A program made the translations under genes and the position numbers. Under the pieces are notes generated by a model, which was not told where the DNA came from, did no database searches, and saw only the letters and a program-made list of their open reading frames with translations. From Nitrosospira sp. 56-18 (GTDB lineage Bacteria; Pseudomonadota; Gammaproteobacteria; Burkholderiales; Nitrosomonadaceae): a stretch of DNA of 64,000 nucleotides. Shown piece after piece: positions 1-64,000 of the stretch; position 1 is the stretch's first letter; each line of letters begins with the position of its first letter. The stretch is taken from positions 1-64,000 of the forward strand of contig MKVR01000020.1 in the NCBI GenBank assembly GCA_001899235.1. Reading direction: 5' to 3'.

Positions 1-2
1 TT

Positions 3-95
<93 letters not shown>

Positions 96-127
96 TTACC
101 AGCCATCCTGGCTAGTACCTGTTGGAA

Positions 128-164
128 CGCCCCGTTTCCTTTGCGGAAACGGGGCGTTTTATTT
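128..164 (+). terminator. Rho-independent terminator
   Basis: A perfect 12-bp GC-rich stem (128-139 with 145-156, loop 140-144) is followed by TTTTATTT. It ends transcription of the plus-strand gene that stops at 95 and separates it from the convergent ftsK. Confidence 0.9.
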
Positions 165-279
165 GCTCCTATCCTTATATTCCGTTATCTGCGCTGCCAG
201 ATCCATCACGATTCAAAGAACAGGGCTGCGGGCGAGACGAGGGCCTTGTTCCCAATATCCCAATACTGACCAAGCCAGG

Positions 280-2598
280 TTACTTATTTTCCACTGGAAC
301 CAGCACTTCCCTGTTACCGTTGCTCTGCATTGCGGAAACAAGTCCGGCGCGCTCCATATCTTCGATCAACCGCGCCGCGCGGTTGTACCCGATACGCAAA
401 TGGCGCTGCACCAGGGAAATGGAAGCACGGCGAGACCGGAGCACCACCCCGACCGCCTCATCGTAAAGCGGATCGGCCTCCCCGCCTTCCTGACCGATAA
501 AACTGCTACCGTCACCCGTGCCATTTTCTTCCTCTATTGAATCAAGCACGCCTTCGACATAGCGCGGCTCACCCCGCTCCTTCAGATAATCCACCACCCG
601 ATGTACTTCCTGGTCGGCGACAAATGCTCCATGCACCCGTTGCGGATAGCCGCTGCCAGGCGGCAGATAAAGCATATCGCCCTGCCCCAGCAGGGCCTCC
701 GCTCCCATCTGGTCGAGGATGGTGCGGGAATCCACCTTGCTCGATACCTGGAACGCGACGCGCGTCGGGATGTTGGCCTTGATAAGCCCGGTAATCACAT
801 CCACAGAAGGCCTCTGCGTGGCGAGGAGTAAATGAACTCCGGCGGCGCGCGCCTTCTGGGCCAGCCGCGCAATCAATTCCTCGACCTTTTTCCCGACTAC
901 CATCATCAAATCCGCCAGCTCGTCTATCACCACCACGATAAGCGGCATTTCCTCCAGCGGCTCCGGTGCTTCGGGAGTGAGGCTGAACGGATTAAGCAAC
1001 GGCTTGTCGCTCTTGATCGCATCCCGGATTTTTTGGTTGTAACCCCCGAGATTTCGCACTCCCAGGGACGACATCAGCTTGTAGCGCCGTTCCATTTCCG
1101 CGACACACCAGCGCAATGCGCCAGCTGCCTGGCGCATGTCCGTGACCACGGGAGCGAGCAGATGTGGAATGCCCTCATATACCGACAATTCCAGCATTTT
1201 CGGATCCACGAGGATGAGCCGCACCTGTTCCGGCGGGGCCTTGTAAATCAGGCTGAGAATCATGGCGTTGATTGCCACCGATTTTCCCGAGCCTGTGGTG
1301 CCGGCGACCAGCGCATGAGGCATCCTTGCCAGATCCGCCACTACCGGATGCCCACCGATATCCTTGCCCAACGCGATAGTCAAGGGCGAAGCCGTCTCGG
1401 CATAAGCCTGGGAGCTCAGGATCTCCGACAGGCGCACGACCTGCCGCCGGGGGTTGGGAATCTCCAGGCCCATGCTGGTCTTGCCGGGAATGGTCTCGAC
1501 AACCCGTATGCTCACTACCGAGAGCGATCGCGCCAGATCTTTTACCAGATTGAGTATCTGATTGCCTTTGACGCCCACCGCCGGCTCGATTTCATAACGG
1601 GTAATGACCGGGCCGGGATAAGCCGCTACGACTTTCACTTCCACTCCAAAATCGATCAGCTTCCGCTCGATCAGGCGAGAGGTGAATTCAAGCGTATCCG
1701 CCGACAATATTTCCACGTCCTTCTTCGTCGGCTCGTCCAGCAGATGCAATGGCGGCAACGGGGAATCCGGCAAATCGAAGAACAGCGGCACCTGCTTTTC
1801 CTTGATGACCCGGGTGGATTTGGCAATGGTGCTGGCAGGTTGCTCGATATGCAAAGGCGGTTGTTCGAGAAATCGCTTTTTTCCTACTTCGACCACCTCA
1901 TCTCTCTTCGTCGCGGAGACCGCTCCCGCGCGCCGGTCCAGCCAGTTATTCCAGCTACGGCCGATAAACCGCCAGCCGTTCTCTATCAGCATGCCGAGCT
2001 TTTCAGTAAGCCTCAGCCATGACAAGCCCGTAAAAAGGCTGAAACCGATCGCAATCGTGATCAGCAAGCCCAACGTCGCGCCCGTGAAGCCCAGCGTTTG
2101 CGACAGCCTGTTGCTGATCAACTGGCCCAGCATGCCGCCGGGACTCTGCGGCAGCGTCATTTCAAGCGTATAAAACCGCAACGCTTCCAATCCGGCGCTG
2201 GAGACCAGCAAAACCAGAAAGCCGATAATCGAAACGATCAAGGGGCGGCGATCCAGGATTTCCGCGAATTCGATGTCGATGCGATGATAGGCCAGCGATA
2301 CGAGATAAAGAACGAACAACACGCTCCACCAGGCCGAAACGCCAAACAAATAGAACAGCAAGTCAGCCAGCCATGCACCGGCTGTGCCCCCCGGGTTATG
2401 CACCCGTTCGCTGCCGCTGTGCGACCAGCCGGGATCGGCGCGCTCATAACCATGAAATACCAGGACCAGGTAAAGCGCCACCCCGAGCAGGGCAAGCCCC
2501 ACGGATTCCCTGATAAGCCTGGCAAGCTTCGGCGGCAACGGACTGGAATTCGGTTTTTTTGCCATTGGTTTGTTGGCAAAACTCATGCGATGCTTCAT
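280..2598 (-). CDS. ftsK: DNA translocase FtsK
   Basis: Septum-located, ATP-driven DNA pump that segregates and resolves chromosome termini at division. The 772-residue product has an N-terminal membrane region (hydrophobic stretches at about 33-50, 78-103, 120-137 and 170-190), a short linker, and the RecA-like motor with Walker A GTTGSGKS at 433-440 and Walker [11 protein letters not shown] near 553-562. The C-terminal gamma winged helix (about 710-772) contains the usual DEAVGVV and [17 protein letters not shown] segments that read KOPS-type sites. The linker is short, as in compact FtsK/SpoIIIE proteins. A degenerate repeat copy (2626-2676) lies just upstream of the start. The start may be the ATG at 2598 or one of the internal Met codons 5 or 12. 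Confidence 0.95.
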
Positions 2599-2625
2599 AT
2601 TCGAAAAGGATGATGTTGATTATAT

Positions 2626-2676
2626 AGGGAATCTCTGGACAAATCCTCGCCGAGCACGTTGACGGGAAAATCGGAT
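2626..2676. repeat. Degenerate end of the GGAAGCGCTGAA-type element
   Basis: About 50 bp (GGAATCTCTGGACAAATCC and onward, then ACGTTGACGGGAAAATCGG) match one end of the dispersed inverted-repeat element at 14648-15001, 57695-57849 and 62562-62805, with scattered mismatches. The other end is missing. It sits immediately upstream of ftsK, in its promoter region. Confidence 0.6.
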
Positions 2677-2817
2677 AGGCTCGACGAGCCAGGCCAGTTC
2701 AGACATTCCCCCAGGTTAAACCAGGGTTAAAAAGCGACACCTCCCGAGCCTTCGGTCTCAGAAGATGAACATGCGCCGGGAATCACCTGACCATAAAGCG
2801 AAACCCGGAAGCAGCAA

Positions 2818-2967
2818 CCAGTATCAAGAACCGGAAATACATTGAATAAATACTCGGGCCATTTCCGCGAAGGCTGGAATTCAGTAGATTGAAAAAACTC
2901 TGGATTCCGGCTCACCGCTAGCGCAGCGCCCGGAATGACAGTATTTCTTATGCAGTGAATTTACGAT
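2818..2967 (+). repeat. 150-bp dispersed intergenic repeat, copy 1
   Basis: This segment is repeated, in inverted orientation, at 16224-16375. Shared blocks include GAACCGGAAATAC, TTGAATAAATACT, CTCTGGATTCCGG, CACCGCT, CCGGAATGAC and GAATTTACGAT in the same order. Two internal hairpins (TTCCGCGAAGGCTGGAA-like, and TTCCGG with CCGGAA) resemble the short palindromes common between proteobacterial genes. It lies between ftsK and the end of glcF. Confidence 0.75.
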
Positions 2968-2975
2968 TCATCACA

Positions 2976-4364
2976 CTAGCGTGGAACCGCTCGGGCGGGT
3001 ACGAGGCCGGTCAGCGCCTCGTCCAGAATTTCGATCCAGTGATCGACCTGCAGGGACGTGCCGCTTTGCACATGCATGAGGCAGCCGATATTGGCGGTAG
3101 CGATACGATCCGGAGCTCCGGATTCCAGCGCCCAGACCTTGTTTTCCAACAGTTGCCTGGATAGCTCAGGCTGGAGAATGGAATAGGTCCCTGCTGATCC
3201 GCAACAAAGATGGGAATCGGGTACCACGGTCAATCGAAAACCTGCTGCCAGAAGGATTTTTTCCACCACTCCACGGATCTTCATCCCATGCTGGAGAGTG
3301 CAGGGAGAATGAAAGGCAAGCTTCGGCTTCTTCTCATTCGGCGTGGATGTGCCCAGAAGCCGCAGCAGGGATGGGCTTTCCGCCTCCACGATTTCACTGA
3401 TGTCTTTGGTCAATTCCGAAATTCGCGCAGCCTTGCTTGCATAGGCCGGATCGTGACGCAGCAAATGGCCATATTCCTTCACCGTCACCCCACACCCGCT
3501 CGCGGTCATCACGATGGCTTCCACCCCCGCGCTTCCTGCGCTATCTTCGCCCGCTCCTTCTTCCGCCAATTCTGATCTTGCTCGGTCTTGCTCATTCCGG
3601 GCACCTTTTATATCTCTTGTATCTTTCATATCCCTTACGTAGGGCCACCATGCGTCCACATTGCGACGCATATAGTCCAGCCCCTCCTGCTGAGCATTCA
3701 AGTGATAGGATAGCGCACCGCAACAACCCGCATCCGGGGCACTGATGAGCGATATTCCCAGCTTGTCCAGAACCCGTCTCGTGGCGGCATTGATATTGGG
3801 CACGAGCGTGGGCTGCACGCACCCCTCCAGCACCAGCATCCTGCGCCCATGGCGAAGCGCGGGCATAGTGAGCTGCCGTCTGCCAGGCATGGATTTCTGC
3901 GCGGGCCGCGGAATTTCATCCTGCAAGCTGGCCGGCAACAGCGGGCGCATGGCCTTTCCTGCCTTCAGCAGGGCGGCAAACAGGCCCGGGTTGGGCAGAA
4001 TCCGGCGTAATGCATACCGCATGCTACTGGCGGCCGCTCCGCGCCCGACCTTCTTTTCAACGAGTCCGCGGCCGATATCGACCAGACGGCCGTATTTTAC
4101 TCCCGATGGGCAAACAGTCTCGCAGGCGCGGCAAGTCAGGCAGCGGTCGAGGTGCAATTGCGTTTTCCGCGTGACCGGCGCGCCTTCCAGCATCTGCTTC
4201 ATCAGGTAAATGCGTCCGCGCGGGCTATCCAGCTCGTCACCCAGCAATTGATACGTCGGGCAGGTCGCAAGGCAGAAACCGCAATGAACGCAGGTGCGCA
4301 CTATCGCTTCCGCTTCCTGGCCTTCCGGCGTGTCCTTGATAAAATCAGCGAGATGGGTTTGCAT
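2976..4364 (-). CDS. glcF: Glycolate oxidase iron-sulfur subunit GlcF
   Basis: Electron-transfer subunit of the membrane-associated glycolate oxidase GlcDEF, which oxidises glycolate to glyoxylate. The 462-residue product carries two ferredoxin-type [4Fe-4S] motifs near the N-terminus (CVHCGFCLATCP at about 25-36 and CLTCRACETVCP at about 75-86). Two CCG domains follow, visible as DAGCCGALSYH and HLCCGSAGTYS. An unusual charged, low-complexity insertion (about 245-285, rich in Asp, Arg, Glu, Ala and Gly) sits between the CCG domains. It is the last gene of the operon, 9 bp after glcE. In this setting the enzyme probably salvages 2-phosphoglycolate carbon made by RuBisCO. Confidence 0.93.
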   Translation of the reverse strand: MQTHLADFIKDTPEGQEAEAIVRTCVHCGFCLATCPTYQLLGDELDSPRGRIYLMKQMLEGAPVTRKTQLHLDRCLTCRACETVCPSGVKYGRLVDIGRGLVEKKVGRGAAASSMRYALRRILPNPGLFAALLKAGKAMRPLLPASLQDEIPRPAQKSMPGRRQLTMPALRHGRRMLVLEGCVQPTLVPNINAATRRVLDKLGISLISAPDAGCCGALSYHLNAQQEGLDYMRRNVDAWWPYVRDMKDTRDIKGARNEQDRARSELAEEGAGEDSAGSAGVEAIVMTASGCGVTVKEYGHLLRHDPAYASKAARISELTKDISEIVEAESPSLLRLLGTSTPNEKKPKLAFHSPCTLQHGMKIRGVVEKILLAAGFRLTVVPDSHLCCGSAGTYSILQPELSRQLLENKVWALESGAPDRIATANIGCLMHVQSGTSLQVDHWIEILDEALTGLVPARAVPR

Positions 4365-4373
4365 TGATTATGC

Positions 4374-5456
4374 TCATATTTCCGCGTACATCCGGCCCGG
4401 ATTGAATATATGGTACGGGTCGAACTGCTCCTTGAGACGCCTGTGAATCTTCAGCATTGCCGGTGGCAAAGGATGAAACGCGTCAGCCTGGTGACTGGGC
4501 CCGTTTCTGCGAAAAAGCGTGGCATGGCCGCCCGCCTTCTCCGCCGCAACGCGGATAGCAGGAGCATCTGCTTCGCTGGCGAACCAGCGCAGCGCTCCTC
4601 CCCATTCCATGAACTGCTTTCCCGGCAGGAATAGCGGCCAGGTGGTCGGTTTGACCGACAGGCGCCAGAGAGGCATGCCGGACTGGAAAAATGGATGTGT
4701 CTGCTCGCGCACCGATTCCCAGAACGCAGTCCCATCCATAACTTCTTCTCCGCCCAGTCTCTCGCGCGCCGCGCGCACCGCCGGCTCGGCACCAGAAAGC
4801 CTGAAAGTGAGCTCCCCGCCATGAAAACAGGTCGCTGAAACGGGCAGGGGTTTTGCAGCCCAGGAATTCATTTTTTCGATTGCCTCCGCCTCATCCATCT
4901 CCATGCGCAGCGTAAGCTCCCGCGCAGGCATAGGCATTACCTTGAGGGAAATTTCGAGCAGCAGGCCCAGTGTTCCCATCGAGCCCGCCAGCAACCGCGA
5001 GATATCATATCCTGCCACGTTTTTCATTACCTGCCCGCCAAAACTCAGATCCTCGCCTTTGCCATCCAGCATGCGCACGCCTAATACAAAATCCCGAACG
5101 GCTCCGGCGGATGCCCGGCGCGGGCCGGACAGCCCGGCGGCCACACAGCCGCCTATGGTCGTATTGGAACTGAAGTGCGGGGGCTCGAAAGACAGCATTT
5201 GATGGCAGCCGTTCAATTCCCTTTCGAGATCGGCAAGACGGGTGCCCGCGCGAACCGTGACGACCAGCTCCGTAGGCTCATAATCCACGGTGCCGCTATA
5301 AACGCCGGTTTCCAGGATGCTTTCCCCTGTTCTGCCTGTTGCGCCGCCGAGGTTGCCGTAAAAATCCTTGCTTCCTCCGCCACGTATGAGCAAGGGAGCC
5401 CTGTTTTCCGCAGACAGGCGAATAGCATGAGTAAACTCGTCGATGACAGGCTGCAT
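4374..5456 (-). CDS. glcE: Glycolate oxidase FAD-binding subunit GlcE
   Basis: Second flavoprotein subunit of glycolate oxidase. The 360-residue protein has a PCMH-type FAD-binding domain in its N-terminal half, with the segments LLIRGGGSKDF (about 20-30), TIGGCVAAGLSGPRR (about 102-116) and GQVMKNVAGYDISRLLAGSMGTLG (about 140-165). The C-terminus ends in PYHIFNPGRMY, a typical flavin-domain tail of this family. It lies 37 bp after glcD and 9 bp before glcF, so the three subunits are co-transcribed. Confidence 0.93.
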   Translation of the reverse strand: MQPVIDEFTHAIRLSAENRAPLLIRGGGSKDFYGNLGGATGRTGESILETGVYSGTVDYEPTELVVTVRAGTRLADLERELNGCHQMLSFEPPHFSSNTTIGGCVAAGLSGPRRASAGAVRDFVLGVRMLDGKGEDLSFGGQVMKNVAGYDISRLLAGSMGTLGLLLEISLKVMPMPARELTLRMEMDEAEAIEKMNSWAAKPLPVSATCFHGGELTFRLSGAEPAVRAARERLGGEEVMDGTAFWESVREQTHPFFQSGMPLWRLSVKPTTWPLFLPGKQFMEWGGALRWFASEADAPAIRVAAEKAGGHATLFRRNGPSHQADAFHPLPPAMLKIHRRLKEQFDPYHIFNPGRMYAEI

Positions 5457-5493
5457 GAATTAACGGGGCTGCAGGATGGGAAGCATGGCGATG

Positions 5494-6948
5494 TCAGAAC
5501 CTTGGCAATTCGGGAAATTTTTCTTCGCCCCGGCGCACATGCATGGCGCCGTGTTCCGCGCAGCGGCGCAGGGTGGGAACGGCTTTTCCGGGATTCAGCA
5601 GCCCTTCCGGATCGAATGCCGCTTTTACTCCATGGAACATTTCCAGTTCGCCCGGCCTGAACTGGGCGCACATCTGATTGATTTTTTCCACGCCAACTCC
5701 GTGCTCGCCGGTAATGGTCCCCCCGGCCTGCACGCACATGTGAAGTATTTTCTCCCCGAATTCCTCAGTCAGTTCGAGCTCGCCAGGCTTGCTCGCATCA
5801 TACAGTATCAGCGGATGCAAATTTCCATCGCCGGCGTGAAAGACATTCATGCAACGCAAGCCGTATTTTTGGGAAAGGGCTTCGATCCCGCTCAATACCT
5901 GTGATAGCTTGCTGCGGGGTATGGTGCCATCCATGCAGTAGTAGTCGGGGGAAACCCGGCCAGCCGCCGGAAATGCAGCCTTGCGGCCGGCCCAGAATCT
6001 CAGCCGTTCCACCTCGCTGGAAGAAGCCCTGATCTCCATGGCCCCGCTGCTTTCCATGATCTCGTCGATACGGCGGATTTCCTCCGACACTTCCTCCGCC
6101 GTCCCGTCGGATTCGCATAGCAGAATCGCTGCCGCTTCCAGGTTGTATCCCGCGTGGACAAACTCCTCCACGGCATGCGTAGTGATTCGGTCCATCATCT
6201 CCATCCCGGCGGGAATAATACCCGCAGCGATGACGTTCGCCACCGCATCCCCCGCCTTGCGTATGTCGTCGAATGCGGCCATGACTACCTCCGCTTTTTC
6301 CGGCCTGGGGATGAGCTTGACGGTTACCTCGGTCACGATGCCCAGCATGCCTTCGCTCCCTGTCATCAACGCCAGGAGGTCATAGCCGGGGGCATCCAGC
6401 CCATCGCTGCCGATCTGGAGAATCTCGCCCTCAATGGTGATCACCCTCAGCTTGAGAATATTGTGCACGGTAAGCCCATACTTCAGGCAATGCACGCCAC
6501 CCGAGTTTTCGGCAACATTGCCCCCGATGGAACAGGCAATTTGCGAGGATGGATCGGGCGCATAGTACAAGCCATAGGGCATTGCGGCCTCGCTGATGGC
6601 CAGATTGCGCACACCGGGCTGCACCCGGGCGGTTCGGGCCGCCGGATCGATTTCAAGTATGCTTTTCAGCCTGGCCAGGGATAGCAGGACCCCGTGCGCA
6701 TGGGGCAGCGCGCCGCCGGACAAGCCCGTTCCTGCGCCCCGGGCTACCACGGGCGTTTTTGCCGCGTGGCATACCTTGAGAATCCGGAGCACTTCTTCTT
6801 CGGTTCCCGGCAACGCAACGATCAGCGGCGTCTGGCGGTATGCGGACAGGCCATCGCATTCGTAGGGTCTCAAATCTTCCGCTTCGTAAAGCACCGCCTC
6901 CGCAGGCAGGAAAGCACGCAGGCTGGCAACGAGGGCAGTTGAACTCAT
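5494..6948 (-). CDS. glcD: Glycolate oxidase catalytic subunit GlcD
   Basis: FAD-dependent catalytic subunit that oxidises glycolate (or D-lactate-like 2-hydroxyacids) to the 2-oxoacid. The 484-residue protein has the FAD_binding_4 domain with ARGAGTGLSGGALP (about 70-83) and CSIGGNVAENSGG (about 135-147), then the FAD-oxidase C domain with NVFHAGDGNLHP and GEHGVG (about 425-430), whose His residues are part of the active site. Its ATG overlaps the garR stop by 4 bases (ATGA, 6945-6948), so the two genes are translationally coupled. Confidence 0.95.
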   Translation of the reverse strand: MSSTALVASLRAFLPAEAVLYEAEDLRPYECDGLSAYRQTPLIVALPGTEEEVLRILKVCHAAKTPVVARGAGTGLSGGALPHAHGVLLSLARLKSILEIDPAARTARVQPGVRNLAISEAAMPYGLYYAPDPSSQIACSIGGNVAENSGGVHCLKYGLTVHNILKLRVITIEGEILQIGSDGLDAPGYDLLALMTGSEGMLGIVTEVTVKLIPRPEKAEVVMAAFDDIRKAGDAVANVIAAGIIPAGMEMMDRITTHAVEEFVHAGYNLEAAAILLCESDGTAEEVSEEIRRIDEIMESSGAMEIRASSSEVERLRFWAGRKAAFPAAGRVSPDYYCMDGTIPRSKLSQVLSGIEALSQKYGLRCMNVFHAGDGNLHPLILYDASKPGELELTEEFGEKILHMCVQAGGTITGEHGVGVEKINQMCAQFRPGELEMFHGVKAAFDPEGLLNPGKAVPTLRRCAEHGAMHVRRGEEKFPELPRF

Positions 6949-7847
6949 TGCTTGTCCTTACGGCCCTGACCGATTTCGTGATTCGCCAGTTTTTCCAGGA
7001 CCCGCACCAGCGCGGAACTATCCCAATTGGCTCCACCATCCGCAATGCAGGCATTGAATAATTCCTGTGTAGACGCCGTATTCGGCAAATACACGCCCAG
7101 TGCGCGAGAACCGGAAAGGGCAAGACCGAGATCCTTTTGATGCAGCTCAATACGAAAACCGGGGTCGAACAGACGCTGAATCATGCGCTCCCCGTGCACC
7201 TCCAGAACGCGCGATGAGGCGAACCCGCCCATCAGGGCGCTGCGCACTTTTGCGGGATCCACTCCCGACCGGGATGCGAACAGCAACGCCTCGCCCACGG
7301 CTTCGATAGTAAGGGCAACCGTGATCTGGTTGGCAATCTTGCAAACCTGGCCAGCGCCGTTGGCTCCGATCAGCGTCACGCTTTTACCCAATAGCTCCAG
7401 TATAGGCCTCACTCTCTGGAAGACGGTTTCGGTAGCACCCACCATGATGGTAAGGGTTGCATTGCGCGCGCCGATATCGCCGCCAGACACCGGTGCATCG
7501 ACATAATCGCAACCGAGATGGCTGATCCGCGACGCGAATACCCGGGTCTCCGTGGGAGAAATCGAACTCATGTCCATCACGGCTTTCCCGCCGGTGAGCC
7601 CCTGCGCCACCCCATTCTGGCCGAAAAGAACCTGCTCCACGTCAGACGTATCGGGCAGCATGGTTATGGTGATTTCGGCGTTTTGAGCGACATTGCCTGG
7701 AGAAGGGCAGGCGATGCCTCCCTGCTCAAGCAATTCTTCCGGCACTCCGCTGCGCGTATGCAGAAACAGCTTATGTCCGCCCTGGATAAGGTTCCGGGCC
7801 ATGGGCCTGCCCATGATGCCGAGCCCGATGAAGCCGATATTTGCCAT
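6945..7847 (-). CDS. garR: Tartronate semialdehyde reductase (2-hydroxy-3-oxopropionate reductase)
   Basis: NAD(P)H-dependent enzyme of the 3-hydroxyisobutyrate dehydrogenase family that reduces tartronate semialdehyde to glycerate. The N-terminal Rossmann motif is GFIGLGIMGRPMARNL (residues 5-20), the substrate loop is DAPVSGGDIGA (about 117-127), and the catalytic Lys lies in GAGQVCKIANQ (about 170-180). It is first in an operon with glcDEF. Glycolate oxidation gives glyoxylate, which a carboligase (not in this window) would join into the substrate of this reductase, completing the glycerate route of photorespiratory salvage. The exact substrate is inferred from the family and the operon. 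Confidence 0.88.
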   Translation of the reverse strand: MANIGFIGLGIMGRPMARNLIQGGHKLFLHTRSGVPEELLEQGGIACPSPGNVAQNAEITITMLPDTSDVEQVLFGQNGVAQGLTGGKAVMDMSSISPTETRVFASRISHLGCDYVDAPVSGGDIGARNATLTIMVGATETVFQRVRPILELLGKSVTLIGANGAGQVCKIANQITVALTIEAVGEALLFASRSGVDPAKVRSALMGGFASSRVLEVHGERMIQRLFDPGFRIELHQKDLGLALSGSRALGVYLPNTASTQELFNACIADGGANWDSSALVRVLEKLANHEIGQGRKDKQ

Positions 7848-8217
7848 GGCTACGCGGCTACGGATTCCATTGCTCTATAGAAATGCAATTGCCTGCTCGC
7901 GCCTTGAATGGCGGCTTTCGGCAACTTTTTGCATGCTGCATGGACAAATATCGATACCGCATTTTTCATAGGAATTCCGGAATATCAAAACCTGTTGGAA
8001 TAATTTACCATTCGACATTTTCGCAACAAAATAGAAGTCGAATCGATATTACCGATTACTGTAGCGATGACCCTGCCGAAACAAAGGCGCGCCACTCGGC
8101 AGCATTGATTGCTGGCGAAGGCAACATTATAAACCTCGGGGAAAGCATTCCGGCGGCAGGTTGCATCAATTGGGAACGAATGAAAATTTATCGAGCTGAA
8201 ACAGGGAAAGCGCAGGC
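7848..8217. other. 370-bp divergent intergenic region
   Basis: This gap lies between the divergent garR (minus) and the rubredoxin-reductase-like gene (plus) and presumably holds both promoters. The stretch about 7960-8050 is AT-rich. An open frame from 7841 runs through it, but its translation shows no known motif and overlaps the garR start. No clear -35/-10 pair, riboswitch or terminator could be assigned. Confidence 0.4.
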
Positions 8218-9372
8218 ATGAGTGAAAAACCGGTAGTGATTATTGGTAGCGGGCTGGCGGGCTATACCGTGGCGCGTGAATTTCGAAAACTTGACCAGAA
8301 CACGCCTGTGATAATGATTTCGGCGGATCACGGCGGGTTTTATTCCAAGCCGATGCTATCCAACGCGCTGGCTTCCGGCAAGACCCCGTCCGCCATACTC
8401 AATGCTAGTGCCGAAAAGATGGCCGAGCAGTTGAAGCTGATAATTCGTCCCTATACCCGGGTAAAAACCATAGACCCCGCCAGCAAGACGCTCACGCTGG
8501 AAAGCGGCGAGGAGATCCCCTACCGTCAACTCGTCCTGGCCCTCGGCGCCGACCCGATCCGGCTGCAACTCGAGGGCGGGGCGCGGGAAGAGGTTTTATC
8601 CGTAAATGACCTGGACGACTATCAGCGCCTGCGTGATGCCCTTGAAGGAAAAAAGACAGTGACTATCCTGGGCGCGGGTCTGATCGGTTGCGAATTCGCC
8701 AACGATCTCGCGGCGGCTGGCTATCAGGTCCGGGTCATCGATATCAGCACGCAGCCGCTAGGCCGGCTTCTCCCCCCTTCAGGCGGGGCTTTTTTGCAGC
8801 GCAAGCTCGAGGCTGCCGGTGTCACTTTTCATCTGGGAACAGCAGCCCGGCATGTGGAACGGATACACGAAAGCTTGCGCCTGACGCTGGCAAGCGGCGA
8901 GGTCATCCAGACGGATCTCCTGCTTTCCGCTGTCGGGCTGCGGCCACGCACCGCGCTGGCGGAGGCAGCCGGGATCGCGGTGAATCGCGGCATCACCGTA
9001 ACTCGCTCGCTGCAAGTCAGTTGCGCCGATATTTATGCCCTGGGCGACTGCGCCGAAGTGGAAGGCAGGGTGCTACCCTTCGTCATGCCGATCATGCACG
9101 CTGCTCGCGGCCTCGCCGCAACGCTTGCCCAAGCCCCGACGCCGGTGCGGTATCCTGCGATGCCCGTCCTGATCAAAACTCCCGCCTGTCCGGCGATCGT
9201 ATCTCCGCCTGACTCCGGCAAGCCTGGTGATTGGTCGGTCGAGGAAGACGAGCACGGAGTGAAAGCCTTGTTCCAGGGCGAAAAAGGCGAACTGCTGGGC
9301 TATGCCCTGTTAGGCATGGGAACCAAGGAAAAGAACACGCTGGCTGCGCAGTTGCCGGCAGTGATGGAATAA
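8218..9372 (+). CDS. Rubredoxin reductase-like NAD(P)H:FAD oxidoreductase
   Basis: A 384-residue flavoprotein of the pyridine nucleotide-disulfide oxidoreductase family. It has the FAD-binding motif GSGLAGYTVAREFR (11-24), the NAD-binding motif ILGAGLIGCEFANDL (about 148-162), and the second FAD motif DIYALGDCAEV (about 273-283). The early segment SADHGGFYSKPMLSNAL matches rubredoxin-NAD(+) reductases, which pass electrons from NADH to rubredoxin in alkane oxidation or oxygen detoxification. No rubredoxin gene is next to it, so the electron acceptor is not settled. It starts at ATG 8218 after AAAGCGCAGG. Confidence 0.85.
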   Translation: MSEKPVVIIGSGLAGYTVAREFRKLDQNTPVIMISADHGGFYSKPMLSNALASGKTPSAILNASAEKMAEQLKLIIRPYTRVKTIDPASKTLTLESGEEIPYRQLVLALGADPIRLQLEGGAREEVLSVNDLDDYQRLRDALEGKKTVTILGAGLIGCEFANDLAAAGYQVRVIDISTQPLGRLLPPSGGAFLQRKLEAAGVTFHLGTAARHVERIHESLRLTLASGEVIQTDLLLSAVGLRPRTALAEAAGIAVNRGITVTRSLQVSCADIYALGDCAEVEGRVLPFVMPIMHAARGLAATLAQAPTPVRYPAMPVLIKTPACPAIVSPPDSGKPGDWSVEEDEHGVKALFQGEKGELLGYALLGMGTKEKNTLAAQLPAVME

Positions 9373-9446
9373 GTCTGAATCCGGCAGTTGACCGCTCCTT
9401 TTTAGCTTGGAACATGATCCGCAAGGATTTTGGCGATACTCGACGT

Positions 9447-9599
9447 TCACCTGCGTGGTAAGTTCGCGATCGCTTCGAAAGGAGCCTGGCGAATGCTCTT
9501 CAGATCCTTTGGATTCTGGAAAGCCTCGTCGCCGGGTCGGGATAATTCCTCATAGAAGGTTTCGCGCAGCTTGCGCAGTTCCTGTTTCAACTTCTCCAA
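9447..9599 (-). CDS. Possible small charged protein downstream of the glycine-zipper gene
   Basis: A 50-codon frame starting at TTG (9597-9599) encodes a charged helix (LEKLKQELRKLRETFYEEL) and a Pro/Asn-containing tail. It is in the same reading frame as the glycine-zipper gene above it and begins directly after that gene's TAG stop, with no obvious ribosome binding site. It could be a separate micro-ORF, a readthrough extension or a relic. No family is recognised. Confidence 0.25.
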   Translation of the reverse strand: MEKLKQELRKLRETFYEELSRPGDEAFQNPKDLKSIRQAPFEAIANLPRR

Positions 9600-9605
9600 T
9601 AAAGC

Positions 9606-10286
9606 CTAATAGCCTTTGGAGCGCATGCAGGAAGCATAAGCAGCCTGATATTGCGCATCGTGCGATTTATTCTCGTTGAGTCCATAGAGCGTGCCTCCCG
9701 CCACACCGGTGACGCCGCCTATGGCTGCCCCTTTACCAGCCCCACTGCCTCCGCCCGCAATCGCACCGCCCGCCGCACCGACTGCTGCGCCGATGGCAGC
9801 TCCAAGTGCTGCGTTTTTGAGAACTTCTTCAGTTTTGCTGTTTACCTTTTCATTCGCATATCTGTTACACGCCTCCATCACCGACTGCGGCGGGTATGCC
9901 GGGTTGGCGGCAGCTTGCGGCGGATATGCCGGACCAGCAGGATAGACGGCACCTTGCGGCGGATATGGCGGCGGGGGTGGCGGCGCAGCGGCGGCATGCT
10001 GTCTGCTCGGCCGGGGTGCACTGCGCTGGACGGCATGCCTTTCTTCCGGCACAGCGCTTGTCGGGCCTGCAGAGCCTGTGGAGTCTGCTGGGCCTGTCGA
10101 GGAAATGGGCGGATTCTCGGTGGGAGCCGTGGTTACGGATTGTGCGCTCGCCTGTGGCGGGGGAGAATCGGTTTGTCCGTTTTTGGAGTCGCGCCCCACT
10201 ATCAATAGCGTAGCCGCGGCAGTAGCGCCTACCAGCAATATTCCAATCGTGGCAAACTTCCAGTAATTAACCGCATCGTTAGACAT
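9606..10286 (-). CDS. Membrane-anchored glycine-zipper protein
   Basis: The 226-residue protein has one N-terminal transmembrane segment (about 11-30), then a low-complexity Pro/Ser/Thr/Ala linker with several PPYPPQ-like units. The C-terminal glycine-zipper domain (about 158-200) has small-residue repeats such as GAAIGAAVGAAGGAIAGGG, and the protein ends in a short Cys-containing segment (YASCMRSKGY). Glycine-zipper domains pack helices tightly in or on membranes and are common in outer-membrane and periplasmic proteins of unknown role. The lipoprotein at 12106-12702 carries the same kind of domain, so the two are probably paralogous in design. Start ATG follows AAAGAAAGAG. Confidence 0.7.
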   Translation of the reverse strand: MSNDAVNYWKFATIGILLVGATAAATLLIVGRDSKNGQTDSPPPQASAQSVTTAPTENPPISSTGPADSTGSAGPTSAVPEERHAVQRSAPRPSRQHAAAAPPPPPPYPPQGAVYPAGPAYPPQAAANPAYPPQSVMEACNRYANEKVNSKTEEVLKNAALGAAIGAAVGAAGGAIAGGGSGAGKGAAIGGVTGVAGGTLYGLNENKSHDAQYQAAYASCMRSKGY

Positions 10287-10366
10287 TTTTCATCTCTTTC
10301 TTTATCTGTTTCTGTTGCTTGTTTCTCTTGGAAAAGCACTGAACGGCAATTTCCGATCCGCAGCCG

Positions 10367-10681
10367 TTAGTCGGAACCGTGCTTGCCCTGTCCCTTTCCG
10401 TGGCCCTTTCCATGCCCTTTGCCGTGATCTCCGCCCTTGCCATGTGATTGATGGCCGTTGTTGTCCTGATTCCTTTCGCCGGAACGCTGTTGTCCTTTTA
10501 CCGAGTCCGAAGACCACTGCGCATTGGTATTCTGACTCCCCTGCTGGCTCATGTGTTCAGAAGCCGAGCCTCCGGAATGATTGGTGTGACCGGCATGGTC
10601 GCCCTTTCCGCCTTGTGCAAGCACCGTGCTGCCATATCCAAGAATAATACCTGCCAACAATACCGCCAAGCTTTTATACAT
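10367..10681 (-). CDS. Small exported Gly/His/Lys-rich protein
   Basis: A 104-residue product with a clear signal peptide (MYKSLAVLLAGIILGYGSTVLA, cleavage expected after the Ala near 22). The mature part is very polar, with HAGHTNHSGG near its start and a tail of GKGHGKGHGKG-type repeats. A good ribosome binding site (AAAGGAAAA) precedes the ATG. It has no catalytic motif. His content suggests metal binding, but this is inference. It belongs to a run of small exported proteins of similar character from 9606 to 12702. Confidence 0.65.
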   Translation of the reverse strand: MYKSLAVLLAGIILGYGSTVLAQGGKGDHAGHTNHSGGSASEHMSQQGSQNTNAQWSSDSVKGQQRSGERNQDNNGHQSHGKGGDHGKGHGKGHGKGQGKHGSD

Positions 10682-11140
10682 GACTTTTTTCCTTTTTCAG
10701 TTGTCAAAATATTTTACCTGTGGACGCGTGCCTGCATTCGCCTTCCACTCTTGCACGATGCAGGCAAAGAGCTGGATGAGAAGGATACAACCCGGATTCA
10801 CGTTTTGGTATTGGACTTAGGTACACCTTCACGCAGGTCCAGGCCAAATCTTCCCGCCTTGCTCACCGCACATAACGCGCATCGGTTTCATCCGTTTACC
10901 TATTGTCTGCCATCGCCGGTGATTCTGCGCGGCCCGCCATGCAGATTTCTGTTTATGCAATATCCTCGCACCCATGAGACCCGCACAATAAAATTATTAA
11001 TTTTTTGTGAATTTTTTGTCAACTCAAGACAACCGAAATTCTATTGATGCGTTATATCAGCATGGCCGCGGTGAATAGCATCGAGTGGTCCCCGGCCGTT
11101 TCCGCGGGAAACCGCAACCATACTCTGGAATGGAGACAAA
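10682..11140. other. 459-bp divergent intergenic region
   Basis: Lies between two divergent genes for small exported proteins (10367-10681 minus, 11141-11464 plus). The segment about 10985-11022 is strongly AT-rich (runs of A and T around TTATTAATTTTTTG), and a TTGTCA (11016-11021) could serve as a -35 for the plus-strand gene, although the -10 match (about 11039-11044) is weak. No RNA or reliable ORF was seen. Confidence 0.4.
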
Positions 11141-11464
11141 ATGAGAACAATCAAACTGATGTGCGTAGCGCTCATGCTGCTTGGGTCGATCCCTGCAACC
11201 CAGGCATGGGCTGGAAGAGGGCACGGTCACCATGGCCACCATCATGGGCATCACCGTCACGGCGGTTATGGCGGTTACGGCCTAGCATTGGGAATGGGCT
11301 TGCTGGGCTATGGCCTCGGCGTTTACGCCAACCGGGCGCCTGCTTATCCGCCTGCCTATAGCTATCCGCCAGTTGTCTATGCGCCGGCGCCGGTATACGC
11401 ATACCCGCCGGCTGTTGCCGTGCCCCCCGCGCCGGTTTATATTCAACAGGGAGGCTGGCGTTAA
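11141..11464 (+). CDS. Small exported His/Gly/Pro-rich protein
   Basis: The 107-residue protein has a signal peptide ending near QAWA (about residue 24), a histidine-rich block (GHGHHGHHHGHHRHGG), a short glycine-rich hydrophobic helix (LALGMGLLGYGLGVY), and a Tyr/Pro-rich tail of YPP and APVY units ending in IQQGGWR. A GGAG sequence lies about 10 bases before the ATG. It shares its plan (signal, His block, Gly helix, VYIQQ end) with the next gene, so the two are probably duplicates that diverged. Metal binding in the periplasm is a reasonable guess only. Confidence 0.7.
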   Translation: MRTIKLMCVALMLLGSIPATQAWAGRGHGHHGHHHGHHRHGGYGGYGLALGMGLLGYGLGVYANRAPAYPPAYSYPPVVYAPAPVYAYPPAVAVPPAPVYIQQGGWR

Positions 11465-11562
11465 GGCGTCTGGCTGATCGTTGGTGTTGGGCCTGTTAAT
11501 GTCTCGCGCGGCTGCATCGGCATCTTATCAGCCGTGGCCCGGCCTTTTTAATGAGGGTTCGA

Positions 11563-12096
11563 ATGATTAAAACCAGACTTACCAGACTTATTTGCGCAAC
11601 GCTGATCCTGTTCGCGATCGCGGTTCCTGCCTCGGCATGGGCAAGAGGTGGACATGGTGGACATGGCGGTGGCCACCACGGAGGACATCATGGGGGCCAT
11701 CATGGAGGACATCATCACCATGGTCATCATCATGGCGGATATGGCGGGTGGGGAGCAGGCCTGGGACTGGGTTTGCTGGGCGGCTTAGGCCTGGGTTACT
11801 ATGGGAGCCGTGCCGCCTATTATCGTCCCCCTGTCTATGGATACGGAGGATATGGAGGATATGGGTATGGGGGATATGGATACGGAGGGTACGGCTATCC
11901 CGTAGCACCTTATCCAGCGGTAGTCGCGGTTCCCGCGGCGCCCCCGGTTTATATCCAGCAGGAAGTGGCGCAGGCCCAGCCGCAAGCCCAGGCATCCAAC
12001 TACTGGCATTACTGCCGCAACCCGGAAGGTTACTATCCCTACGTGAAAAGCTGTCCCGAAGGCTGGATACAGGTTGCTCCCCAGCCCGCTCAATAG
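11563..12096 (+). CDS. Exported His-rich YXXXC-tailed protein
   Basis: Exported protein of about 177 residues. The second in-frame ATG (11563) is preferred over the one at 11551 because AGGG lies just before it and it starts a standard signal peptide (MIKTRLTRLICATLILF, ending ASAWA). The mature chain begins with an extreme His/Gly block (HHGGHHGGHHGGHHHHGHHHGG) and continues with a Gly-rich hydrophobic helix and GYGGYGYGG repeats. The C-terminal module (YWHYCRNPEGYYPYVKSCPEGW, two Cys) is widespread in proteobacterial periplasmic proteins of unknown function. It is followed after 9 bp by a lipoprotein gene, and the two are probably co-transcribed. Confidence 0.75.
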   Translation: MIKTRLTRLICATLILFAIAVPASAWARGGHGGHGGGHHGGHHGGHHGGHHHHGHHHGGYGGWGAGLGLGLLGGLGLGYYGSRAAYYRPPVYGYGGYGGYGYGGYGYGGYGYPVAPYPAVVAVPAAPPVYIQQEVAQAQPQAQASNYWHYCRNPEGYYPYVKSCPEGWIQVAPQPAQ

Positions 12097-12105
12097 GCCT
12101 TTGCC

Positions 12106-12702
12106 ATGGGAAAAGTAACCCGGTTATCGGCTCTGGTTGCAATGTGCTTCATTGCCGGTTGTGCGAGCATCCCGACCGGCCCGAGCATGATGGCGTTGCC
12201 AGGGACCGGCAGGAGCTTCGAACAGTTTCGCTACGATGATTATTACTGCCGTCAATTCGCCTATGACACTTCCGGCGCGGTTACGCCAAACAATGCGGCC
12301 ATAACCAGCGGAGCCGGAACTGCCGCCGTGGGAGCGGGGCTCGGCGCGGCGGCGGGTGCGCTGTTAGGCGGCGGACATGGCGCAGCCATTGGTGCAGGAA
12401 CCGGCCTGATCGCCGGCAGCCTCGCCGGCATCAATACTGCCTCGGCTTCCGGAAATATCAGCCAGCAGCGCTATGATGCCAGCTATATCCAGTGCATGTA
12501 TGGCAAAGGTCATCGCGTTCCCGTGTATGGGCAGGTTCCTGCACAAACTCCCGGTGGCGCTTATGCCAACAGCTACAGCCCTTATGCCAATGATGCCAAT
12601 GGCTACAACCGCTATCCGCCCTATCCGCAAGGTCAGCAGCGTTCGCTGCCACCGCCGCCACCCCCTCCTCCGGGAATTCCGCCACCGCCACCTCCACGTT
12701 GA
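12106..12702 (+). CDS. Glycine-zipper lipoprotein
   Basis: The 198-residue product has a lipoprotein signal with lipobox IAGC (Cys about 19), so it is expected to be anchored in the outer membrane. A segment with YDDYYCRQFAYD is followed by a glycine-zipper stretch (about 70-108: GAGLGAAAGALLGGGHGAAIGAG) and then by YDASYIQCMYGKGH, a conserved-looking partner motif. The C-terminus is proline-rich, ending in two polyproline blocks. The Cys-containing ends around the zipper resemble those in the 9606-10286 product. Function unknown; envelope structure is likely. Confidence 0.75.
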   Translation: MGKVTRLSALVAMCFIAGCASIPTGPSMMALPGTGRSFEQFRYDDYYCRQFAYDTSGAVTPNNAAITSGAGTAAVGAGLGAAAGALLGGGHGAAIGAGTGLIAGSLAGINTASASGNISQQRYDASYIQCMYGKGHRVPVYGQVPAQTPGGAYANSYSPYANDANGYNRYPPYPQGQQRSLPPPPPPPPGIPPPPPPR

Positions 12703-12751
12703 GCCCGGAAAGGATCGTTATCTCCCCCGCCAGAGCTGCCACGGATGAGGT

Positions 12752-14518
12752 TCAGGCAGGAATGCTCTGATACTCGGCAAGCCGCGCATGCACCTGCGCG
12801 ACCACAGCGGCGCCTTCGCCCACAGCAGCAGCAACACGCTTGGTTGAACTGGCACGCACATCGCCGATCGCGAACACTCCCGGTACCGAAGTCTCGAGCA
12901 GCAAGGGACGATAGTCGTTTTTCGAATGCGCTGGCTGGTAGCCGATCGAAGATAGATCGATACCCGTACAGACAAACCCCTTGTCATTGACTTTTACCCC
13001 GCAATTTCCCAACCATCCGGTATTCGGATCAGCACCCACGAACAGAAAAATACGGCGGACAGATTTAGTATGCTTGCTGCCGTCTCTGCGATGGCGCCAA
13101 TGAACCGCGCTCACTCCCTCTTCGCCGCCTTCGATTGCCACGATTTCTGATTCTGTATACAGCGTCACATTCGGCAGCGACCCGATACGGTCGATGAGAT
13201 ATTTCGACATGCTTTTTACCAGATCGGGACCGCGAATCAAGTGATGCACATGCGATGCATGACTCGCCAGGTATACGATTGCCTGCCCGGCCGAATTTCC
13301 ACCGCCGACCAATACGACTTCTTCCTTCCGGCATAGCGCGGCCTCGATTGGCGATGCCCAGTAATAGACCCCCCGGCCTTCGTATTTCTCCAGTTCGGGT
13401 ATGGCGGGGCGCCGGTATTTCGCGCCCGTCGCGATAACTACCGTTTTTGCCGATACCCGCATGCCGCAATCCAACTGGAGCTTGTGAGGAAAGCTGGAGC
13501 AGTCGAGTGATGTCGCTGCGACGGGCACCACCATTTCGGCGCCGAATTTCTGCGCCTGGATATATGCGCGTGCGGCAAGCGCCTGCCCGGAGATACCGGT
13601 CGGAAAACCCAGGTAATTTTCGATTCTCGCACTCGCGCCCGCCTGCCCGCCGAATGCATGGGTGTCGAGCACCAGGACGGAAAGACCTTCCGATGCGGCA
13701 TATACCGCAGCAGCAAGGCCCGCAGGGCCGGCGCCAACGATCGCAACATCGTAGACGCGGTCTGGACTCAATTCGATGTACAAGCCCAGATGATGCGCGA
13801 GCTCCCTTTCGCCTGGACATTTAAGAACGGTTCCATCCGGGCAGACAACCAGCGGCAATTCGTCTGGGCGAGGCTGGTGAAGTTTCATCACATCTTCCGC
13901 AACGCTATCGAGCGCGGGATCCAGTACCACATGGGGGTGGCCATTCCTCGAAAGAAATCCCTGTAGCCGCACCATGTCTGCTCCACCAGGGGGGCCGACC
14001 AGCGCCGGGCCGCCACCGCCAGTTTCGATCAATCCCATGCGTCGCAGGATCAGGGCTCTCATGATGCGTTCCCCGAGCTCGGCCTCGGCTACGACCGCTG
14101 CACGCAAGGAGGGCGGGTCTATCACCAGTGCTTCGACGACTTCGAGGGCGCGTCCATAGGCGAGCACGGGCCGTCCCGAAAGCTGGCCGACCTCACCCGA
14201 GAAGTCGCCCGGCTCGCCTCGAATTATCGGAATCTCGACGCCGAGGCTATTTTTGCGCGTAACCATGATGTGTCCGCGCAGCAAAACAAATGTGCCGATC
14301 CCGCGCCTGCCGGGCTCGAATAACAATTCACCCGGCTGCCAGGTACGCGTTGTGCCAAAACGCCGTAGCCGATCAACTTCCGCGGGATCGAGCTTGGGGA
14401 ACATCTGCCCGCGGCGCGGCTCCAGGCTTGGCGGCAATGGAAAATCCGCCGTACCGGGTGGCGCTTCATCCACTTGAGCAGACTCCAGCGAATGTGCATT
14501 GTCGAAAATTTCATTCAT
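12752..14518 (-). CDS. cNMP-binding-domain / thioredoxin-reductase-like flavoprotein
   Basis: A 588-residue fusion. The N-terminal third (about 45-165) is a cyclic-nucleotide-binding-type beta-roll ([20 protein letters not shown], then [14 protein letters not shown]). The C-terminal part (about 262-580) is a thioredoxin-reductase-like flavoprotein with FAD motif [20 protein letters not shown] motif [13 protein letters not shown] and FAD motif [17 protein letters not shown]. The redox CxxC that defines true thioredoxin reductases is absent: the matching position reads [14 protein letters not shown]. It therefore probably does not reduce thioredoxin. Such fusions are known in many genomes, with physiological partners unclear. 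It is monocistronic and convergent with the lipoprotein gene. Confidence 0.85.
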
Positions 14519-14647
14519 CGTGGCTTGCGGTCCTTATTGGAGGTAAGCGGCCTAGCCGCGGCTGAAATCGAGACCTCTCTTCATCAATATAGCACCCCAT
14601 TCCAGGAGTCGAGAGCCAGGGTATCAAAGCTCGTCATTCAGAGCCTG

Positions 14648-15001
14648 TTAAGGAAGCGCTGAATAAATCTCCGCTGGCGCGGCGGTGGGTTTGCGGGACG
14701 GGATGCGCGAAAGGCGACGACGCGAATGGTGCGACCGCGCAGGGCGGAGCAGTGTCTTCCGAAAGGAAGATGCGACCCCGTAGCGGGATGCCTGCGCCCC
14801 AACAAAACTGTGGTGCGGTCGAAGCATCCCTTCCGCTACCCGATCCCCGCTCTGCGGGGCCCCTCGGGCCACGCTCCGGGGAGCCATGGCGTTTGCGCTC
14901 CCTGGCATCGTAGTCCAAACTCGACCTGCGTCGCGCATCTTATGATCATCCCGATTTTACCAGCAACGCGCTCAGCGAGGATTTGTTCAGCGCTTCCTTA
15001 A
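14648..15001. mobile_element. MITE-like element, copy A (354 bp)
   Basis: Bounded by inverted ends TTAAGGAAGCGCTGAATAAATC (left) and the complement of TTAAGGAAGCGCTGAACAAATCC (right). The TTAA at both edges could be a duplicated target site or part of the repeat. It has no transposase frame. The right inner segment (ACCAGCAACGCGCTCAG, CATCCCGATTTTACC) is shared with copies at 57695-57849 and 62562-62805, while the centre is GC-rich and palindromic. It occupies most of the gap between the flavoprotein gene and the membrane-protein gene. Confidence 0.75.
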
Positions 15002-15112
15002 CACTTGTTTCGCTCACCTGATTTATTAAGGAGGCCCTTTAATATCCTTGTATCAACCTTATGGAAATCAGTAACTTATAGCTAAACTGGTCGTTGGTAT
15101 TTTTGGACCAGA

Positions 15113-16210
15113 TTAATAAAACGCTTTACCTCCATGGGGACTATTTATTTGCCGGGATCGTGCCAACGAACTCAGAATCCAGAGAAGGATCAAGGATGCC
15201 GAAAAGGTAAAAAAACGATAATGATCCGAAGGGAACAGGAGCAAATGTGCTGTAGTAAATATAAAAGGTATCGCAAACAGACCATGAAATTCTGCCTGAT
15301 TCTCCATTTGCCCTCTCTTCAGCCAAAACAGGTAAAGCGCCACGACGTATATGACCGAATGAGAATGAAAGATCAGATTGTTGAATAATATCCAGTAAGG
15401 CGCCAAGTAATCTCCCAGCTGGGTGGAAATCACGATATCGGCAGGATAGGGAGCAGGTGGACCCATGAAAGCGAAGTTAAAAAGCGTCGGGTATCCGTAG
15501 CCATCGTTCTGCTTTGTGACAAGGATATAAAAAACGACGGCGGCCAGCAGAAACAGCGATGCCAAAAGTCTCTTCCCCCCGAGGATGTAATAGCCCATCA
15601 GAAACCCGGACAGCAAAATAAGATCGGTCCTGATCAAGGGCAGGATCGCCGCCACCGGGAACACCATTCTCCCCTTTGCCATCAAGCTGTATATTCCCAG
15701 AAGCGAGAAAAAACACGCCATGGCATCCGGCGTGGACAGGCGCGCAAGATCCGTATACCCTGTAACTGCGGCGACGACTGGCAGCATGCCTATCGGCACG
15801 GGGGTCTTCAAAATAAGCAATCCCAAAGCCAGAACCGATAAAGCGGCAAAGCATGCGCTGATCACAAAAGTGGATCTCGTATAGCTCAAGCCGGTTTTCT
15901 TGAGCAACCGGATGAGTTCGATGTATGCGACACGTATGGAGTAAAAGGGAATTTGCTGTTCGAGGGAAACAGGATCCTTGAATACCGTCTCGCGATATTC
16001 TCCGGTGGTAAGCACTGCAAATCTTGCGCTGCTTACCGTCTTCCTGATGTCGCCATAGGTTTCCCTGGCCAGATCCGCTCCGCGATAGCCATCCTTGTAA
16101 TAGGAGGTGGCCACATACGCAACCATGTCCCAGTTGCGAAGGGGCTTCAACACCCCGTACATCAAAATGGCGATAGTGGTGGCAATAAGAATTCCATACC
16201 TGAAAATCAT
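15113..16210 (-). CDS. Multi-pass membrane protein of unknown function
   Basis: About 365 residues when started at the ATG at 16210, which has AGGA seven bases upstream. The longer frame to 16303 would begin inside a dispersed repeat and is not credible. The N-terminal hydrophobic helix (MIFRYGILIATTIAILMYG) is followed by a hydrophilic loop with NWDMVAYVATSYY and then about eight more hydrophobic segments. The layout, with an early Asp in the first loop, resembles polytopic glycosyltransferase-type or O-antigen-related membrane proteins, but no signature proves it. The gene stands alone between two repeats and looks AT-richer than its neighbours. Confidence 0.6.
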   Translation of the reverse strand: MIFRYGILIATTIAILMYGVLKPLRNWDMVAYVATSYYKDGYRGADLARETYGDIRKTVSSARFAVLTTGEYRETVFKDPVSLEQQIPFYSIRVAYIELIRLLKKTGLSYTRSTFVISACFAALSVLALGLLILKTPVPIGMLPVVAAVTGYTDLARLSTPDAMACFFSLLGIYSLMAKGRMVFPVAAILPLIRTDLILLSGFLMGYYILGGKRLLASLFLLAAVVFYILVTKQNDGYGYPTLFNFAFMGPPAPYPADIVISTQLGDYLAPYWILFNNLIFHSHSVIYVVALYLFWLKRGQMENQAEFHGLFAIPFIFTTAHLLLFPSDHYRFFTFSASLILLWILSSLARSRQINSPHGGKAFY

Positions 16211-16223
16211 CAAGAATTCCTGG

Positions 16224-16375
16224 ATCGTAAATTCATTGCATAAAAAACCCCCGTCATTCCGGACGCCGCGCCAGCGGTGAACCGGAATCCAGAGGTTTTT
16301 CAAGCTACTGGATTTCCGCCTTCACGGAAATGACCCAAGTATTTATTCAACGTATTTCCGGTTCAGGATACCAGG
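16224..16375 (-). repeat. 150-bp dispersed intergenic repeat, copy 2
   Basis: Reverse-oriented copy of the segment at 2818-2967, matching along its full length with point differences. It contains the palindromes CATTCCGG...CCGGAATC and GGATTTCCGCCTTCACGGAAAT. It ends 14 bp before the start of the membrane-protein gene at 16210 and supplies spurious codons to a longer version of that frame. Confidence 0.75.
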
Positions 16376-16520
16376 AATAAATCTCTTCTCTGCCGACTTC
16401 GCGAAGCGCAGTATCGGCACGCCGCATGAGTAGCAGCGGACTCGGAACATATCCGTAAAAGATTATCTGTTCAGTCTGAACGATCCCCGCTTGCCGTGCC
16501 AATTTCTCCGGATAATGGCT

Positions 16521-16913
16521 TTACACGATCTTGCATGGAATTACAGCATCTTCGTCATAAGAATAGACGGCGCATAACCGATGATATCCGTCCGCAACGA
16601 TAGTCTTTCCTTGATCCAGATCTCTTACCAAAAGAAGCGGAGACAATGGCTGCCCTGACTGAATTTTTTGCTGATCTTTTTTAACATGAGCGTTGCTTAT
16701 TCCAAGCAATGATAATTGGGATGCCCTGAAGATATCTTTCGCCTTGTATCGCGAGACCGATGCGCGTTTCAGTTTATCCGCATGCGCGGAAGCCGTTTTC
16801 TCATCCTTGAGAAGGCTCAGGTATGATAGGGCGGCCAAATAATCGTGCTCCTCTGGTTGGCTCAACCATTTGATTTCCAATGTCTTGGGCATTTCCAGTC
16901 TCGTTGGACTCAA
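16521..16913 (-). CDS. Small ParB-like (ParB/sulfiredoxin fold) protein
   Basis: The product is 130 residues from the TTG at 16913, or 123 from the ATG at 16892. The C-terminal half has the pattern PLLLVRDLDQGKTIVADGYHRLCAVYSYDEDAVIPCKIV, which fits the ParB-like nuclease fold: a beta strand, then a (D/E)G-x-HR motif, then a final strand. The N-terminus has two helices with SLLKDEKTASAHADKL. Small stand-alone ParB-like proteins occur on mobile elements and beside toxin genes. The upstream small frame (16910-17116) overlaps its start by one codon. Low-level family call. Confidence 0.55.
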   Translation of the reverse strand: MSPTRLEMPKTLEIKWLSQPEEHDYLAALSYLSLLKDEKTASAHADKLKRASVSRYKAKDIFRASQLSLLGISNAHVKKDQQKIQSGQPLSPLLLVRDLDQGKTIVADGYHRLCAVYSYDEDAVIPCKIV

Positions 16914-17116
16914 CCGATTGGTTCCAATGCGGGAATTCGTGACGCGGATTCTGAAAGTGCTTGCGCTTCAGTTTCCGGAAGCACCTCCTCACCAAAAGCG
17001 AGATTGAGTATACGCTTGGTGTCGATATATGGCGTGCATATCGCATACGAAGAAATAGAGCGCGCACTCGTCGACATGCCCGACGGGCAAATCGAGGAAT
17101 TGATCCGAATCAGCAA
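16910..17116 (-). CDS. Possible small protein upstream of the ParB-like gene
   Basis: A 68-codon frame, rich in Ser and Ile, whose TGA stop overlaps the TTG start of the ParB-like gene. That arrangement would allow translational coupling. No conserved motif is visible, and the overlapping antisense frame is also open, so coding status is doubtful. Confidence 0.25.
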   Translation of the reverse strand: MLIRINSSICPSGMSTSARSISSYAICTPYIDTKRILNLAFGEEVLPETEAQALSESASRIPALEPIG

Positions 17117-17235
17117 GGCTGAGAAGGTATGGCGCGCGCCTGTTCGTCCTGAGGACAGGTTGAAGCCAGGTGATCAAGGCCGTCTTCCTTCGGTGAAGGA
17201 CGCAGCCCGTAGGCCGGCAAAGAGGGCTCGCACGC

Positions 17236-17845
17236 TTATTTCCTGGAACCAAGCGCTGCCGGGTGCCGATTTAGTGCCTCGCTTGCGCGGCGAGCTGTGT
17301 CTGAGTCCACGCGCTCCGCCAGCGCCTGGTGAGCTGGCGCAATTGGCCCGTTGTGAGACCGACATTCATGCTGATGCGCATATGCGCCTGCAATTGCGGT
17401 TCGGCGCCCGGCAATGCGGAGAGCATGCCGACGGCGGCCAGCTCGCTGGCTTTTTGCCAGTCGAGGTTGTCGCGCTCGAAAATGTCGTCGAACAGGTGAG
17501 TTCTGAGATATTCGTTGGCGATAGGGGCGAACTCGAACAACGGCCTTTCGACCGGCCCACCCGACAGCCTGGTCTGGTTGGCCGTACCGGCAGCCAGCAG
17601 CGCATCGCCCTTCGGGATGGGGCGGCTGGGCGCATTGCCGGGAGCATCCCGGAGCCGCGCTGCTTGCGTGCCTCGAGCACCTTCATCAGCCGCCCCGCGC
17701 ATTGAGGCTGCGTTGAAAGCCCGCATAGGCATAGAGCTGCACCAGAACTTCTTGGCGTCGCTCGCGGTCAGCCCGGCTCCAGCCCCTGGTTCAGCACAGT
17801 ATTGAGTATGGCGATATCGCCCGCAGCGGTGAAGGCTGCTGCATC
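17236..17845 (-). pseudogene. Decayed carboxymuconolactone decarboxylase-family gene
   Basis: Pieces in all three minus-strand frames line up, in order, with one protein of the carboxymuconolactone decarboxylase/alkylhydroperoxidase-like family: AAAFTAAGDIAILNTVL, then KEVLVQLYAYAGFQRSLN, then RLMKVLEARKQRG, then DALLAAGTANQTRLSGGP through FDDIFERDNLDWQKASELA, then HMRISMNVGLTTGQLRQL, then ALAERVDSDTARRASEALN and a TAA at 17236-17238. At least four frameshifts separate these pieces, and the N-terminus is cut off near 17845, right next to the tRNA-Lys terminator. Several independent shifts argue against a single sequencing error. Confidence 0.8.
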
Positions 17846-17849
17846 CCTG

Positions 17850-17884
17850 AAAAAAGGGGTTACAAGTACTCTCTTGTAACCCCC
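17850..17884 (-). terminator. Rho-independent terminator after tRNA-Lys
   Basis: An 11-bp perfect stem (GGGGTTACAAG at 17856-17866 with 17873-17883, loop of 6) is followed on the minus strand by six T residues (17855-17850). It lies 8 bp past the CCA end of the tRNA. Confidence 0.9.
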
Positions 17885-17891
17885 TGATCTC

Positions 17892-17967
17892 TGGTGGGTC
17901 GTGAGCGGCTCGAACGCTCGACCTACGGATTAAGAGTCCGCTGCTCTACCAACTGAGCTAACGACCC
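17892..17967 (-). tRNA. tRNA-Lys (anticodon CTT)
   Basis: Read on the minus strand, a complete 76-nt cloverleaf: acceptor GGGTCGT/ACGACCC, D arm GCTCAGTTGGTAGAGC, anticodon stem GCGGA/TCCGT with loop CTCTTAA (anticodon CTT), T arm GAGCG-TTCGAGC-CGCTC, discriminator A and an encoded CCA end. Confidence 0.95.
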
Positions 17968-18115
17968 GGATGATTTGCCGGTATTGACTTGCGGAAGTTC
18001 AGTTTCCATTCCCCTTCGCTGCCCTTATCCTATCACATCTTGTCGTAAATCCGTAAGGCCACGATGCCTTCCATGGGGAGCTTTCCACCCCGATCACCTA
18101 TGCGAATTTCAACAA

Positions 18116-18859
18116 TCAGCTCGATGATATGACGTAATCCAGCAGCTCCCGCATCCGTCGCCAGTGAGACCCCTCCCAGAACACGCCTTGGCAGATATCG
18201 CAGGTGCAGAAGCGCTCGAAGCGTTCCCGCACCGATGGCGGCAGCCGCGTCAGCACTTCGGCCTTGGGAATCGGACGCAAGGGGGCGTTGCAACCCAGGC
18301 ATAAGGTGAAAGGCTTGACCTGCGGTGCGAGATTCAGCCGTGTGAATATCTCATGCAACTGGTGTGCCGGCCTGGTTTCGCGCACATAACAGCCGTGAAC
18401 GACCGCGCGCCGCTTCAGCAATTCCCGGTCGCGGGTCAGCACGATACGCTTCCCCAGCCCGGCGATTTCCTCGATTTCGCCATCCTGAAAGTAGTTGTCA
18501 TAAAGCGTATCGAAACCGGCCATGCGCAACAGGCGCGCAAGCCCGCCAAGATGGGCATCTGCCACAAAGCGGAAATGATCCGCGAAAGAGGGGGAAATGG
18601 GCGATAAGGGTCGGACATCCAGTCTTCTGAAATGAGGATAAACAGCGACCCGATCGTTGTTTTCCAGAAGATGGTCAAAACCTGCCGGCTTACCGTTGAC
18701 CAGCACCAGCTCGACCTCGGTATGCGGCACTCCCAGCGCCTCGATCATGTGCTTGGCGGTAGCGGCCCGGGCGCAAGGCAATGAAAATTCGCGCCCTCGC
18801 CGCTCGGGCGCGAGGAAATCATTCAGCTCCGCATAGAAGCGAAATGCCGCTATGATCAT
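18116..18859 (-). CDS. Mut7-C RNase-domain protein with ubiquitin-like N-terminus
   Basis: A 247-residue protein. Residues about 1-85 form a ThiS/MoaD-like beta-grasp fold (FRFYAELNDFL, then VELVLVNGKPAGFDHLLENNDRVAVYP). From about 95 on there is a Mut7-C (PIN-like) nuclease domain: FVADAHLGGLARLLRMAGFDTLYDN, IVLTRDRELLKRR, and a C-terminal zinc ribbon CLGCNAPL...CTCDICQGVFWEGSHW. The conserved Asp residues (VADAH, TRDRE) match the acidic site of PIN-like RNases. This two-domain architecture is common and thought to act on RNA, but its substrate is not known to me. A monocistronic gene downstream of a repeat-rich gap. Confidence 0.85.
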   Translation of the reverse strand: MIIAAFRFYAELNDFLAPERRGREFSLPCARAATAKHMIEALGVPHTEVELVLVNGKPAGFDHLLENNDRVAVYPHFRRLDVRPLSPISPSFADHFRFVADAHLGGLARLLRMAGFDTLYDNYFQDGEIEEIAGLGKRIVLTRDRELLKRRAVVHGCYVRETRPAHQLHEIFTRLNLAPQVKPFTLCLGCNAPLRPIPKAEVLTRLPPSVRERFERFCTCDICQGVFWEGSHWRRMRELLDYVISSS

Positions 18860-19299
18860 GATAAAAGTTGAATCACGAAATACATCTCTTCCATCTGCTG
18901 ACCAGATGAATGGATAACAGTCCGATACTCCGAGCCGGACCGAATTTCAAGCACTCTTCAGACAATGAGACAAGGTTTTTGCGCACGCTGGATACCTGCT
19001 TTCGCAGGTATGACGAGCATGAGAATTGTACTGTTTTCTTTTTTCTCGCCGTGCCTGCAATGAAAGCGGATCTGGTGGAGCTGAGGCACCCGCTCCCATT
19101 CGCATCTGCTTCCGTCCGGCTGGTCCTCCGTCGAGGCAAACAGGGAACTGATGATTGGAACCTGTTCCTGGAATGGAAAACCGCAGGGTGAAAAACAACA
19201 CTTCACAAAGGCCTTTTTTTTTCAGGCAAAGCGGTGCTAGAATCGTCGGCGTGATCACATACGCATCCATTGCCTTGTATCCGTTAGTGACCCCCTGCG
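18860..19299. other. Divergent gap with a short palindromic repeat
   Basis: Between the Mut7-C gene (minus) and the hydrolase gene (plus). It contains the hairpin ATACCTGCTTTCGCAGGTAT (18992-19011), of the type that translates as PAKAGIQ and is found dispersed in many proteobacteria. The rest is AT-richer, with T-runs at 19030-19045 and 19208-19222. No supported gene; the short frames here have no family features. Confidence 0.5.
18992..19011. repeat. REP-like palindrome
   Basis: Perfect 8-bp inverted repeat with a TTTC loop: ATACCTGC-TTTC-GCAGGTAT. It is related in style to the palindromes inside the 150-bp repeats at 2818 and 16224, but shorter. Confidence 0.6.
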
Positions 19300-19329
19300 A
19301 TGCTCGCGGCTTGCCAAAGCCGTGCTAGC

Positions 19330-20385
19330 ATGAAAATCTCGTCGCCGCCGCTGTACTCCAGGCCCTATACCGCTCCAGGATGGCTGCGCGGCGGGCATGC
19401 ACAAACCATTTATCCCTACTGGCTTTCCCGGCCGTCGATCGCCTACCGGCGGGAGCGGTACGAACTGGAAGATGGCGACTTCATCGACATCGACTGGCTC
19501 GATAACGAGCCCACTGCACCGTTGGTAGTGGTGTTTCATGGGCTCGAGGGAAGTTCTTGCAGCCACTATGTGCTGAGCCTCATGGTGATGCTGCGCGAAC
19601 TGGGCTGGCGCGGCGCTGTCGTCCATTTTCGCGGCTGCTCCGGCGTGCCCAACCGCCTGCCGCGCGCATACCACGCAGGCGATTCGGAAGAAATCGACTG
19701 GGTGCTGCAACGGATAAGCAGCGAAACCCGGGGCTCCGGCGCCGCCTTTCCAATATATGTGGTCGGCGTATCGCTTGGTGGCAACGCTTTTCTCAAATGG
19801 CTGGGCCAGCAAGGGCAGCAAGCATGCCGGTTAATCGAGGGAGCAGTGGCGGTTTCGGTACCGCTGGATCTGGCTGCCGCCGGGAAAGTGCTGGCGTCGG
19901 GTTTCAACCTCATGTATACCCGCCACTTTCTCGATACGCTCAAACGCAAGGCGCTTGGCAAACTTGATCAATTTCCGCGGCTATTCGATGCGAACAAGGT
20001 GTCTGCCTGCACCACTCTTTACGAATTCGATAACATTGTAACCGCTCCGCTGCATGGATTCCGTGATACGGAAGACTACTGGGCGCGATCCAGCAGCAAA
20101 CCGTGGCTCAAATACGTCGAGGTGCCCACTCTCGTCATCAATGCCCGAAATGACCCATTCATGCCGCCTTCAGCGCTGCCGGCACATGCCGAGGTTTCGC
20201 CTTCGGTCGTCCTGGAATTTCCGAAGGAGGGAGGGCATGCGGGATTTCTCGACTCGCCGTTTCCCGGCCGGCTGACCTGGTTGCCGGAAAGAATCGTCAG
20301 GTTTTTTGGAGAACAACGGGGAGGATTGCGCCACGGCCTGCCCATGGACCTGCCCGAAGGCCTGCCCGAGCTTCGGATTTCCTGA
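19330..20385 (+). CDS. YheT-type alpha/beta hydrolase
   Basis: A protein of about 351 residues of the AB-hydrolase family related to E. coli YheT. It has the N-terminal family segment GWLRGGHAQTIYPYW, the oxyanion-loop region VVFHGLEGSSCSHY, the nucleophile elbow GVSLGGNAFLKWLG (Ser near 155), an acid in NARNDPFMPP and the His in EGGHAGFL. The substrate is unknown; members are predicted esterases. Start ATG 19330 is preferred because the family begins close to this point; ATG 19300 is possible. It is followed by a 305-bp gap before the peptide-modification locus and is probably unrelated to it. Confidence 0.85.
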   Translation: MKISSPPLYSRPYTAPGWLRGGHAQTIYPYWLSRPSIAYRRERYELEDGDFIDIDWLDNEPTAPLVVVFHGLEGSSCSHYVLSLMVMLRELGWRGAVVHFRGCSGVPNRLPRAYHAGDSEEIDWVLQRISSETRGSGAAFPIYVVGVSLGGNAFLKWLGQQGQQACRLIEGAVAVSVPLDLAAAGKVLASGFNLMYTRHFLDTLKRKALGKLDQFPRLFDANKVSACTTLYEFDNIVTAPLHGFRDTEDYWARSSSKPWLKYVEVPTLVINARNDPFMPPSALPAHAEVSPSVVLEFPKEGGHAGFLDSPFPGRLTWLPERIVRFFGEQRGGLRHGLPMDLPEGLPELRIS

Positions 20386-20528
20386 TCCTTTCGCTCTCGT
20401 CCTTTCTCAATACGAGCAACCTCGGCGGCCTGCCGCCGTGACGCTATTTGCAGCATGGCATTTTTCGATCGCCTTGCCATATACTTCCTGCATAAACCCA
20501 CGTAATAAAAATTTAATCATCCTGCAGC

Positions 20529-20557
20529 TTGACAGCGGCATTTACCCATACTAGTTT
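20529..20557 (+). promoter_or_regulatory. Candidate sigma-70 promoter of the RiPP-like locus
   Basis: A perfect -35 TTGACA (20529-20534) is followed after 17 bp by TAGTTT (20552-20557), a weak -10. It is the best promoter-like pair in the 305-bp gap before the repeat-peptide gene, about 130 bp upstream of its start. Assignment is by sequence only. Confidence 0.35.
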
Positions 20558-20564
20558 TAAGGTT

Positions 20565-20624
20565 GGACCGAAACATGTTCCGGGGGGAAGCATGCTCTTA
20601 TTCTTGAGCCAATAGTTTCGGTCC
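20565..20624. promoter_or_regulatory. Long inverted repeat in the leader of the RiPP-like locus
   Basis: GGACCGAAAC (20565-20574) and its exact complement GTTTCGGTCC (20615-20624) enclose 40 bp. Placed just after the candidate promoter, it could be an operator pair for a dimeric regulator or a leader hairpin in the mRNA. No regulator gene is adjacent. Confidence 0.5.
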
Positions 20625-20690
20625 GCCAGCGCGTTCCTTCTCCCGACCCCGCGAGTTATCCGACCCAATACCACAATAAAGGAGTCAGCC

Positions 20691-21386
20691 ATGTCCGATG
20701 AACAAAACCCAGATGATTCCCCGCAAGCACCTCAACCCGATGCACCTGCGGCCGCTGCCGCCACCCCGCAACCGCGCGCCCTGGCTTTGAATGCCAAGCT
20801 GGCAGATTTGACCGTTGCCGACCTGAATTCCATCATTGCCGCGGAAACCAACCGGGCGATTGCCTCCCGCTTCGGCAATATCGGGAGAGCGGGTGCTCAT
20901 GTCAATTCCGGTCCTCCAGGATTCGTGAATGGAGGCGGTCATGCCAACTTCGATCCATCCCACGTCAATTCAGGACCCCCGGGGTTCGTCAACGGTGGCG
21001 GTCACGCGAATTTCGATCCAGCGCGCAATCTTGGAGCACAAGTTAACGTGGCCAACGTCGGCAATCTCGCCAATCTGGGGAGGGCGGGAGTGCATGTCAA
21101 TTCCGGTCCTCCAGGATTCGTCAACGGCGGCGGTCATGCCAATTTCGATCCTGCCAGGGGTGTGGCCGGCAATCGCATCAATGTCGCCAATCTGGCCCAG
21201 GCCGGGTCTCATGTGAATTCCGGCCCTCCAGGATTCGTCAATGGTGGTGGCCATGCCAATTTCGATCCCCGGACCAATTTGGGAGCAGCCTTAGTCAACG
21301 TGACCCTGCCGGATGGGGGCCAGGTGGCCATTCCGGGCTCCGGACCGGTGGATCTGCAGGTGCGCGGTTTTCGTATCACACGCTGA
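20691..21386 (+). CDS. Repeat-bearing RiPP-type precursor peptide
   Basis: The 231-residue product has no signal peptide and no catalytic motif. An acidic, Pro/Ala-rich N-terminus (about 1-30) and a leader-like helix (about 33-60: LNAKLADLTVADLNSIIAAETNRAI) precede four identical units HVNSGPPGFVNGGGHANFDP at residues 70-89, 91-110, 135-154 and 174-193. Units 1 and 2 are separated by one Ser. The other spacers have NVANVGNLANLGRAG-like text. A valine-rich tail (VNVTLPDGGQVAIPG) ends the protein. A strong AAAGGAG precedes the ATG. The repeats, the leader helix and the downstream maturase genes together indicate a ribosomally made, modified peptide. I do not recognise this peptide family. The product is unlikely to be an enzyme. 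Confidence 0.75.
   Translation: MSDEQNPDDSPQAPQPDAPAAAAATPQPRALALNAKLADLTVADLNSIIAAETNRAIASRFGNIGRAGAHVNSGPPGFVNGGGHANFDPSHVNSGPPGFVNGGGHANFDPARNLGAQVNVANVGNLANLGRAGVHVNSGPPGFVNGGGHANFDPARGVAGNRINVANLAQAGSHVNSGPPGFVNGGGHANFDPRTNLGAALVNVTLPDGGQVAIPGSGPVDLQVRGFRITR
20898..21269 (+). repeat. Four perfect 20-residue coding repeats
   Basis: 60-bp units at 20898-20957, 20961-21020, 21093-21152 and 21210-21269. They encode identical peptides, yet the DNA differs at many third codon positions (for example CATGTCAATTCC, CACGTCAATTCA, CATGTGAATTCC). The sequence has thus been held constant at protein level by selection, not merely by recent duplication. Confidence 0.95.
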
Positions 21387-21398
21387 CACAGGCAGTTG

Positions 21399-22556
21399 AT
21401 GAACTCCAAGCCGGTTTTCGGCGCGGCCTGGTCCGGCCGCGCCGAGGGGCTACTTCACACGTTCGTCGCGGCTGCCTGCCAGTCCCAGGAATTCAGGCGA
21501 GCACTCCAGGGCGAACCAGTTGCGGCACTGCGCCAATGGCAGTGGGAATGCACCGATGTTCCCAAATCTCTCCGTCCCCCTTCAGAAGCATTGTCGGTCA
21601 CGATCGATGATGCGAACCTGTGGGGGCCGCCGGAGTGGCGAACCGAGCCGGACAGGACGATGCTGCGTCAATCGCAGTTACGCCTGCTGCTCGCTGGCGC
21701 CAAGCCCCTGGTGCTGATGCACGGTGACGAGCGCAACCTGACGGCTTTGGCGAACTGGGCCCGACAGCGGAGTTATTTCACGCTGCTGGGACCGTACCAA
21801 TTCCTGCCGCAGCATGATTCCTGCAAGGGCGGCTACAGCAATCGCATGGCCAGTGTATCGAGCGCCCATGCGGGATCAGGAGCGTGGCGGGGACTGCTGA
21901 TCAGCCCGGACGAACAAACTGTGCTCATGGCCTGGTTGTGCCTGCTGTTTGGATGGGAAAAATTCCTGGGGAGATTGCTAGGCTACCCGCGCTGCTGCTG
22001 CGAAGCGTTCGAGAACCGATGGCCTGCGGCCTCTTCTTTTCATGAAGGTGACATGGGCCTCATGCTTTTATCGCAATCAGAACCAGAAACGGGACCAGAA
22101 ACCGGCGAAGGCATTTACAAGCTGGACTGGACGGTGAATATCTTTGCGCGCTACTTCGGCTGGGAAGTCATCCAGCATTTTCCCTGCAGTTGGGATTGCG
22201 CCGCAACGGCGAGCCTGGCCCACCGCTATTTTTCCATTCTTTCGCATTACTGGCCCGAGGACATGGGGCAAATCCGGCGATACCTGTCTTCGCCCCTGCT
22301 GGTGACCGCTTCGCACGGCTACGGCTTGTTTCCCGGCGGAAAACTGGTTTCGGAGAAGGCTGGTCCGTGCCTGATCTATGATCCCGGACTGGTCCAAATC
22401 ATCGGCATGGAAGATGCGCTTGTGAAGAAAATCATGTCTTCGTCATTCATGGCCGCGGGCAAGAATGGCAGCTGGAGAATCGCCGGCAACGACGTTCCCG
22501 GTTGGCTGCTGGGATTCGGCATTGATCAGCCCGCTATCGAGGAGGCATACGGATGA
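21399..22556 (+). CDS. DUF483-like Cys-rich protein of the RiPP-like locus
   Basis: About 385 residues from ATG 21399 (a TTG at 21396 is also possible). AGG lies six bases upstream of the ATG. The distinctive segment LGYPRCCCEAF (196-206) and the later FPCSWDCAATASLAHRYF (262-279) match the conserved GYPxCC and PCSxxC pattern of DUF483-type proteins, whose function is not established. The clustered Cys residues could bind metal or a cofactor. The N-terminal region (about 14-75) has a helical part plus LRPPSEALSVTIDDANLW, which could bind peptide. It starts 12 bp after the precursor stop, and its stop overlaps the radical SAM start (ATGA), so it is translationally coupled to the maturase. A role in peptide maturation is inferred from position. 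Confidence 0.65.
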   Translation: MNSKPVFGAAWSGRAEGLLHTFVAAACQSQEFRRALQGEPVAALRQWQWECTDVPKSLRPPSEALSVTIDDANLWGPPEWRTEPDRTMLRQSQLRLLLAGAKPLVLMHGDERNLTALANWARQRSYFTLLGPYQFLPQHDSCKGGYSNRMASVSSAHAGSGAWRGLLISPDEQTVLMAWLCLLFGWEKFLGRLLGYPRCCCEAFENRWPAASSFHEGDMGLMLLSQSEPETGPETGEGIYKLDWTVNIFARYFGWEVIQHFPCSWDCAATASLAHRYFSILSHYWPEDMGQIRRYLSSPLLVTASHGYGLFPGGKLVSEKAGPCLIYDPGLVQIIGMEDALVKKIMSSSFMAAGKNGSWRIAGNDVPGWLLGFGIDQPAIEEAYG

Positions 22557-24136
22557 AATATTTCAGCAGGCCCAGCAGGGAAAGCGCGGAAGGCGAGTAC
22601 CTGGCGGGAGTTTTCGGCAAACATTATGAACCGTTCGGAACAATCGGCCTGAGCGATGCGACCATGCTGGGCACGGAGGGGGTGGTTCTGGAAGACATTT
22701 CCGGAGACACCCTCGCGATCCACCCGGAAAACGCGTCATGGGCATTTCTCAGCCCAGGCGAAGCCAGGTGGTTTCCCCATCTGCACAACAAGCCGTTCGG
22801 CTGGTTGCGGCACGGCATGCTGCAGCACGGCCCGGATGCCGCGCTCGACTTTGCCGCCCATCTCTACCGCAGGGGGTTATTGACCCTCAACAATCATGCC
22901 GCGGTGGACCAGCGGATGTTCGCGGATGGCCCAAATTATGACGAGGGCAATTTGATCGAACTGCTCATTACGGAAAAGTGCAATCTCGCCTGCCCGTATT
23001 GCCTCGCGGGCGCCAACTCGTCCATGCCTGCCATGAATAGCGAGATCGCCCGGAAAACCGTGGATCTCGCGTTCAACATGGCGGAGAGCAATGTCCTGGC
23101 TTTCGAATTCGCCGGGGGGGAGCCGTTTCTCAAGTACGACCTCATGAAAGAAACGGTGGCATACATTCGCAATCACCCTTTGAAAGGCAACCGCAGGCTG
23201 TTTCTCAGCACACAGACCAATGCCACATTGCTGAACGAGGAGCGGGTCCGCTGGCTGAAGGAACAGGATATACGGGTGGGAATCTCCATAGATGGGGGTG
23301 CCCAGGCGCAGAATAAAAGCCGGCCGCAGGTTAACGGCAAGGAATCGTTCAGCAAGCTGGCCAGGGGAATCGATCTGCTGCATCGTTTCGAAGTGCCTTT
23401 TGGCGGTCTGGTAGTCCTGAACCGGTCCAATGCAGATGATCCGGCGGAACTGGCTACCACCCTGCTGGATCTGGGCATACATGGGTTCCGGTTGAATCCC
23501 ATCGCGTATCTGGGCGACGCGCGGAAAAACTGGAACCAGGTGGGCTTGAGCCAGGAACATATCATCGGGTTCATGAAAGGCCTGATGGCGCATATCGTGG
23601 ACCGGAAATTACCGCTGCTCGAAGACAACGTTCGCAGCATGTGCGATTTTCTAACCAGCAAGCAGCGCAGGACGCGCTGCATGCGGACGCATTGCGGAGC
23701 GGGAGATACCTTTCAGGCGGTTGCTGCCAATGGCGACATCTACCCGTGCGGACGGGCCACGCAGTCGCCCGGACTGAAGCTGGGGAATATCTTCGATCCC
23801 GGTCTGGAAAGCCTTTCCCAGCCGTCGAGGAGCAACGACGTCATGGCACAGATTCGCGAACGCAGGCCGGCCGATCTCGAAGGATGCAGCAACTGCTCTT
23901 ACAGGCAATTATGCCAGTCCGGATGTTCGGCCCAGGCTTGGGAGCGCTATGGCACAGTACGGCATCGCACCCCGGAATGCACCTTTTACAAAACGCTGTA
24001 TCCCTATCTGATGCACTGGCTGTCTTTCGATGAAATGGCATTCGACCATCTGAATGCGTACAGCTATTTCAATAACGAGGGCAGGCATTTCTCACGCGAC
24101 TTCGCTCCCGTCGCCGGCGTGCCGGTAACAGCGTGA
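22553..24136 (+). CDS. Radical SAM/SPASM peptide maturase
   Basis: A 527-residue radical SAM enzyme. Cys143, Cys147 and Cys150 form the CxxxCxxC that binds the SAM-cleaving [4Fe-4S] cluster (KCNLACPYC), and FAGGEPFL (187-193) is the SAM-contact motif. The C-terminal SPASM region has Cys376, 381, 399, 445, 448, 454, 458 and 476 in the spacing of auxiliary clusters (CGAGDTFQAVAANGDIYPCG, CSNCSYRQLCQSGC). Residues about 40-112 look like a PqqD-type peptide-recognition module, ending in the typical helix LDFAAHLYRRGLL. SPASM enzymes of this type modify ribosomal peptides, often by linking side chains. AGGAGG at 22540-22545 drives its start, which overlaps the preceding stop by 4 bases. The neighbouring repeat peptide is the likely substrate. 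Confidence 0.9.
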   Translation: MKYFSRPSRESAEGEYLAGVFGKHYEPFGTIGLSDATMLGTEGVVLEDISGDTLAIHPENASWAFLSPGEARWFPHLHNKPFGWLRHGMLQHGPDAALDFAAHLYRRGLLTLNNHAAVDQRMFADGPNYDEGNLIELLITEKCNLACPYCLAGANSSMPAMNSEIARKTVDLAFNMAESNVLAFEFAGGEPFLKYDLMKETVAYIRNHPLKGNRRLFLSTQTNATLLNEERVRWLKEQDIRVGISIDGGAQAQNKSRPQVNGKESFSKLARGIDLLHRFEVPFGGLVVLNRSNADDPAELATTLLDLGIHGFRLNPIAYLGDARKNWNQVGLSQEHIIGFMKGLMAHIVDRKLPLLEDNVRSMCDFLTSKQRRTRCMRTHCGAGDTFQAVAANGDIYPCGRATQSPGLKLGNIFDPGLESLSQPSRSNDVMAQIRERRPADLEGCSNCSYRQLCQSGCSAQAWERYGTVRHRTPECTFYKTLYPYLMHWLSFDEMAFDHLNAYSYFNNEGRHFSRDFAPVAGVPVTA

Positions 24137-25386
24137 ACGCTCCCGATATTTCCCTTCCCGGCTTCAAGGAACAGCTCCCGGCGGAGGTGCTGACGGACTG
24201 CGCCGGCCTGTGCTATCCCGCGGGACCCGGCAATACCGTCGACATGCTGTTCGAGCTGGCTGCGCTGACCCGGTCGGAGCGATTCCGCCATCGCCTTTCC
24301 ACAGCGCTGGAAGCAATGTATTTTACGGATGCAAGCGAGCTCCAGCTTGCGCGGCATGCTGTCGCGGTGCTGGATCGCCTGCCCGCGGACAGCCGCGCCC
24401 GCCTGTTCGGCACGCCGCTGGCAGAAACGGATGCCGTGCGGCATGATCCGGGCAGGACGAGTGGCGGCGATAAATCGAAGCATCTGCTCTCAAGCATACG
24501 CCACCTTGTTCATCACCCCGACGTCCGCGATATCGCTTTTATTCTTCCGCCATGCCTGTTTTATCAGGGAGTTTTTTATCTGCCGCATATTCACGCTCTT
24601 CTCCTCAGGGGTACGGAGGGCGCGACCATCGCCGTCGTCGAAAAACATGGCAAAACGCATTTCGTCTGGAGCGACGGTCCAAGCATCACACTGGCCAATG
24701 ACGGCAGCGGGTTGCCGCCAGGGTTCAAGCATCCCCGCCTTGCGGCGCTGCCCCGCATCGGAAGATTTGCCATACTCAATGGCGCACCCGAGGCCGCGCC
24801 GCTGCTTTCGCCGTTCGACCCGGCAACGGATGAAGAGATCAAGGAAGGAGCAGACCGGATATCTCTTGCACTGGAGCTTCTTGAGCAGATCTGGCCGCAT
24901 GCTTTCCACGCGATCCACCGGCATGTGAAAGCATTCTGCATCCTGAAGCAGCGCGGTTATTCGCGCAGCCATAGCCCTCCGGAGCTGCCAGGAACCATAT
25001 TGATGAGCGCGGATGAAGTGGTGCGGATAGGCGACCTGCTGTGCCATGAATCAAGCCATGTGCGGATGAATGTTTTCCGGCTCTACGATCCAATCGCCCA
25101 GGCCCGCGATCCCAAGGCGGAAGCAGCAGGCTTCATCTCACCCTGGCGGCCGGATCTGCGCCCGCTAAAAGGACTGATCGACGGCGTGCACGCGTTCCTC
25201 AACGTATGCCGATATCATCGCAAGCTGGGGGAATGGTGCGATGGCGCATGGATCCCGGGTGCGATCTATGAACGGCAAAAACAGAATGTCATCCAGGCCA
25301 ATGCGTTGCTGCTGCAGCACGCAGCCCCTACCCGGATTGGAGCCATGCTGATGGAGGAATTCATCCGCGAGGAGGCATTGGTGTGA
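24133..25386 (+). CDS. HExxH peptide-modification protein
   Basis: A 417-residue protein with HESSH at 305-309 and the following block SPWRPDLRPLKGLIDGVHAFLNV (336-358), in which His353 is a candidate third metal ligand. This pairing matches the HExxH family found beside or fused to FxsB-type radical SAM maturases. Members of that family have been described as alpha-ketoglutarate-dependent peptide beta-hydroxylases rather than proteases. The N-terminal half is variable. The GTG start overlaps the radical SAM stop (GTGA), so the two are translated together. The likely role is hydroxylation of the repeat peptide; this is family-based inference. Confidence 0.75.
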   Translation: MNAPDISLPGFKEQLPAEVLTDCAGLCYPAGPGNTVDMLFELAALTRSERFRHRLSTALEAMYFTDASELQLARHAVAVLDRLPADSRARLFGTPLAETDAVRHDPGRTSGGDKSKHLLSSIRHLVHHPDVRDIAFILPPCLFYQGVFYLPHIHALLLRGTEGATIAVVEKHGKTHFVWSDGPSITLANDGSGLPPGFKHPRLAALPRIGRFAILNGAPEAAPLLSPFDPATDEEIKEGADRISLALELLEQIWPHAFHAIHRHVKAFCILKQRGYSRSHSPPELPGTILMSADEVVRIGDLLCHESSHVRMNVFRLYDPIAQARDPKAEAAGFISPWRPDLRPLKGLIDGVHAFLNVCRYHRKLGEWCDGAWIPGAIYERQKQNVIQANALLLQHAAPTRIGAMLMEEFIREEALV

Positions 25387-26090
25387 GCAATATTTCTCCC
25401 GGCGCAGCCACCAGCCCAGCGATCGGGGATGCGGCGACCGGTCCCGCCTATCCCGCCTATCCCGCCCGTCCCGCAGGAGATTTGCGGATCGACCCGCAAT
25501 CGCTTGCACGCCTTCGCACCGAATTTCGCAGCCGAGGGGCGGCAGTCCACGGCCCCCCTGCCATTCAGGCTGACATCCACGCACAGCTTTTGAACGAAGC
25601 CCTGGCGCAACGGGAGAGTGCAAGCTGGAGCCTGATAGCCAACGGATGTCCGGGCGAGATTTCGCAACACAACCTGCGCGCCTATCTCGGCCCGCATGCA
25701 AGAAATTTTCTCGCCGCGCCCGAGGTGCTGGAAAATCTGCGGCAGGTGACTGGATACCGGCTCGTTCCCTCATGGAGCGCCAGTTGTTATACCTATTATG
25801 ATGGCCCCGGCCAGCACATGGGCGAGCACTGCGACAAAGAAGAAGCATGCCGAATAGCCCTGCTGGTTTATTTGCAGACTATCTGGGCGCCGGGCACGCA
25901 GCCTTCCACGGGGCTTCAGCTGCATGTGTTCCGGAGCGACAATGCGGCAAGCGGGCTGGTGCTTCGAATTACCGCGTTGTCCAACCGCATCGTCTTTCTG
26001 AATGGCGCGGAGCAGGCGCACCTGCGGCCCGCGCTTGCTCCGGGGGAACATATGACCCTGCTGGCCGGTTGCTATCAGTTGTCACCCTAA
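25383..26090 (+). CDS. Prolyl-hydroxylase-like 2OG-Fe(II) oxygenase
   Basis: The 235-residue protein begins with a disordered Ala/Pro-rich segment. The oxygenase core has the metal triad His149-x-Asp151 (GEHCDKEEACRIALLVYL) and a distal His213 in FLNGAEQAHLRPALAPG. Its fold cues (SWSASCYTYYDGPGQHMGEHCD) match prolyl 4-hydroxylase-type enzymes. The usual basic residue that anchors 2-oxoglutarate, normally about ten positions past the distal His in a GxR context, reads G-E-H, so His or a nearby Arg (215) would have to serve. The GTG start overlaps the previous stop. The GPPG in each precursor repeat is a plausible Pro target. Confidence 0.7.
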   Translation: MSNISPGAATSPAIGDAATGPAYPAYPARPAGDLRIDPQSLARLRTEFRSRGAAVHGPPAIQADIHAQLLNEALAQRESASWSLIANGCPGEISQHNLRAYLGPHARNFLAAPEVLENLRQVTGYRLVPSWSASCYTYYDGPGQHMGEHCDKEEACRIALLVYLQTIWAPGTQPSTGLQLHVFRSDNAASGLVLRITALSNRIVFLNGAEQAHLRPALAPGEHMTLLAGCYQLSP

Positions 26091-26103
26091 CGAAAATCCA
26101 ACC

Positions 26104-26697
26104 ATGCAGTGGAACGACTGGCCACCCTCCGACCCGAACCTCATGCCGGGCTACGAAGCCTGGCGTGAAGGAAGACTGAACGACGCCCAAGCATTTTTTG
26201 AGGGGCAGGCAAGTATGCGCCCCGATTGCGACGATATCTGGCGCGGACTTGGAAATGTCGCCTGGGTTCGCCACGATTTCAGGAATGCCCTCACTCATTT
26301 CAGCACGGCATTGCGCCTCGCGCCCTGGAATCCCATGCACTGGGGAAACATGGGCCTGGTTCGCCGCGACCTTGGCGAGCCGGAAGCCGCAATCGCCGCA
26401 TTTTGTGTCGCGCTGGGCCTGGATGCCGAATATGCGCCCGCCCTCAACGAATGGGCCAACGTGCTGTTCGACACGGGCAAGCATGAACAGGCGCTGCCGC
26501 TATATGACGCGGCTCTCGCCATTGATGATACCCGAGCGGTGGTTTACCATAACAAAGGCGTGTGTTTGCGGTATCTGGGCAGGCTGCCGGAAGCGGTGGA
26601 ATATTTTGAAGCCGCACTGGCACGGGACCCTCATTATCATTACTCGCTGGAAGAACTCCGACGATTGTCCGGCTGCGTGGCTATAGCCGGAAGATAG
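26104..26697 (+). CDS. TPR protein of the RiPP-like locus
   Basis: The 197-residue protein is built of about five tetratricopeptide repeats, seen from the alternating helices with A-x-x-x-F/Y and P-x-x-x-x-x-W/L patterns (GLGNVAWVRHDFRNALTHFSTALRLAP, NMGLVRRDLGEPEAAIAAF, NEWANVLFDTGKHEQALPLYDAALAI, NKGVCLRYLGRLPEAVEYFEAAL). It has no signal peptide. It starts 13 bp after the oxygenase gene. TPR proteins usually scaffold protein complexes, so a role in assembling the maturation enzymes or holding the repeat peptide is possible. Confidence 0.75.
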   Translation: MQWNDWPPSDPNLMPGYEAWREGRLNDAQAFFEGQASMRPDCDDIWRGLGNVAWVRHDFRNALTHFSTALRLAPWNPMHWGNMGLVRRDLGEPEAAIAAFCVALGLDAEYAPALNEWANVLFDTGKHEQALPLYDAALAIDDTRAVVYHNKGVCLRYLGRLPEAVEYFEAALARDPHYHYSLEELRRLSGCVAIAGR

Positions 26698-26766
26698 CCA
26701 TCAACCTGAATCCGGCTCTTCCCGTACAAAGATATCCGCCTCTCTCCAGTCCCAGGAAGGAAAGCG

Positions 26767-28725
26767 ATGCCAGACAATAATGGTCAGCAGAAATCCCCTA
26801 CCTATGATGTCGTAATCGTGGGGGGAGGCATTGCCGGTTTGTATTGCTGCCACGAGCTGATCAAGCAAAGCGAACGGCTCAAAATAAACCGTATTCTTCT
26901 ACTCGAGGCCTCCGACCGGTTCGGCGGGCGGATAGAAACCTGGTCGCTGCTGCGAACCGGCGAAAAAAATGGAGAAGCAATCGGATTCGACGATACCTGG
27001 GACCCTTGCAACTGGGATTTTACAAGCGGAAAACCTGATCCGCTTGCGCCGCAAGGCGACAGGCAATCGCCCTATAAAGGGCCTACCGAAAAACAGCCGG
27101 CAAAGATAAATGGCGAAGCGGAAAGGCAATCGGAGATCGAATACCTGCGCGCGGAATTCGGTCCGATGAGAATCGAGCCGCGTGATCAGCCATTATTGCA
27201 GGCGCTGCTTAATGAACTGGGCATCCGGGAACAGATTCCCGGAGAGGAAGAGAGTCTTGATGACCTCGTCCCGTTTTCTTCCTATGCGTCGGAAGATCCG
27301 ATGGAGCCGAGATTTACGCTGCGGGAGGAAGAAGCCAAGCAAAAAACCCCTTTCGACTTGATGATATTGGCCCTTCGGCGCATTTTCGAGATGGTCGAGC
27401 TCGCGGGGCCGAAACCCTGGCAGACCGACGCGGCCAACGAACAGTGGAAAAACCTTAAGGACGAGGCCTTTTTCTATCGCCACTACTGGAAAGGGGAGTT
27501 GCTGGAGTGGATACACAACATTACTGACGAAGACCTGGATGTCATCAGGAAACAGGCGAGCTTCAGAGGGCAGCCGCTATGGAACCTGGGATTCTGGAAT
27601 GTGCTCAGCGATGTGTTGAGCCATTTTGCCGTGGTCAAGATAAGGGACTGGGGAAGCTACTATCATTTTGTCCATGAGAACCTGAATGCCGCGGAATGGA
27701 TTATTTTCTGGCTCAGGGCGATACGCGGGACAGGATCGCTTCGCGGCATCCGCGGGGGCATGAGCCGGATAATCTGGAAGCTGCTGGAAAAGCTGCACGA
27801 TGAAAGAGGTCCCTTGCTATGCATCCAGAAAGGCAGAAAGGTTGTCGATCTCCGGTCCAGCGGGAATGAGATAGATATCACCGTGGAAAACGAGAGCGAG
27901 GTCGTCAGGGCGAAAAGAGTGATACTCGCGCTGCCCAAGCGCCCGCTGGAAAAGTTGTCGTGGAACGGAAAAGGGCCGCAAAAGCAACTCAAGGCGGCCC
28001 TGGATGCGGTTGCCGGCCTTTCGCTGCTGAAGTGCTTTTTCGTGATCGAGCAGCCCTGGTGGGAAGATAACCGGCCCCTGAACCGCTACGCAGCAGATCT
28101 CCCCACCCGGGAACTGCTCTACGTAAAAAGCCATGATCGGACAAAGGGCTTGATCATGGTCTATACCGATCGCCCCGCCATCACATTCTGGTCGGATTAC
28201 CTGAGAACGATCGAATGCGCGCCTGATGATCAGGCGTGCCAGGAGCCATCGGAAAACCCCCAGCTCGAAAACCAGGAAACAGCCAGGACCTGGTTCCTGA
28301 AGCTGCGGAGGATATCCTGGCAAGGGAGTGCTCCCCCTTCCAGCCATGGGTTGTATTCTGGAAACGGGGGCGTGGCTATCGAGAGAGAACCGGGAAATCC
28401 GCGATTATGGCAGCGTTTCGTGCAGTTTGCGAGAGACTACGAACACCATGATTTTACCCAGGACCGCCTGCTCGCCTGCGGCATGCGCGACTGGGGCAAG
28501 AATCCTTTCGGCGCGGCGGCTCACGGCTGGCTGCCGGGCGTGATGTCCTGGAAACACATGGAGTTTCTGGAGGCATTTTCCCTTGATCAGAACTCTTCTT
28601 CCCCGAAAAATATCCATGTGTGCGGGGAGGCGTTTTCCGACTACCAGGGCTTTATCGAAGGCTCGCTAAGGTCCGCGCGCCGCGTTTTGCGCCATATCGA
28701 AAAACAGGCAAAAACAGAAAATTGA
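26767..28725 (+). CDS. FAD-dependent amine oxidase-like protein
   Basis: A 652-residue flavoprotein of the monoamine oxidase/phytoene desaturase superfamily. It has the dinucleotide motif VVIVGGGIAGLYCC (15-28), the partner motif LLEASDRFGGRIETW (about 48-62) and the C-terminal FAD-contact motif IHVCGEAFSDYQGFIEGSLRSARR. An extra charged region (about 75-215) with many Glu and Pro lies between the first two motifs and the rest. A strong AAGGAAAG precedes the ATG. It lies 69 bp after the TPR gene on the same strand and may be the last enzyme of the RiPP-like locus, perhaps oxidising an amine or side chain of the peptide, or it may be an independent gene. Confidence 0.7.
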   Translation: MPDNNGQQKSPTYDVVIVGGGIAGLYCCHELIKQSERLKINRILLLEASDRFGGRIETWSLLRTGEKNGEAIGFDDTWDPCNWDFTSGKPDPLAPQGDRQSPYKGPTEKQPAKINGEAERQSEIEYLRAEFGPMRIEPRDQPLLQALLNELGIREQIPGEEESLDDLVPFSSYASEDPMEPRFTLREEEAKQKTPFDLMILALRRIFEMVELAGPKPWQTDAANEQWKNLKDEAFFYRHYWKGELLEWIHNITDEDLDVIRKQASFRGQPLWNLGFWNVLSDVLSHFAVVKIRDWGSYYHFVHENLNAAEWIIFWLRAIRGTGSLRGIRGGMSRIIWKLLEKLHDERGPLLCIQKGRKVVDLRSSGNEIDITVENESEVVRAKRVILALPKRPLEKLSWNGKGPQKQLKAALDAVAGLSLLKCFFVIEQPWWEDNRPLNRYAADLPTRELLYVKSHDRTKGLIMVYTDRPAITFWSDYLRTIECAPDDQACQEPSENPQLENQETARTWFLKLRRISWQGSAPPSSHGLYSGNGGVAIEREPGNPRLWQRFVQFARDYEHHDFTQDRLLACGMRDWGKNPFGAAAHGWLPGVMSWKHMEFLEAFSLDQNSSSPKNIHVCGEAFSDYQGFIEGSLRSARRVLRHIEKQAKTEN

Positions 28726-28750
28726 GGAATCTCCGCAAAGATTCCCCAAT
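28721..28750 (+). other. Hairpin at the end of the RiPP-like locus
   Basis: An imperfect stem ATTGaGGAATCT / AGATTCCcCAAT (loop about 5 nt) covers the stop codon of the flavoprotein gene. There is no T-run, so it is not a standard intrinsic terminator. It separates this locus from metH and may act as a 3-prime stability element. Confidence 0.35.
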
Positions 28751-28839
28751 CCAGGCCTCCCTCGCCCCATCCGGGTGCCAAGGGAAAATACCGGCAGGTA
28801 CATGGTAGAATCCAGCCTCCGTCAAAATGCAGTCCTGCC

Positions 28840-31800
28840 ATGAACGAACACCCCCGCGCCCAACTGCTGAAGGATCTACTCTCGCGCCGCATCGTGCTGC
28901 TGGACGGTGCCATGGGCACGATGATCCAGAGCCACAAGCTGCAGGAGGCAGACTACCGTGGCGCTCGTTTTGCGGATTTCCCGCATGACCTCAAGGGCAA
29001 TAACGATCTTCTGACGCTCACCCAGCCGCAGATAATCCGGTCGATCCATACAGCCTACCTGGAAGCGGGTGCCGATATCGTCGAGACCAACACCTTTAAC
29101 TCCACCGCGGCCTCGATGTCCGATTATCACATGCAGGACCTCGTATACGAACTGAACTTTGCGGGCGCCCAACTGGCACGGGAAGCGGCGCAAGCCATGG
29201 AAGCGCAGACGCCGGACAAGCCGCGCTTCGTGGCCGGGGTGCTGGGACCAACGACCAAAACGGCATCGATTTCCCCAGATGTCAACGATCCCGGTTTTCG
29301 CGGGATTACTTATGATGACCTTGTCCAGGATTATTCTGAATCTATTCGCGGGTTGGTCGATGGGGGCGCCGATATCCTCCTGGTCGAAACCATATTCGAT
29401 TCGCTCAATGCCAAGGCCGCGCTATTCGCCATAGACCAATACTTCGAGACCCATGGGATTCGCGTCCCCGTCATGATTTCCGCGACCATTACCGATGCCT
29501 CCGGCCGCACGCTTTCCGGACAGACGCCTGAAGCATTCTGGAATTCGGTACGGCACGCGCGCCCATTATCGGTCGGACTGAATTGCGCCCTGGGTGCGGA
29601 ATTGATGCGTCCTTACATCGAGGAGCTTTCGCGCACGGCTGAAGTATATGTGAGCTCCCACCCCAACGCCGGCCTGCCCAACCCACTGGCGGAAACCGGC
29701 TACGACGAGACGCCCGAATATACCGCCAGCCTGATCAAGGAGTTCGCGCAGGCGGGCTTTGTCAATATCGTCGGCGGCTGCTGCGGCACGACTCCCGCAC
29801 ACATCAAGGCCATCGCCGATGCCGTGAGCAGCATTCCACCGCGCAGCATCCCGGATATTCCGAAGAAGCTGCGGCTTTCCGGACTGGAACCGCTCAGCAT
29901 TGGCGATGATTCGCTGTTCGTGAATGTGGGCGAGCGAACCAACGTCACCGGCTCGAAGGCGTTTGCCCGCCTCATCCTGGGGAACAATTATGCCGAGGCG
30001 CTGAGCGTCGCCCGCAACCAGGTGGAGAATGGCGCGCAAATCATCGATATCAACATGGATGAGGCGATGCTCGACTCGCAGAAAGCGATGGTCACCTTCC
30101 TCAACCTTATCGCCGCCGAACCGGATATCAGTCGTGTGCCGGTGATGATCGATTCGAGCAAATGGTCGGTTATCGAAGCGGGCCTCAAATGCGTGCAGGG
30201 CAAGGCCATAATCAACTCCATCAGCCTCAAGGAAGGCGAGGCTGAGTTTATCGAACATGCGAAGCTGGCTCGCCGCTATGGTGCGGCGGTGATCGTCATG
30301 GCGTTCGACGAGTCGGGCCAGGCGGACACCAAAGAGCGCAAGGTTGAAATCTGCACCCGCTGCTATCGGATTCTCGTCGATCAGGTGGGTTTCCCGCCCG
30401 AAGACATCATATTCGATCCCAACATATTCGCTATCGCCACGGGTATCGAAGAACACAACAGCTATGGCGTGGACTTCATCGAGGCAACCCGGATCATCAA
30501 GCAGACGCTGCCCTATGCCAAGGTGAGTGGCGGCGTATCCAATGTATCGTTTTCTTTCCGTGGAAACGAACCGGTGCGGGAAGCGATTCATACGGCCTTC
30601 CTTTATCACGCGGTCCAGGCGGGCATGACCATGGGTATCGTGAACGCCGGGCAGCTTGGGGTTTATTCCGATATTCCTCCGGATCTCCTGGAAAGGGTCG
30701 AGGATGTGCTGCTCAATCGCCCGGTCGGCGGCGAAGCCACCGCCGCCACCGAGCGGCTGGTCGAGTTTGCGGAAAGCTTCAAGGGACAAAGCAAGGAAAG
30801 CACGGAAGACCTTTCCTGGCGCGATGCGCCGATACAGGAGCGGCTGACCCATGCGCTGGTCAAGGGCATCACCACCTACATCGTGGAAGATACGGAGGCG
30901 GCGCGGGTTGAAATAGCCCAACAGGGCGGACGGCCCATCCAGGTGATCGAAGGGCCGCTCATGACAGGCATGAACGTGGTAGGCGACCTGTTCGGATCGG
31001 GAAAGATGTTTTTGCCCCAGGTGGTGAAGTCCGCTCGCGTAATGAAGCAGGCGGTGGCTCATCTGCTGCCATTCATCGAGGCGGAAAAGAAGCTGCTGGG
31101 CGATTCGCGGCCCAAGGGCAAGATCGTCGTCGCCACAGTCAAGGGCGATGTGCACGACATAGGCAAGAACATCGTCACCGTGGTGCTCCAGTGCAACAAT
31201 TACGAAGTAGTGAACATGGGCGTGATGGTGCCCAGTGCCCAGATACTGGAAATGGCGCGGCGCGAACAGGCTGACATGATCGGTCTGTCGGGTCTCATCA
31301 CGCCATCACTGGAAGAAATGGCTCACGTGGCGAAAGAAATGGAGCGGGAAGGCTTTACCATTCCCTTGCTGATCGGCGGCGCGACAACCTCTCGCGTCCA
31401 CACCGCCGTCAAGGTCGCGCCACACTACAGCGGTGTCACCGTGTGGGTACCCGACGCCAGCCGCGCGGTGGGCGTGTGCAGCAACCTGCTGTCGGACGAA
31501 TTGCGGGCAAATTATGTCGAGGAAATACGGACCGAGTATGAAAGGGTCCGCTCCCAGCATAAGAACAAGAAGGGGCCAGCGCCTATGCTCTCGATTTCGC
31601 AAGCCCGGCAAAATGCCCTGAAAACCGATTGGGCCAATTACATTCCGCCCGAACCCGACTTCGTCGGCGTGCGGTCATTGAGAAACTATCCGCTGGAAAA
31701 AATAGTTCCCTATATCGATTGGACCCCGTTTTTCCAGGCGTGGGAGCTGTCGGGGCGTTATCCCGCGATACTCGAGGATGAGATCGTGGGAGAGGCAGCC

Positions 31801-32568
31801 AGCACGCTTTTTCGCGATGCCCAGGCCATGCTGAAGAAAATAGTCGAGCAGAAATGGCTCGGCGCCAATGCGGTGGTAGGATTGTTTCCTGCAAATACGG
31901 TCAACAACGATGACATCGAAATTTACGCGGATAAGGGCCGCATGCGGGTGGCAATGACCTACCATAATCTGCGGCAGCAAACCACCAAGCCGGCGGGGCG
32001 GCCAAACCTCTGCCTCGCGGATTTCATCGCCCCCAAGGAAACGGGAATTCGGGACACTATCGGCGCATTTGCCGTGACAGCCGGGCTTGGCATAGATGCG
32101 CGGGTGCGGGCTTTCGAGGAGGCGCACGACGATTACAGCGCCATCATGCTGAAAGCGCTAGCCGACCGCCTGGCGGAAGCTTTTGCCGAGCACATGCACT
32201 GGCGTGTCCGGCGCGAATTCTGGGGTTTCGCCAAGGAAGAAAGCCTGAACAACGAGCAACTGGTCAACGAGGAATACCGCGGCATACGTCCGGCGCCGGG
32301 CTACCCGGCCTGCCCCGACCATACCGAGAAGGGTCCTTTGTTTGAACTGCTCAAGGCGCCGGAAAATGCCAACATCATCGTTACCGAATCCTACGCCATG
32401 GTGCCCACCGCGGCGGTATCCGGCTTCTATTTCTCTCATCCGGAAGCCGATTATTTTGCCGTGGGTAAAATAAACAGGGATCAGGTGGAAGATTATTCGA
32501 AGCGAAAAGGCTGGACGCTGGAAGAAACGGAGAAATGGCTGGCGCCGGCGCTGTCTTACGAACGATAG
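28840..32568 (+). CDS. metH: Cobalamin-dependent methionine synthase
   Basis: Cytosolic enzyme that moves the methyl group of methyltetrahydrofolate to homocysteine through cobalamin. Full length at 1242 residues. Homocysteine domain (about 1-330) with zinc Cys in GLNCALG and [10 protein letters not shown]. Pterin domain (about 355-620, [12 protein letters not shown]). Cap and B12 domain (about 650-900) with the His ligand motif [10 protein letters not shown] and the [13 protein letters not shown] segment. Reactivation domain that binds SAM (about 920-1242). The start ATG 28840 has only a weak Shine-Dalgarno. The 114-bp gap before it holds no cobalamin or SAM riboswitch that I can see. Confidence 0.97.
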
Positions 32569-32645
32569 GAACGGCAGGAACGGTAGAAACGATTGCAAGA
32601 ACGGAGGACCGGCTGCATCTCGCATCCTGTTCCGATATCGCGGAT

Positions 32646-34808
32646 TCAGCCTTTCATCCGGCTGATCCTGGCTACTTCAGGAATACGCCTCAATCCCCGC
32701 ATGACCTGGGCAAGATGGTGGCGGTCCCGTACTTCCAGCATGAAAGTCATGGTTGTATAGGCACCCTCGCCGTCCATGACGACATTGTCGATGTTCGAAC
32801 CGGCATCGGCTATCGCCGCGGCCACCCTTGCTAGTACGCCCCGCTGGTTGGCCACAAGAATTTTGATGCTGACCTCGAATTGCCTGGTAATGCCTTTTCC
32901 CCACGCAACATCCAGCCAGTTATCCGCTCCCCCGCGGTTTTTGGCGATCGTGGGGCAGTCCTGGATATGGATCACCAAGCCCTGATCCTTCTTGATGAAG
33001 CCGACAATCGAATCTCCGGGTATGGGGCGGCAGCACTTGGCAAACTGCACAGCCATGCCCTCGGTGCCCAGTATGGTAATGACGTCGCTGGCGCCGTTTG
33101 TGGCGGCCAGGGATTCGCCAGGATGAGCCGTCAACCTCCGCGCCATCACGGCCGGCAAATGCTTTCCCAGGCCAATGTCCGCCAAAAGGTCTTTTTTTGA
33201 CTTGGCCCCGCTTTCGCGGGCGATTTTTTCCCACTGCGTCTCGCTTACGGTCTGGAGATCGACCTTGAGCGAGGAAAAAGCCTGATTCAGCATGCGTTCT
33301 CCGAGCTTGGCAGACTCTTCATATTGCATCGTCTTGAGAAAGCGCCGGATATGCGATCGCGCCTTGCCCGTAGCGACATAATTGAGCCAGGCGGGATTGG
33401 GTTTCGCATGCGATGCGGTAATGATTTCCACCCGGTCACCGCTCCTGAGCTTGGTGCGCAATGGCGCATTCTCGCCATTTATCTTCGCCGCCACGCAACA
33501 GTCGCCGATGTCGGTATGCACCGCGTAGGCGAAATCCACGGGAGTGGATTCCTTGGGTAGCGCGAGGATCTTGCCATGAGGGGTAAACACATAAACCTCG
33601 CCGGGAAACAGATCGACCTTGAGGTGTTCCAGGAATTCCAGGGAGTCGGTGGAATCGCTGAGCGTCTCCAGGAGGCTCTGGAGCCACTGATGCGTTTTCA
33701 TGTGGAGATCATTGAGATCCGCGTCGCTGCTCTTGTAAAGCCAATGCGAAGCCACCCCGGCCTCAGCGATCCGGTGCATCTCCGGAGTGCGGATCTGGAC
33801 TTCGATCGGGGTGCCGAAAGGACCCCACAGGGTATTATGCAGCGATTGATACCCGTTCGCCTTGGGTATGGCGATATAGTCCTTGAACTTTCCCGGAATG
33901 GGATTGTACAGGCTATGCAGTGCGCCCAACGCGATGTAGCAGGAGGGAACGTCCTTGACGATGACGCGAAAACCGTAAATATCCAGGACTTCGGAGAATG
34001 TGAGATGCTTATCCGCCATCTTCTTGTAGATGCTGAAAAGCTGCTTTTCGCGGCCGGTAACCTCCGCATCCAGTCCTGAAAGCTTCAGGCGCTGCTTGAT
34101 GGCATCGAGGATTTTGGTGACCACTTCCCGCCGGTTTCCCCGAGCTGCCTTTGTAGCCTTGGAAAGAACCCGGTAACGGGTCGGATAAAGATAGCGAAAG
34201 CTCAGCTCTTCGAGCTCATGATAGATATTATTGAGCCCGAGGCGATTCGCGATGGGCGCGTAGATTTCCATGGTTTCTCGCGCGATGCGGCGCCTTTTGT
34301 CCAGGCGCATCACTTCCAGTGTACGCATGTTATGCAGCCGATCCGCCAGTTTGATAAGTATGACTCGCACGTCGCGCGCCATCGCCAGCAGCATCTTGCG
34401 GAAATTTTCCGCCTGGGCGTCCGCATGGGTCTGAAACTCGATTTTGTCCAGCTTGGAAACGCCATCCACCAGTTCGGCGACTGGATTACCAAATCTGTCA
34501 CTGATCTCGGCCTTGGAAACATGCGTGTCTTCCATCACGTCATGCAACAAGGCAGCGGTAAGCGTCTGGGTGTCCAGGCGCAGTTTGCCGAGTATGCCGG
34601 TTACGGCAAGCGGGTGGGAAATGTAAGGCTCTCCGGACTGCCGGAACTGCCCGGAATGGGCGCTTTGACTGAAGAGATAAGCGTTCTGGAGCTCAGAAAC
34701 ATCCTCCCGTTTAAGATAGCTGGATAGCTCGCTAAACAGGAAGTTCGCCTCGGGCGAGATAACAGAGGGATTCGGCAAGCCTCTAGCTCGCGCTGCTGTT
34801 TCCTTCAT
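32646..34808 (-). CDS. spoT: Bifunctional (p)ppGpp synthetase/hydrolase SpoT
   Basis: Stringent-response enzyme that makes and degrades (p)ppGpp. The 720-residue protein has an HD hydrolase domain with HDVMEDTHV (His-Asp pair near 89-90), so hydrolase activity is expected. The synthetase domain contains the IPKANGYQSLHNTLWGPFG segment. A TGS domain (VYVFTPHGKILALPKESTPVDFAYAVHTDIG, near 407-437) and a C-terminal ACT domain follow. It lies downstream of rpoZ on the same strand, as in other betaproteobacteria. Start ATG 34808 fits family length. Confidence 0.95.
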   Translation of the reverse strand: MKETAARARGLPNPSVISPEANFLFSELSSYLKREDVSELQNAYLFSQSAHSGQFRQSGEPYISHPLAVTGILGKLRLDTQTLTAALLHDVMEDTHVSKAEISDRFGNPVAELVDGVSKLDKIEFQTHADAQAENFRKMLLAMARDVRVILIKLADRLHNMRTLEVMRLDKRRRIARETMEIYAPIANRLGLNNIYHELEELSFRYLYPTRYRVLSKATKAARGNRREVVTKILDAIKQRLKLSGLDAEVTGREKQLFSIYKKMADKHLTFSEVLDIYGFRVIVKDVPSCYIALGALHSLYNPIPGKFKDYIAIPKANGYQSLHNTLWGPFGTPIEVQIRTPEMHRIAEAGVASHWLYKSSDADLNDLHMKTHQWLQSLLETLSDSTDSLEFLEHLKVDLFPGEVYVFTPHGKILALPKESTPVDFAYAVHTDIGDCCVAAKINGENAPLRTKLRSGDRVEIITASHAKPNPAWLNYVATGKARSHIRRFLKTMQYEESAKLGERMLNQAFSSLKVDLQTVSETQWEKIARESGAKSKKDLLADIGLGKHLPAVMARRLTAHPGESLAATNGASDVITILGTEGMAVQFAKCCRPIPGDSIVGFIKKDQGLVIHIQDCPTIAKNRGGADNWLDVAWGKGITRQFEVSIKILVANQRGVLARVAAAIADAGSNIDNVVMDGEGAYTTMTFMLEVRDRHHLAQVMRGLRRIPEVARISRMKG

Positions 34809-34940
34809 TTGCTGTGATTAGCCCGTATACGGGTTTCTCAGAACGGCATCCACCTCGCGATACAAAAACTGAAACTCGTCACCTCGATAGGCGATGAGGA
34901 CTTTGAACAGAACTGCTTTACAACAATACGGCGGCCTCGG

Positions 34941-35147
34941 TCACAGATGCCCCATCGTGAGAATATCGATTCCCACCTTTCCTTGGGCAAGCTCGCGCAG
35001 TGCGATCACGGTCGGCTTGTCCCTCGCGGACTCCACCATCGGTGTGCCGCCAATCGAGAGCTGCCTTGCCCGGATGGTTGCGACCAGTGTCATATCGAAG
35101 CGATTGGGAATTTTTTTCAAGCAATCATCAACGGTGATGCGTGCCAT
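34941..35147 (-). CDS. rpoZ: RNA polymerase omega subunit
   Basis: The 68-residue omega subunit, which helps fold the beta-prime subunit of RNA polymerase. The N-terminus [30 protein letters not shown] is the standard family opening, followed by [19 protein letters not shown]. It lies between gmk and spoT on the minus strand, the conserved gmk-rpoZ-spoT order. Confidence 0.95.
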
Positions 35148-35276
35148 AGCCTGCCCCCACTATAAATATGTGAATGTACTTAACTTATAAAATATCCGGT
35201 GAACAAAATATTGCCGCTGAGCCCAATGTGCAGGGTGCCGCTGGATCGAACCGGCGATATCGCCAACCCGTCAACG

Positions 35277-35915
35277 CTATGATTCAGGAGCAGGCACATG
35301 GCCGAGCTGGGCTACCAGATCATGATGGCGGGAAAGCTGCCTCGCCACTTTCAGGCGCTCGGCCTGCACGATGCATTTCAAATCCTGCAAGGCCTTCTCT
35401 AGCTTTTCATTGATAATAGCATAGTCGTAATCAGCCACATGGCTGATTTCTTCCCGTGCTGCGGCTGAGCGGCGACGAATTGCCTCTGCGCTATCCTGGG
35501 CACGATTCCTCAGGCGCATTTCCAGCACCTCCAGCGAGGGAGGCAGAACAAAAATTCCCACCGATTGCGGAAAAATATTGCGCACCTGCCTTGCACCCTG
35601 GCTATCAATCTCCAGCAGAATATCCCGCCCGACGAGCAAGGTTTCGTTTATCCATTTTTTTGAAGTGCCATAAAAATTTCCGTAGACTAATGCGCTCTCC
35701 AGAAATTCCCCCTGCTCCAGACGCTGTTCAAACGCCTGCCTGCTTATAAAATGGTAGTCCCGGCCATCGACCTCTTCGGGCCGTGGCGAGCGGGAAGTAT
35801 ATGACACGGAAAGGCTCAGATCCATGCCGGCCTGAAGCAGCGCCTTGACGAGACTGGTTTTTCCAGCGCCGGAAGGGGCACTGATAATGAAAAGACTACC
35901 TGGCGTTGCCATCAT
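35277..35915 (-). CDS. gmk: Guanylate kinase
   Basis: Converts GMP and ATP to GDP and ADP. The product is 212 residues when started at the tandem ATGATG (35915-35910), which directly precedes ATPGSLFIISAPSGAGKTSL, a normal Gmk opening; the longer frame to 36080 lacks family similarity at its start. P-loop SAPSGAGKTS is near residue 11-20, and the GMP-binding segment YTSRSPRPEEVDGRDYHFI is at about 41-59. In related genomes yicC lies immediately upstream; here about 4.7 kb separate them. Confidence 0.95.
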   Translation of the reverse strand: MMATPGSLFIISAPSGAGKTSLVKALLQAGMDLSLSVSYTSRSPRPEEVDGRDYHFISRQAFEQRLEQGEFLESALVYGNFYGTSKKWINETLLVGRDILLEIDSQGARQVRNIFPQSVGIFVLPPSLEVLEMRLRNRAQDSAEAIRRRSAAAREEISHVADYDYAIINEKLEKALQDLKCIVQAERLKVARQLSRHHDLVAQLGHVPAPES

Positions 35916-36158
35916 ATTTGATTCGCCCGCTATCCCGATGCTGCTCCGTTCACCGACGCATGCGAAAGTGTAGCAGCTTCCGCCGGACAAGGAACGCCGA
36001 ATCCCAACCTTCATCGACCATGGGTAACTTCTTCGGCAGCCTCCGGCCAGCGAGTCCCGCCTCCGGAAGACTGCGTTCAAGCTGGATGTAACGGGTTTGA
36101 GCGTTGATTACGACATGCAAGATGCCGGTGGATCCGGCAATTCGCTCTTAACCTAATG

Positions 36159-36590
36159 CTAATGTGATTTGGCCCAGTGGACTATATCCTGGGTGTTCAA
36201 GGCCCCAGATTGCCGCGCCACTTCGCGCCCGCCCTTGAACAAGGCAAGCGTGGGTATGCTGCGGATATGGTATCTGGCGCCCAACGCCTGCTCGGCTTCG
36301 GTATTCACCTTGGCAAGGCGGATATGCGGTTCCAATATTGCGGCAGCCTGCGCGAAAGCAGGCGCCATCATTTTGCAAGGACCGCACCAGGGAGCCCAGA
36401 AATCCACCAGCAGCGGTATATCGGTGCGGTCGATGTGGTTTCCGAACGTGGCCGAGGTGAGTTCTACCGGTTGACCCTTGAATAAAGGCTCATGACAGCG
36501 TCCACAGTTAGGCTTCTGGTCGAGCCGGACCCTGGGCAGCTTGTTGATCGCCTGGCAATTGAGGCAGATCAGGTGCAGGAATTCGCTCAT
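36159..36590 (-). CDS. trxC: Thioredoxin 2 with N-terminal zinc finger
   Basis: A 143-residue thioredoxin. The redox motif WCGPC lies at about 68-72 (VDFWAPWCGPCKMMAP). The N-terminal extension carries two CxxC pairs (CLNC at about 9-12, CGRC at 29-32) that form the zinc ribbon of TrxC. It reduces disulfides in the cytoplasm, often under oxidative stress. The cis-Pro is in IRSIPTLALF. Monocistronic, 244 bp upstream of gmk on the same strand. Confidence 0.93.
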   Translation of the reverse strand: MSEFLHLICLNCQAINKLPRVRLDQKPNCGRCHEPLFKGQPVELTSATFGNHIDRTDIPLLVDFWAPWCGPCKMMAPAFAQAAAILEPHIRLAKVNTEAEQALGARYHIRSIPTLALFKGGREVARQSGALNTQDIVHWAKSH

Positions 36591-36709
36591 GAAAATGTCA
36601 ATCCGTCGTGCTGTAAGCCTGTGAAATGGGGACGACCCTGCCGATCTTCAAGACGATGCAGGTTTTTTCATCCGGCATTATCCATAATGAAAGTTGGCAA
36701 TGGAACATA

Positions 36710-37237
36710 CTAAAAAAAATCGTTCCATTCCCAGGGTGGAATCGGGGAATGGGGAGATTGCGCTCCCCACAGACCCCGCCCCGCAGCCCGCGCTTTGGCT
36801 TGCAACTCCCTCAGCGCGTCATCTTTCGTGTCATCGTAAGCCCAGGCCAGGCCACGTTTCACCTGCTCTGAATTGGCATCGATCCCGTTGCATGTCACAC
36901 GCGCCAGCATGCGTCCATATTCGTCTTTCGTTATGCCCGTCAGCTCCGCCTCTACCCAGAAACATAGATCAAAAAGAGATTTCCTGGATCGATCCGAAAA
37001 AGGCTGCTGACCTTCAGGCGCATCGATCTCGGCCAGCCGTACCCTTGACATGTGTCCGTCGATGACTATGGTGAGGGAATCGCCGTCGGGAACCTGCACT
37101 ACCTGGGCATGGATGACCTCGTCGACTGGATCCGCAACCGACGGGCAGGGCAGCATGCAAATGACAAGGGTAAGAAAAAACGCAAGTTGTCGGCAAGGTG
37201 ATTGAATAATTTTCAGTCTCTGGCTTGAATGAATCAT
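36710..37237 (-). CDS. Exported thermonuclease-family protein
   Basis: About 175 residues from the ATG at 37237, which opens a signal peptide (QLAFFLTLVICMLPCPSVA). The mature part is a staphylococcal nuclease-like OB fold: VVQVPDGDSLTIVIDG, then RVRLAEIDAPEGQQPFSDRSRKSL, then DEYGRMLARVTCNGID. The Asp and Arg/Glu residues needed for calcium-dependent phosphodiester cleavage are present (DGDS, RVRLAEIDAPE, YGRMLAR). It should act on nucleic acid in the periplasm or outside the cell. The longer frame (to 37402) is unlikely because it places the signal peptide internally. Confidence 0.8.
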   Translation of the reverse strand: MIHSSQRLKIIQSPCRQLAFFLTLVICMLPCPSVADPVDEVIHAQVVQVPDGDSLTIVIDGHMSRVRLAEIDAPEGQQPFSDRSRKSLFDLCFWVEAELTGITKDEYGRMLARVTCNGIDANSEQVKRGLAWAYDDTKDDALRELQAKARAAGRGLWGAQSPHSPIPPWEWNDFF

Positions 37238-37368
37238 TCGCCGAACAGGATGGCGAACTGACTCATGGCTGATTTTTAGTCGAAAGTAGCACGTACGGAC
37301 CAGCACGCTGCACAGCACCAGCCGCAGTAGTTTAATGGCCGTTTCGTCATGGGGGAAATGGCCTCGGG

Positions 37369-37560
37369 TCATACGCGACCCAGCCTCATGTTGATGGACC
37401 ACGTCACCGGTCGTTTGTGCTCATCCGGCCCCCAAAGCCGGGAGAGATCGGCAAAGAAGGTTTCAAGTATGTCTTCGCGGCCGGCTTCGATCAAGCGCTG
37501 CGCCGCCGACCATGTGGAGATGTATCCGAAAAAATCACCGAGTTTCCACACTTCACTCGT
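37369..37560 (-). pseudogene. C-terminal fragment of a class I SAM methyltransferase
   Basis: The frame ending at 37369 gives LGDFFGYISTWSAAQRLIE...DLSRLWGPDEHKRPVTWSINMRLGR, which matches the C-terminus of class I SAM-dependent methyltransferases (the Y-x-x-TWSA and LWG...W-x-x-x-R-G-R pattern). No SAM-binding motif precedes it. Upstream of about 37550 the frame continues with unrelated sequence. It is a truncated remnant, and the break point is close to the Fic/phage insertion. Confidence 0.65.
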
Positions 37561-37804
37561 CATCGAAAGGGCCTTCTGCGTTTTGTTCCATCCCGGCCAT
37601 TCTGAGGCGGCCAGCAAAGCCCTTCCGCTCAGATGTAAGCAGCGTCTTCTGGAACGCGAAGCAGTGGATGATCGACTTCCCTCTCCAAAGTCTCGATGGC
37701 TATTCAATGCACCTGAGTAAGAAGTAGAGTCGTCAAACCCTTACATCTACTTGATCAGGGCTATTCAATCTTTGCTATGTGTACACGTGTGGGTACACGA
37801 ACCA

Positions 37805-38956
37805 CTAAGCGAGCGGCTTTTCTATTGCCTCAAGGATAGGTTTAGATACATAGAATCTCCCCCATTGCCGCCCGGTAACTTCTTTTAATACCTTTTTATT
37901 TTCTAGCACAGATATAGCTGCTTTCGCTGTCGGGTGAGATTTTTTTAGCACTTTAGCTGCCCTCGTTATAGTCATAAAGGGGTTTACAAATAGTTGGTCT
38001 AATAATATGAGCGCATTCGGCTTGTCTCGCAGTATTGCTCGATATTCTTCTCGAAGCTTATGAAGTTCTTTCGCTTGAAGGCCTGCTGCGGTCGCAACTT
38101 CGGTAACCCCGTTTAGAAAAAACCGTAGCCAAGGATTCCATTCTCCATGAGTTCGTACACTCTGCAGCAACTCGTAGTAATCCGCTTTATGAGAGTCGAT
38201 ATAGGCAGATAAATAAAGTAAGGGCTGCGAAAGGCGTTTCCTCTCCAGTAAAAAGAATGTGATTAGAAGTCTTCCGACCCGCCCATTACCATCTAGAAAT
38301 GGATGGATAGTCTCGAATTGAACGTGCATAAGGGCGCACTGAATAAGATCCGGAATTGTGTCACGGATATGCAAAAAATTTTCCCATGCGTAGAGCGCGT
38401 CGCTCATCTCTATTACGGGCGGAGGAACAAATGCCGCAGTTGCGGGGGTGCATCCTTGTGGGCCTATCCAGTTTTGGCTATATCGGAAATGACCGGGTGT
38501 CGCTTTTTCCCCCCTTACCCCACGCATAAGTTCTTCATGGATCGTACGAACGAGTCTTAAAGATATTGGTAAATGTTCGAGCAATTTGATGCCCGATTCC
38601 ATGGCGCGAATGTAATTGCGTACCTCCCGTATGTCGTCACTAGGCGTGCGTTTGAGTGCATCCTCATCTAGTTCATCAATTAGAATATCGGAAAGGCTCG
38701 CCTTCGTTCCTTCTATTCTTGAAGAAAGAACTGCTTCACGCCTCATATAAGGTGCAATCAACAGATGGGGATTGGGTAATTGTCCCCCGAGCCCTGAAAG
38801 TTCTGACAAAGCTGCGTCTGCTTTTGAAAGCGTCATCGCAAGTTCCATATCAAAAATAATTTCAGGGGGTAAGGGATTAGGAACAAATGCAAGGAATCCT
38901 AGCGGAGAGTAAATGAGTCTTCCGCTTTTTTGGCTAGTAAAATCCGTTGATATCAT
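37805..38956 (-). CDS. Fic family AMPylase-type protein
   Basis: The 383-residue protein has the catalytic Fic motif HPFLDGNGRVGR (about 219-230) and an N-terminal inhibitory-helix motif SSRIEGT (about 78-84, the S/T-x-x-x-E-G/N pattern), so it should be self-inhibited. The C-terminus (about 310-383) is a winged helix with TITRAAKVLKKSHPTAKAAISVLE, typical of Fic proteins with a DNA-binding tail. Fic enzymes transfer AMP or similar groups to target proteins. The gene is clearly AT-richer than its neighbours and lies between a broken methyltransferase and phage tail remnants, which suggests lateral acquisition. Confidence 0.9.
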   Translation of the reverse strand: MISTDFTSQKSGRLIYSPLGFLAFVPNPLPPEIIFDMELAMTLSKADAALSELSGLGGQLPNPHLLIAPYMRREAVLSSRIEGTKASLSDILIDELDEDALKRTPSDDIREVRNYIRAMESGIKLLEHLPISLRLVRTIHEELMRGVRGEKATPGHFRYSQNWIGPQGCTPATAAFVPPPVIEMSDALYAWENFLHIRDTIPDLIQCALMHVQFETIHPFLDGNGRVGRLLITFFLLERKRLSQPLLYLSAYIDSHKADYYELLQSVRTHGEWNPWLRFFLNGVTEVATAAGLQAKELHKLREEYRAILRDKPNALILLDQLFVNPFMTITRAAKVLKKSHPTAKAAISVLENKKVLKEVTGRQWGRFYVSKPILEAIEKPLA

Positions 38957-39087
38957 GATATTACGTTAATGTTGGAAAGAAAACTTTCAAACAATTATAA
39001 GCTTTGAAAGAAAAATGGCAAATTCTTTCAAACTACTTCAGTAGAGGATTTGCCAATAAAAAACCCGCCGAAGCGGATTCAAGGAGG

Positions 39088-39117
39088 GCTCTCGTTGGTA
39101 TGAATACCAACGAGAGC
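39088..39117. repeat. Perfect 13-bp hairpin
   Basis: GCTCTCGTTGGTA-TGAA-TACCAACGAGAGC (39088-39100 with 39105-39117). No T-run follows on either strand. It may be a phage-derived recombination or regulatory site, or an RNA hairpin; its role is unknown. Confidence 0.7.
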
Positions 39118-39253
39118 ATCAGTATCCAAAAGGGATTGGAACCGGATACTAGGGCTCCGCTAAGGGATGCGGGGCAGAGTCATATTGCCACAGCGGGATG
39201 TCGCGTGTGTGACACATCAGAGGGAAAATGTTCCTGAGTTTTTTTGGGGGAAG

Positions 39254-39284
39254 TAAAAAAAGCCCGGTAAGGGGATTACCGGGC
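39254..39284 (-). terminator. Rho-independent terminator after phage-like genes
   Basis: A 9-bp perfect stem GCCCGGTAA/TTACCGGGC (39062-equivalent arms at 39262-39270 and 39276-39284, loop GGGGA on plus) is followed on the minus strand by seven T residues (39261-39255). It ends the minus-strand transcript of 39462-40591. Confidence 0.88.
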
Positions 39285-39461
39285 ACGTGCTACAGGGAGA
39301 GAGTGCGCAACAATCACATCAGAATGACGCTCCAATAGGGGAAGCACTTCTTATACTTTAACCCGTAATAGCTCTCAGAAAACGGGAATTGGCAAACATT
39401 TGCAATTCCTTACACTTCCTTTACATAACTCTCGTCTTAGTACCTTGGCCGTTTTCGGCTC

Positions 39462-39938
39462 TTACACCGCCTCCTTGACATGCACCGTCAGCACTGACAC
39501 ATCAAGATTATTGGTAGTGCTGCCTCTCTCCAGCTTGATCTTAAACTTCATTCCCCGACAGGTCAGGTCAGCCACGAAGAAGGGCGTCCATTCCCCGTAT
39601 ACCGGGCTGCCGGCGGGGTCGTCGTTGGTGGTTGCGACATAGACCGTTGCATCGCAATCGTTGACGATACCCCCATCTATCGAATCCCAGGTATCCACGT
39701 TGCCGCGGAAGCCTATCAGATCATTGGCAACATAATTTATAACCTGCACATCCACCTCGACCCGCCGGGTCTTTACCGTCCCCATATCTACGTAGTTATC
39801 GAATTCATACTCGCCTTCCAGATTCGCTTCCGGATCAGTCAGTCTCAGCACAGATCCTGCTACGCTCACATTCGTCTTGGTCCCAGTGAAGCCTGGCGCC
39901 TGCGTGCTGGTTGCGACAGCCGTAAATCCGGTGGTCAT
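39462..39938 (-). CDS. Phage tail-tip-associated protein remnant (second gene)
   Basis: A 158-residue beta-rich protein without signal peptide, containing NLEGEYEFDNYVDMGTVKTRRVEVDVQVINYV and TPFFVADLTCRGMKFKIKLERGSTTNNLDV. It resembles C-terminal regions of siphophage tail-tip (J-type) proteins, and its ATG overlaps the stop of the preceding fibronectin-type gene (ATGA, 39935-39938). It is the last gene before a terminator. Family call is by style and position; no other phage genes are present. Confidence 0.55.
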   Translation of the reverse strand: MTTGFTAVATSTQAPGFTGTKTNVSVAGSVLRLTDPEANLEGEYEFDNYVDMGTVKTRRVEVDVQVINYVANDLIGFRGNVDTWDSIDGGIVNDCDATVYVATTNDDPAGSPVYGEWTPFFVADLTCRGMKFKIKLERGSTTNNLDVSVLTVHVKEAV

Positions 39939-40591
39939 CCCTCGGTAGCAACAAACGGCGTCATGCTGGTGGAGTAGTTGCCGGTCGAGTCCTTGGCCTT
40001 CGCCATGTAGGTTCCGGTAATCAGAGCGACGATGCCCTGTATCGCGCCCTCAGGGAACTCTTCAAGGATGATCCCGTCCTCCCAAACAGCGCTGCTGGTC
40101 TTAGAAGAATGTCGGATAATGATTGAACTGTTTATCTGAACGTCGAGATCCGGAGAAAGCGCCCACGAGGCGAGGGCGTAGCCGTTGGAAGCGATGACGG
40201 AGAAGTTGCTCACCGCGGAGGGCGGAGCGCTCAGTCCTACAATGTTTACACGTACCTCACCGGTGTAATCCGAATCCACCCCTATCGAGTTGAATGCCTT
40301 CAGCCGAAAGTCGTAGAACCCCGGAGCCAGATCGATGAGCTCCGTTTCGAATCCCTTTATCCCGGTCCTGACAAGCCAGTTGGCCTGAGTCGCGGGCTTG
40401 TATTCGAGTTGATAGTTATCCGCAAAGCTGTCCGCCGATGCGCCCCATGAAACAATGGCTTTACTCTTTACCCCCGCGCTTCCGGTAGTCTGGTAAAGTT
40501 CTTCAGTGACGGAAGGATTGCCGGGAACCTGTACGGTAAATGGAGCTGCTATGGGACAGAATGCAACTCCCTGGAACGGAAAAAGCCGCAT
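39935..40591 (-). CDS. Truncated phage tail-tip (J-like) protein with fibronectin III fold
   Basis: The 218-residue frame has fibronectin type III-like text: KAIVSWGASADSFADNYQLEYKPATQANWLV, FETELIDLAPGFYDFRLKAFNSIGVDSDYTGE, then a second unit with SNFSVIASNGYALASWALSPD. This is typical of the C-terminal part of phage host-specificity protein J. The ATG used here (40589-40591) lies inside the yicC terminator stem, so the first codons are not original and the gene is a 5-prime-truncated remnant. Whether it is expressed is doubtful. Confidence 0.6.
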   Translation of the reverse strand: MRLFPFQGVAFCPIAAPFTVQVPGNPSVTEELYQTTGSAGVKSKAIVSWGASADSFADNYQLEYKPATQANWLVRTGIKGFETELIDLAPGFYDFRLKAFNSIGVDSDYTGEVRVNIVGLSAPPSAVSNFSVIASNGYALASWALSPDLDVQINSSIIIRHSSKTSSAVWEDGIILEEFPEGAIQGIVALITGTYMAKAKDSTGNYSTSMTPFVATEG

Positions 40592-40606
40592 GATTAGCGG
40601 CTTTTA
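40580..40606 (-). terminator. Terminator of yicC (probably bidirectional)
   Basis: Stem GCCGC/GCGGC (40585-40589 with 40597-40601, loop 7) is flanked by A5 on the left and T4 on the right, so on the minus strand a T5 tract follows the stem 50 bp past the yicC stop. The ATG of the phage-like frame falls within it. Confidence 0.7.
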
Positions 40607-40652
40607 CAAAACTGTCGGGATGGCGTGAGACTGCTTAGATCATGATGAAACT

Positions 40653-41540
40653 CTATTCGATATTCTGCACTTGCTCCCGCATCTGCTCTATCAATACTTT
40701 CAGTTCCATGGAGATTTTCGATACTTCCGCGTCCATCGATTTGGAACCTATGGTGTTGGCTTCGCGATTGAGCTCCTGCATCAGAAAATCCAGGCGCTTG
40801 CCGATAACGCCACCCTTGACCAGTACGCGTTCCACCTCGCCCAGATGGGTGGTGAGACGGCATAATTCTTCATCTATATCCACTTTGCTGGCAAACAACG
40901 ACAATTCCTGCCGGATACGATCATCATCGAGGTTTACCAGGGCCTCACGCAAGCGCGACTTGATCCTCTCCTCGAAAGCCAGAAGCAATCCGGGGATGCG
41001 AGGCACTATTTCCGATGCCAAGGCGTGCATCCTGCTGACACGATGAAGCAGAATGCCTTTCAGCTTTTCCCCCTCCCGTGCACGGGATGCTGCAAACTCA
41101 TCCACAGCTTGCCGCATCAAGTCCATGCAGGGGCCGGACAGATTTTCCGCGGGCGAGGTTTCCGGCCTGAGTATCCCCGGCCAGCGCAGGATGTCCGCAA
41201 CCTCCAGCCCGCGCGCGTCAGGCAGGGTCACCCTTATAGCGCGATCCAGTTCGAGCAGGTTTTGTAATAAATTGGTATTAATCTGCTGCAATCCGCCCGT
41301 GTCCGCGATTCTTGAAAAACTGAGGCGGCATTCGACCTTTCCGCGATTCAACCGGGTGCAAAGAAATTCACGCATCCCTGCCTCCAGCAGACGCAATTCG
41401 TCAGGCAGGCGAAACTGGAGATCGAGATAGCGATTGTTGACGGAACGAAGTTCCAGATTCAAGGAACCGTAAGGCAGCTCTTTCGTGACCGCCGCATATC
41501 CGGTCATGCTATATATGGCAACCGAGTTGTCCACTGGCAA
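40653..41540 (-). CDS. yicC: YicC family protein (endoribonuclease-type)
   Basis: A 295-residue member of the YicC/YloC family, which in E. coli has been linked to endoribonuclease activity and stationary-phase fitness. N-terminal segment IYSMTGYAAV and SVNNRYLDLQFRLPDELRLLE, and C-terminal segment GKRLDFLMQELNREANTIGSKSMD, are the family hallmarks. The frame opens with TTG at 41540; an ATG at 41507 (MTGYA) would give 284 residues. It is usually directly upstream of gmk; here the two are 4.7 kb apart. It is divergent from rph. Confidence 0.9.
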   Translation of the reverse strand: MPVDNSVAIYSMTGYAAVTKELPYGSLNLELRSVNNRYLDLQFRLPDELRLLEAGMREFLCTRLNRGKVECRLSFSRIADTGGLQQINTNLLQNLLELDRAIRVTLPDARGLEVADILRWPGILRPETSPAENLSGPCMDLMRQAVDEFAASRAREGEKLKGILLHRVSRMHALASEIVPRIPGLLLAFEERIKSRLREALVNLDDDRIRQELSLFASKVDIDEELCRLTTHLGEVERVLVKGGVIGKRLDFLMQELNREANTIGSKSMDAEVSKISMELKVLIEQMREQVQNIE

Positions 41541-41705
41541 GTCCTTAATACGTTAGAATAGGAAACTGCTATCGAGCTGCTTTCAGGGGATTATGCCATA
41601 ACGAATTTGTCCTCCGGCGCCAATCCCGCTTAATGCCGGTGCCGCCAGCCATTATTGCCGTTTGTCCACAACGCTCTTCCGAATGTTATCTCCCTGAAAA
41701 TTTCC

Positions 41706-42431
41706 ATGCCCATACGCCCCAGCAACCGCCAACCAGCTCAGCTTCGTCCTGTCAGGATCACCCGTCATTACACCAGACATGCCGAGGGTTCGGTACTGAT
41801 CGAATGCGGAGACACCCGAATACTATGCACCGCCAGCCTGGATGAGAAAGTACCTGCGTTTCTTCGCGGGAAGGGCCAGGGCTGGCTAACTGCCGAATAT
41901 GGAATGCTGCCGCGCTCAACCAATGAGCGGATGCAGCGCGAAGCCGCCAAAGGCAGGCAGTCCGGCCGAACCATGGAAATCCAGCGGCTGATCGGACGCT
42001 CGTTGCGTTCGGTGATGGATCTGGCAAAACTGGGGGAGCGCACCGTCCAGATCGATTGTGACGTGATCCAGGCTGATGGGGGTACCCGCACCGCGAGCAT
42101 AACCGGCGCATTTGTCGCGCTTCACGACGCGGTGGAAAAACTGCTGAAACAGCAACTGATACGGGAAACACCCATACTCTCCCATGTCGCAGCCGTTTCA
42201 GTAGGAATATATGAAGGCGTGCCGGTGCTTGACCTCGACTACGAGGAAGACTCTCGCTGCGATACCGACATGAATGTCGTGATGACCGGCGATTCTGGCC
42301 TGGTTGAAATGCAGGGAACGGCGGAGGGAACTCCATTCAGGCGGAAAGAATTGAATGAGATGCTGGATCTGGCGCATGCCGGGATAGAAGAGTTGATCCG
42401 GATTCAAAAATCGGCGTTGCACGCGGGATGA
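41706..42431 (+). CDS. rph: Ribonuclease PH
   Basis: A 241-residue phosphorolytic exonuclease that trims tRNA 3-prime ends. Start ATG 41706 gives [41 protein letters not shown], the normal opening. The active-site region is [14 protein letters not shown]...[12 protein letters not shown] and the phosphate site [12 protein letters not shown]; the C-terminal part contains [21 protein letters not shown]. It is first of a plus-strand run rph-rdgB-hemW. Confidence 0.95.
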
Positions 42432-42478
42432 AATTTGGATGAGAAAGCCGGCAGGGACAGGCATATCCTGATACGCAG

Positions 42479-43072
42479 ATGCGGAAACTGGTCATAGCAA
42501 GTAATAACGCAGGCAAGCTGGGAGAAATCCGGCATTTGCTGGAACCCCTGGGTTTCGAGATATTTCCCCAGAGCGCGCTCGGGGTTAGCGAGCCGGAGGA
42601 ACCTCATGTCACATTCGTCGAAAATGCGCTATTGAAGGCGCGGCACGCCAGCCTTTGCACCGGCTTGCCGGCCCTGGCTGACGATTCCGGTATTTGCGTG
42701 CCCCGGCTGAATGGCAAGCCGGGTATCCATTCCGCCCGCTACGCCGGCGAGCCAAAATCGGATGAATGCAACAACCGGAAGCTGGTGGAAACCCTTCTTG
42801 GTGAACCTGATCGGCGAGCTTATTATTACTGCGTAATGGTGCTGTTGCGGCATGCCGAGGACCCTCAGCCTATCATTGCCGATGGGACCTGGCATGGCGA
42901 GATCGTGCTGGAGCCGCGGGGCGAGGGAGGGTTCGGCTATGATCCCTATTTTTTTCTGCCCCAATTGAGCAGGACTGCCGCGGAGCTTTCCATGGAGCAA
43001 AAAAACCGGATAAGCCATCGTGGCCAGGCGCTGGCCCGATTGGTGGATAAAATCAGGGAAGAAGAAATTTAA
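42479..43072 (+). CDS. rdgB: Non-canonical purine NTP pyrophosphatase (RdgB/HAM1)
   Basis: A 197-residue house-cleaning enzyme that hydrolyses dITP, XTP and similar nucleotides to keep them out of DNA. Family motifs: VIASNNAGKLGEI (N-terminus, substrate Lys), FVENALLKARHAS, ALADDSGICV (catalytic Asp), and GFGYDPYFF with SHRGQALARL at the C-terminus. It lies 47 bp after rph. Confidence 0.95.
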   Translation: MRKLVIASNNAGKLGEIRHLLEPLGFEIFPQSALGVSEPEEPHVTFVENALLKARHASLCTGLPALADDSGICVPRLNGKPGIHSARYAGEPKSDECNNRKLVETLLGEPDRRAYYYCVMVLLRHAEDPQPIIADGTWHGEIVLEPRGEGGFGYDPYFFLPQLSRTAAELSMEQKNRISHRGQALARLVDKIREEEI

Positions 43073-43212
43073 GTGGGTTGCCGGTTATTGAATACGCTAT
43101 CGCGCCGCGGGCAGGATGCGGCATTTCTTTCCCAGGCGCCAGCAGCCTCTTCGACTCGCGGTCACGGACGAGCAGGCCTTGCCCGGCGGACGGCGAGTCA
43201 TTTCGAATAATC

Positions 43213-44451
43213 ATGCAACCAAGCACCTCCCCTGTGCCCATGCCAGGGTCGCGCGCGCCGCGGCTTATGTCGCTGCCGCCTCTCAGCCTTTATATCCATA
43301 TCCCCTGGTGCCTGAAAAAATGCCCTTATTGCGATTTCAATTCGCATGAGCTTCGCGATTCCAATTCTTTGCCGGAATCGGAGTATGTCACTGCCCTCAT
43401 CCGAGATCTTGAAACGATGGTGCCTCAGGTCTGGGGCCGCAAGGTGATAAGCATCTTTTTCGGGGGAGGCACTCCCAGCCTGTTCAGCGCCCAATCCCTG
43501 GACACCATCCTCACTGCCGTTCGCGCCCTGCTGCCCCTGGAGCACTTCGCAGAGGTGACGCTGGAAGCCAACCCGGGAACGTTCGAGGCAAAAAAATTTG
43601 CGGACTTCCATGCCGCCGGAATCAATCGCCTGTCCGTGGGCATTCAAAGTTTCGATCCGAAGCACCTGCGATCGCTGGGTCGCGTACATGATGACTCGGA
43701 GGCTCGCCGCGCGGTCGAGATCGCCCGGGAGAATTTTTCCAATGTGAATCTCGATCTGATGTATGCGCTGCCGCATCAGACCCTGCAGGACGCGCGTCAG
43801 GATATCGAAACCGCCATCGCGTACGGAGTCTCGCATATTTCGGCGTACCACCTGACCGTGGAACCCCACACGCTGTTTCATCGCCACCCTCCGCCGCTGC
43901 CAGACGACGATCTATCCGCCCAGATGCAGATAATGGCCGAGCAAGCGCTTGGCGATGCCGGGTATGTAAATTATGAAACGTCAGCGTTCGCCAAGCTTGG
44001 CTTTGAATCGCGCCATAACATGAACTATTGGGAGTTCGGCGACTATCTGGGTATCGGCGCGGGAGCACATAGCAAAATCAGCTTCGCCGACAGAATAATT
44101 CGCCAGATCCGTTATAAACAGCCGCGCGAGTACCTCGCCAGGATGGCGCCAGATGTATCCGACGCTGATGCCGTCATGGAGCAGCACGAAGTCGGGCGAG
44201 AAGACCGGATATTCGAATTCATGATGAATGCCCTTCGCCTGACGGAAGGCTTCAGTACTCGAACGTTCCTGGAACGTACCGGCATTCCCGTAATGCGCAT
44301 TCAGCATCAGCTCGATGAAGCTGAGCAGCGCGGGTTCATAACGCGTGACCGCATGCGGATCGCGCCCACGCTCGCCGGCCGGCGGTTCTTGAACGATTTA
44401 TTGCAGATTTTCCTGCCCGATCCGGAAAAGGCGGCAGACCGCAGTTCTTGA
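43213..44451 (+). CDS. hemW: Radical SAM heme chaperone HemW
   Basis: About 412 residues from ATG 43213; the frame is open to 43078, but that part has no family match. The radical SAM motif is HIPWCLKKCPYCDFNSHE (CxxxCxxC, near residues 32-39), with GGGTPSLF as the SAM-contact loop, and a C-terminal HemN-like domain follows. The GYVNYETSAFA segment marks HemW rather than true oxygen-independent coproporphyrinogen oxidase HemN. It is thought to deliver heme to target proteins. It follows rdgB on the same strand and is convergent with trmB. Confidence 0.9.
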   Translation: MQPSTSPVPMPGSRAPRLMSLPPLSLYIHIPWCLKKCPYCDFNSHELRDSNSLPESEYVTALIRDLETMVPQVWGRKVISIFFGGGTPSLFSAQSLDTILTAVRALLPLEHFAEVTLEANPGTFEAKKFADFHAAGINRLSVGIQSFDPKHLRSLGRVHDDSEARRAVEIARENFSNVNLDLMYALPHQTLQDARQDIETAIAYGVSHISAYHLTVEPHTLFHRHPPPLPDDDLSAQMQIMAEQALGDAGYVNYETSAFAKLGFESRHNMNYWEFGDYLGIGAGAHSKISFADRIIRQIRYKQPREYLARMAPDVSDADAVMEQHEVGREDRIFEFMMNALRLTEGFSTRTFLERTGIPVMRIQHQLDEAEQRGFITRDRMRIAPTLAGRRFLNDLLQIFLPDPEKAADRSS

Positions 44452-44455
44452 TCTG

Positions 44456-45127
44456 CTATCGTTTGCGAAACACAACATCCCATACCCCGTGCCCCAACCG
44501 CAGGCCCCGCAACTCGAATTTGGTCATGGGCCGATGTGCCGGGCGCGGCGCATAGTCTGCTGCGATATTGACGAGCTGCGGCTCGTCGCCGAAGACCTGC
44601 AGCATCTGGACCGCGTAATCTTCCCAGTCGGTGGCGGCATGAATATAGCCGCCACTTTGCACCCTCGTGGATAAAAGCCTGGCGAATTCCGGCTGTATCA
44701 GCCGGCGCTTGTGATGTCGCGCCTTGGGCCAGGGATCCGGGAAAAAAATATGTACCCCGCTCAGGCAACCGGATGGGAGGGATTTCTGCAGCACCTCTAC
44801 GGCATCATGCTGAATGATGCGTATATTTGCCAGCCCGAACTCGTCGATCAACTTCAGCAAACCACCCACGCCCGGTGTGTGGACTTCGACAGCAAGATAG
44901 TCGTGTTGCGGATGCGCCTGGGCAATAAGGGCAGTAGTTTCGCCCATTCCAAATCCGATCTCCAGGAATCTGGGTGCCCGCCGGCGAAAAAGATCGTCGA
45001 GATCCAGTATACCGCCGGTAAATGGAATGCCATATTTAGGCATCAGGGAATCATGTGCGCGACGCTGGGCGCTGGAGATATGTCCCTGCCGGAGAACGAA
45101 GCTGCGAATCGGACGATGCTCTGCCAT
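44456..45127 (-). CDS. trmB: tRNA (guanine-N7)-methyltransferase
   Basis: A 223-residue enzyme that methylates G46 of tRNAs. The SAM-binding motif is [16 protein letters not shown], and the substrate motif is [22 protein letters not shown], characteristic of TrmB, with TKFELRG near the C-terminus. It lies downstream of thiG on the minus strand. Confidence 0.95.
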
Positions 45128-45207
45128 TATTCGGGCGAAGTGATCAATGTATCGGGAAAACCGGAAAGGCTGCGAAAAGGCCGGTGGGCTGGAAGGCGGG
45201 AAGTGAA

Positions 45208-46008
45208 CTAGACTGATTTATCCTTGCTGGACGCTATTACCCCGCTCACGGGTGAGCTGGGGCTTGCGCTGTAGATTTTCTTTGGCATTCTTCCCGCCAG
45301 GTAAGCTTCGCGGCCCGCTTCGACCGCCTTTTTCATGGCGGACGCCATGAGCACCGGGTTCCGCGCGGCAGCGATAGCAGTGTTCATCAGGACGCCGTCG
45401 CAACCCAGCTCCATGGCAATGGCGGCATCTGAAGCAGTGCCGACACCTGCATCCACAATTACCGGAACGGCGGCATTTTCGATAATGATCTGAAGATTCC
45501 ACGGATTGAGTATGCCCATGCCGGAGCCAATAAGGGAAGCCAGGGGCATAATCGCCACACAGCCGATCTCTTCCAGTTGCCTGGCCGCGATAGGATCGTC
45601 CGATGTGTATACCATGACCTGAAAATCCTCCCTTACCAGGATCTCCGCTGCTCTCAGCGTTTCAGTCATGTTGGGATAGAGCGTTTTTGGATCACCCAGA
45701 ACTTCGAGCTTTACGAGGCTATGGCCATCCAGCAACTCGCGTGCAAGGCGCAGGGTACGAACCGCGTCTTCCAGCGTATAGCATCCGGCGGTGTTGGGCA
45801 GGAAGGTGTAGCTCGACAAAGGCAGCACATCGAGCAGGTTGGGCTCATCGGGATTCTGTCCGAGATTAGTGCGGCGTATCGCTACAGTAATGATTTCCGC
45901 GCCGCTGGCATCGACGGCTGCGCGCGTTTCGTCGAAATCCTTGTACTTCCCCGTACCGACGAGAAGACGCGAGGCATAAGATTTTCCCGCAATGACAAGA
46001 TTATCCAT
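45208..46008 (-). CDS. thiG: Thiazole synthase
   Basis: A 266-residue enzyme that builds the thiazole phosphate of thiamine from deoxyxylulose 5-phosphate, dehydroglycine and ThiS thiocarboxylate. Family segments: [56 protein letters not shown] (catalytic Lys), and [31 protein letters not shown]. It is downstream of thiS in a two-gene operon. Confidence 0.96.
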
Positions 46009-46060
46009 GAACTCCTGTTGGCGTTTATTGCAGACTTGTTACGAGAGGAAGGAAAGAGAG

Positions 46061-46303
46061 TTATCCCCCGCCTACCGCGACTACAATTTCCAGCCGGTCT
46101 CCGTCCGCCAGCATTGGCTGATCGAATTTGCTGCGAGGCACGATCTCGCCATTGCGTTCCACGGCGATACGCTTGCCGTGCAGGCCCATATGCTCCAGCA
46201 ATTGAGTGATATTCAAAATCTGGTGATCCGGCTTTGATGCCATGCCCGTTTCTTGTGGCAGGGGGATGCGCTGAGGTTGACCGTTGACGATAAGTTGTAT
46301 CAT
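46061..46303 (-). CDS. thiS: Sulfur carrier protein ThiS
   Basis: An 80-residue beta-grasp protein whose C-terminal Gly-Gly (VAVGGG) carries the sulfur for thiazole formation. Start ATG 46303 gives MIQLIVNGQPQRIPLP, the family opening; the longer frame to 46360 is unlikely. A short insertion (about 18-30: QETGMASKPDHQI) makes it longer than the usual 65 residues. It is followed after 52 bp by thiG. No TPP riboswitch was found upstream. Confidence 0.9.
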   Translation of the reverse strand: MIQLIVNGQPQRIPLPQETGMASKPDHQILNITQLLEHMGLHGKRIAVERNGEIVPRSKFDQPMLADGDRLEIVVAVGGG

Positions 46304-46576
46304 TTTCGAAAATGAGAAAATGGATATTGCCATGCGCTCATGGCCCGGCTTCCTGTGCAATTATACGGGGCGGCGTCTGCATAGTCGATCATCCGGGGTT
46401 CATACATCAAACACGCGACAGCGAGCCTTCGCCAGCATGGCACATAATCATATTTGTACTGTTTCCCCTCCCATGGCCGCCAGCCTCGCTCCAGTGGGAT
46501 CTCTATACCGGGAACCAGATGAAAGGAGATCCCGTAAGGATATGATTGCCGGGAAGTAGGTTCACGCGTTCCGTTG

Positions 46577-46582
46577 TATAAT
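46577..46582 (+). promoter_or_regulatory. -10 box before tRNA-Gly
   Basis: A perfect TATAAT 13 bp upstream of the tRNA start, a usual distance for a tRNA promoter. A clear -35 at 16-18 bp spacing was not found. Confidence 0.45.
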
Positions 46583-46594
46583 CTTCCCCGCCTT

Positions 46595-46668
46595 GCGGGT
46601 GTAGCTCAATGGCAGAGCAGAAGCTTCCCAAGCTTACGACGAGGGTTCGATTCCCTTCACCCGCTCCA
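46595..46668 (+). tRNA. tRNA-Gly (anticodon CCC)
   Basis: A 74-nt cloverleaf with acceptor GCGGGTG/CACCCGC, D arm GCTCAATGGCAGAGC, anticodon loop TTCCCAA (anticodon CCC), T arm AGGG-TTCGATT-CCCT and an encoded TCCA 3-prime end. A TATAAT lies at 46577-46582 just upstream. Confidence 0.95.
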
Positions 46669-46933
46669 GTTCAACAATTCAGGGACTTCCAAGGAAATCC
46701 AGGGAGCTTGTAAGTCCTTGTGGTGGATTGGCCGTGATCGCCATATCAGCGTTGCTTCAAATTACCGATGGCCTGGCCCCGATGAAGCATAGCGTATCGA
46801 CAACGGGTTGGGTAATACGGGTGATATCCAGAAAATAAAGGACACCAGTCATCTTATGGGCGATTCCGCACCCAGCGGAAAGCTGGAGTCGACCCGCGGA
46901 TCGTTCGCGGTCTGAATCTATAAGGAGCCACTC

Positions 46934-47701
46934 ATGAATATTACCTACAACTTCAAGGGACAAGTTGCATTGGTTACCGGCGCAGCGTCAGGCATGGGAT
47001 TCGCTACGGCAAGGGCTTTCGCTCACGCAGGGGCTGCTGTCACTTTGGCGGACATTAGCGAGGATGCCCTGCAGAAAGCCGTGGAAGAGATCAAGTCGCT
47101 GGGTGTCAATGCTATTGGCGTGCTCTGCGACGTATCCGACGAGGCCCAGGTAGCGGCAATGGTAGAACGCACGGTCGCTACTTTTGGCCGTCTTGACGCC
47201 GCTTTCAATAATGCCGGCATCCAGGTTCCTTCCTCGGAGGTGGCAGACCAATCTGCGGCGGATTATGATCGGGTGAACGGCGTCAACCTGCGCGGCGTCT
47301 GGGCATGCATGAAGCACGAACTCCAACAGATGCGAAAGCAAGGCAGCGGAGCGATCGTCAACTGCTCGTCGATCGGTGGGCTGGTCGGGCGAGCGCTGCT
47401 TGCGGCTTATCACGGCTCCAAGCATGGCGTGATTGGCTTGACGCGTAGCGCGGCGCTCGAATACGCCGCGCGCGGCATACGCGTCAATGCCGTTTGCCCC
47501 GGCACGATCGACACGCCGATGGTATCGAGGATGCTGGAAACAGGCATGCTTGCAATAGACGACCTCTTGCGTGATCTCCCCATGAAGCGCCTGGGGCGCG
47601 GCGAAGAAATCGCCGATGCGGTGCTCTGGCTGTGCAGCCCGGGCTCGACATTCGTGACTGGGCAAGCATTGGCCATCGATGGCGGCTTTACCGCGCAATG
47701 A
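46934..47701 (+). CDS. SDR-family oxidoreductase
   Basis: A 255-residue classical short-chain dehydrogenase. It has the NAD(P) motif TGAASGMGFATARAF (15-29), NNAGIQ (about 91-96), the catalytic Ser in NCSSIGGLVGRALLAAYHGSKHG (Ser near 143, Tyr about 157, Lys about 161), and ends in GQALAIDGGFTAQ, typical of the glucose 1-dehydrogenase/BKR-like subgroup. Asp at LADIS favours NAD(H). Monocistronic; the substrate cannot be told from sequence. It starts after GGAG near 46924. Confidence 0.9.
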   Translation: MNITYNFKGQVALVTGAASGMGFATARAFAHAGAAVTLADISEDALQKAVEEIKSLGVNAIGVLCDVSDEAQVAAMVERTVATFGRLDAAFNNAGIQVPSSEVADQSAADYDRVNGVNLRGVWACMKHELQQMRKQGSGAIVNCSSIGGLVGRALLAAYHGSKHGVIGLTRSAALEYAARGIRVNAVCPGTIDTPMVSRMLETGMLAIDDLLRDLPMKRLGRGEEIADAVLWLCSPGSTFVTGQALAIDGGFTAQ

Positions 47702-47932
47702 TGACTGGAGCATGATCCGCCGCGACAACTGGATTGTAAGCACCCGCTCCAATCGCCACCGTGCTTGGTGCATGCTGGGCACAGTGTATTTGCAGCATTC
47801 TTTTTAGACAGGTTGCCAGACAGCGTAGCGGGCCTCCTCTCATGCTCGCCTATCATGCCGAAGGTGCGCAACCAGGCGGGCACTCAGCTGCTGGCCACGG
47901 ACAAGTCACCCGGCGCCTCGCCTTGATTCAGA

Positions 47933-48133
47933 TTACGCGAACATAGGAATAGTACGGCTGATGTACCAGTTCACGAACCGCCCCTTGGATGGGGCATCCA
48001 GAAGGTCATCAAATACAGCGCCCGGCACATTTCTGTAGTCGTAAGTGTCTCCATCGATATAGCGCAGCCGCAACGTTCTGCTGCGCGCGTCGTAGCCGCC
48101 GGCCGCAATGCTGCTGGAATTGAACATGATCAT
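47933..48133 (-). CDS. KTSC-domain protein
   Basis: A small protein of about 66 residues from ATG 48133 (the frame extends to a TTG at 48157). It has the KTSC pattern: NSSSIAAGGYDARSRTLRLRYIDGDTYDYRNVPGAVFDDLLDAPSKGRFVNWYI. KTSC domains are common small domains of unknown function, sometimes attached to phage or nucleic-acid proteins. It is divergent from mutY. Confidence 0.8.
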   Translation of the reverse strand: MIMFNSSSIAAGGYDARSRTLRLRYIDGDTYDYRNVPGAVFDDLLDAPSKGRFVNWYISRTIPMFA

Positions 48134-48303
48134 CGGTATCTCGCGCGCACCCGACAATTAATCACCTATATGCTGTAAGCTAATCTTCGGGCAGCTTCGT
48201 TGCTATTTGCCCGGTAGTTGGTCGCCGTCTCCGAACTTTCTATCAAACCCTGTTTTTGACCCAAATATCTATCTGCGTGCAATTGACACGTATCCGCTAA
48301 AGA

Positions 48304-49440
48304 ATGCCTGATAAGAATATGCCTGAGTTCGCTGCCAAACTGATAGATTGGCACGGACTCCATGGCCGCAAAAACCTGCCATGGCAGAATACGCGCGACC
48401 CCTACGCTATCTGGATTTCTGAAATCATGCTGCAGCAGACGCAGGTGTCGACAGTCATTCCTTATTACGCGCGGTTCCTGCAACGCTACCCGGATATCGG
48501 CGCACTGGCGGCCGCGTCTCTCGACGATGTGCTGGCGCAGTGGAGCGGTCTTGGTTATTACTCCCGTGGAAGGAATCTGCACAAGGCTGCGCGCCGGATC
48601 GTCGAAGATCACGGAGGGAAGTTTCCAGATAAAGCCGATGCTATACAGGGGCTTCCGGGCGTGGGACGTTCCACCGCCGCGGCCATTGCCGTATTTGCTT
48701 ACGGAAAACGCCATGCGATACTCGATGGGAACGTCAAGCGCATCCTGGCGCGATACTTCGGGATGGACGGTTACCCCGGGGTGAAAACGAACGAGCGGCG
48801 CCTGTGGGAAAAGGCAGAGGAACTTCTGCCGGACCCGGGAGGCGCGGGAATGGGCAATCATATCGAGGTTTATACGCAGGCGTTGATGGATCTGGGCGCC
48901 ACCGTCTGCACGCGCGCCCGGCCGAAGTGCGCGGTATGTCCCCTGCGGGAGGGTTGCCTGGCTTTCCGCGAATCCCGTGTACGGGAACTCCCCATGCGCA
49001 GACCGGGAAAGAGGCTTCCGGAAAGGAAAACTTCCTTGCTGATATTGATCAGGCAAGGAAAAATCCTGCTTGAAAAGCGCTTGCCTGCCGGAGTCTGGGC
49101 AAGCTTGTGGTGCTTTCCGGAAATGCCGGGTGACGAAGATACGCATGCGTATTGCAACCGCTGTTTCAATATGGAAGTCGGACTTCTACCACCCATGGAC
49201 GAATTTCATCATACCTTCACTCACTTCAGGCTGAAAATCCGGCCCTTGCCGCTTCAGGTCGTCTCCCTCTCGCCAGAGATCGCGGAAGGGGATGCGGGAG
49301 TAAAATGGTTCACGCCGGATGAGGCACTCGGCGCCGCAATTCCTGCGCCGGTAAGAAAGCTGTTTGCAAGAATCGATGACTCCAGGACGGTATCCCGCGT
49401 GTTGTGGCACTCTTCGTACTCTTTGGAACATGCGAAATAG
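48304..49440 (+). CDS. mutY: A/G-specific adenine glycosylase MutY
   Basis: A 378-residue base-excision enzyme that removes adenine opposite 8-oxoguanine. Helix-hairpin-helix and catalytic segment LPGVGRSTAAAIAVFAYGKRHAILDGNVKRILAR (Asp in ILDGN), preceded by WISEIMLQQTQV. The [4Fe-4S] loop is C-x6-C-x2-C-x5-C (CTRARPKCAVCPLREGC). The C-terminal NUDIX-like domain (about 230-370) recognises 8-oxoG (FHHTFTHFRL). The start is ATG 48304, with a second ATG at 48319 possible. Followed by a 5-formyl-THF cyclo-ligase gene. Confidence 0.95.
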   Translation: MPDKNMPEFAAKLIDWHGLHGRKNLPWQNTRDPYAIWISEIMLQQTQVSTVIPYYARFLQRYPDIGALAAASLDDVLAQWSGLGYYSRGRNLHKAARRIVEDHGGKFPDKADAIQGLPGVGRSTAAAIAVFAYGKRHAILDGNVKRILARYFGMDGYPGVKTNERRLWEKAEELLPDPGGAGMGNHIEVYTQALMDLGATVCTRARPKCAVCPLREGCLAFRESRVRELPMRRPGKRLPERKTSLLILIRQGKILLEKRLPAGVWASLWCFPEMPGDEDTHAYCNRCFNMEVGLLPPMDEFHHTFTHFRLKIRPLPLQVVSLSPEIAEGDAGVKWFTPDEALGAAIPAPVRKLFARIDDSRTVSRVLWHSSYSLEHAK

Positions 49441-49466
49441 CGGTCAGTCATTTTATATTGGAACGG

Positions 49467-50114
49467 ATGGAGCGGTTCGGCAAGGTAATGGATAACTGGC
49501 GGGAGTGGAGAAAGCAGCGCCGCGCCGAGTTGATGGCGCTGAGAGAAGCCGTGCCGGAGGATGACTATTATCGCTGGAACACTGCCATCACGGAATCGCT
49601 GAGATGCGGCTTTCCATGGCTACGAAGCGTTGCGGTAGGATTTTGCTGGCCCCATCGCGGAGAATATGATCCCCGTCCGATGATGGATTTTATCCTTCGG
49701 CATGGTGCTATCGCTGCGTTGCCGGAAGTGGCCGGGAAGCATGAACCATTGAAATTTCGCCAGTGGTGGGGCGACGCACCGATGAAAACGGGTGCTTATG
49801 GCATCCCTGTTCCCGATGCTACTCCCCTGGTTTCCGTGGGAGCAATGGTCATACCGATGGTCGGGTTCGATCAAAGGGGCTTCCGCCTGGGCTATGGGAG
49901 CGGTTATTTTGACCGTACGCTGGCTTCCAGCGTACCGCGGCCGGTGGCGATCGGCGTAGCATTCGAAATAGCACGGCTGGCGGACTTGCATCCACAGCCG
50001 CACGATATTCCAATGGACTTTGTCGTGACTGAAGCCGGCATATATCGGACCGCAGGAAACAGCCTTGCCCCGGTTTCCGCCGAGGAATGCGCCGCGGCGA
50101 ATTACCGGAATTAG
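49467..50114 (+). CDS. 5-formyltetrahydrofolate cyclo-ligase
   Basis: About 215 residues from ATG 49467. It converts 5-formyl-THF to 5,10-methenyl-THF with ATP. Family features: KQRRAELMALREAVPEDD at the N-terminus, WPHRGEYDPRPMM, GAYGIPVP, and the ATP-binding MVGFDQRGFRLGYGSGYFDRTLA. It lies 26 bp after mutY and is convergent with ubiX. The longer frame from 49404 overlaps mutY and lacks family similarity there. Confidence 0.93.
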   Translation: MERFGKVMDNWREWRKQRRAELMALREAVPEDDYYRWNTAITESLRCGFPWLRSVAVGFCWPHRGEYDPRPMMDFILRHGAIAALPEVAGKHEPLKFRQWWGDAPMKTGAYGIPVPDATPLVSVGAMVIPMVGFDQRGFRLGYGSGYFDRTLASSVPRPVAIGVAFEIARLADLHPQPHDIPMDFVVTEAGIYRTAGNSLAPVSAEECAAANYRN

Positions 50115-50142
50115 AAGCAGCCACCATCCCACCGGTACGGAA

Positions 50143-50781
50143 TCAATCCTTTCCGATTCGGCTTGCCTGATTGTCCTCGCCCCACCGGGGTGCAAGGGAA
50201 TGGCTTACCCCGAGATGATCCAGTATCCGCGCCACTATAAAATCGACTATATCCTGCACGGTTGCCGGCTGGTTATAAAATCCCGGGTTTGCCGGCAGGA
50301 TCACCGCCCCATTACGCGCAAGCCGCAACATGTTTTCAAGGTGGATTGCGGAAAACGGCGTCTCGCGGGGGACCAGGATCAGCTTGCGGTTTTCCTTCAG
50401 CGTGACGTCCGCCGCGCGCTCTATCAATCTTTGGCTCAATCCGGCGGCAATGGCGGCAAGCGTACCCATGGTACAGGGGCAAACCACCATCGCATCCGGT
50501 GGATTAGAACCCGAGGCAACGGGAGCAAACCACTCCTCCCGCCCGAAAACCCGAAGCTGTCCTTCCGCAGCATTGAACCGCTCGCGAAACAGTTGTTCCG
50601 CCTCGCGGGGACGGGACGGCAGCGCCAGCTGCAATTCCTGGTGGGCGACAATCTGCGCCGCCTGCGAATAAAGCAGGTAAACGCGATGTCCGCCCGCCAG
50701 CAGCAGTTCCAGCAAACGCAGGCCATAAAGCATGCCTGATGCGCCGGTATAAGCCAATGTGATAGTTTTACGCGCCTCCAT
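50143..50781 (-). CDS. ubiX: Flavin prenyltransferase UbiX
   Basis: A 212-residue enzyme that makes prenylated FMN, the cofactor of the UbiD decarboxylase of ubiquinone synthesis. Family motifs: LAYTGASGMLYGLRLLELL at the N-terminus, VASGSNPPDAMVVCPCTMGTLAAIAAGLSQRLIERAADVTLKENRKLILVPRETPFSAIHLENMLRLA, and VILPANPGFYNQP. The Arg/Glu residues of KENRKL and PRETP belong to the active site. Adjacent to rapZ on the same strand, without clear functional link. Confidence 0.95.
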   Translation of the reverse strand: MEARKTITLAYTGASGMLYGLRLLELLLAGGHRVYLLYSQAAQIVAHQELQLALPSRPREAEQLFRERFNAAEGQLRVFGREEWFAPVASGSNPPDAMVVCPCTMGTLAAIAAGLSQRLIERAADVTLKENRKLILVPRETPFSAIHLENMLRLARNGAVILPANPGFYNQPATVQDIVDFIVARILDHLGVSHSLAPRWGEDNQASRIGKD

Positions 50782-50878
50782 TCAACAAGCCGATCGCATA
50801 GTAGTCATTCCGTCACATCGTCATTAAAATTCCTGCTGGCGCTCTTTAAGGAAGAACTGTAGCCCGCTCGACTTGCAG

Positions 50879-51718
50879 CTATTGATTGAGCTCCCGATGG
50901 CGCACCAGCACCTGGTTACTCCCGCCGAAATGGCGCGCCAGGCGTTCCGCGAAATAGACCGAGCGGTGCCTTCCCCCGGTACAGCCAATAGCCACGGTCA
51001 GATAATTCCGGTTATCACGGATGAAGCACGGCAGCCAGTCGTCGACAAAGCGCCTGATGTCCCCGTACATTCGATTCGCATCGGGCACGGCATCGAGAAA
51101 CTGGACTACAGCGTGGTCTTTTCCGGTGAGCGGCCGCAACGCGGCCTCATAATGGGGATTAGGCAGGCATCGGACATCGAATACCATGTCCGAATCCAGC
51201 GGAATGCCATGCTTGAAACCGAAAGACTGAAAAAAAAGCGTGAGGCACGCGTGATCGAGACCGACGAAATCCCTGACCCACGCCCGCAGAGTGCTCGGAC
51301 TCAGGTCGCTGGTATCGATACGGTTGGCGAGATCGTGTATTTCGACCAGCATTTCCCGTTCCGCCTGTATGCATTCAGGCAAAGTTGAATGCGCGTCGCT
51401 GAGCGGATGGCGGCGGCGGGTTTCGGAAAACCGCTTTACCAGCGTCTCGGTTTTGGCCTCAAGGAATAGCAGATGCACATCCATACCCTGGTGTTTCAAA
51501 TCAGCCAATTGCTGCGGCAACAACGGCAGTGTCTCGCGGCTGCGGGCATCGATGCTGACGGCCGTTCGCTGATGGCCGGACTCCTTCAAGTAAAGGGTAA
51601 CCTCGCTCAGCAGGCTGGCGGGAAGATTGTCCACGCAATAATAGCCGCTATCCTCAAGAACGGTAAGCGCGATGCTTTTACCGGATCCTGCCAGGCCGCT
51701 GATGACAATCAATCGCAT
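50879..51718 (-). CDS. rapZ: RNase adapter protein RapZ
   Basis: A 279-residue nucleotide-binding protein; in E. coli RapZ guides RNase E to the small RNA GlmZ and so controls glucosamine-6-phosphate synthesis. Walker A is [13 protein letters not shown] (6-18), followed by VDNLPASLL, and the C-terminal domain has [20 protein letters not shown] and the conserved [16 protein letters not shown]. It follows hprK by 119 bp, a common betaproteobacterial arrangement. Confidence 0.95.
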
Positions 51719-51837
51719 GCTATCGGCTCGGGGGTGAGGGGGGTTGCAACGAACGGTTCACGTTCTTGCCTTGCACGATCATGCAGCGAAGCTTCCCGCT
51801 TGCGCTGAACCCGCTCAGAGATTTTCTCTTTCCAGTG

Positions 51838-52785
51838 CTATTCCAGTTTCCCATTCTCCATCTCATCCTGATGCCGGGTAAGAAATTCCTGGGCGCTATC
51901 GATGCCTCGCAACTGCAGCACATAATTACGAACCGCGGCTTCCACCAACACGGCCAGATTGCGGCCGGCAGCTACGGGAATGATGACTTTACGGACATTG
52001 ACATCGAGAATACTTTCGCTGACATCATTGATCGGTAATCGTTCCAGGGAGCTCAAATCAGCGCTGCTCGGTTTTTGAAGATGGACGATGAGCTTCATGT
52101 TCTTCTTGCGGCGCACTGCGGTCTCGCCAAAGATGGTGCGAATATTCAGCATGCCCAATCCACGCACCTCAAGGAAATCGCGCAGCATGGGCGGGCAACA
52201 TCCTTCCAGGGTTTCCGGCGCGATCCGGTAGAGCTCGACCACATCGTCCGCCACCAGGCCGTGCCCGCGGCTCACCAGTTCAAGGGCCAATTCGCTTTTG
52301 CCTACGCCACTATCGCCGGTAATCATCACCCCCAATCCCAGTACGTCCAGCAGGACGCCATGCCGATTGGTGGAGGGGGCGAGGACGCGCCCCAAATAGG
52401 GGCGCAGCAGCCAGATTACTTCCAGGCTGGAAAGAGGGGAACAGAAAAGAGGAATGGCAGCCGAATTCGCCAGCGTCTCTATGGAAGCTGGCATGGCGGC
52501 TCCGCCGGTGATGATGAAACACCATAACCGGCTCCCAGCAAGGCGCTGCATGTGCTGTTCCAGAGAAGCGGGAGCAAGGCCGTTGAGATAATTGACTTCC
52601 GTATCACCCAATACCTGTATCCAGTTCGGATGAATGAAATTAAGATGTCCGATTACGCCCTGCGTGGATTTCGCGATATCCTCATCGTCGAGATACTTCT
52701 CTCCGCCGTCCTGGCCCGCAAGCCAGATCAATCCCAGCTTCTGCCGCTTATCCTCGAAGAACTGCGAAATTTTGATTTGCGACAT
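51838..52785 (-). CDS. hprK: HPr kinase/phosphorylase
   Basis: A 315-residue enzyme that phosphorylates and dephosphorylates HPr on Ser. P-loop GDSGVGKSELALELVSRGHGLVADDVVEL (GDSGVGKS near 156-163), with the HprK signature EVRGLGMLNIRTIFGETAVR (near 200-219). It sits between hpf and rapZ in the rpoN region. A ptsN gene (EIIA-Ntr) often found next to it is not present here. Confidence 0.95.
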   Translation of the reverse strand: MSQIKISQFFEDKRQKLGLIWLAGQDGGEKYLDDEDIAKSTQGVIGHLNFIHPNWIQVLGDTEVNYLNGLAPASLEQHMQRLAGSRLWCFIITGGAAMPASIETLANSAAIPLFCSPLSSLEVIWLLRPYLGRVLAPSTNRHGVLLDVLGLGVMITGDSGVGKSELALELVSRGHGLVADDVVELYRIAPETLEGCCPPMLRDFLEVRGLGMLNIRTIFGETAVRRKKNMKLIVHLQKPSSADLSSLERLPINDVSESILDVNVRKVIIPVAAGRNLAVLVEAAVRNYVLQLRGIDSAQEFLTRHQDEMENGKLE

Positions 52786-52911
52786 TCAATATCCGTCAGG
52801 AAAAGCAATCCGGTTCAAGAAACGGGGCGAAGCGAACAGATAACAGCAATGGAGCATGCGTGCGATCCACGAATCAACGTATCTCCTCTGCTCGCCTGCC
52901 CGCAACAAGGA

Positions 52912-53241
52912 TTATTCGGGCGTATTCACATCCTGGTTCTTCAGCGCACCGTTGCGATAACTCGCGTTCTTTTCCTTATGCTTCAGTATTTGCCGATCCA
53001 GCTTGTCCACCAGGCTATCGATGGAAGCATACATATCAGCGCCATCGGTTTCGACAAAAATATCCTTCCCGCGCACATGCACATTTGCCTCGGCCTTTTG
53101 CTTGAGCTTTTCCACCGAGAGAATCACGGTGACATCAATAACATGATCAAAATGACGGGTGATCTTGCTCAGCTTTGAAGTGACGTAGTCACGCATGGCC
53201 GGAGTTATTTCCACGTGATGACCGGTAAGGTTAAGATTCAT
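52912..53241 (-). CDS. hpf: Ribosome hibernation-promoting factor
   Basis: A 109-residue HPF/RaiA-family protein that binds ribosomes in stationary phase. Motifs: MNLNLTGHHVEITPAMRDYVTSKLSKITRHFDHVIDV and FVETDGADMYASIDSLVDKLDRQILKHKEK. It follows rpoN by 18 bp, as in many proteobacteria. Confidence 0.95.
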   Translation of the reverse strand: MNLNLTGHHVEITPAMRDYVTSKLSKITRHFDHVIDVTVILSVEKLKQKAEANVHVRGKDIFVETDGADMYASIDSLVDKLDRQILKHKEKNASYRNGALKNQDVNTPE

Positions 53242-53259
53242 TATGCCTCCTGGCTTGGA

Positions 53260-54741
53260 TTAAAAAGATTTACGAAGATTGACGGGAGGAATCTGAATGG
53301 ATTCCCGGTATTTTGCGACAGTCCTGCGGGCAACCACAATGCCCTGCTGCGCCAGAATTTCAGAGATCTTGGTATCGCTCAGCGGTTTTTTGGAATTCTC
53401 CGAACTGATCATCTGCTTGATCAGGGCTCTGATTGCCGTGGCGGAACACGCGCCGCCGGTATCCGTCCCCACATGGCTGCTGAAAAAATACTTCAATTCG
53501 AATATGCCGCGCGGCGTGTGCATGAATTTCTGCGTCGTCACACGCGATATTGTGGATTCATGCAGATCAAGAGAGTCCGCGATTTCCCGCAGCACCATGG
53601 GACGCATCGCCACTGCTCCGTGATCAAAGAATTGCCGCTGGCGCTCAACCACCGCTGCAGAAACCTTGAGGATAGTGGAGAAGCGCTGATGCACATTCTT
53701 GATCAGCCATTTCGCCTCGTGCAATTGCCCGGATAGCCTGCGGGCCGAGTCATCGTGGCTCCGTTTCAGGATATCAGCATAAAGCCGGTTGATCTTCAGC
53801 CGCGGCATGGCTTCCGGATTGAGGCTCGCTGTCCAGTTACCGCTGACCTTCGTGACAATCACGTCCGGGATGATGTAGCGCGCCACCGCAGAACTGAAGG
53901 CCGTGCCCGGCCGCGGATTCAGCCGGACGATCATCTGCTGGATGGAACGCAGGCACTCATCATCGCAATGCAGCAACTTCTTGATGGTGCAGAAATCCCT
54001 GGATGCCAGGCTTTCGAGATGTTTGTTCACCAGAAGCAGCGCCTGATCCCGATAGGGCGTGTCTTCCGGCAGAACACGCAGCTGCATGATCAGGCATTCC
54101 TTCAGGTTGCGGGCTCCTATACCGGGCGGATCCAGATGTTGCAGGTATTCGAGCGCGATGCGCAAGTCGTCGATGCCTATTCCGAGCTCTGGCGGCAGCA
54201 GGCCCGCGAGCTCTTCCAGATCCTGCACGAGGTATCCGTCGTCATTCAGGCTGTCGATCAGCAATCCGACTATTCTGCGATCTCGTTCCGGAATCTGGCT
54301 GAGACTGAGTTGCGAGAGAAGGTGTTCGCGCAAATTAGGCGGTTCCGCCGCCTGCTGCGGATACTCACGCTCCTCATCATCATCCCGGTAGTTGCGCGCG
54401 GCCCCTTCGTCGTTGAACCAGTCCTGCTCATCTGTCAGGCTATTCTTGGCTTCTGCATCAACGCCACCAGCAAGCATCTTTGCCTCGGCATCATCCTGGA
54501 TTTCAGGTAATGCAGAGGAAAGCGACTCGGTCTGATCGTCGAGCGGCGAGCTCCGATATTCGGCGCTCTCCCCACCGGAAACATCCTCCAGCTCCAAAAG
54601 CGGATTTTCCTGGACTATCCGCTCGATTTCCTGGCCCAGCTCGACCGTCGAGAGTTGCAGCAACCGGATCGACTCTTGCAGCTGCGGAGTAAGCGTCAAG
54701 TGCTGCGTCAGCTTAAACTGGAGAGTAGGTTTCATAAGCAT
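53260..54741 (-). CDS. rpoN: RNA polymerase sigma-54 factor
   Basis: A 493-residue sigma factor for -24/-12 promoters. The N-terminal activator region is LQFKLTQHLTLTPQLQESIRLLQLSTVELGQEIE, a central acidic linker (about 60-135) follows, and a core-binding domain with PPGIGARNLKECLIMQL is next. The C-terminal DNA-binding part has the helix-turn-helix near LDLHESTISRVTTQKFMHTPRGIFELKYFF and the RpoN box region VARRTVAKYRESIQIPP. The start is ATG 54741 or the ATG at 54735. Confidence 0.96.
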   Translation of the reverse strand: MLMKPTLQFKLTQHLTLTPQLQESIRLLQLSTVELGQEIERIVQENPLLELEDVSGGESAEYRSSPLDDQTESLSSALPEIQDDAEAKMLAGGVDAEAKNSLTDEQDWFNDEGAARNYRDDDEEREYPQQAAEPPNLREHLLSQLSLSQIPERDRRIVGLLIDSLNDDGYLVQDLEELAGLLPPELGIGIDDLRIALEYLQHLDPPGIGARNLKECLIMQLRVLPEDTPYRDQALLLVNKHLESLASRDFCTIKKLLHCDDECLRSIQQMIVRLNPRPGTAFSSAVARYIIPDVIVTKVSGNWTASLNPEAMPRLKINRLYADILKRSHDDSARRLSGQLHEAKWLIKNVHQRFSTILKVSAAVVERQRQFFDHGAVAMRPMVLREIADSLDLHESTISRVTTQKFMHTPRGIFELKYFFSSHVGTDTGGACSATAIRALIKQMISSENSKKPLSDTKISEILAQQGIVVARRTVAKYRESIQIPPVNLRKSF

Positions 54742-54784
54742 GGAAAAACAATGTTCTGACCAGATCCCTGCGAATCGACTTCTT

Positions 54785-55507
54785 TCAAAGCCGGAAATGT
54801 TCCCCCAGATATACTTTTCTCACATTTTCATTATAAATAATTTCATCAGGCCTGCCGCTTGCCAGTACCGTGCCGTCGCTGATGATGTATGCCCGGTCAC
54901 AGATACCCAATGTTTCCCGAACGTTATGGTCGGTAATGAGCACCCCGATCTCCCGCTCCCTGAGGAACTGTATAATTTTCTGGATATCCAGGACCGCGAT
55001 AGGATCGACACCCGCAAAAGGCTCATCCAGCAGAATGAAACGCGGACTGGTCGCCAGTGCCCGCGCAATTTCGACGCGTCGGCGCTCCCCTCCCGACAAG
55101 CTGATGCCAGGGTTGTTCCTTATATGGCTGATATGCAGATCATGCAGGAGCTCTTCAAGATGCTGCTGTATTTCATCGGCGGAATAACTCTTCAGTTCGA
55201 GCACTGCCCGTATATTATCGGCCACCGAAAGCCGCCGGAAAATCGATGCTTCCTGCGGCAGATAACTCAAGCCCAGGTGAGCGCGCTCGTGCATCGGCAT
55301 CTGGCTTAAATCGCGCCCATCCAGAAAAATGCTGCCGCCATCCACCGGCACCAACCCTACAATCATGTAGAAGCACGTCGTCTTGCCTGCGCCATTAGGG
55401 CCGAGCAGGCCGACCACTTCGCCGCTCGTCACTGACAGGGACGCATCCCGCACAACAGTGCGGGATTTGTAGCGTTTCTTCAAACCATCAGCCCTGAGCT
55501 CGCTCAT
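54785..55507 (-). CDS. lptB: LPS export ABC transporter ATPase LptB
   Basis: 240 residues from ATG 55507 (the frame extends to TTG 55522); AGG lies a few bases before. It powers extraction of lipopolysaccharide from the inner membrane. Walker [13 protein letters not shown]-loop LPQEASIFR, signature [15 protein letters not shown], Walker [17 protein letters not shown], and the switch His in [11 protein letters not shown]. Directly downstream of lptA, with rpoN next. Confidence 0.96.
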
Positions 55508-55538
55508 CTCTGCCTGAATCAATGCGGCCAGACTGATT

Positions 55539-56090
55539 TTATTGGTCTTCGGTGTTTGATTTCTGTTCCTTTCTTTTAGGTTGAATGACGGCCCTTACCC
55601 TCCCCTCCGATTGAACCGGGGTGCTTGCGCTTGCTTCGCCGCGACCATTTACCTGAAAGAATTCGCTGACCGCGTCGTAGGAAATATACTCCCCATGCAC
55701 CTCGTCGTGGCCTCGCCTTAATCTCGCCTTCTTGAAAAGCTGCACCTTGTCAGCCTTGCCATCATATTCCATGCGCTCGCTCCAACCTTCGACATATTCG
55801 TCCATTCCATCGCGCTTCTGCCGAAAACTGGCAAGATTTCCAAATGCGGTAGCATATTGAAAACCATTGGCGTCTTCCTTGACGATCATCTTGTCAGCCC
55901 GGATGGTGAGCGTTCCCTGAACGAGAACGACGTTTCCCATGAAAGTCGCAAGCTTGTTGGCATCCTGCACCGTGGCCTTATCGGCTTCGAGATGTACTGG
56001 CTTGTCGCGGTCGGCTCTTTCCGCCCAGGCGATCCCCATGGATGAGATCAAAAACCATGATATCAATATGGATATTATAGCCGGCATCAT
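55539..56090 (-). CDS. lptA: LPS periplasmic bridge protein LptA
   Basis: A 183-residue periplasmic OstA/LptA beta-jellyroll protein with a signal peptide (ending GIAWA). Domain segment [40 protein letters not shown] is the family hallmark. It links the inner-membrane complex (LptBFG-LptC) to the outer-membrane LptDE. The last 25 residues are charged and probably disordered. It lies between lptC (18 bp upstream) and lptB. Confidence 0.92.
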
Positions 56091-56108
56091 GTGATTCCAA
56101 TAGCGAAT

Positions 56109-56678
56109 CTAGCGCCCTTGCTTCTGCACGACTTTTACCTGAGACAACAGCTGGGTAGTCTGCGTGCGGTTGTTCATTTCCATTCCAACCGCATTAATCA
56201 CGGCATTCTTCTCCGTTATGACTACCGGCTTATCGGTTTTTGCAATATCCTTCTCCGGAACAAGATGCAGCAGGCTGGTGGTCATGGTAGTCTCTCCCCG
56301 ACCCTTGCCCCCATTTCGCAGCACCATCACATTGCCCGTCAGGTAAACGTCCTCACCCTTGCTGGACATCTTCGCATGGTCCGCATTTATCTGTATCGCC
56401 GGCTTGTCGGATGCAACATCAATGAAACGGGGGTTTTCCATGCTTATGCTATTATCATCCGGAAAATGCATCATGCTTTTTGCAAAGAGCTGGTGGCGCA
56501 CCAGGCCATCAGCGCTCATACGGATGATCGAGAGGTCTTCGATCATGTAATCGGGCAGATGTGTGCCGTCATTTTGCGATGAAGAAGGCGGCCTTGCGGA
56601 CTCACTCAGCCAGAAAGGCAATGCCAGCAGAGAAGCAAGCAAAATGAGGGGAAAACGCGAAAACAACCGGCCTTTCAC
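56109..56678 (-). CDS. lptC: LPS export protein LptC
   Basis: 189 residues when started at the GTG at 56678, whose overlap with the kdsC TGA (GTGA) and upstream GGAGA suit translational coupling; the frame is open to ATG 56738 inside kdsC. A single N-terminal membrane anchor (FPLILLASLLALPFWL) is followed by a periplasmic LptC domain (PDYMIEDLSIIRMSADGLVRHQLFAKSMMHFPDD). It bridges LptBFG and LptA. Confidence 0.88.
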   Translation of the reverse strand: MKGRLFSRFPLILLASLLALPFWLSESARPPSSSQNDGTHLPDYMIEDLSIIRMSADGLVRHQLFAKSMMHFPDDNSISMENPRFIDVASDKPAIQINADHAKMSSKGEDVYLTGNVMVLRNGGKGRGETTMTTSLLHLVPEKDIAKTDKPVVITEKNAVINAVGMEMNNRTQTTQLLSQVKVVQKQGR

Positions 56679-57199
56679 CTGAGATACGTCTCCAGATGAG
56701 CCTCCAGCGTATTTTGTGCCTGCATTATTATTTCGCAAACCTCGCGCACTGCTCCACGTCCGCCCTCAGAGCGGGTAATATAATGCGCATGCTTTTTTAC
56801 CAGCGGGGGCGCGGCAGGAACGGTAATGGCAAGGCCGCAGCGTAGCAGGACCGGCAAATCGATCAAGTCGTCACCCATGTATGCGCAAGCCGCGCCATCC
56901 AGATGGAGCTTTTCCAATAATGCTTCAAACGCCGGGAGTTTTTGTTTTGCTCCTTGATACACCAGGGTAACCCCCCAATCCTTGGCTTTCAAATCCACGC
57001 AGGTAGATTGCCGGCCGGTAAGAATAGCGATGCCTATTCCGGTCGATTTGAGCATCTTTATGCCATGGCCATCCTGGCTATTGAATGCCTTGATCTCTTC
57101 TCCGGTGTCCGTAAGATAAAGGCTTCCGTCCGTCAGGACGCCATCGACATCAAATATGATTGCCCGGATATTCCTGGCTTTTTCCAGTATATGTTGCAT
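56675..57199 (-). CDS. kdsC: KDO 8-phosphate phosphatase KdsC
   Basis: 174 residues from ATG 57199; family length is about 175-185, so the longer frame to 57385 is not used. HAD-superfamily enzyme that releases KDO from KDO 8-phosphate for LPS core synthesis. Catalytic motif IIFDVDGVLTDG (Asp-x-Asp), motif II ILTGRQS, motif III Lys in KLPAFEALL, and MGDDLIDLPVL. It opens the kdsC-lptC-lptA-lptB-rpoN run. A kdsD gene, often just upstream, is absent here. Confidence 0.93.
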   Translation of the reverse strand: MQHILEKARNIRAIIFDVDGVLTDGSLYLTDTGEEIKAFNSQDGHGIKMLKSTGIGIAILTGRQSTCVDLKAKDWGVTLVYQGAKQKLPAFEALLEKLHLDGAACAYMGDDLIDLPVLLRCGLAITVPAAPPLVKKHAHYITRSEGGRGAVREVCEIIMQAQNTLEAHLETYLR

Positions 57200-57694
57200 G
57201 TGATTTACAACGGTTGCGCCCATCAATTTGGCAGATTGAGAAACAAGCCGCCGCAAAAAAATCCGCATATCCCGCACAAGGCTTCTTATTTCGGCAGTTG
57301 TCCTTTGCGCCTCATTTCCATGAATGACAGGGAAATTGCAATACACCCGGAGAGCCTTTATCCAAGGCGAGAACGCCCAATACATCCAGCTCGTCCGATG
57401 CGTTCAAATCGAAAGCCCGGGCATCGGCGCTTTCGGATATCCCGGTACAAAACGTTTCAGAGGAATATGCTCCGGCTTACGCCAACTTTCCGCCAACGAT
57501 GCGGAATGGCTGCAAGATGACACAAGTGCGGACGAAAATCGAGAAATTATAACAGAAATAGTGCCTTGATTATATTGGGAAGGGGCTGGAATAGCGTAGC
57601 CAGTTCACGGAGCTTCATCAGCGCCAATAAATTCCGTTATCGCAGAGATACGAAAATTACCAAAGGAAGTACTATGAAATTTGTTCGGCACTTC
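57200..57694. other. Upstream region of kdsC without a supported gene
   Basis: About 500 bp between kdsC and the inverted-repeat element. On the minus strand a TATAAT (57551-57546) could be a -10 for the kdsC-lpt transcript, which would give a leader of about 340 nt, but no good -35 is at the right distance. Frames here show no family similarity, and no remnant of kdsD was found. Confidence 0.4.
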
Positions 57695-57849
57695 CTTAGG
57701 GAAGCGCTGAATAAATCTCCGCTAGCGCGGCGGTAGCTTTGCGCTCCTTGGCATCGTAGCCCCAGCTACGACCTGCGTCGCGCGCCTTATGATCATCCCG
57801 ATTTTACCAGCAACGCGCTCAGCGAGAATTTGTTCAGCGCTTCCCTAAG
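57695..57849. mobile_element. MITE-like element, copy B (155 bp)
   Basis: The shortest complete copy. The left end CTTAGGGAAGCGCTGAATAAAT and right end (complement) CTTAGGGAAGCGCTGAACAAAT are inverted repeats, and the inside carries the shared ATCATCCCGATTTTACCAGC block plus a CTACG/CGTAG palindrome. No coding capacity. It lies 11 bp beyond the ispH stop and may act as part of its 3-prime end. Confidence 0.75.
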
Positions 57850-57860
57850 ATGAAAATGAA

Positions 57861-58799
57861 TCAATTCTTGGGCAGCGGAAAAACCACTGACTCGACTACG
57901 CCACTGAGTTCCTCCACCACTACCTCCCTGTGTCCCGCCGCTATTTGCCTGAGCCGCGAGATAACTTCCTGCACCAGCACTTCGGGAGCCGATGCACCGG
58001 CCGTGATGCCTATCCGGTTTTTATCTTCAAGCCATTTTTCCTGCAATTGCTCCGCACGGTCTATCATGTACGCATCTACCCCGGCATTTCTCGCGACTTC
58101 ACATAAGCGGTTGGAGTTGGAACTGTTCGGCGAACCGACAACGATCACCAGATCGCACTGCTTCACCATCATTTTGACCGCATCCTGACGATTCTGCGTG
58201 GCATAGCATATATCGTCCTTCTTGGGGCCGGTAATCTTGGGGAAACGCCTCTTCAATGCCTTGATTACACGGGTGGCATCATCCACCGAAAGCGTGGTCT
58301 GGGTAACATACGCCAGATGCGTGGGGTCCTCTACCTGCAGGCTGTCCACATCCTCTTCTGTTTCCACCAGATACATCTGCGGACCATCCCCTTCGGCCTG
58401 GCCCATGGTCCCTTCCACCTCGGGATGGCCCTGGTGGCCGATCATGATGATTTCTCTTCCCTGCTCGCGCATTTTCGCGACTTCAATATGAACTTTCGTC
58501 ACCAACGGACAAGTCGCATCAAAAACCTTGAACTGTTGCGCCTCGGCTTCCCGCCTCACCTCATGCGAAACTCCATGGGCGCTGAATATCAGAATGCTGC
58601 CCACCGGAACTTCATCAAGGTTTTCGACAAATACCGCGCCCTTCTTCTCAAGATTTTCCACCACGAAACGGTTGTGCACCACTTCATGGCGGACGTAAAT
58701 GGGAGCGCCATGCATTGCCAATGCCCGCTCGACGATTTCAATGGCGCGATCAACCCCGGCACAGAAGCCTCTGGGGTTTGCAAGCAACACTTTCATCAT
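57861..58799 (-). CDS. ispH: 4-hydroxy-3-methylbut-2-enyl diphosphate reductase
   Basis: 312 residues from the ATG at 58799 (tandem ATGATG), with GGAG seven bases upstream; the longer frame to 58976 adds an unrelated N-terminus. Last enzyme of the MEP isoprenoid pathway, giving IPP and DMAPP. The three iron-sulfur Cys lie in [24 protein letters not shown] and [12 protein letters not shown]-region/CYATQNRQD; the substrate-binding HGVSHEVR and [14 protein letters not shown] are present. Confidence 0.95.
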
Positions 58800-58997
58800 T
58801 GGCCGTTCTCCATAAGAACCACGTTCATTGGTCATGTTTGCTACACTGATGTCGCTAACGGTCATGGCTGTTCGCATCCCTTGTGCATGAGTATGGATAG
58901 GTGTATGGACGGATAATATAGGTAACCCCGTTATTTTAAAGCATTCATGTATTTCCTCAAGACGCTTTTTTTGCATCCGCCGGAAACTCCAGTTCCA

Positions 58998-59936
58998 TTA
59001 CATCGGATCAATCCCGCTCCGGGTGGCGAAACGCACTTTGTCCAGTTCCTCGCAAACCTTGCGTGCCGCCTGCAGTATGCGCGGCGTCTGGCGGTGTATG
59101 AGATCGGGGTGTATGAAAATCACATCGCTGCCCTCCATTGCGCTCCCGCGAATCCACCCATCCAATCGAATTTCCCGTCCGTCAAATCGGGGCGAGATGC
59201 TGCTCACGATTGCCCGCGGACGAACTTCGAGCAGGTTCTCCATGCCTATTACGGGCGTTAATGCCGGCGCGGAGGCAAACATGTTGACGCCTCCGCAAAT
59301 GCTTATGATATCGCTGATGATATGATTCCCGTTTACTGTCATGAGCGGATGGCGCCAGATCAACTGAACCATCCTGACCTTTTCCCGGCCTGCATAGCTG
59401 TCCCGGATGGTCCGCAATTCATTTTCATAAGCACGCGCGGCTGATTCTGCCTGCGTCGACGTTCCCGCCCACTGCCCTATCAGCCGCAACAACCGCGGCA
59501 CGTCTTCCAGTCTGCTCGCTTCGGTAGCCGCCACGTTCATCCCCAACCTTTCCAGCCTTCGGATATCCACAGCCGCGCTACCGCTGCGCCAGGCGATCAC
59601 AAGATCGGGCTCGAGCGCAACAATTCTTTCGAGATCCAGGCTGGACGCATCCCCGATGCGGGGAATCGATTTAACGGCATCGGGATAATCACTATAAAGG
59701 TCCGCGCCGACCAGCTTATCGCCGGCGCCAGCGGCGTATACCAGTTCAGTGATACTGGGCGAGAGCGAGATGATGCGGCGGGAGAAATGGCTCAGGCGTA
59801 CATGATGGCCACGGTCATCAGTCAGGCTGGGTGGCGGCGTCTCCTCGACACCCTGCCTGGCCCCGGCCGCACCGCTGGTCCAAGCCCATAATAAAGCCGG
59901 AATGACGCAAAAGCTTCCTAGTTTGCCAAGCCACAT
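58998..59936 (-). CDS. Periplasmic cobalamin-binding-like protein (BtuF family)
   Basis: A 312-residue class III periplasmic binding protein. A signal peptide (ending GAAGA near 26) is followed by RIISLSPSITELVYAAGAGDKLVGADLYSDYP and SLDLERIVALEPDLVIAW, as in BtuF, and the C-terminal lobe has ICGGVNMFASAPALTPVIGMENLLEVRPRAIV. Vitamin B12 is the likely ligand, and metH in the same window needs B12, but siderophore or heme ligands cannot be excluded. No permease or ATPase gene lies adjacent. Confidence 0.82.
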   Translation of the reverse strand: MWLGKLGSFCVIPALLWAWTSGAAGARQGVEETPPPSLTDDRGHHVRLSHFSRRIISLSPSITELVYAAGAGDKLVGADLYSDYPDAVKSIPRIGDASSLDLERIVALEPDLVIAWRSGSAAVDIRRLERLGMNVAATEASRLEDVPRLLRLIGQWAGTSTQAESAARAYENELRTIRDSYAGREKVRMVQLIWRHPLMTVNGNHIISDIISICGGVNMFASAPALTPVIGMENLLEVRPRAIVSSISPRFDGREIRLDGWIRGSAMEGSDVIFIHPDLIHRQTPRILQAARKVCEELDKVRFATRSGIDPM

Positions 59937-60066
59937 GCGTGCTGGAATGCCACGTCAAAGAGGCTATGACCTTGCTCAAGTCGGGAAATTTCCTCTCCCT
60001 CTTAAAATATTCCGGGATTCGAATGAATGTGGCGGGAATCGGGGAAATACGATGGACGCCAACGAA

Positions 60067-60088
60067 GATTTATTCAGCGCTTCCTTAA
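60067..60088. repeat. Solo end of the GGAAGCGCTGAA-type element
   Basis: The sequence GATTTATTCAGCGCTTCCTTAA (complement of the left end of copy A) is present without a recognisable partner end. It overlaps the 3-prime end of the DAHP synthase gene, whose TAA stop (60087-60085) is within the terminal TTAA. Confidence 0.65.
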
Positions 60089-61203
60089 ATATCCTGGTAG
60101 CGCTTCGCCAGTGCAACACGCTGCTCGTAAGCCTCCCGGGCAATGCGCACATCTTCCAGAAACAGGGGAAGCTCCTTGAGCAGAAGGGCTTGCGGACCAT
60201 CGACGAGCGCTTTGTTCGGAACCGGATGAAAATCCACCAGCACCATGTTTGCGCCAGCTATCACTCCCTGGACCGTTGCATGCATGATATCGGGAATTCC
60301 ATCGGGCGATGATGCACGCAGCCCGACAGAATGGGAAGGATCCACGCAAACCGGCATGCGGGTCAGCCTTTTGACTACGGGTACGTGGGCAAAATCGACA
60401 AAATTGCGGTGAGGATCTCCCATGTTGGTCTTCATGCCGCGAAGGCCGAAAACGACTTTCCGGTTTCCTTCCGAAGCCAGGTATTCGGCAGCGTTGAGCG
60501 ACTCATCGAGCGTTATTCCGAAGCCCCGCTTGATAAGCACCGGAAAATCCTGCTGGCGCCCAACGATTTTCAGCAACTCGAAGTTCTGCGTGTTGCGCGT
60601 GCCGATCTGCAGCATGACGCCTGTGGCGTTGCCTGTCCGGTACAGCGCGTCGCAGATCTCTTCGACGTGGGATTCATGGGTGATCTCCATGGCAATCACC
60701 TTGATGCCATATTTGCCGGCCAGCTCGAATACATAAGGCAGGCAGGCCTTGCCATGCCCCTGGAAGGAATAGGGGCTGGTGCGGGGCTTGTAGGCTCCCA
60801 TGCGCGTGCATACCTGGCCATTGTCACGCAATGCCTGCATCATCAATTCGACATGCTCGAGTGTATCCACCGCGCACAAGCCGGCGAAAACGTTGAGCGT
60901 ATCCTGTCCGAACCGTACTCCGTTGTAGTCGAAATGCGTAGGCCGGTGGTCGTCCTTGTGGCGGCCGAGGACGCGATATTCTTCCGAAATCCGGACCACC
61001 TGCTCGACACAAGGCAGGCTCTGCATGTCTTCGACCGGCAACGCCTTGGTGTTGCCGATCAAATACACTTCGGTGAGCGTCTGCTCGCTGCCAACTTCAG
61101 TATGAACACGAGTTGATATTCCGGGCAGATTGGCGAGATGCACCAGCAACTGCTTATATTCTGGGCTGTCCGCCCGCGTATCCGGGTTAAGTACAAGAAT
61201 CAT
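60085..61203 (-). CDS. aroF: DAHP synthase (type I-beta, Thermotoga-like)
   Basis: 372 residues from the ATG at 61203. First enzyme of the shikimate pathway, joining phosphoenolpyruvate and erythrose 4-phosphate. An N-terminal ferredoxin-like domain (about 1-85) of the kind that gives allosteric control is followed by the barrel with GAYKPRTSPYSFQGHG, AMEITHESHVEEI, QIGTRNTQNFELL, LIKRGFGITLDE, VFGLRGMKT and DPSHSVG. The last codon sits against a mobile-repeat end that supplies the stop. It is divergent from miaA. Confidence 0.9.
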   Translation of the reverse strand: MILVLNPDTRADSPEYKQLLVHLANLPGISTRVHTEVGSEQTLTEVYLIGNTKALPVEDMQSLPCVEQVVRISEEYRVLGRHKDDHRPTHFDYNGVRFGQDTLNVFAGLCAVDTLEHVELMMQALRDNGQVCTRMGAYKPRTSPYSFQGHGKACLPYVFELAGKYGIKVIAMEITHESHVEEICDALYRTGNATGVMLQIGTRNTQNFELLKIVGRQQDFPVLIKRGFGITLDESLNAAEYLASEGNRKVVFGLRGMKTNMGDPHRNFVDFAHVPVVKRLTRMPVCVDPSHSVGLRASSPDGIPDIMHATVQGVIAGANMVLVDFHPVPNKALVDGPQALLLKELPLFLEDVRIAREAYEQRVALAKRYQDI

Positions 61204-61323
61204 GAAGTAGTGTGGGCGTGGGACAACGGGACGCGCTGCAGGCGCGCGGGAACTGGGGAATTCTACCCGAAAAACCAAGTCCTTGCCATTCGAACGAATA
61301 TCGCGTTTAATGACTCCGGGGAA

Positions 61324-61372
61324 GGGATGCGCGAAAGGCGACAACCAGCGAGGATTTGTTCAGCTTCCCTAA
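61324..61372. repeat. Internally deleted copy of the GGAAGCGCTGAA-type element
   Basis: GGGATGCGCGAAAGGCGAC (61324-61342), found also inside copy A near 14699-14717, is followed by the right end GCGAGGATTTGTTCAGCTTCCCTAA (61348-61372, lacking two bases). It lies in the divergent aroF-miaA intergenic region. Confidence 0.6.
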
Positions 61373-61529
61373 CTCATGGCGCATGCAGCATTCGTCGCTC
61401 GCCGCTTCGTGCGGGGTCAGGTCGAAAACGGGCATCGACATGCCTGCTTCCTGCCAAGTTGCTGTAAAGCGAAAGAGTGAGGCTAACCGCGCAAATAAAA
61501 AGATAAGTCACATTCTGCCCGTGCCTTCC

Positions 61530-62528
61530 ATGACTGCTCAAATCCCAGAATGCGGAAGCCAGGATCATGCCGCCCCGCCTCCCGCAATTTTATTGATGGG
61601 TCCGACCGCAAGCGGGAAAAGCAGGATTGCTCTGGACATAGCCAAATATTTCCCGGTGGAAATCATCAGCGTCGATTCGGCACAGGTTTATCGGCATATG
61701 GATGTCGGTACCGCGAAACCCAGCCAGGAAGCCAGGGCGTCGGTGCCGCACCATCTCGTCGACCTGATCGAACCGCATCAACGGTACTCTGCGGCACAAT
61801 TTCTGCATGATGCCCTGGCGGCTCTGCGCGAAATTACGGAACGGGGAAACATCCCGCTGCTGGTTGGCGGGACCATGCTCTACTTCCGGACGCTGATCGA
61901 AGGTCTTTCGGAGCTGCCCGCCGCGGACGGCATCGTGCGGACGATGATCGAAGACAGAGCCAAGACGCGTGGGTGGCCTGAAATTCATGCAGATTTGTTG
62001 CAATTCGATCCGGTCAGCGCCGCGCGGATCAAGCCAACCGATAGCCAGCGAATCCAGCGTGCTCTTGAAGTATATTATCTGACTGGCAAGCCGATGTCGG
62101 AAATTTTCAAGAAGTCTCGCGCTTCCGGTATTCCTTATCGCCCCATTTCCATTGCGCTGGTTCCTGGCGATCGCGGCGTTTTGCATCAGCGCATCGCGCA
62201 GCGCTTCGAAGACATGCTCGAACTCGGATTGATTGATGAAGTTCGGGCAATCCGTGATAAATTTCGCATTACCGGCGAAAGCCCGTCGATGCGTTGCGTC
62301 GGTTACCGCCAGATCTGGATGCATCTGGAAAAAAAAATGGATATCGCGGAAACGCGGCAAAAAGCACTGGCTGCCACCCGACAATTGGCAAAACGGCAAT
62401 TGACCTGGTTGCGCTCGATGCGGCATGTGCAGGAGTTCGATTGCCTCGCGGAAGATCTTCCGGACCAGGTGCGAAGGCATCTCATGGAAGCAGGCTTGCA
62501 ATCGCCGGGGACACCGAAAGTTTCATGA
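61530..62528 (+). CDS. miaA: tRNA dimethylallyltransferase
   Basis: 332 residues from ATG 61530; the frame is open to 61356, but that part lies in the mobile repeat. It adds the dimethylallyl group to A37 of tRNAs reading U-starting codons, using DMAPP from the IspH pathway. P-loop LLMGPTASGKSRIALDIA, substrate segment EIISVDSAQVYRHMDVGTAKPS, GGTMLYFRTLIEGLSELP and YRQIWMHLE near the C-terminus are all family features. Confidence 0.95.
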   Translation: MTAQIPECGSQDHAAPPPAILLMGPTASGKSRIALDIAKYFPVEIISVDSAQVYRHMDVGTAKPSQEARASVPHHLVDLIEPHQRYSAAQFLHDALAALREITERGNIPLLVGGTMLYFRTLIEGLSELPAADGIVRTMIEDRAKTRGWPEIHADLLQFDPVSAARIKPTDSQRIQRALEVYYLTGKPMSEIFKKSRASGIPYRPISIALVPGDRGVLHQRIAQRFEDMLELGLIDEVRAIRDKFRITGESPSMRCVGYRQIWMHLEKKMDIAETRQKALAATRQLAKRQLTWLRSMRHVQEFDCLAEDLPDQVRRHLMEAGLQSPGTPKVS

Positions 62529-62561
62529 TCGCAGTGATATATTTTTTCAATGGCTGGTTTA

Positions 62562-62805
62562 TTAAGGAAGCGCTGAACAAATCCTCACTGAGCGCGTTGC
62601 TGGTAAAATCGGGATGATCATAAGGCGCGCGACGCAGGTCGTAGCCGGGACTACGATGCCAGGGAATGCAACGCAGCGGTCCTCAAGCGGGGATCGGGCG
62701 GCGGCGGGGGGATGCCAGACCGCGCCAAAGTATACATGGGCGCCTATTAGGCCGATTTTGTGCAGCCTGCATGGAACCATGAGGATTTGTTCAGAGGTTT
62801 TTTAA
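62562..62805. mobile_element. MITE-like element, copy E (244 bp)
   Basis: Left end TTAAGGAAGCGCTGAACAAATCC and the shared block GGTAAAATCGGGATGATCATAAGGC match copies A and B in inverted orientation. The right end (GAGGATTTGTTCAGAGGTTTTTTAA) has diverged, and a further partial end GGAATCTCTGAACAGGG follows directly at 62806. It fills the miaA to BON-lipoprotein gap. Confidence 0.7.
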
Positions 62806-62835
62806 GGAATCTCTGAACAGGGAAAAGGAAAGAAC

Positions 62836-63201
62836 ATGAAAGGCAGAAACAGATTAGTTATCGCCGCCATGGCGCTTGCGGTATTTGCAGGCGCAATCTC
62901 CATACCCGGCTGTACCCGGCATGAGGACAAGGTGCATGAATCCTGGGTCACCCCTCCCGAGAAAGAAGCGGTGGATGATGCTACGCTGGTCAGCGCCCTG
63001 CGGGAAGCCTTGCGGTCTGACCCGGATGTCAAAAATCTGGATGTGAGGGTTGAAGCTCATAACGGCGAAGTAATGCTCAGCGGCATTGCAGACGATCAGA
63101 CGCAAATCGACCGCGTAGCCATGCTCGCATGGATGATGGAAGGTATCAAGAAAGTGGATAACAAAATGGGGTTGCGCAATGGGGCCACTGCGCAGAATTG
63201 A
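62836..63201 (+). CDS. BON-domain lipoprotein
   Basis: A 121-residue protein with a lipoprotein signal and lipobox SIPGC (Cys about 26). The BON domain runs from about 48 to 115: TLVSALREALRSDPDVKNLDVRVEAHNGEVMLSGIADDQTQIDRVAMLAWMMEGIKKVDNKM. BON domains bind phospholipids or other envelope components; OsmY-like proteins protect during osmotic stress. The role here is envelope-related but unspecified. An acyl-CoA dehydrogenase gene follows shortly. Confidence 0.8.
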   Translation: MKGRNRLVIAAMALAVFAGAISIPGCTRHEDKVHESWVTPPEKEAVDDATLVSALREALRSDPDVKNLDVRVEAHNGEVMLSGIADDQTQIDRVAMLAWMMEGIKKVDNKMGLRNGATAQN

Positions 63202-63261
63202 ACTGCTGGACAGGCCGTGGCAGCTGATGCCGTCACCACTCAATTTTTCGGGAAAATCAAC

Positions 63262-64000
63262 TTGATTACGTCACTACTCCTCACGCTGGGCATAATCCTC
63301 GGCGTTATTCTTTTCGTTCCCTCGATACGGCGCCGTCTCATTTCGGATCGGGTGCTGAAGATTTTCCGCCACAAGCTGCCGCAGCTTTCGCAGACCGAGC
63401 AGGAGGCGCTCGATGCCGGAACGGTATGGTGGGAAGGAGATCTGTTCAGCGGCAAACCGAACTGGCATAAGCTGCTGTCATTCCCCAAGCCGACCCTGAG
63501 CCAGGAAGAAATGGATTTTCTCGCGGGACCCGTCGAGCAATTGTGCGGAATGCTGGATGAATGGCACATCACCCGGGAATTGCATGATCTGCCGCCAGAC
63601 GTATGGCAGTTCATCAGGGACAACGGCTTCTTCGGCATGATCATCCCCAAGCATTATGGCGGACTGGGGTTTTCGGCGCTGGCGCATTCCGAGGTGGTGA
63701 TGAAGATCAGTTCGCGAAGCGGCACCGCCGCCGTGTCGGTAATGGTGCCTAACTCGCTGGGTCCGGCGGAACTGCTATTGCAGTATGGCACCGAAGAGCA
63801 GAGAAACCGCTATCTCCCACGCCTGGCCAAAGGACTCGAAGTGCCGTGTTTCGCCCTTACCGGTCCGGACGCAGGATCGGATGCAGGCGCGATCCCGGAT
63901 TCGGGGATTATCTGCTACGGCGAATTCAATGGGGAGAAAGAGGTGCTGGGCATGAAGGTGACCTGGGAGAAACGCTATATCACCCTGGGACCGGTAGCAA
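63262..64000 (+). CDS. fadE: Acyl-CoA dehydrogenase, FadE-like (partial, runs off the edge)
   Basis: Starts at TTG 63262 (MITSLLLTLGIILGVILF, a membrane segment), or possibly at the in-frame GTG 63217. The reading frame stays open to the window end. After the N-terminal membrane anchor come WHITRELHDLPPDVWQFIRDNGFFGMIIPKHYGGLGFSALAHSEVVMKISSRSG, LGPAELLLQYGTEEQRNRYLPRLAKG and CFALTGPDAGSDAGAIPDSG, the flavin-binding features of acyl-CoA dehydrogenases. The membrane segment and long N-terminus match the FadE type, the first step of beta-oxidation. Confidence 0.85.
   Translation, partial: MITSLLLTLGIILGVILFVPSIRRRLISDRVLKIFRHKLPQLSQTEQEALDAGTVWWEGDLFSGKPNWHKLLSFPKPTLSQEEMDFLAGPVEQLCGMLDEWHITRELHDLPPDVWQFIRDNGFFGMIIPKHYGGLGFSALAHSEVVMKISSRSGTAAVSVMVPNSLGPAELLLQYGTEEQRNRYLPRLAKGLEVPCFALTGPDAGSDAGAIPDSGIICYGEFNGEKEVLGMKVTWEKRYITLGPVA

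Follow-up and report, generated by a model that had tools for sequence, protein, structure and literature searches.

We describe a conserved six-gene cassette on the forward strand of Nitrosospira sp. 56-18, within the 64,000-nucleotide stretch of contig MKVR01000020.1 that was analysed as a whole (hereafter the window). The best explanation, in which we place moderate confidence, is a RiPP-type cassette that would install aromatic-Asn cyclophanes together with hydroxylations on the repeats of its precursor peptide. In it, a radical enzyme, a pair of likely oxygenases and two accessory proteins would act on a core free of Cys and Tyr. On comparison with known systems the cassette is best read as a new variant of the RiPPs that combine cyclophanes with an HExxH enzyme, one in which the enzymes are unfused and additional partners are present.

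Organisation and distribution of the cassette

The cassette starts with a precursor peptide gene (231 aa, 20691-21386) and continues with genes for a DUF483-like protein (21396-22556), a radical SAM/SPASM maturase (22553-24136), a predicted alphaKG-HExxH-type peptide beta-hydroxylase (24133-25386), a putative 2-oxoglutarate (2OG) Fe(II) oxygenase with a predicted prolyl-4-hydroxylase-like fold (25383-26090) and a TPR protein (26104-26697), all on the + strand; an FAD oxidase gene follows (26767-28725, +). An earlier sequence-only reading had placed these seven genes on one strand, with 4-base overlaps joining genes two to five; all the coordinates were verified, and the overlap was found at each of the three junctions (3/3). 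A family search of the six cassette genes returned no peptidase or exporter. The G+C content of the cassette is close to that of the flanking DNA.

The six genes from precursor to TPR are present, with their order kept, in seven distinct genomes, namely six of the window's genus (Nitrosovibrio tenuis among these) and Paracoccus yeei, and such conservation of content and order excludes chance; the TPR gene was found in all seven carriers. Among 125 genomes of the window's family, the precursor and the SPASM gene occur in the identical six, a pattern that supports the earlier proposal that the locus is of RiPP type and that its substrate is the repeat peptide. The DUF483-like gene is carried by those same six of the 23 genus genomes. 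Within the family, neither a precursor without its maturase nor a SPASM gene paired with another precursor was found, and the precursor lies beside every SPASM orthologue with a mapped neighbourhood (9 loci in 7 genomes, window included).

The FAD oxidase had been counted as part of the locus but has to be removed from it, being absent from two of the six genus carriers and from both mapped P. yeei loci, and present in 12 of the 17 genus genomes that have no cassette. An upstream alpha/beta hydrolase was also rejected as a member: the window's protein and that of P. yeei are not detectably similar (E 0.28), and a homologue of the window's was found at none of the seven other mapped loci. Searches of viral contigs gave no relatives of the DUF483-like protein or of the precursor, and phage records held no precursor relatives. 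The scan of genome contigs used two short peptide patterns only; it is not a census and does not prove rarity beyond the sampled genomes. In the same scan we observed a third locus, L007, with 26% identity over part of the SPASM enzyme.

An invariant 20-residue repeat in the precursor

The precursor displays a leader with the LADLTVADLNSII motif, four repeats and a conserved C-terminal tail. The 20-residue repeat already seen in the sequence-only reading, HVNSGPPGFVNGGGHANFDP, is indeed present in four exact copies (20898-20957, 20961-21020, 21093-21152 and 21210-21269, + strand). The linkers between them vary in length and sequence; a Gly stands two residues ahead of most repeats, and linker residues are otherwise without invariance. 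The tail (21270-21383, +), a candidate follower that reads VTLPDGGQVAIP...VRGF.ITR, is similar in 7/7 precursors, and its VTLP and VRG are invariant in all of them.

The core of a RiPP usually differs from one strain or species to the next. Here, by contrast, the 20-residue unit is identical at the protein level in a betaproteobacterial genus and an alphaproteobacterium, in 28 of 28 copies (four per genome, seven genomes). The DNA of these 28 copies exists in 28 distinct versions in which every codon varies; the changes number at least 41 and fall exclusively at third positions. Outside the repeats, the precursors share 42-72% identity with the window's. The identity of all copies across two classes implies that no residue can be spared, whether the demand comes from the enzymes or from an exacting target, and marks the unit as a precisely tuned product.

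No Cys, Trp or Tyr occurs in any of the seven precursors, which excludes thioether or tyrosine-excision chemistry on this peptide. Each of the three Asn in the repeat follows an aromatic residue at +2 (HVN, FVN and HAN), the spacing seen in substrates of three-residue cyclophane formation; the regularity has a shuffle P of 0.003, or of 0.05 if eight offsets and five target residues are allowed.

The radical SAM/SPASM enzyme is below cut-off for the NCBIfam families compared

The SPASM enzyme exceeds the cut-offs of both PF04055 (63.6 bits, cut-off 29.5) and PF13186 (25.7 bits, cut-off 21.5), and its radical SAM and SPASM Cys are invariant in 7/7 orthologues. Against NCBIfam, none of the best 25 of 78 matching families reached its cut-off. 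The top match was the ranthipeptide enzyme PapB (168.8 bits, cut-off 340); GrrM (TIGR04261) gave 77.7 bits for a cut-off of 310 and FxsB (TIGR04269) 62.3 bits for a cut-off of 370, and membership of all three families was rejected on these scores. A PDB search with the N-terminus returned no RRE-like match, which does not prove that an RRE is absent.

The triceptide systems, GrrA/OscA with GrrM/OscB, share with the cassette a Gly-rich repeat precursor, a SPASM enzyme and aromatic-X-Asn motifs; however, the match of the precursor to TIGR04260 is weak (E 0.0016, 19 bits, cut-off 31), and the enzyme falls short of GrrM. HExxH and 2OG partners are not known to belong to the definition of GrrM. HExxH proteins accompany FxsB-type systems, which also use a SPASM enzyme, and the locus had been likened to them on first reading. 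The likeness is not borne out by the enzyme's FxsB score, and the cassette precursor tail lacks the terminal FxSxx that is the C-terminal motif of FxsB-system precursors. As for PapB, ranthipeptide thioethers require Cys, and neither ranthipeptide nor sactipeptide chemistry fits the cassette because 0 Cys in 7/7 precursors leaves no sulfur donor.

The same sub-threshold scores against the best 25 of 78 families would also suit another Cys-free radical reaction, such as TvgB-like cyclopropylglycine formation at Val, or epimerisation, after which the two oxygenases would hydroxylate. The repeat has two Val, and according to passages of PMC11002830 the TvgB gene adjoins an Fe/alphaKG enzyme gene. 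Such a reaction would nevertheless leave the three aromatic-X-Asn motifs unexplained, HAN having no Val at all, and we consider it unlikely. Formation of aromatic-Asn cyclophanes is the reading that we prefer.

Two putative oxygenases and two accessory proteins

With 72.1 bits against TIGR04267 (cut-off 40), the HExxH enzyme is by family a predicted alphaKG-HExxH peptide beta-hydroxylase, and its metal site (H305, E306 and H309) is invariant in 7/7. Searched against the PDB, its profile matched 22nu (31.3 bits, E 1e-6), an entry that carries no label other than radical SAM core domain protein; the score for ChlH (8s5f, 22.7 bits) is no better than that for the unrelated engineered protein 4rzp (22.9 bits).

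Hydroxylation is not the sole activity that this family assignment could predict, as two HEXXH enzymes that share its broad family, PflC and PosC, cut oxidatively (PMC12636437). A PflC-like backbone cutter would free the 20-residue units and yield small peptides as the product, which would agree with six genes that include no peptidase and with linkers variable in both length and sequence. Against it, the PflC trigger ARMD is missing from the aligned precursors, and apart from the Gly two before most repeats the linkers offer no invariant residue as a cut mark. We judge cleavage by this enzyme improbable and retain beta-hydroxylation on a cyclophane scaffold as its likely role.

The 2OG oxygenase stays under the cut-off of PF13640 (18.6 bits, cut-off 27). 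Its assignment is supported by the fold match of a medium-quality AlphaFold model (pLDDT 68.5, the best of five, with 30-57 for the other four), for which the top Foldseek match was the P. putida P4H 4j25_B (E 4e-8, TM 0.50, rmsd 7.4). Residues H149, D151 and H213 are invariant in 7/7 and are probably the HxD...H metal ligands.

The DUF483-like protein has GYPxCC and HFPCxxxC motifs that are invariant in 7/7. The window's protein matches PF04467 over residues 190-208 only (17.2 bits, cut-off 25), and all seven orthologues match this family at E <=1, the best at 0.0016. A PDB profile search with their alignment gave nothing credible (best E 0.068), and the AlphaFold model is unusable (pLDDT 34.1). 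The TPR protein scores over the cut-off of several TPR models.

Proposed product and relation to ChlBH

We propose that the leader (LADLTxxDLxxII), and perhaps also the tail, would be the part by which the precursor is bound, and that the radical SAM/SPASM enzyme would join the aromatic residue of HVN, FVN and HAN to the Asn two positions on (i to i+2), giving three-residue cyclophanes in each of the four identical units. The HExxH enzyme would then beta-hydroxylate ring-associated residues, which may be His, Asn or Asp. A second site, either a Pro of GPPG or FDP or an Asp, could be hydroxylated by the prolyl-hydroxylase-like enzyme, with the DUF483-like and TPR proteins acting as partner or scaffold. 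As the six genes include no peptidase or exporter, the product may be kept whole as a repeat protein or be cut by a housekeeping protease. In passages of PMC12636437, hydroxylation of Asp and His by ChlBH requires a preinstalled cyclophane. Three-residue Phe-Asn, His-Ala and His-Arg cyclophanes are known from passages of PMC11002830, in which the His-to-Asn cyclophane required for two of the three motifs does not appear.

That the repeat protein is instead structural or metal-binding, and no RiPP precursor, with the enzymes acting on another substrate, would account for six genes without exporter or peptidase and for the eight His that the repeats hold per precursor, but it is highly improbable given that the genus shows strict co-occurrence of the precursor gene with those for the DUF483-like and SPASM proteins, that the operon is tight and that constraint is concentrated in the repeats.

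The cyclophane and hydroxylation reading brings the cassette close to ChlBH, a system in which radical SAM and alphaKG-HExxH enzymes are fused (Morishita et al. 2024, as given in passages of PMC12636437). In ChlBH, as in our proposal for the cassette, a radical SAM enzyme and an HExxH beta-hydroxylase act on one precursor, with His/Asp targets and a cyclophane scaffold. In contrast to the fused ChlBH, the cassette enzymes are separate, and the cassette adds DUF483-like, 2OG and TPR partners as well as four identical 20-residue cores, to judge from the same passages. The locus had been called a new class; this is too strong because ChlBH is a known radical SAM plus alphaKG-HExxH cyclophane system (as described in PMC12636437), although neither the exact gene combination nor the repeat was found in literature searches.

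A bolder version of the proposal, doubtful in our view, would have three cyclophanes per unit (two His-Asn and one Phe-Asn) plus hydroxyls, hence a twelve-ring array per precursor, and would make the DUF483-like protein a new RiPP enzyme or an obligatory partner. The product would then be an uncut, rigid, possibly metal-binding intracellular repeat protein and not a secreted peptide. The cassette is a compact system in which to study the chemistry of His-Asn and Phe-Asn cyclophanes, unfused HExxH hydroxylases and the DUF483-like protein group.

A conserved promoter-like element upstream of the precursor gene

The start given for the locus in the sequence-only reading, 20529, is where a TTGACA box opens. 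This box belongs to a promoter-like element, TTGACA-N17-TAGTTT (20529-20557, +), that lies within CTTGACA...CATACTAGTTTTA. A generic scan predicted 5 promoters and 12 terminators, counts close to the 3.5 and 9.0 expected after shuffling, and the conserved TTGACA element was not among its predictions. Over the 260 nt that precede the P. yeei copy, CTTGACA was not found; it is present at 6/6 genus loci, 163-182 nt 5' of the start codon.

Organisation and distribution of the cassette

The RiPP-type locus proposed by the sequence-only reading is real and takes the form of a conserved six-gene cassette. All seven open reading frames were found where that reading had placed them, on the + strand, and the 4-base overlaps claimed for genes two to five are present at each of the three junctions. 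The precursor gene (20691–21386, 231 aa) is spaced 9 bases from the DUF483-like gene, while the TPR gene starts 13 bases after the 2OG oxygenase gene and the FAD oxidase gene 69 bases after the TPR gene. Radical SAM and SPASM domains (over cut-off) were recognised with Pfam/NCBIfam in the third protein, TPR repeats in the sixth and a flavin amine oxidase in the seventh. The locus start at 20529 corresponds to the TTGACA of a CTTGACA box followed by an AT-rich element (20529–20557); the box is conserved in six loci of the genus, and together the two could be a promoter plus operator.

As regards co-occurrence, the precursor and SPASM genes were found in the same 6 of 125 Nitrosomonadaceae genomes, every one in the genus of the window (one being Nitrosovibrio tenuis, locus L006), and among the 23 genus genomes the DUF483-like gene is confined to these 6. 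When plasmids were searched with the SPASM protein, 524 records matched, and the best 20 comprised four from Paracoccus yeei at about 65% identity and 16 others at 24.6–28.8%; with the DUF483-like protein or the precursor as query, these four P. yeei records were the only matches. P. yeei ATCC BAA-599 and Nitrosovibrio tenuis Nv1 (Betaproteobacteria, Nitrosomonadaceae) were picked up in addition by scanning GTDB contigs with just two short peptide patterns. Three of the five P. yeei records were examined for neighbourhood, and the two plasmid neighbourhoods carry the precursor, DUF483-like, SPASM, HExxH, oxygenase and TPR genes in an order identical to that of the window. Across the window and eight further loci (L003, L004, L005, L006 and L017–L020), which represent seven distinct genomes, the order of the six genes is conserved in 7/7 (L004 judged by its annotation), the weakest P. 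yeei correspondence being the DUF483-like protein (36% over residues 64–293).

In what was sampled, the cassette is rare elsewhere. The SPASM profile was detected in 1/295 genomes sampled from the P. yeei family and in 1/289 sampled from its class, each time P. yeei itself. In the window's phylum sample it was detected in 1/398, and in the order sample the DUF483-like protein was detected in 1/399, in both cases the window's genome only; these samples are parts of larger groups, and the other five carriers escaped the order sample. A Nitrospinae contig (L007) was also matched in the SPASM scan, at 26% identity across a portion of the enzyme. In P. yeei, a few kb separate the cassette from a cluster for quinohemoprotein amine dehydrogenase (peaA, peaB, qhpC, peaD; L003 1176–2528, L004 1–4009), likewise a system with a SPASM maturase.

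Boundaries of the cassette

The FAD oxidase, previously listed as the seventh gene, is common across the genus whether or not the cassette is present (16/23 genomes; 4/6 carriers and 12/17 non-carriers) and did not hold as a member. In the carrier G483, the six genes are flanked by a 506-aa ORF, which we take to be ComM/YifB-like, on the upstream side and by the FAD gene on the other; this ORF also precedes the cassette in G481 and G498. Four non-carriers were examined at this site: the ORF adjoins the FAD gene in G487 and G495, and the FAD gene is located elsewhere in G488 and G484. DNA similarity between G483 and G487/G495 stops at the stop codon of the ORF and restarts 30–48 bases inside the FAD gene, and these breakpoints indicate that the unit gained or lost here consists of the six genes and the upstream region, without the FAD gene. 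The gene list should drop the latter and add the upstream element.

The FAD gene (26767–28725) is amine-oxidase-like with a weak VioA resemblance, and in N. tenuis, G482, G496 and G500 its match is split in two inside a single open frame. A 15-pair stem-loop with a T-rich tail (28719–28752, minus strand) overlaps its end, before metH.

Modifying enzymes and candidate chemistry

The SPASM enzyme scored over cut-off in none of the best 25 of 78 matching NCBIfam families. The suggested comparison with FxsB was not borne out, the enzyme being below the cut-off of that model when queried by name. GrrM membership, queried likewise, was rejected below cut-off; in controls the GrrM and FxsB models gave below-cut-off signals in 11/14 and 14/14 genomes, respectively. 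Judged by motif, the enzyme may work like a triceptide maturase, and we place it in none of the named subfamilies.

The fourth protein matched TIGR04267 (alphaKG-HExxH) at 72.1 bits (cut-off 40). Its profile matched PDB 22nu (31.3 bits, E 1e-6), the aligned part including the PWRxDLRPxxGL stretch; the match to ChlH 8s5f (22.7 bits) alone carries no weight because the unrelated engineered protein 4rzp scores 22.9 bits. The 2OG oxygenase label is tentative, combining Pfam matches under threshold (18.6 bits, cut-off 27) with a fold match. The best model (pLDDT 68.5; four sister models 57.2 to 30.1) matches prolyl-4-hydroxylases and also lysine/ornithine oxygenases of the HalD/BesD kind, so that the fold does not fix the target residue; H149, D151 and H213 are invariant in 7/7. 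The DUF483 label is backed by one 19-residue stretch and falls under cut-off (17.2 bits against 25). Four Cys of this protein are invariant (motifs GYPxCC and HFPCxxxC) and may form a metal site. In G481 (L039) its profile match crosses one TAG, and the protein may be shortened there.

Cys, Trp and Tyr are absent from 7/7 precursors, so that thioether maturation and tyrosine excision are excluded for this peptide. Each of the repeat's three Asn follows His or Phe at a distance of two residues (shuffling P 0.003), a pattern that is suggestive only, since P becomes 0.05 once the test admits 8 offsets and 5 target residues. In passages of PMC11002830, enzymes forming three-residue cyclophanes link Phe with Asn, and His with Ala or Arg, at i+2; no His-to-Asn cyclophane is among the examples there. 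According to a second paper, ChlBH fuses a radical SAM domain with HExxH, its Asp and His hydroxylation needs a preinstalled cyclophane, and PflC/PosC additionally cut the backbone (PMC12636437). The cassette is most likely a new variant of this cyclophane plus HExxH kind. A search of open-access papers for the repeat letters found none, and the system is unreported among the matches listed for RiPP terms combined with DUF483 (6 of 203, none mentioning DUF483), with Nitrosospira (10 of 2,171) or with either Paracoccus yeei or Nitrosovibrio (6 of 172).

Invariance of the core repeat

The unusual point of the system is the total invariance of its core repeat. Each of the nine loci, chosen via the SPASM gene and independently of the repeat, has exactly four exact copies of HVNSGPPGFVNGGGHANFDP. 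Copies were located by the seed PGFxNG, which a strongly decayed copy could escape; none is visible in the precursor alignment. Outside the repeats, the precursors of the six other genomes are 42–72% identical to that of the window. When each genome contributes a single locus, the resulting 28 copies are 28 distinct DNA sequences varying at all 20 codons, and the minimum of 41 changes among them are all at third positions, compared with a silent share of 24% among possible single changes. Some homogenisation within genomes is likely, because repeat DNA identity is 88% within genomes versus 83% between them; it does not account for the absence of protein change between genomes.
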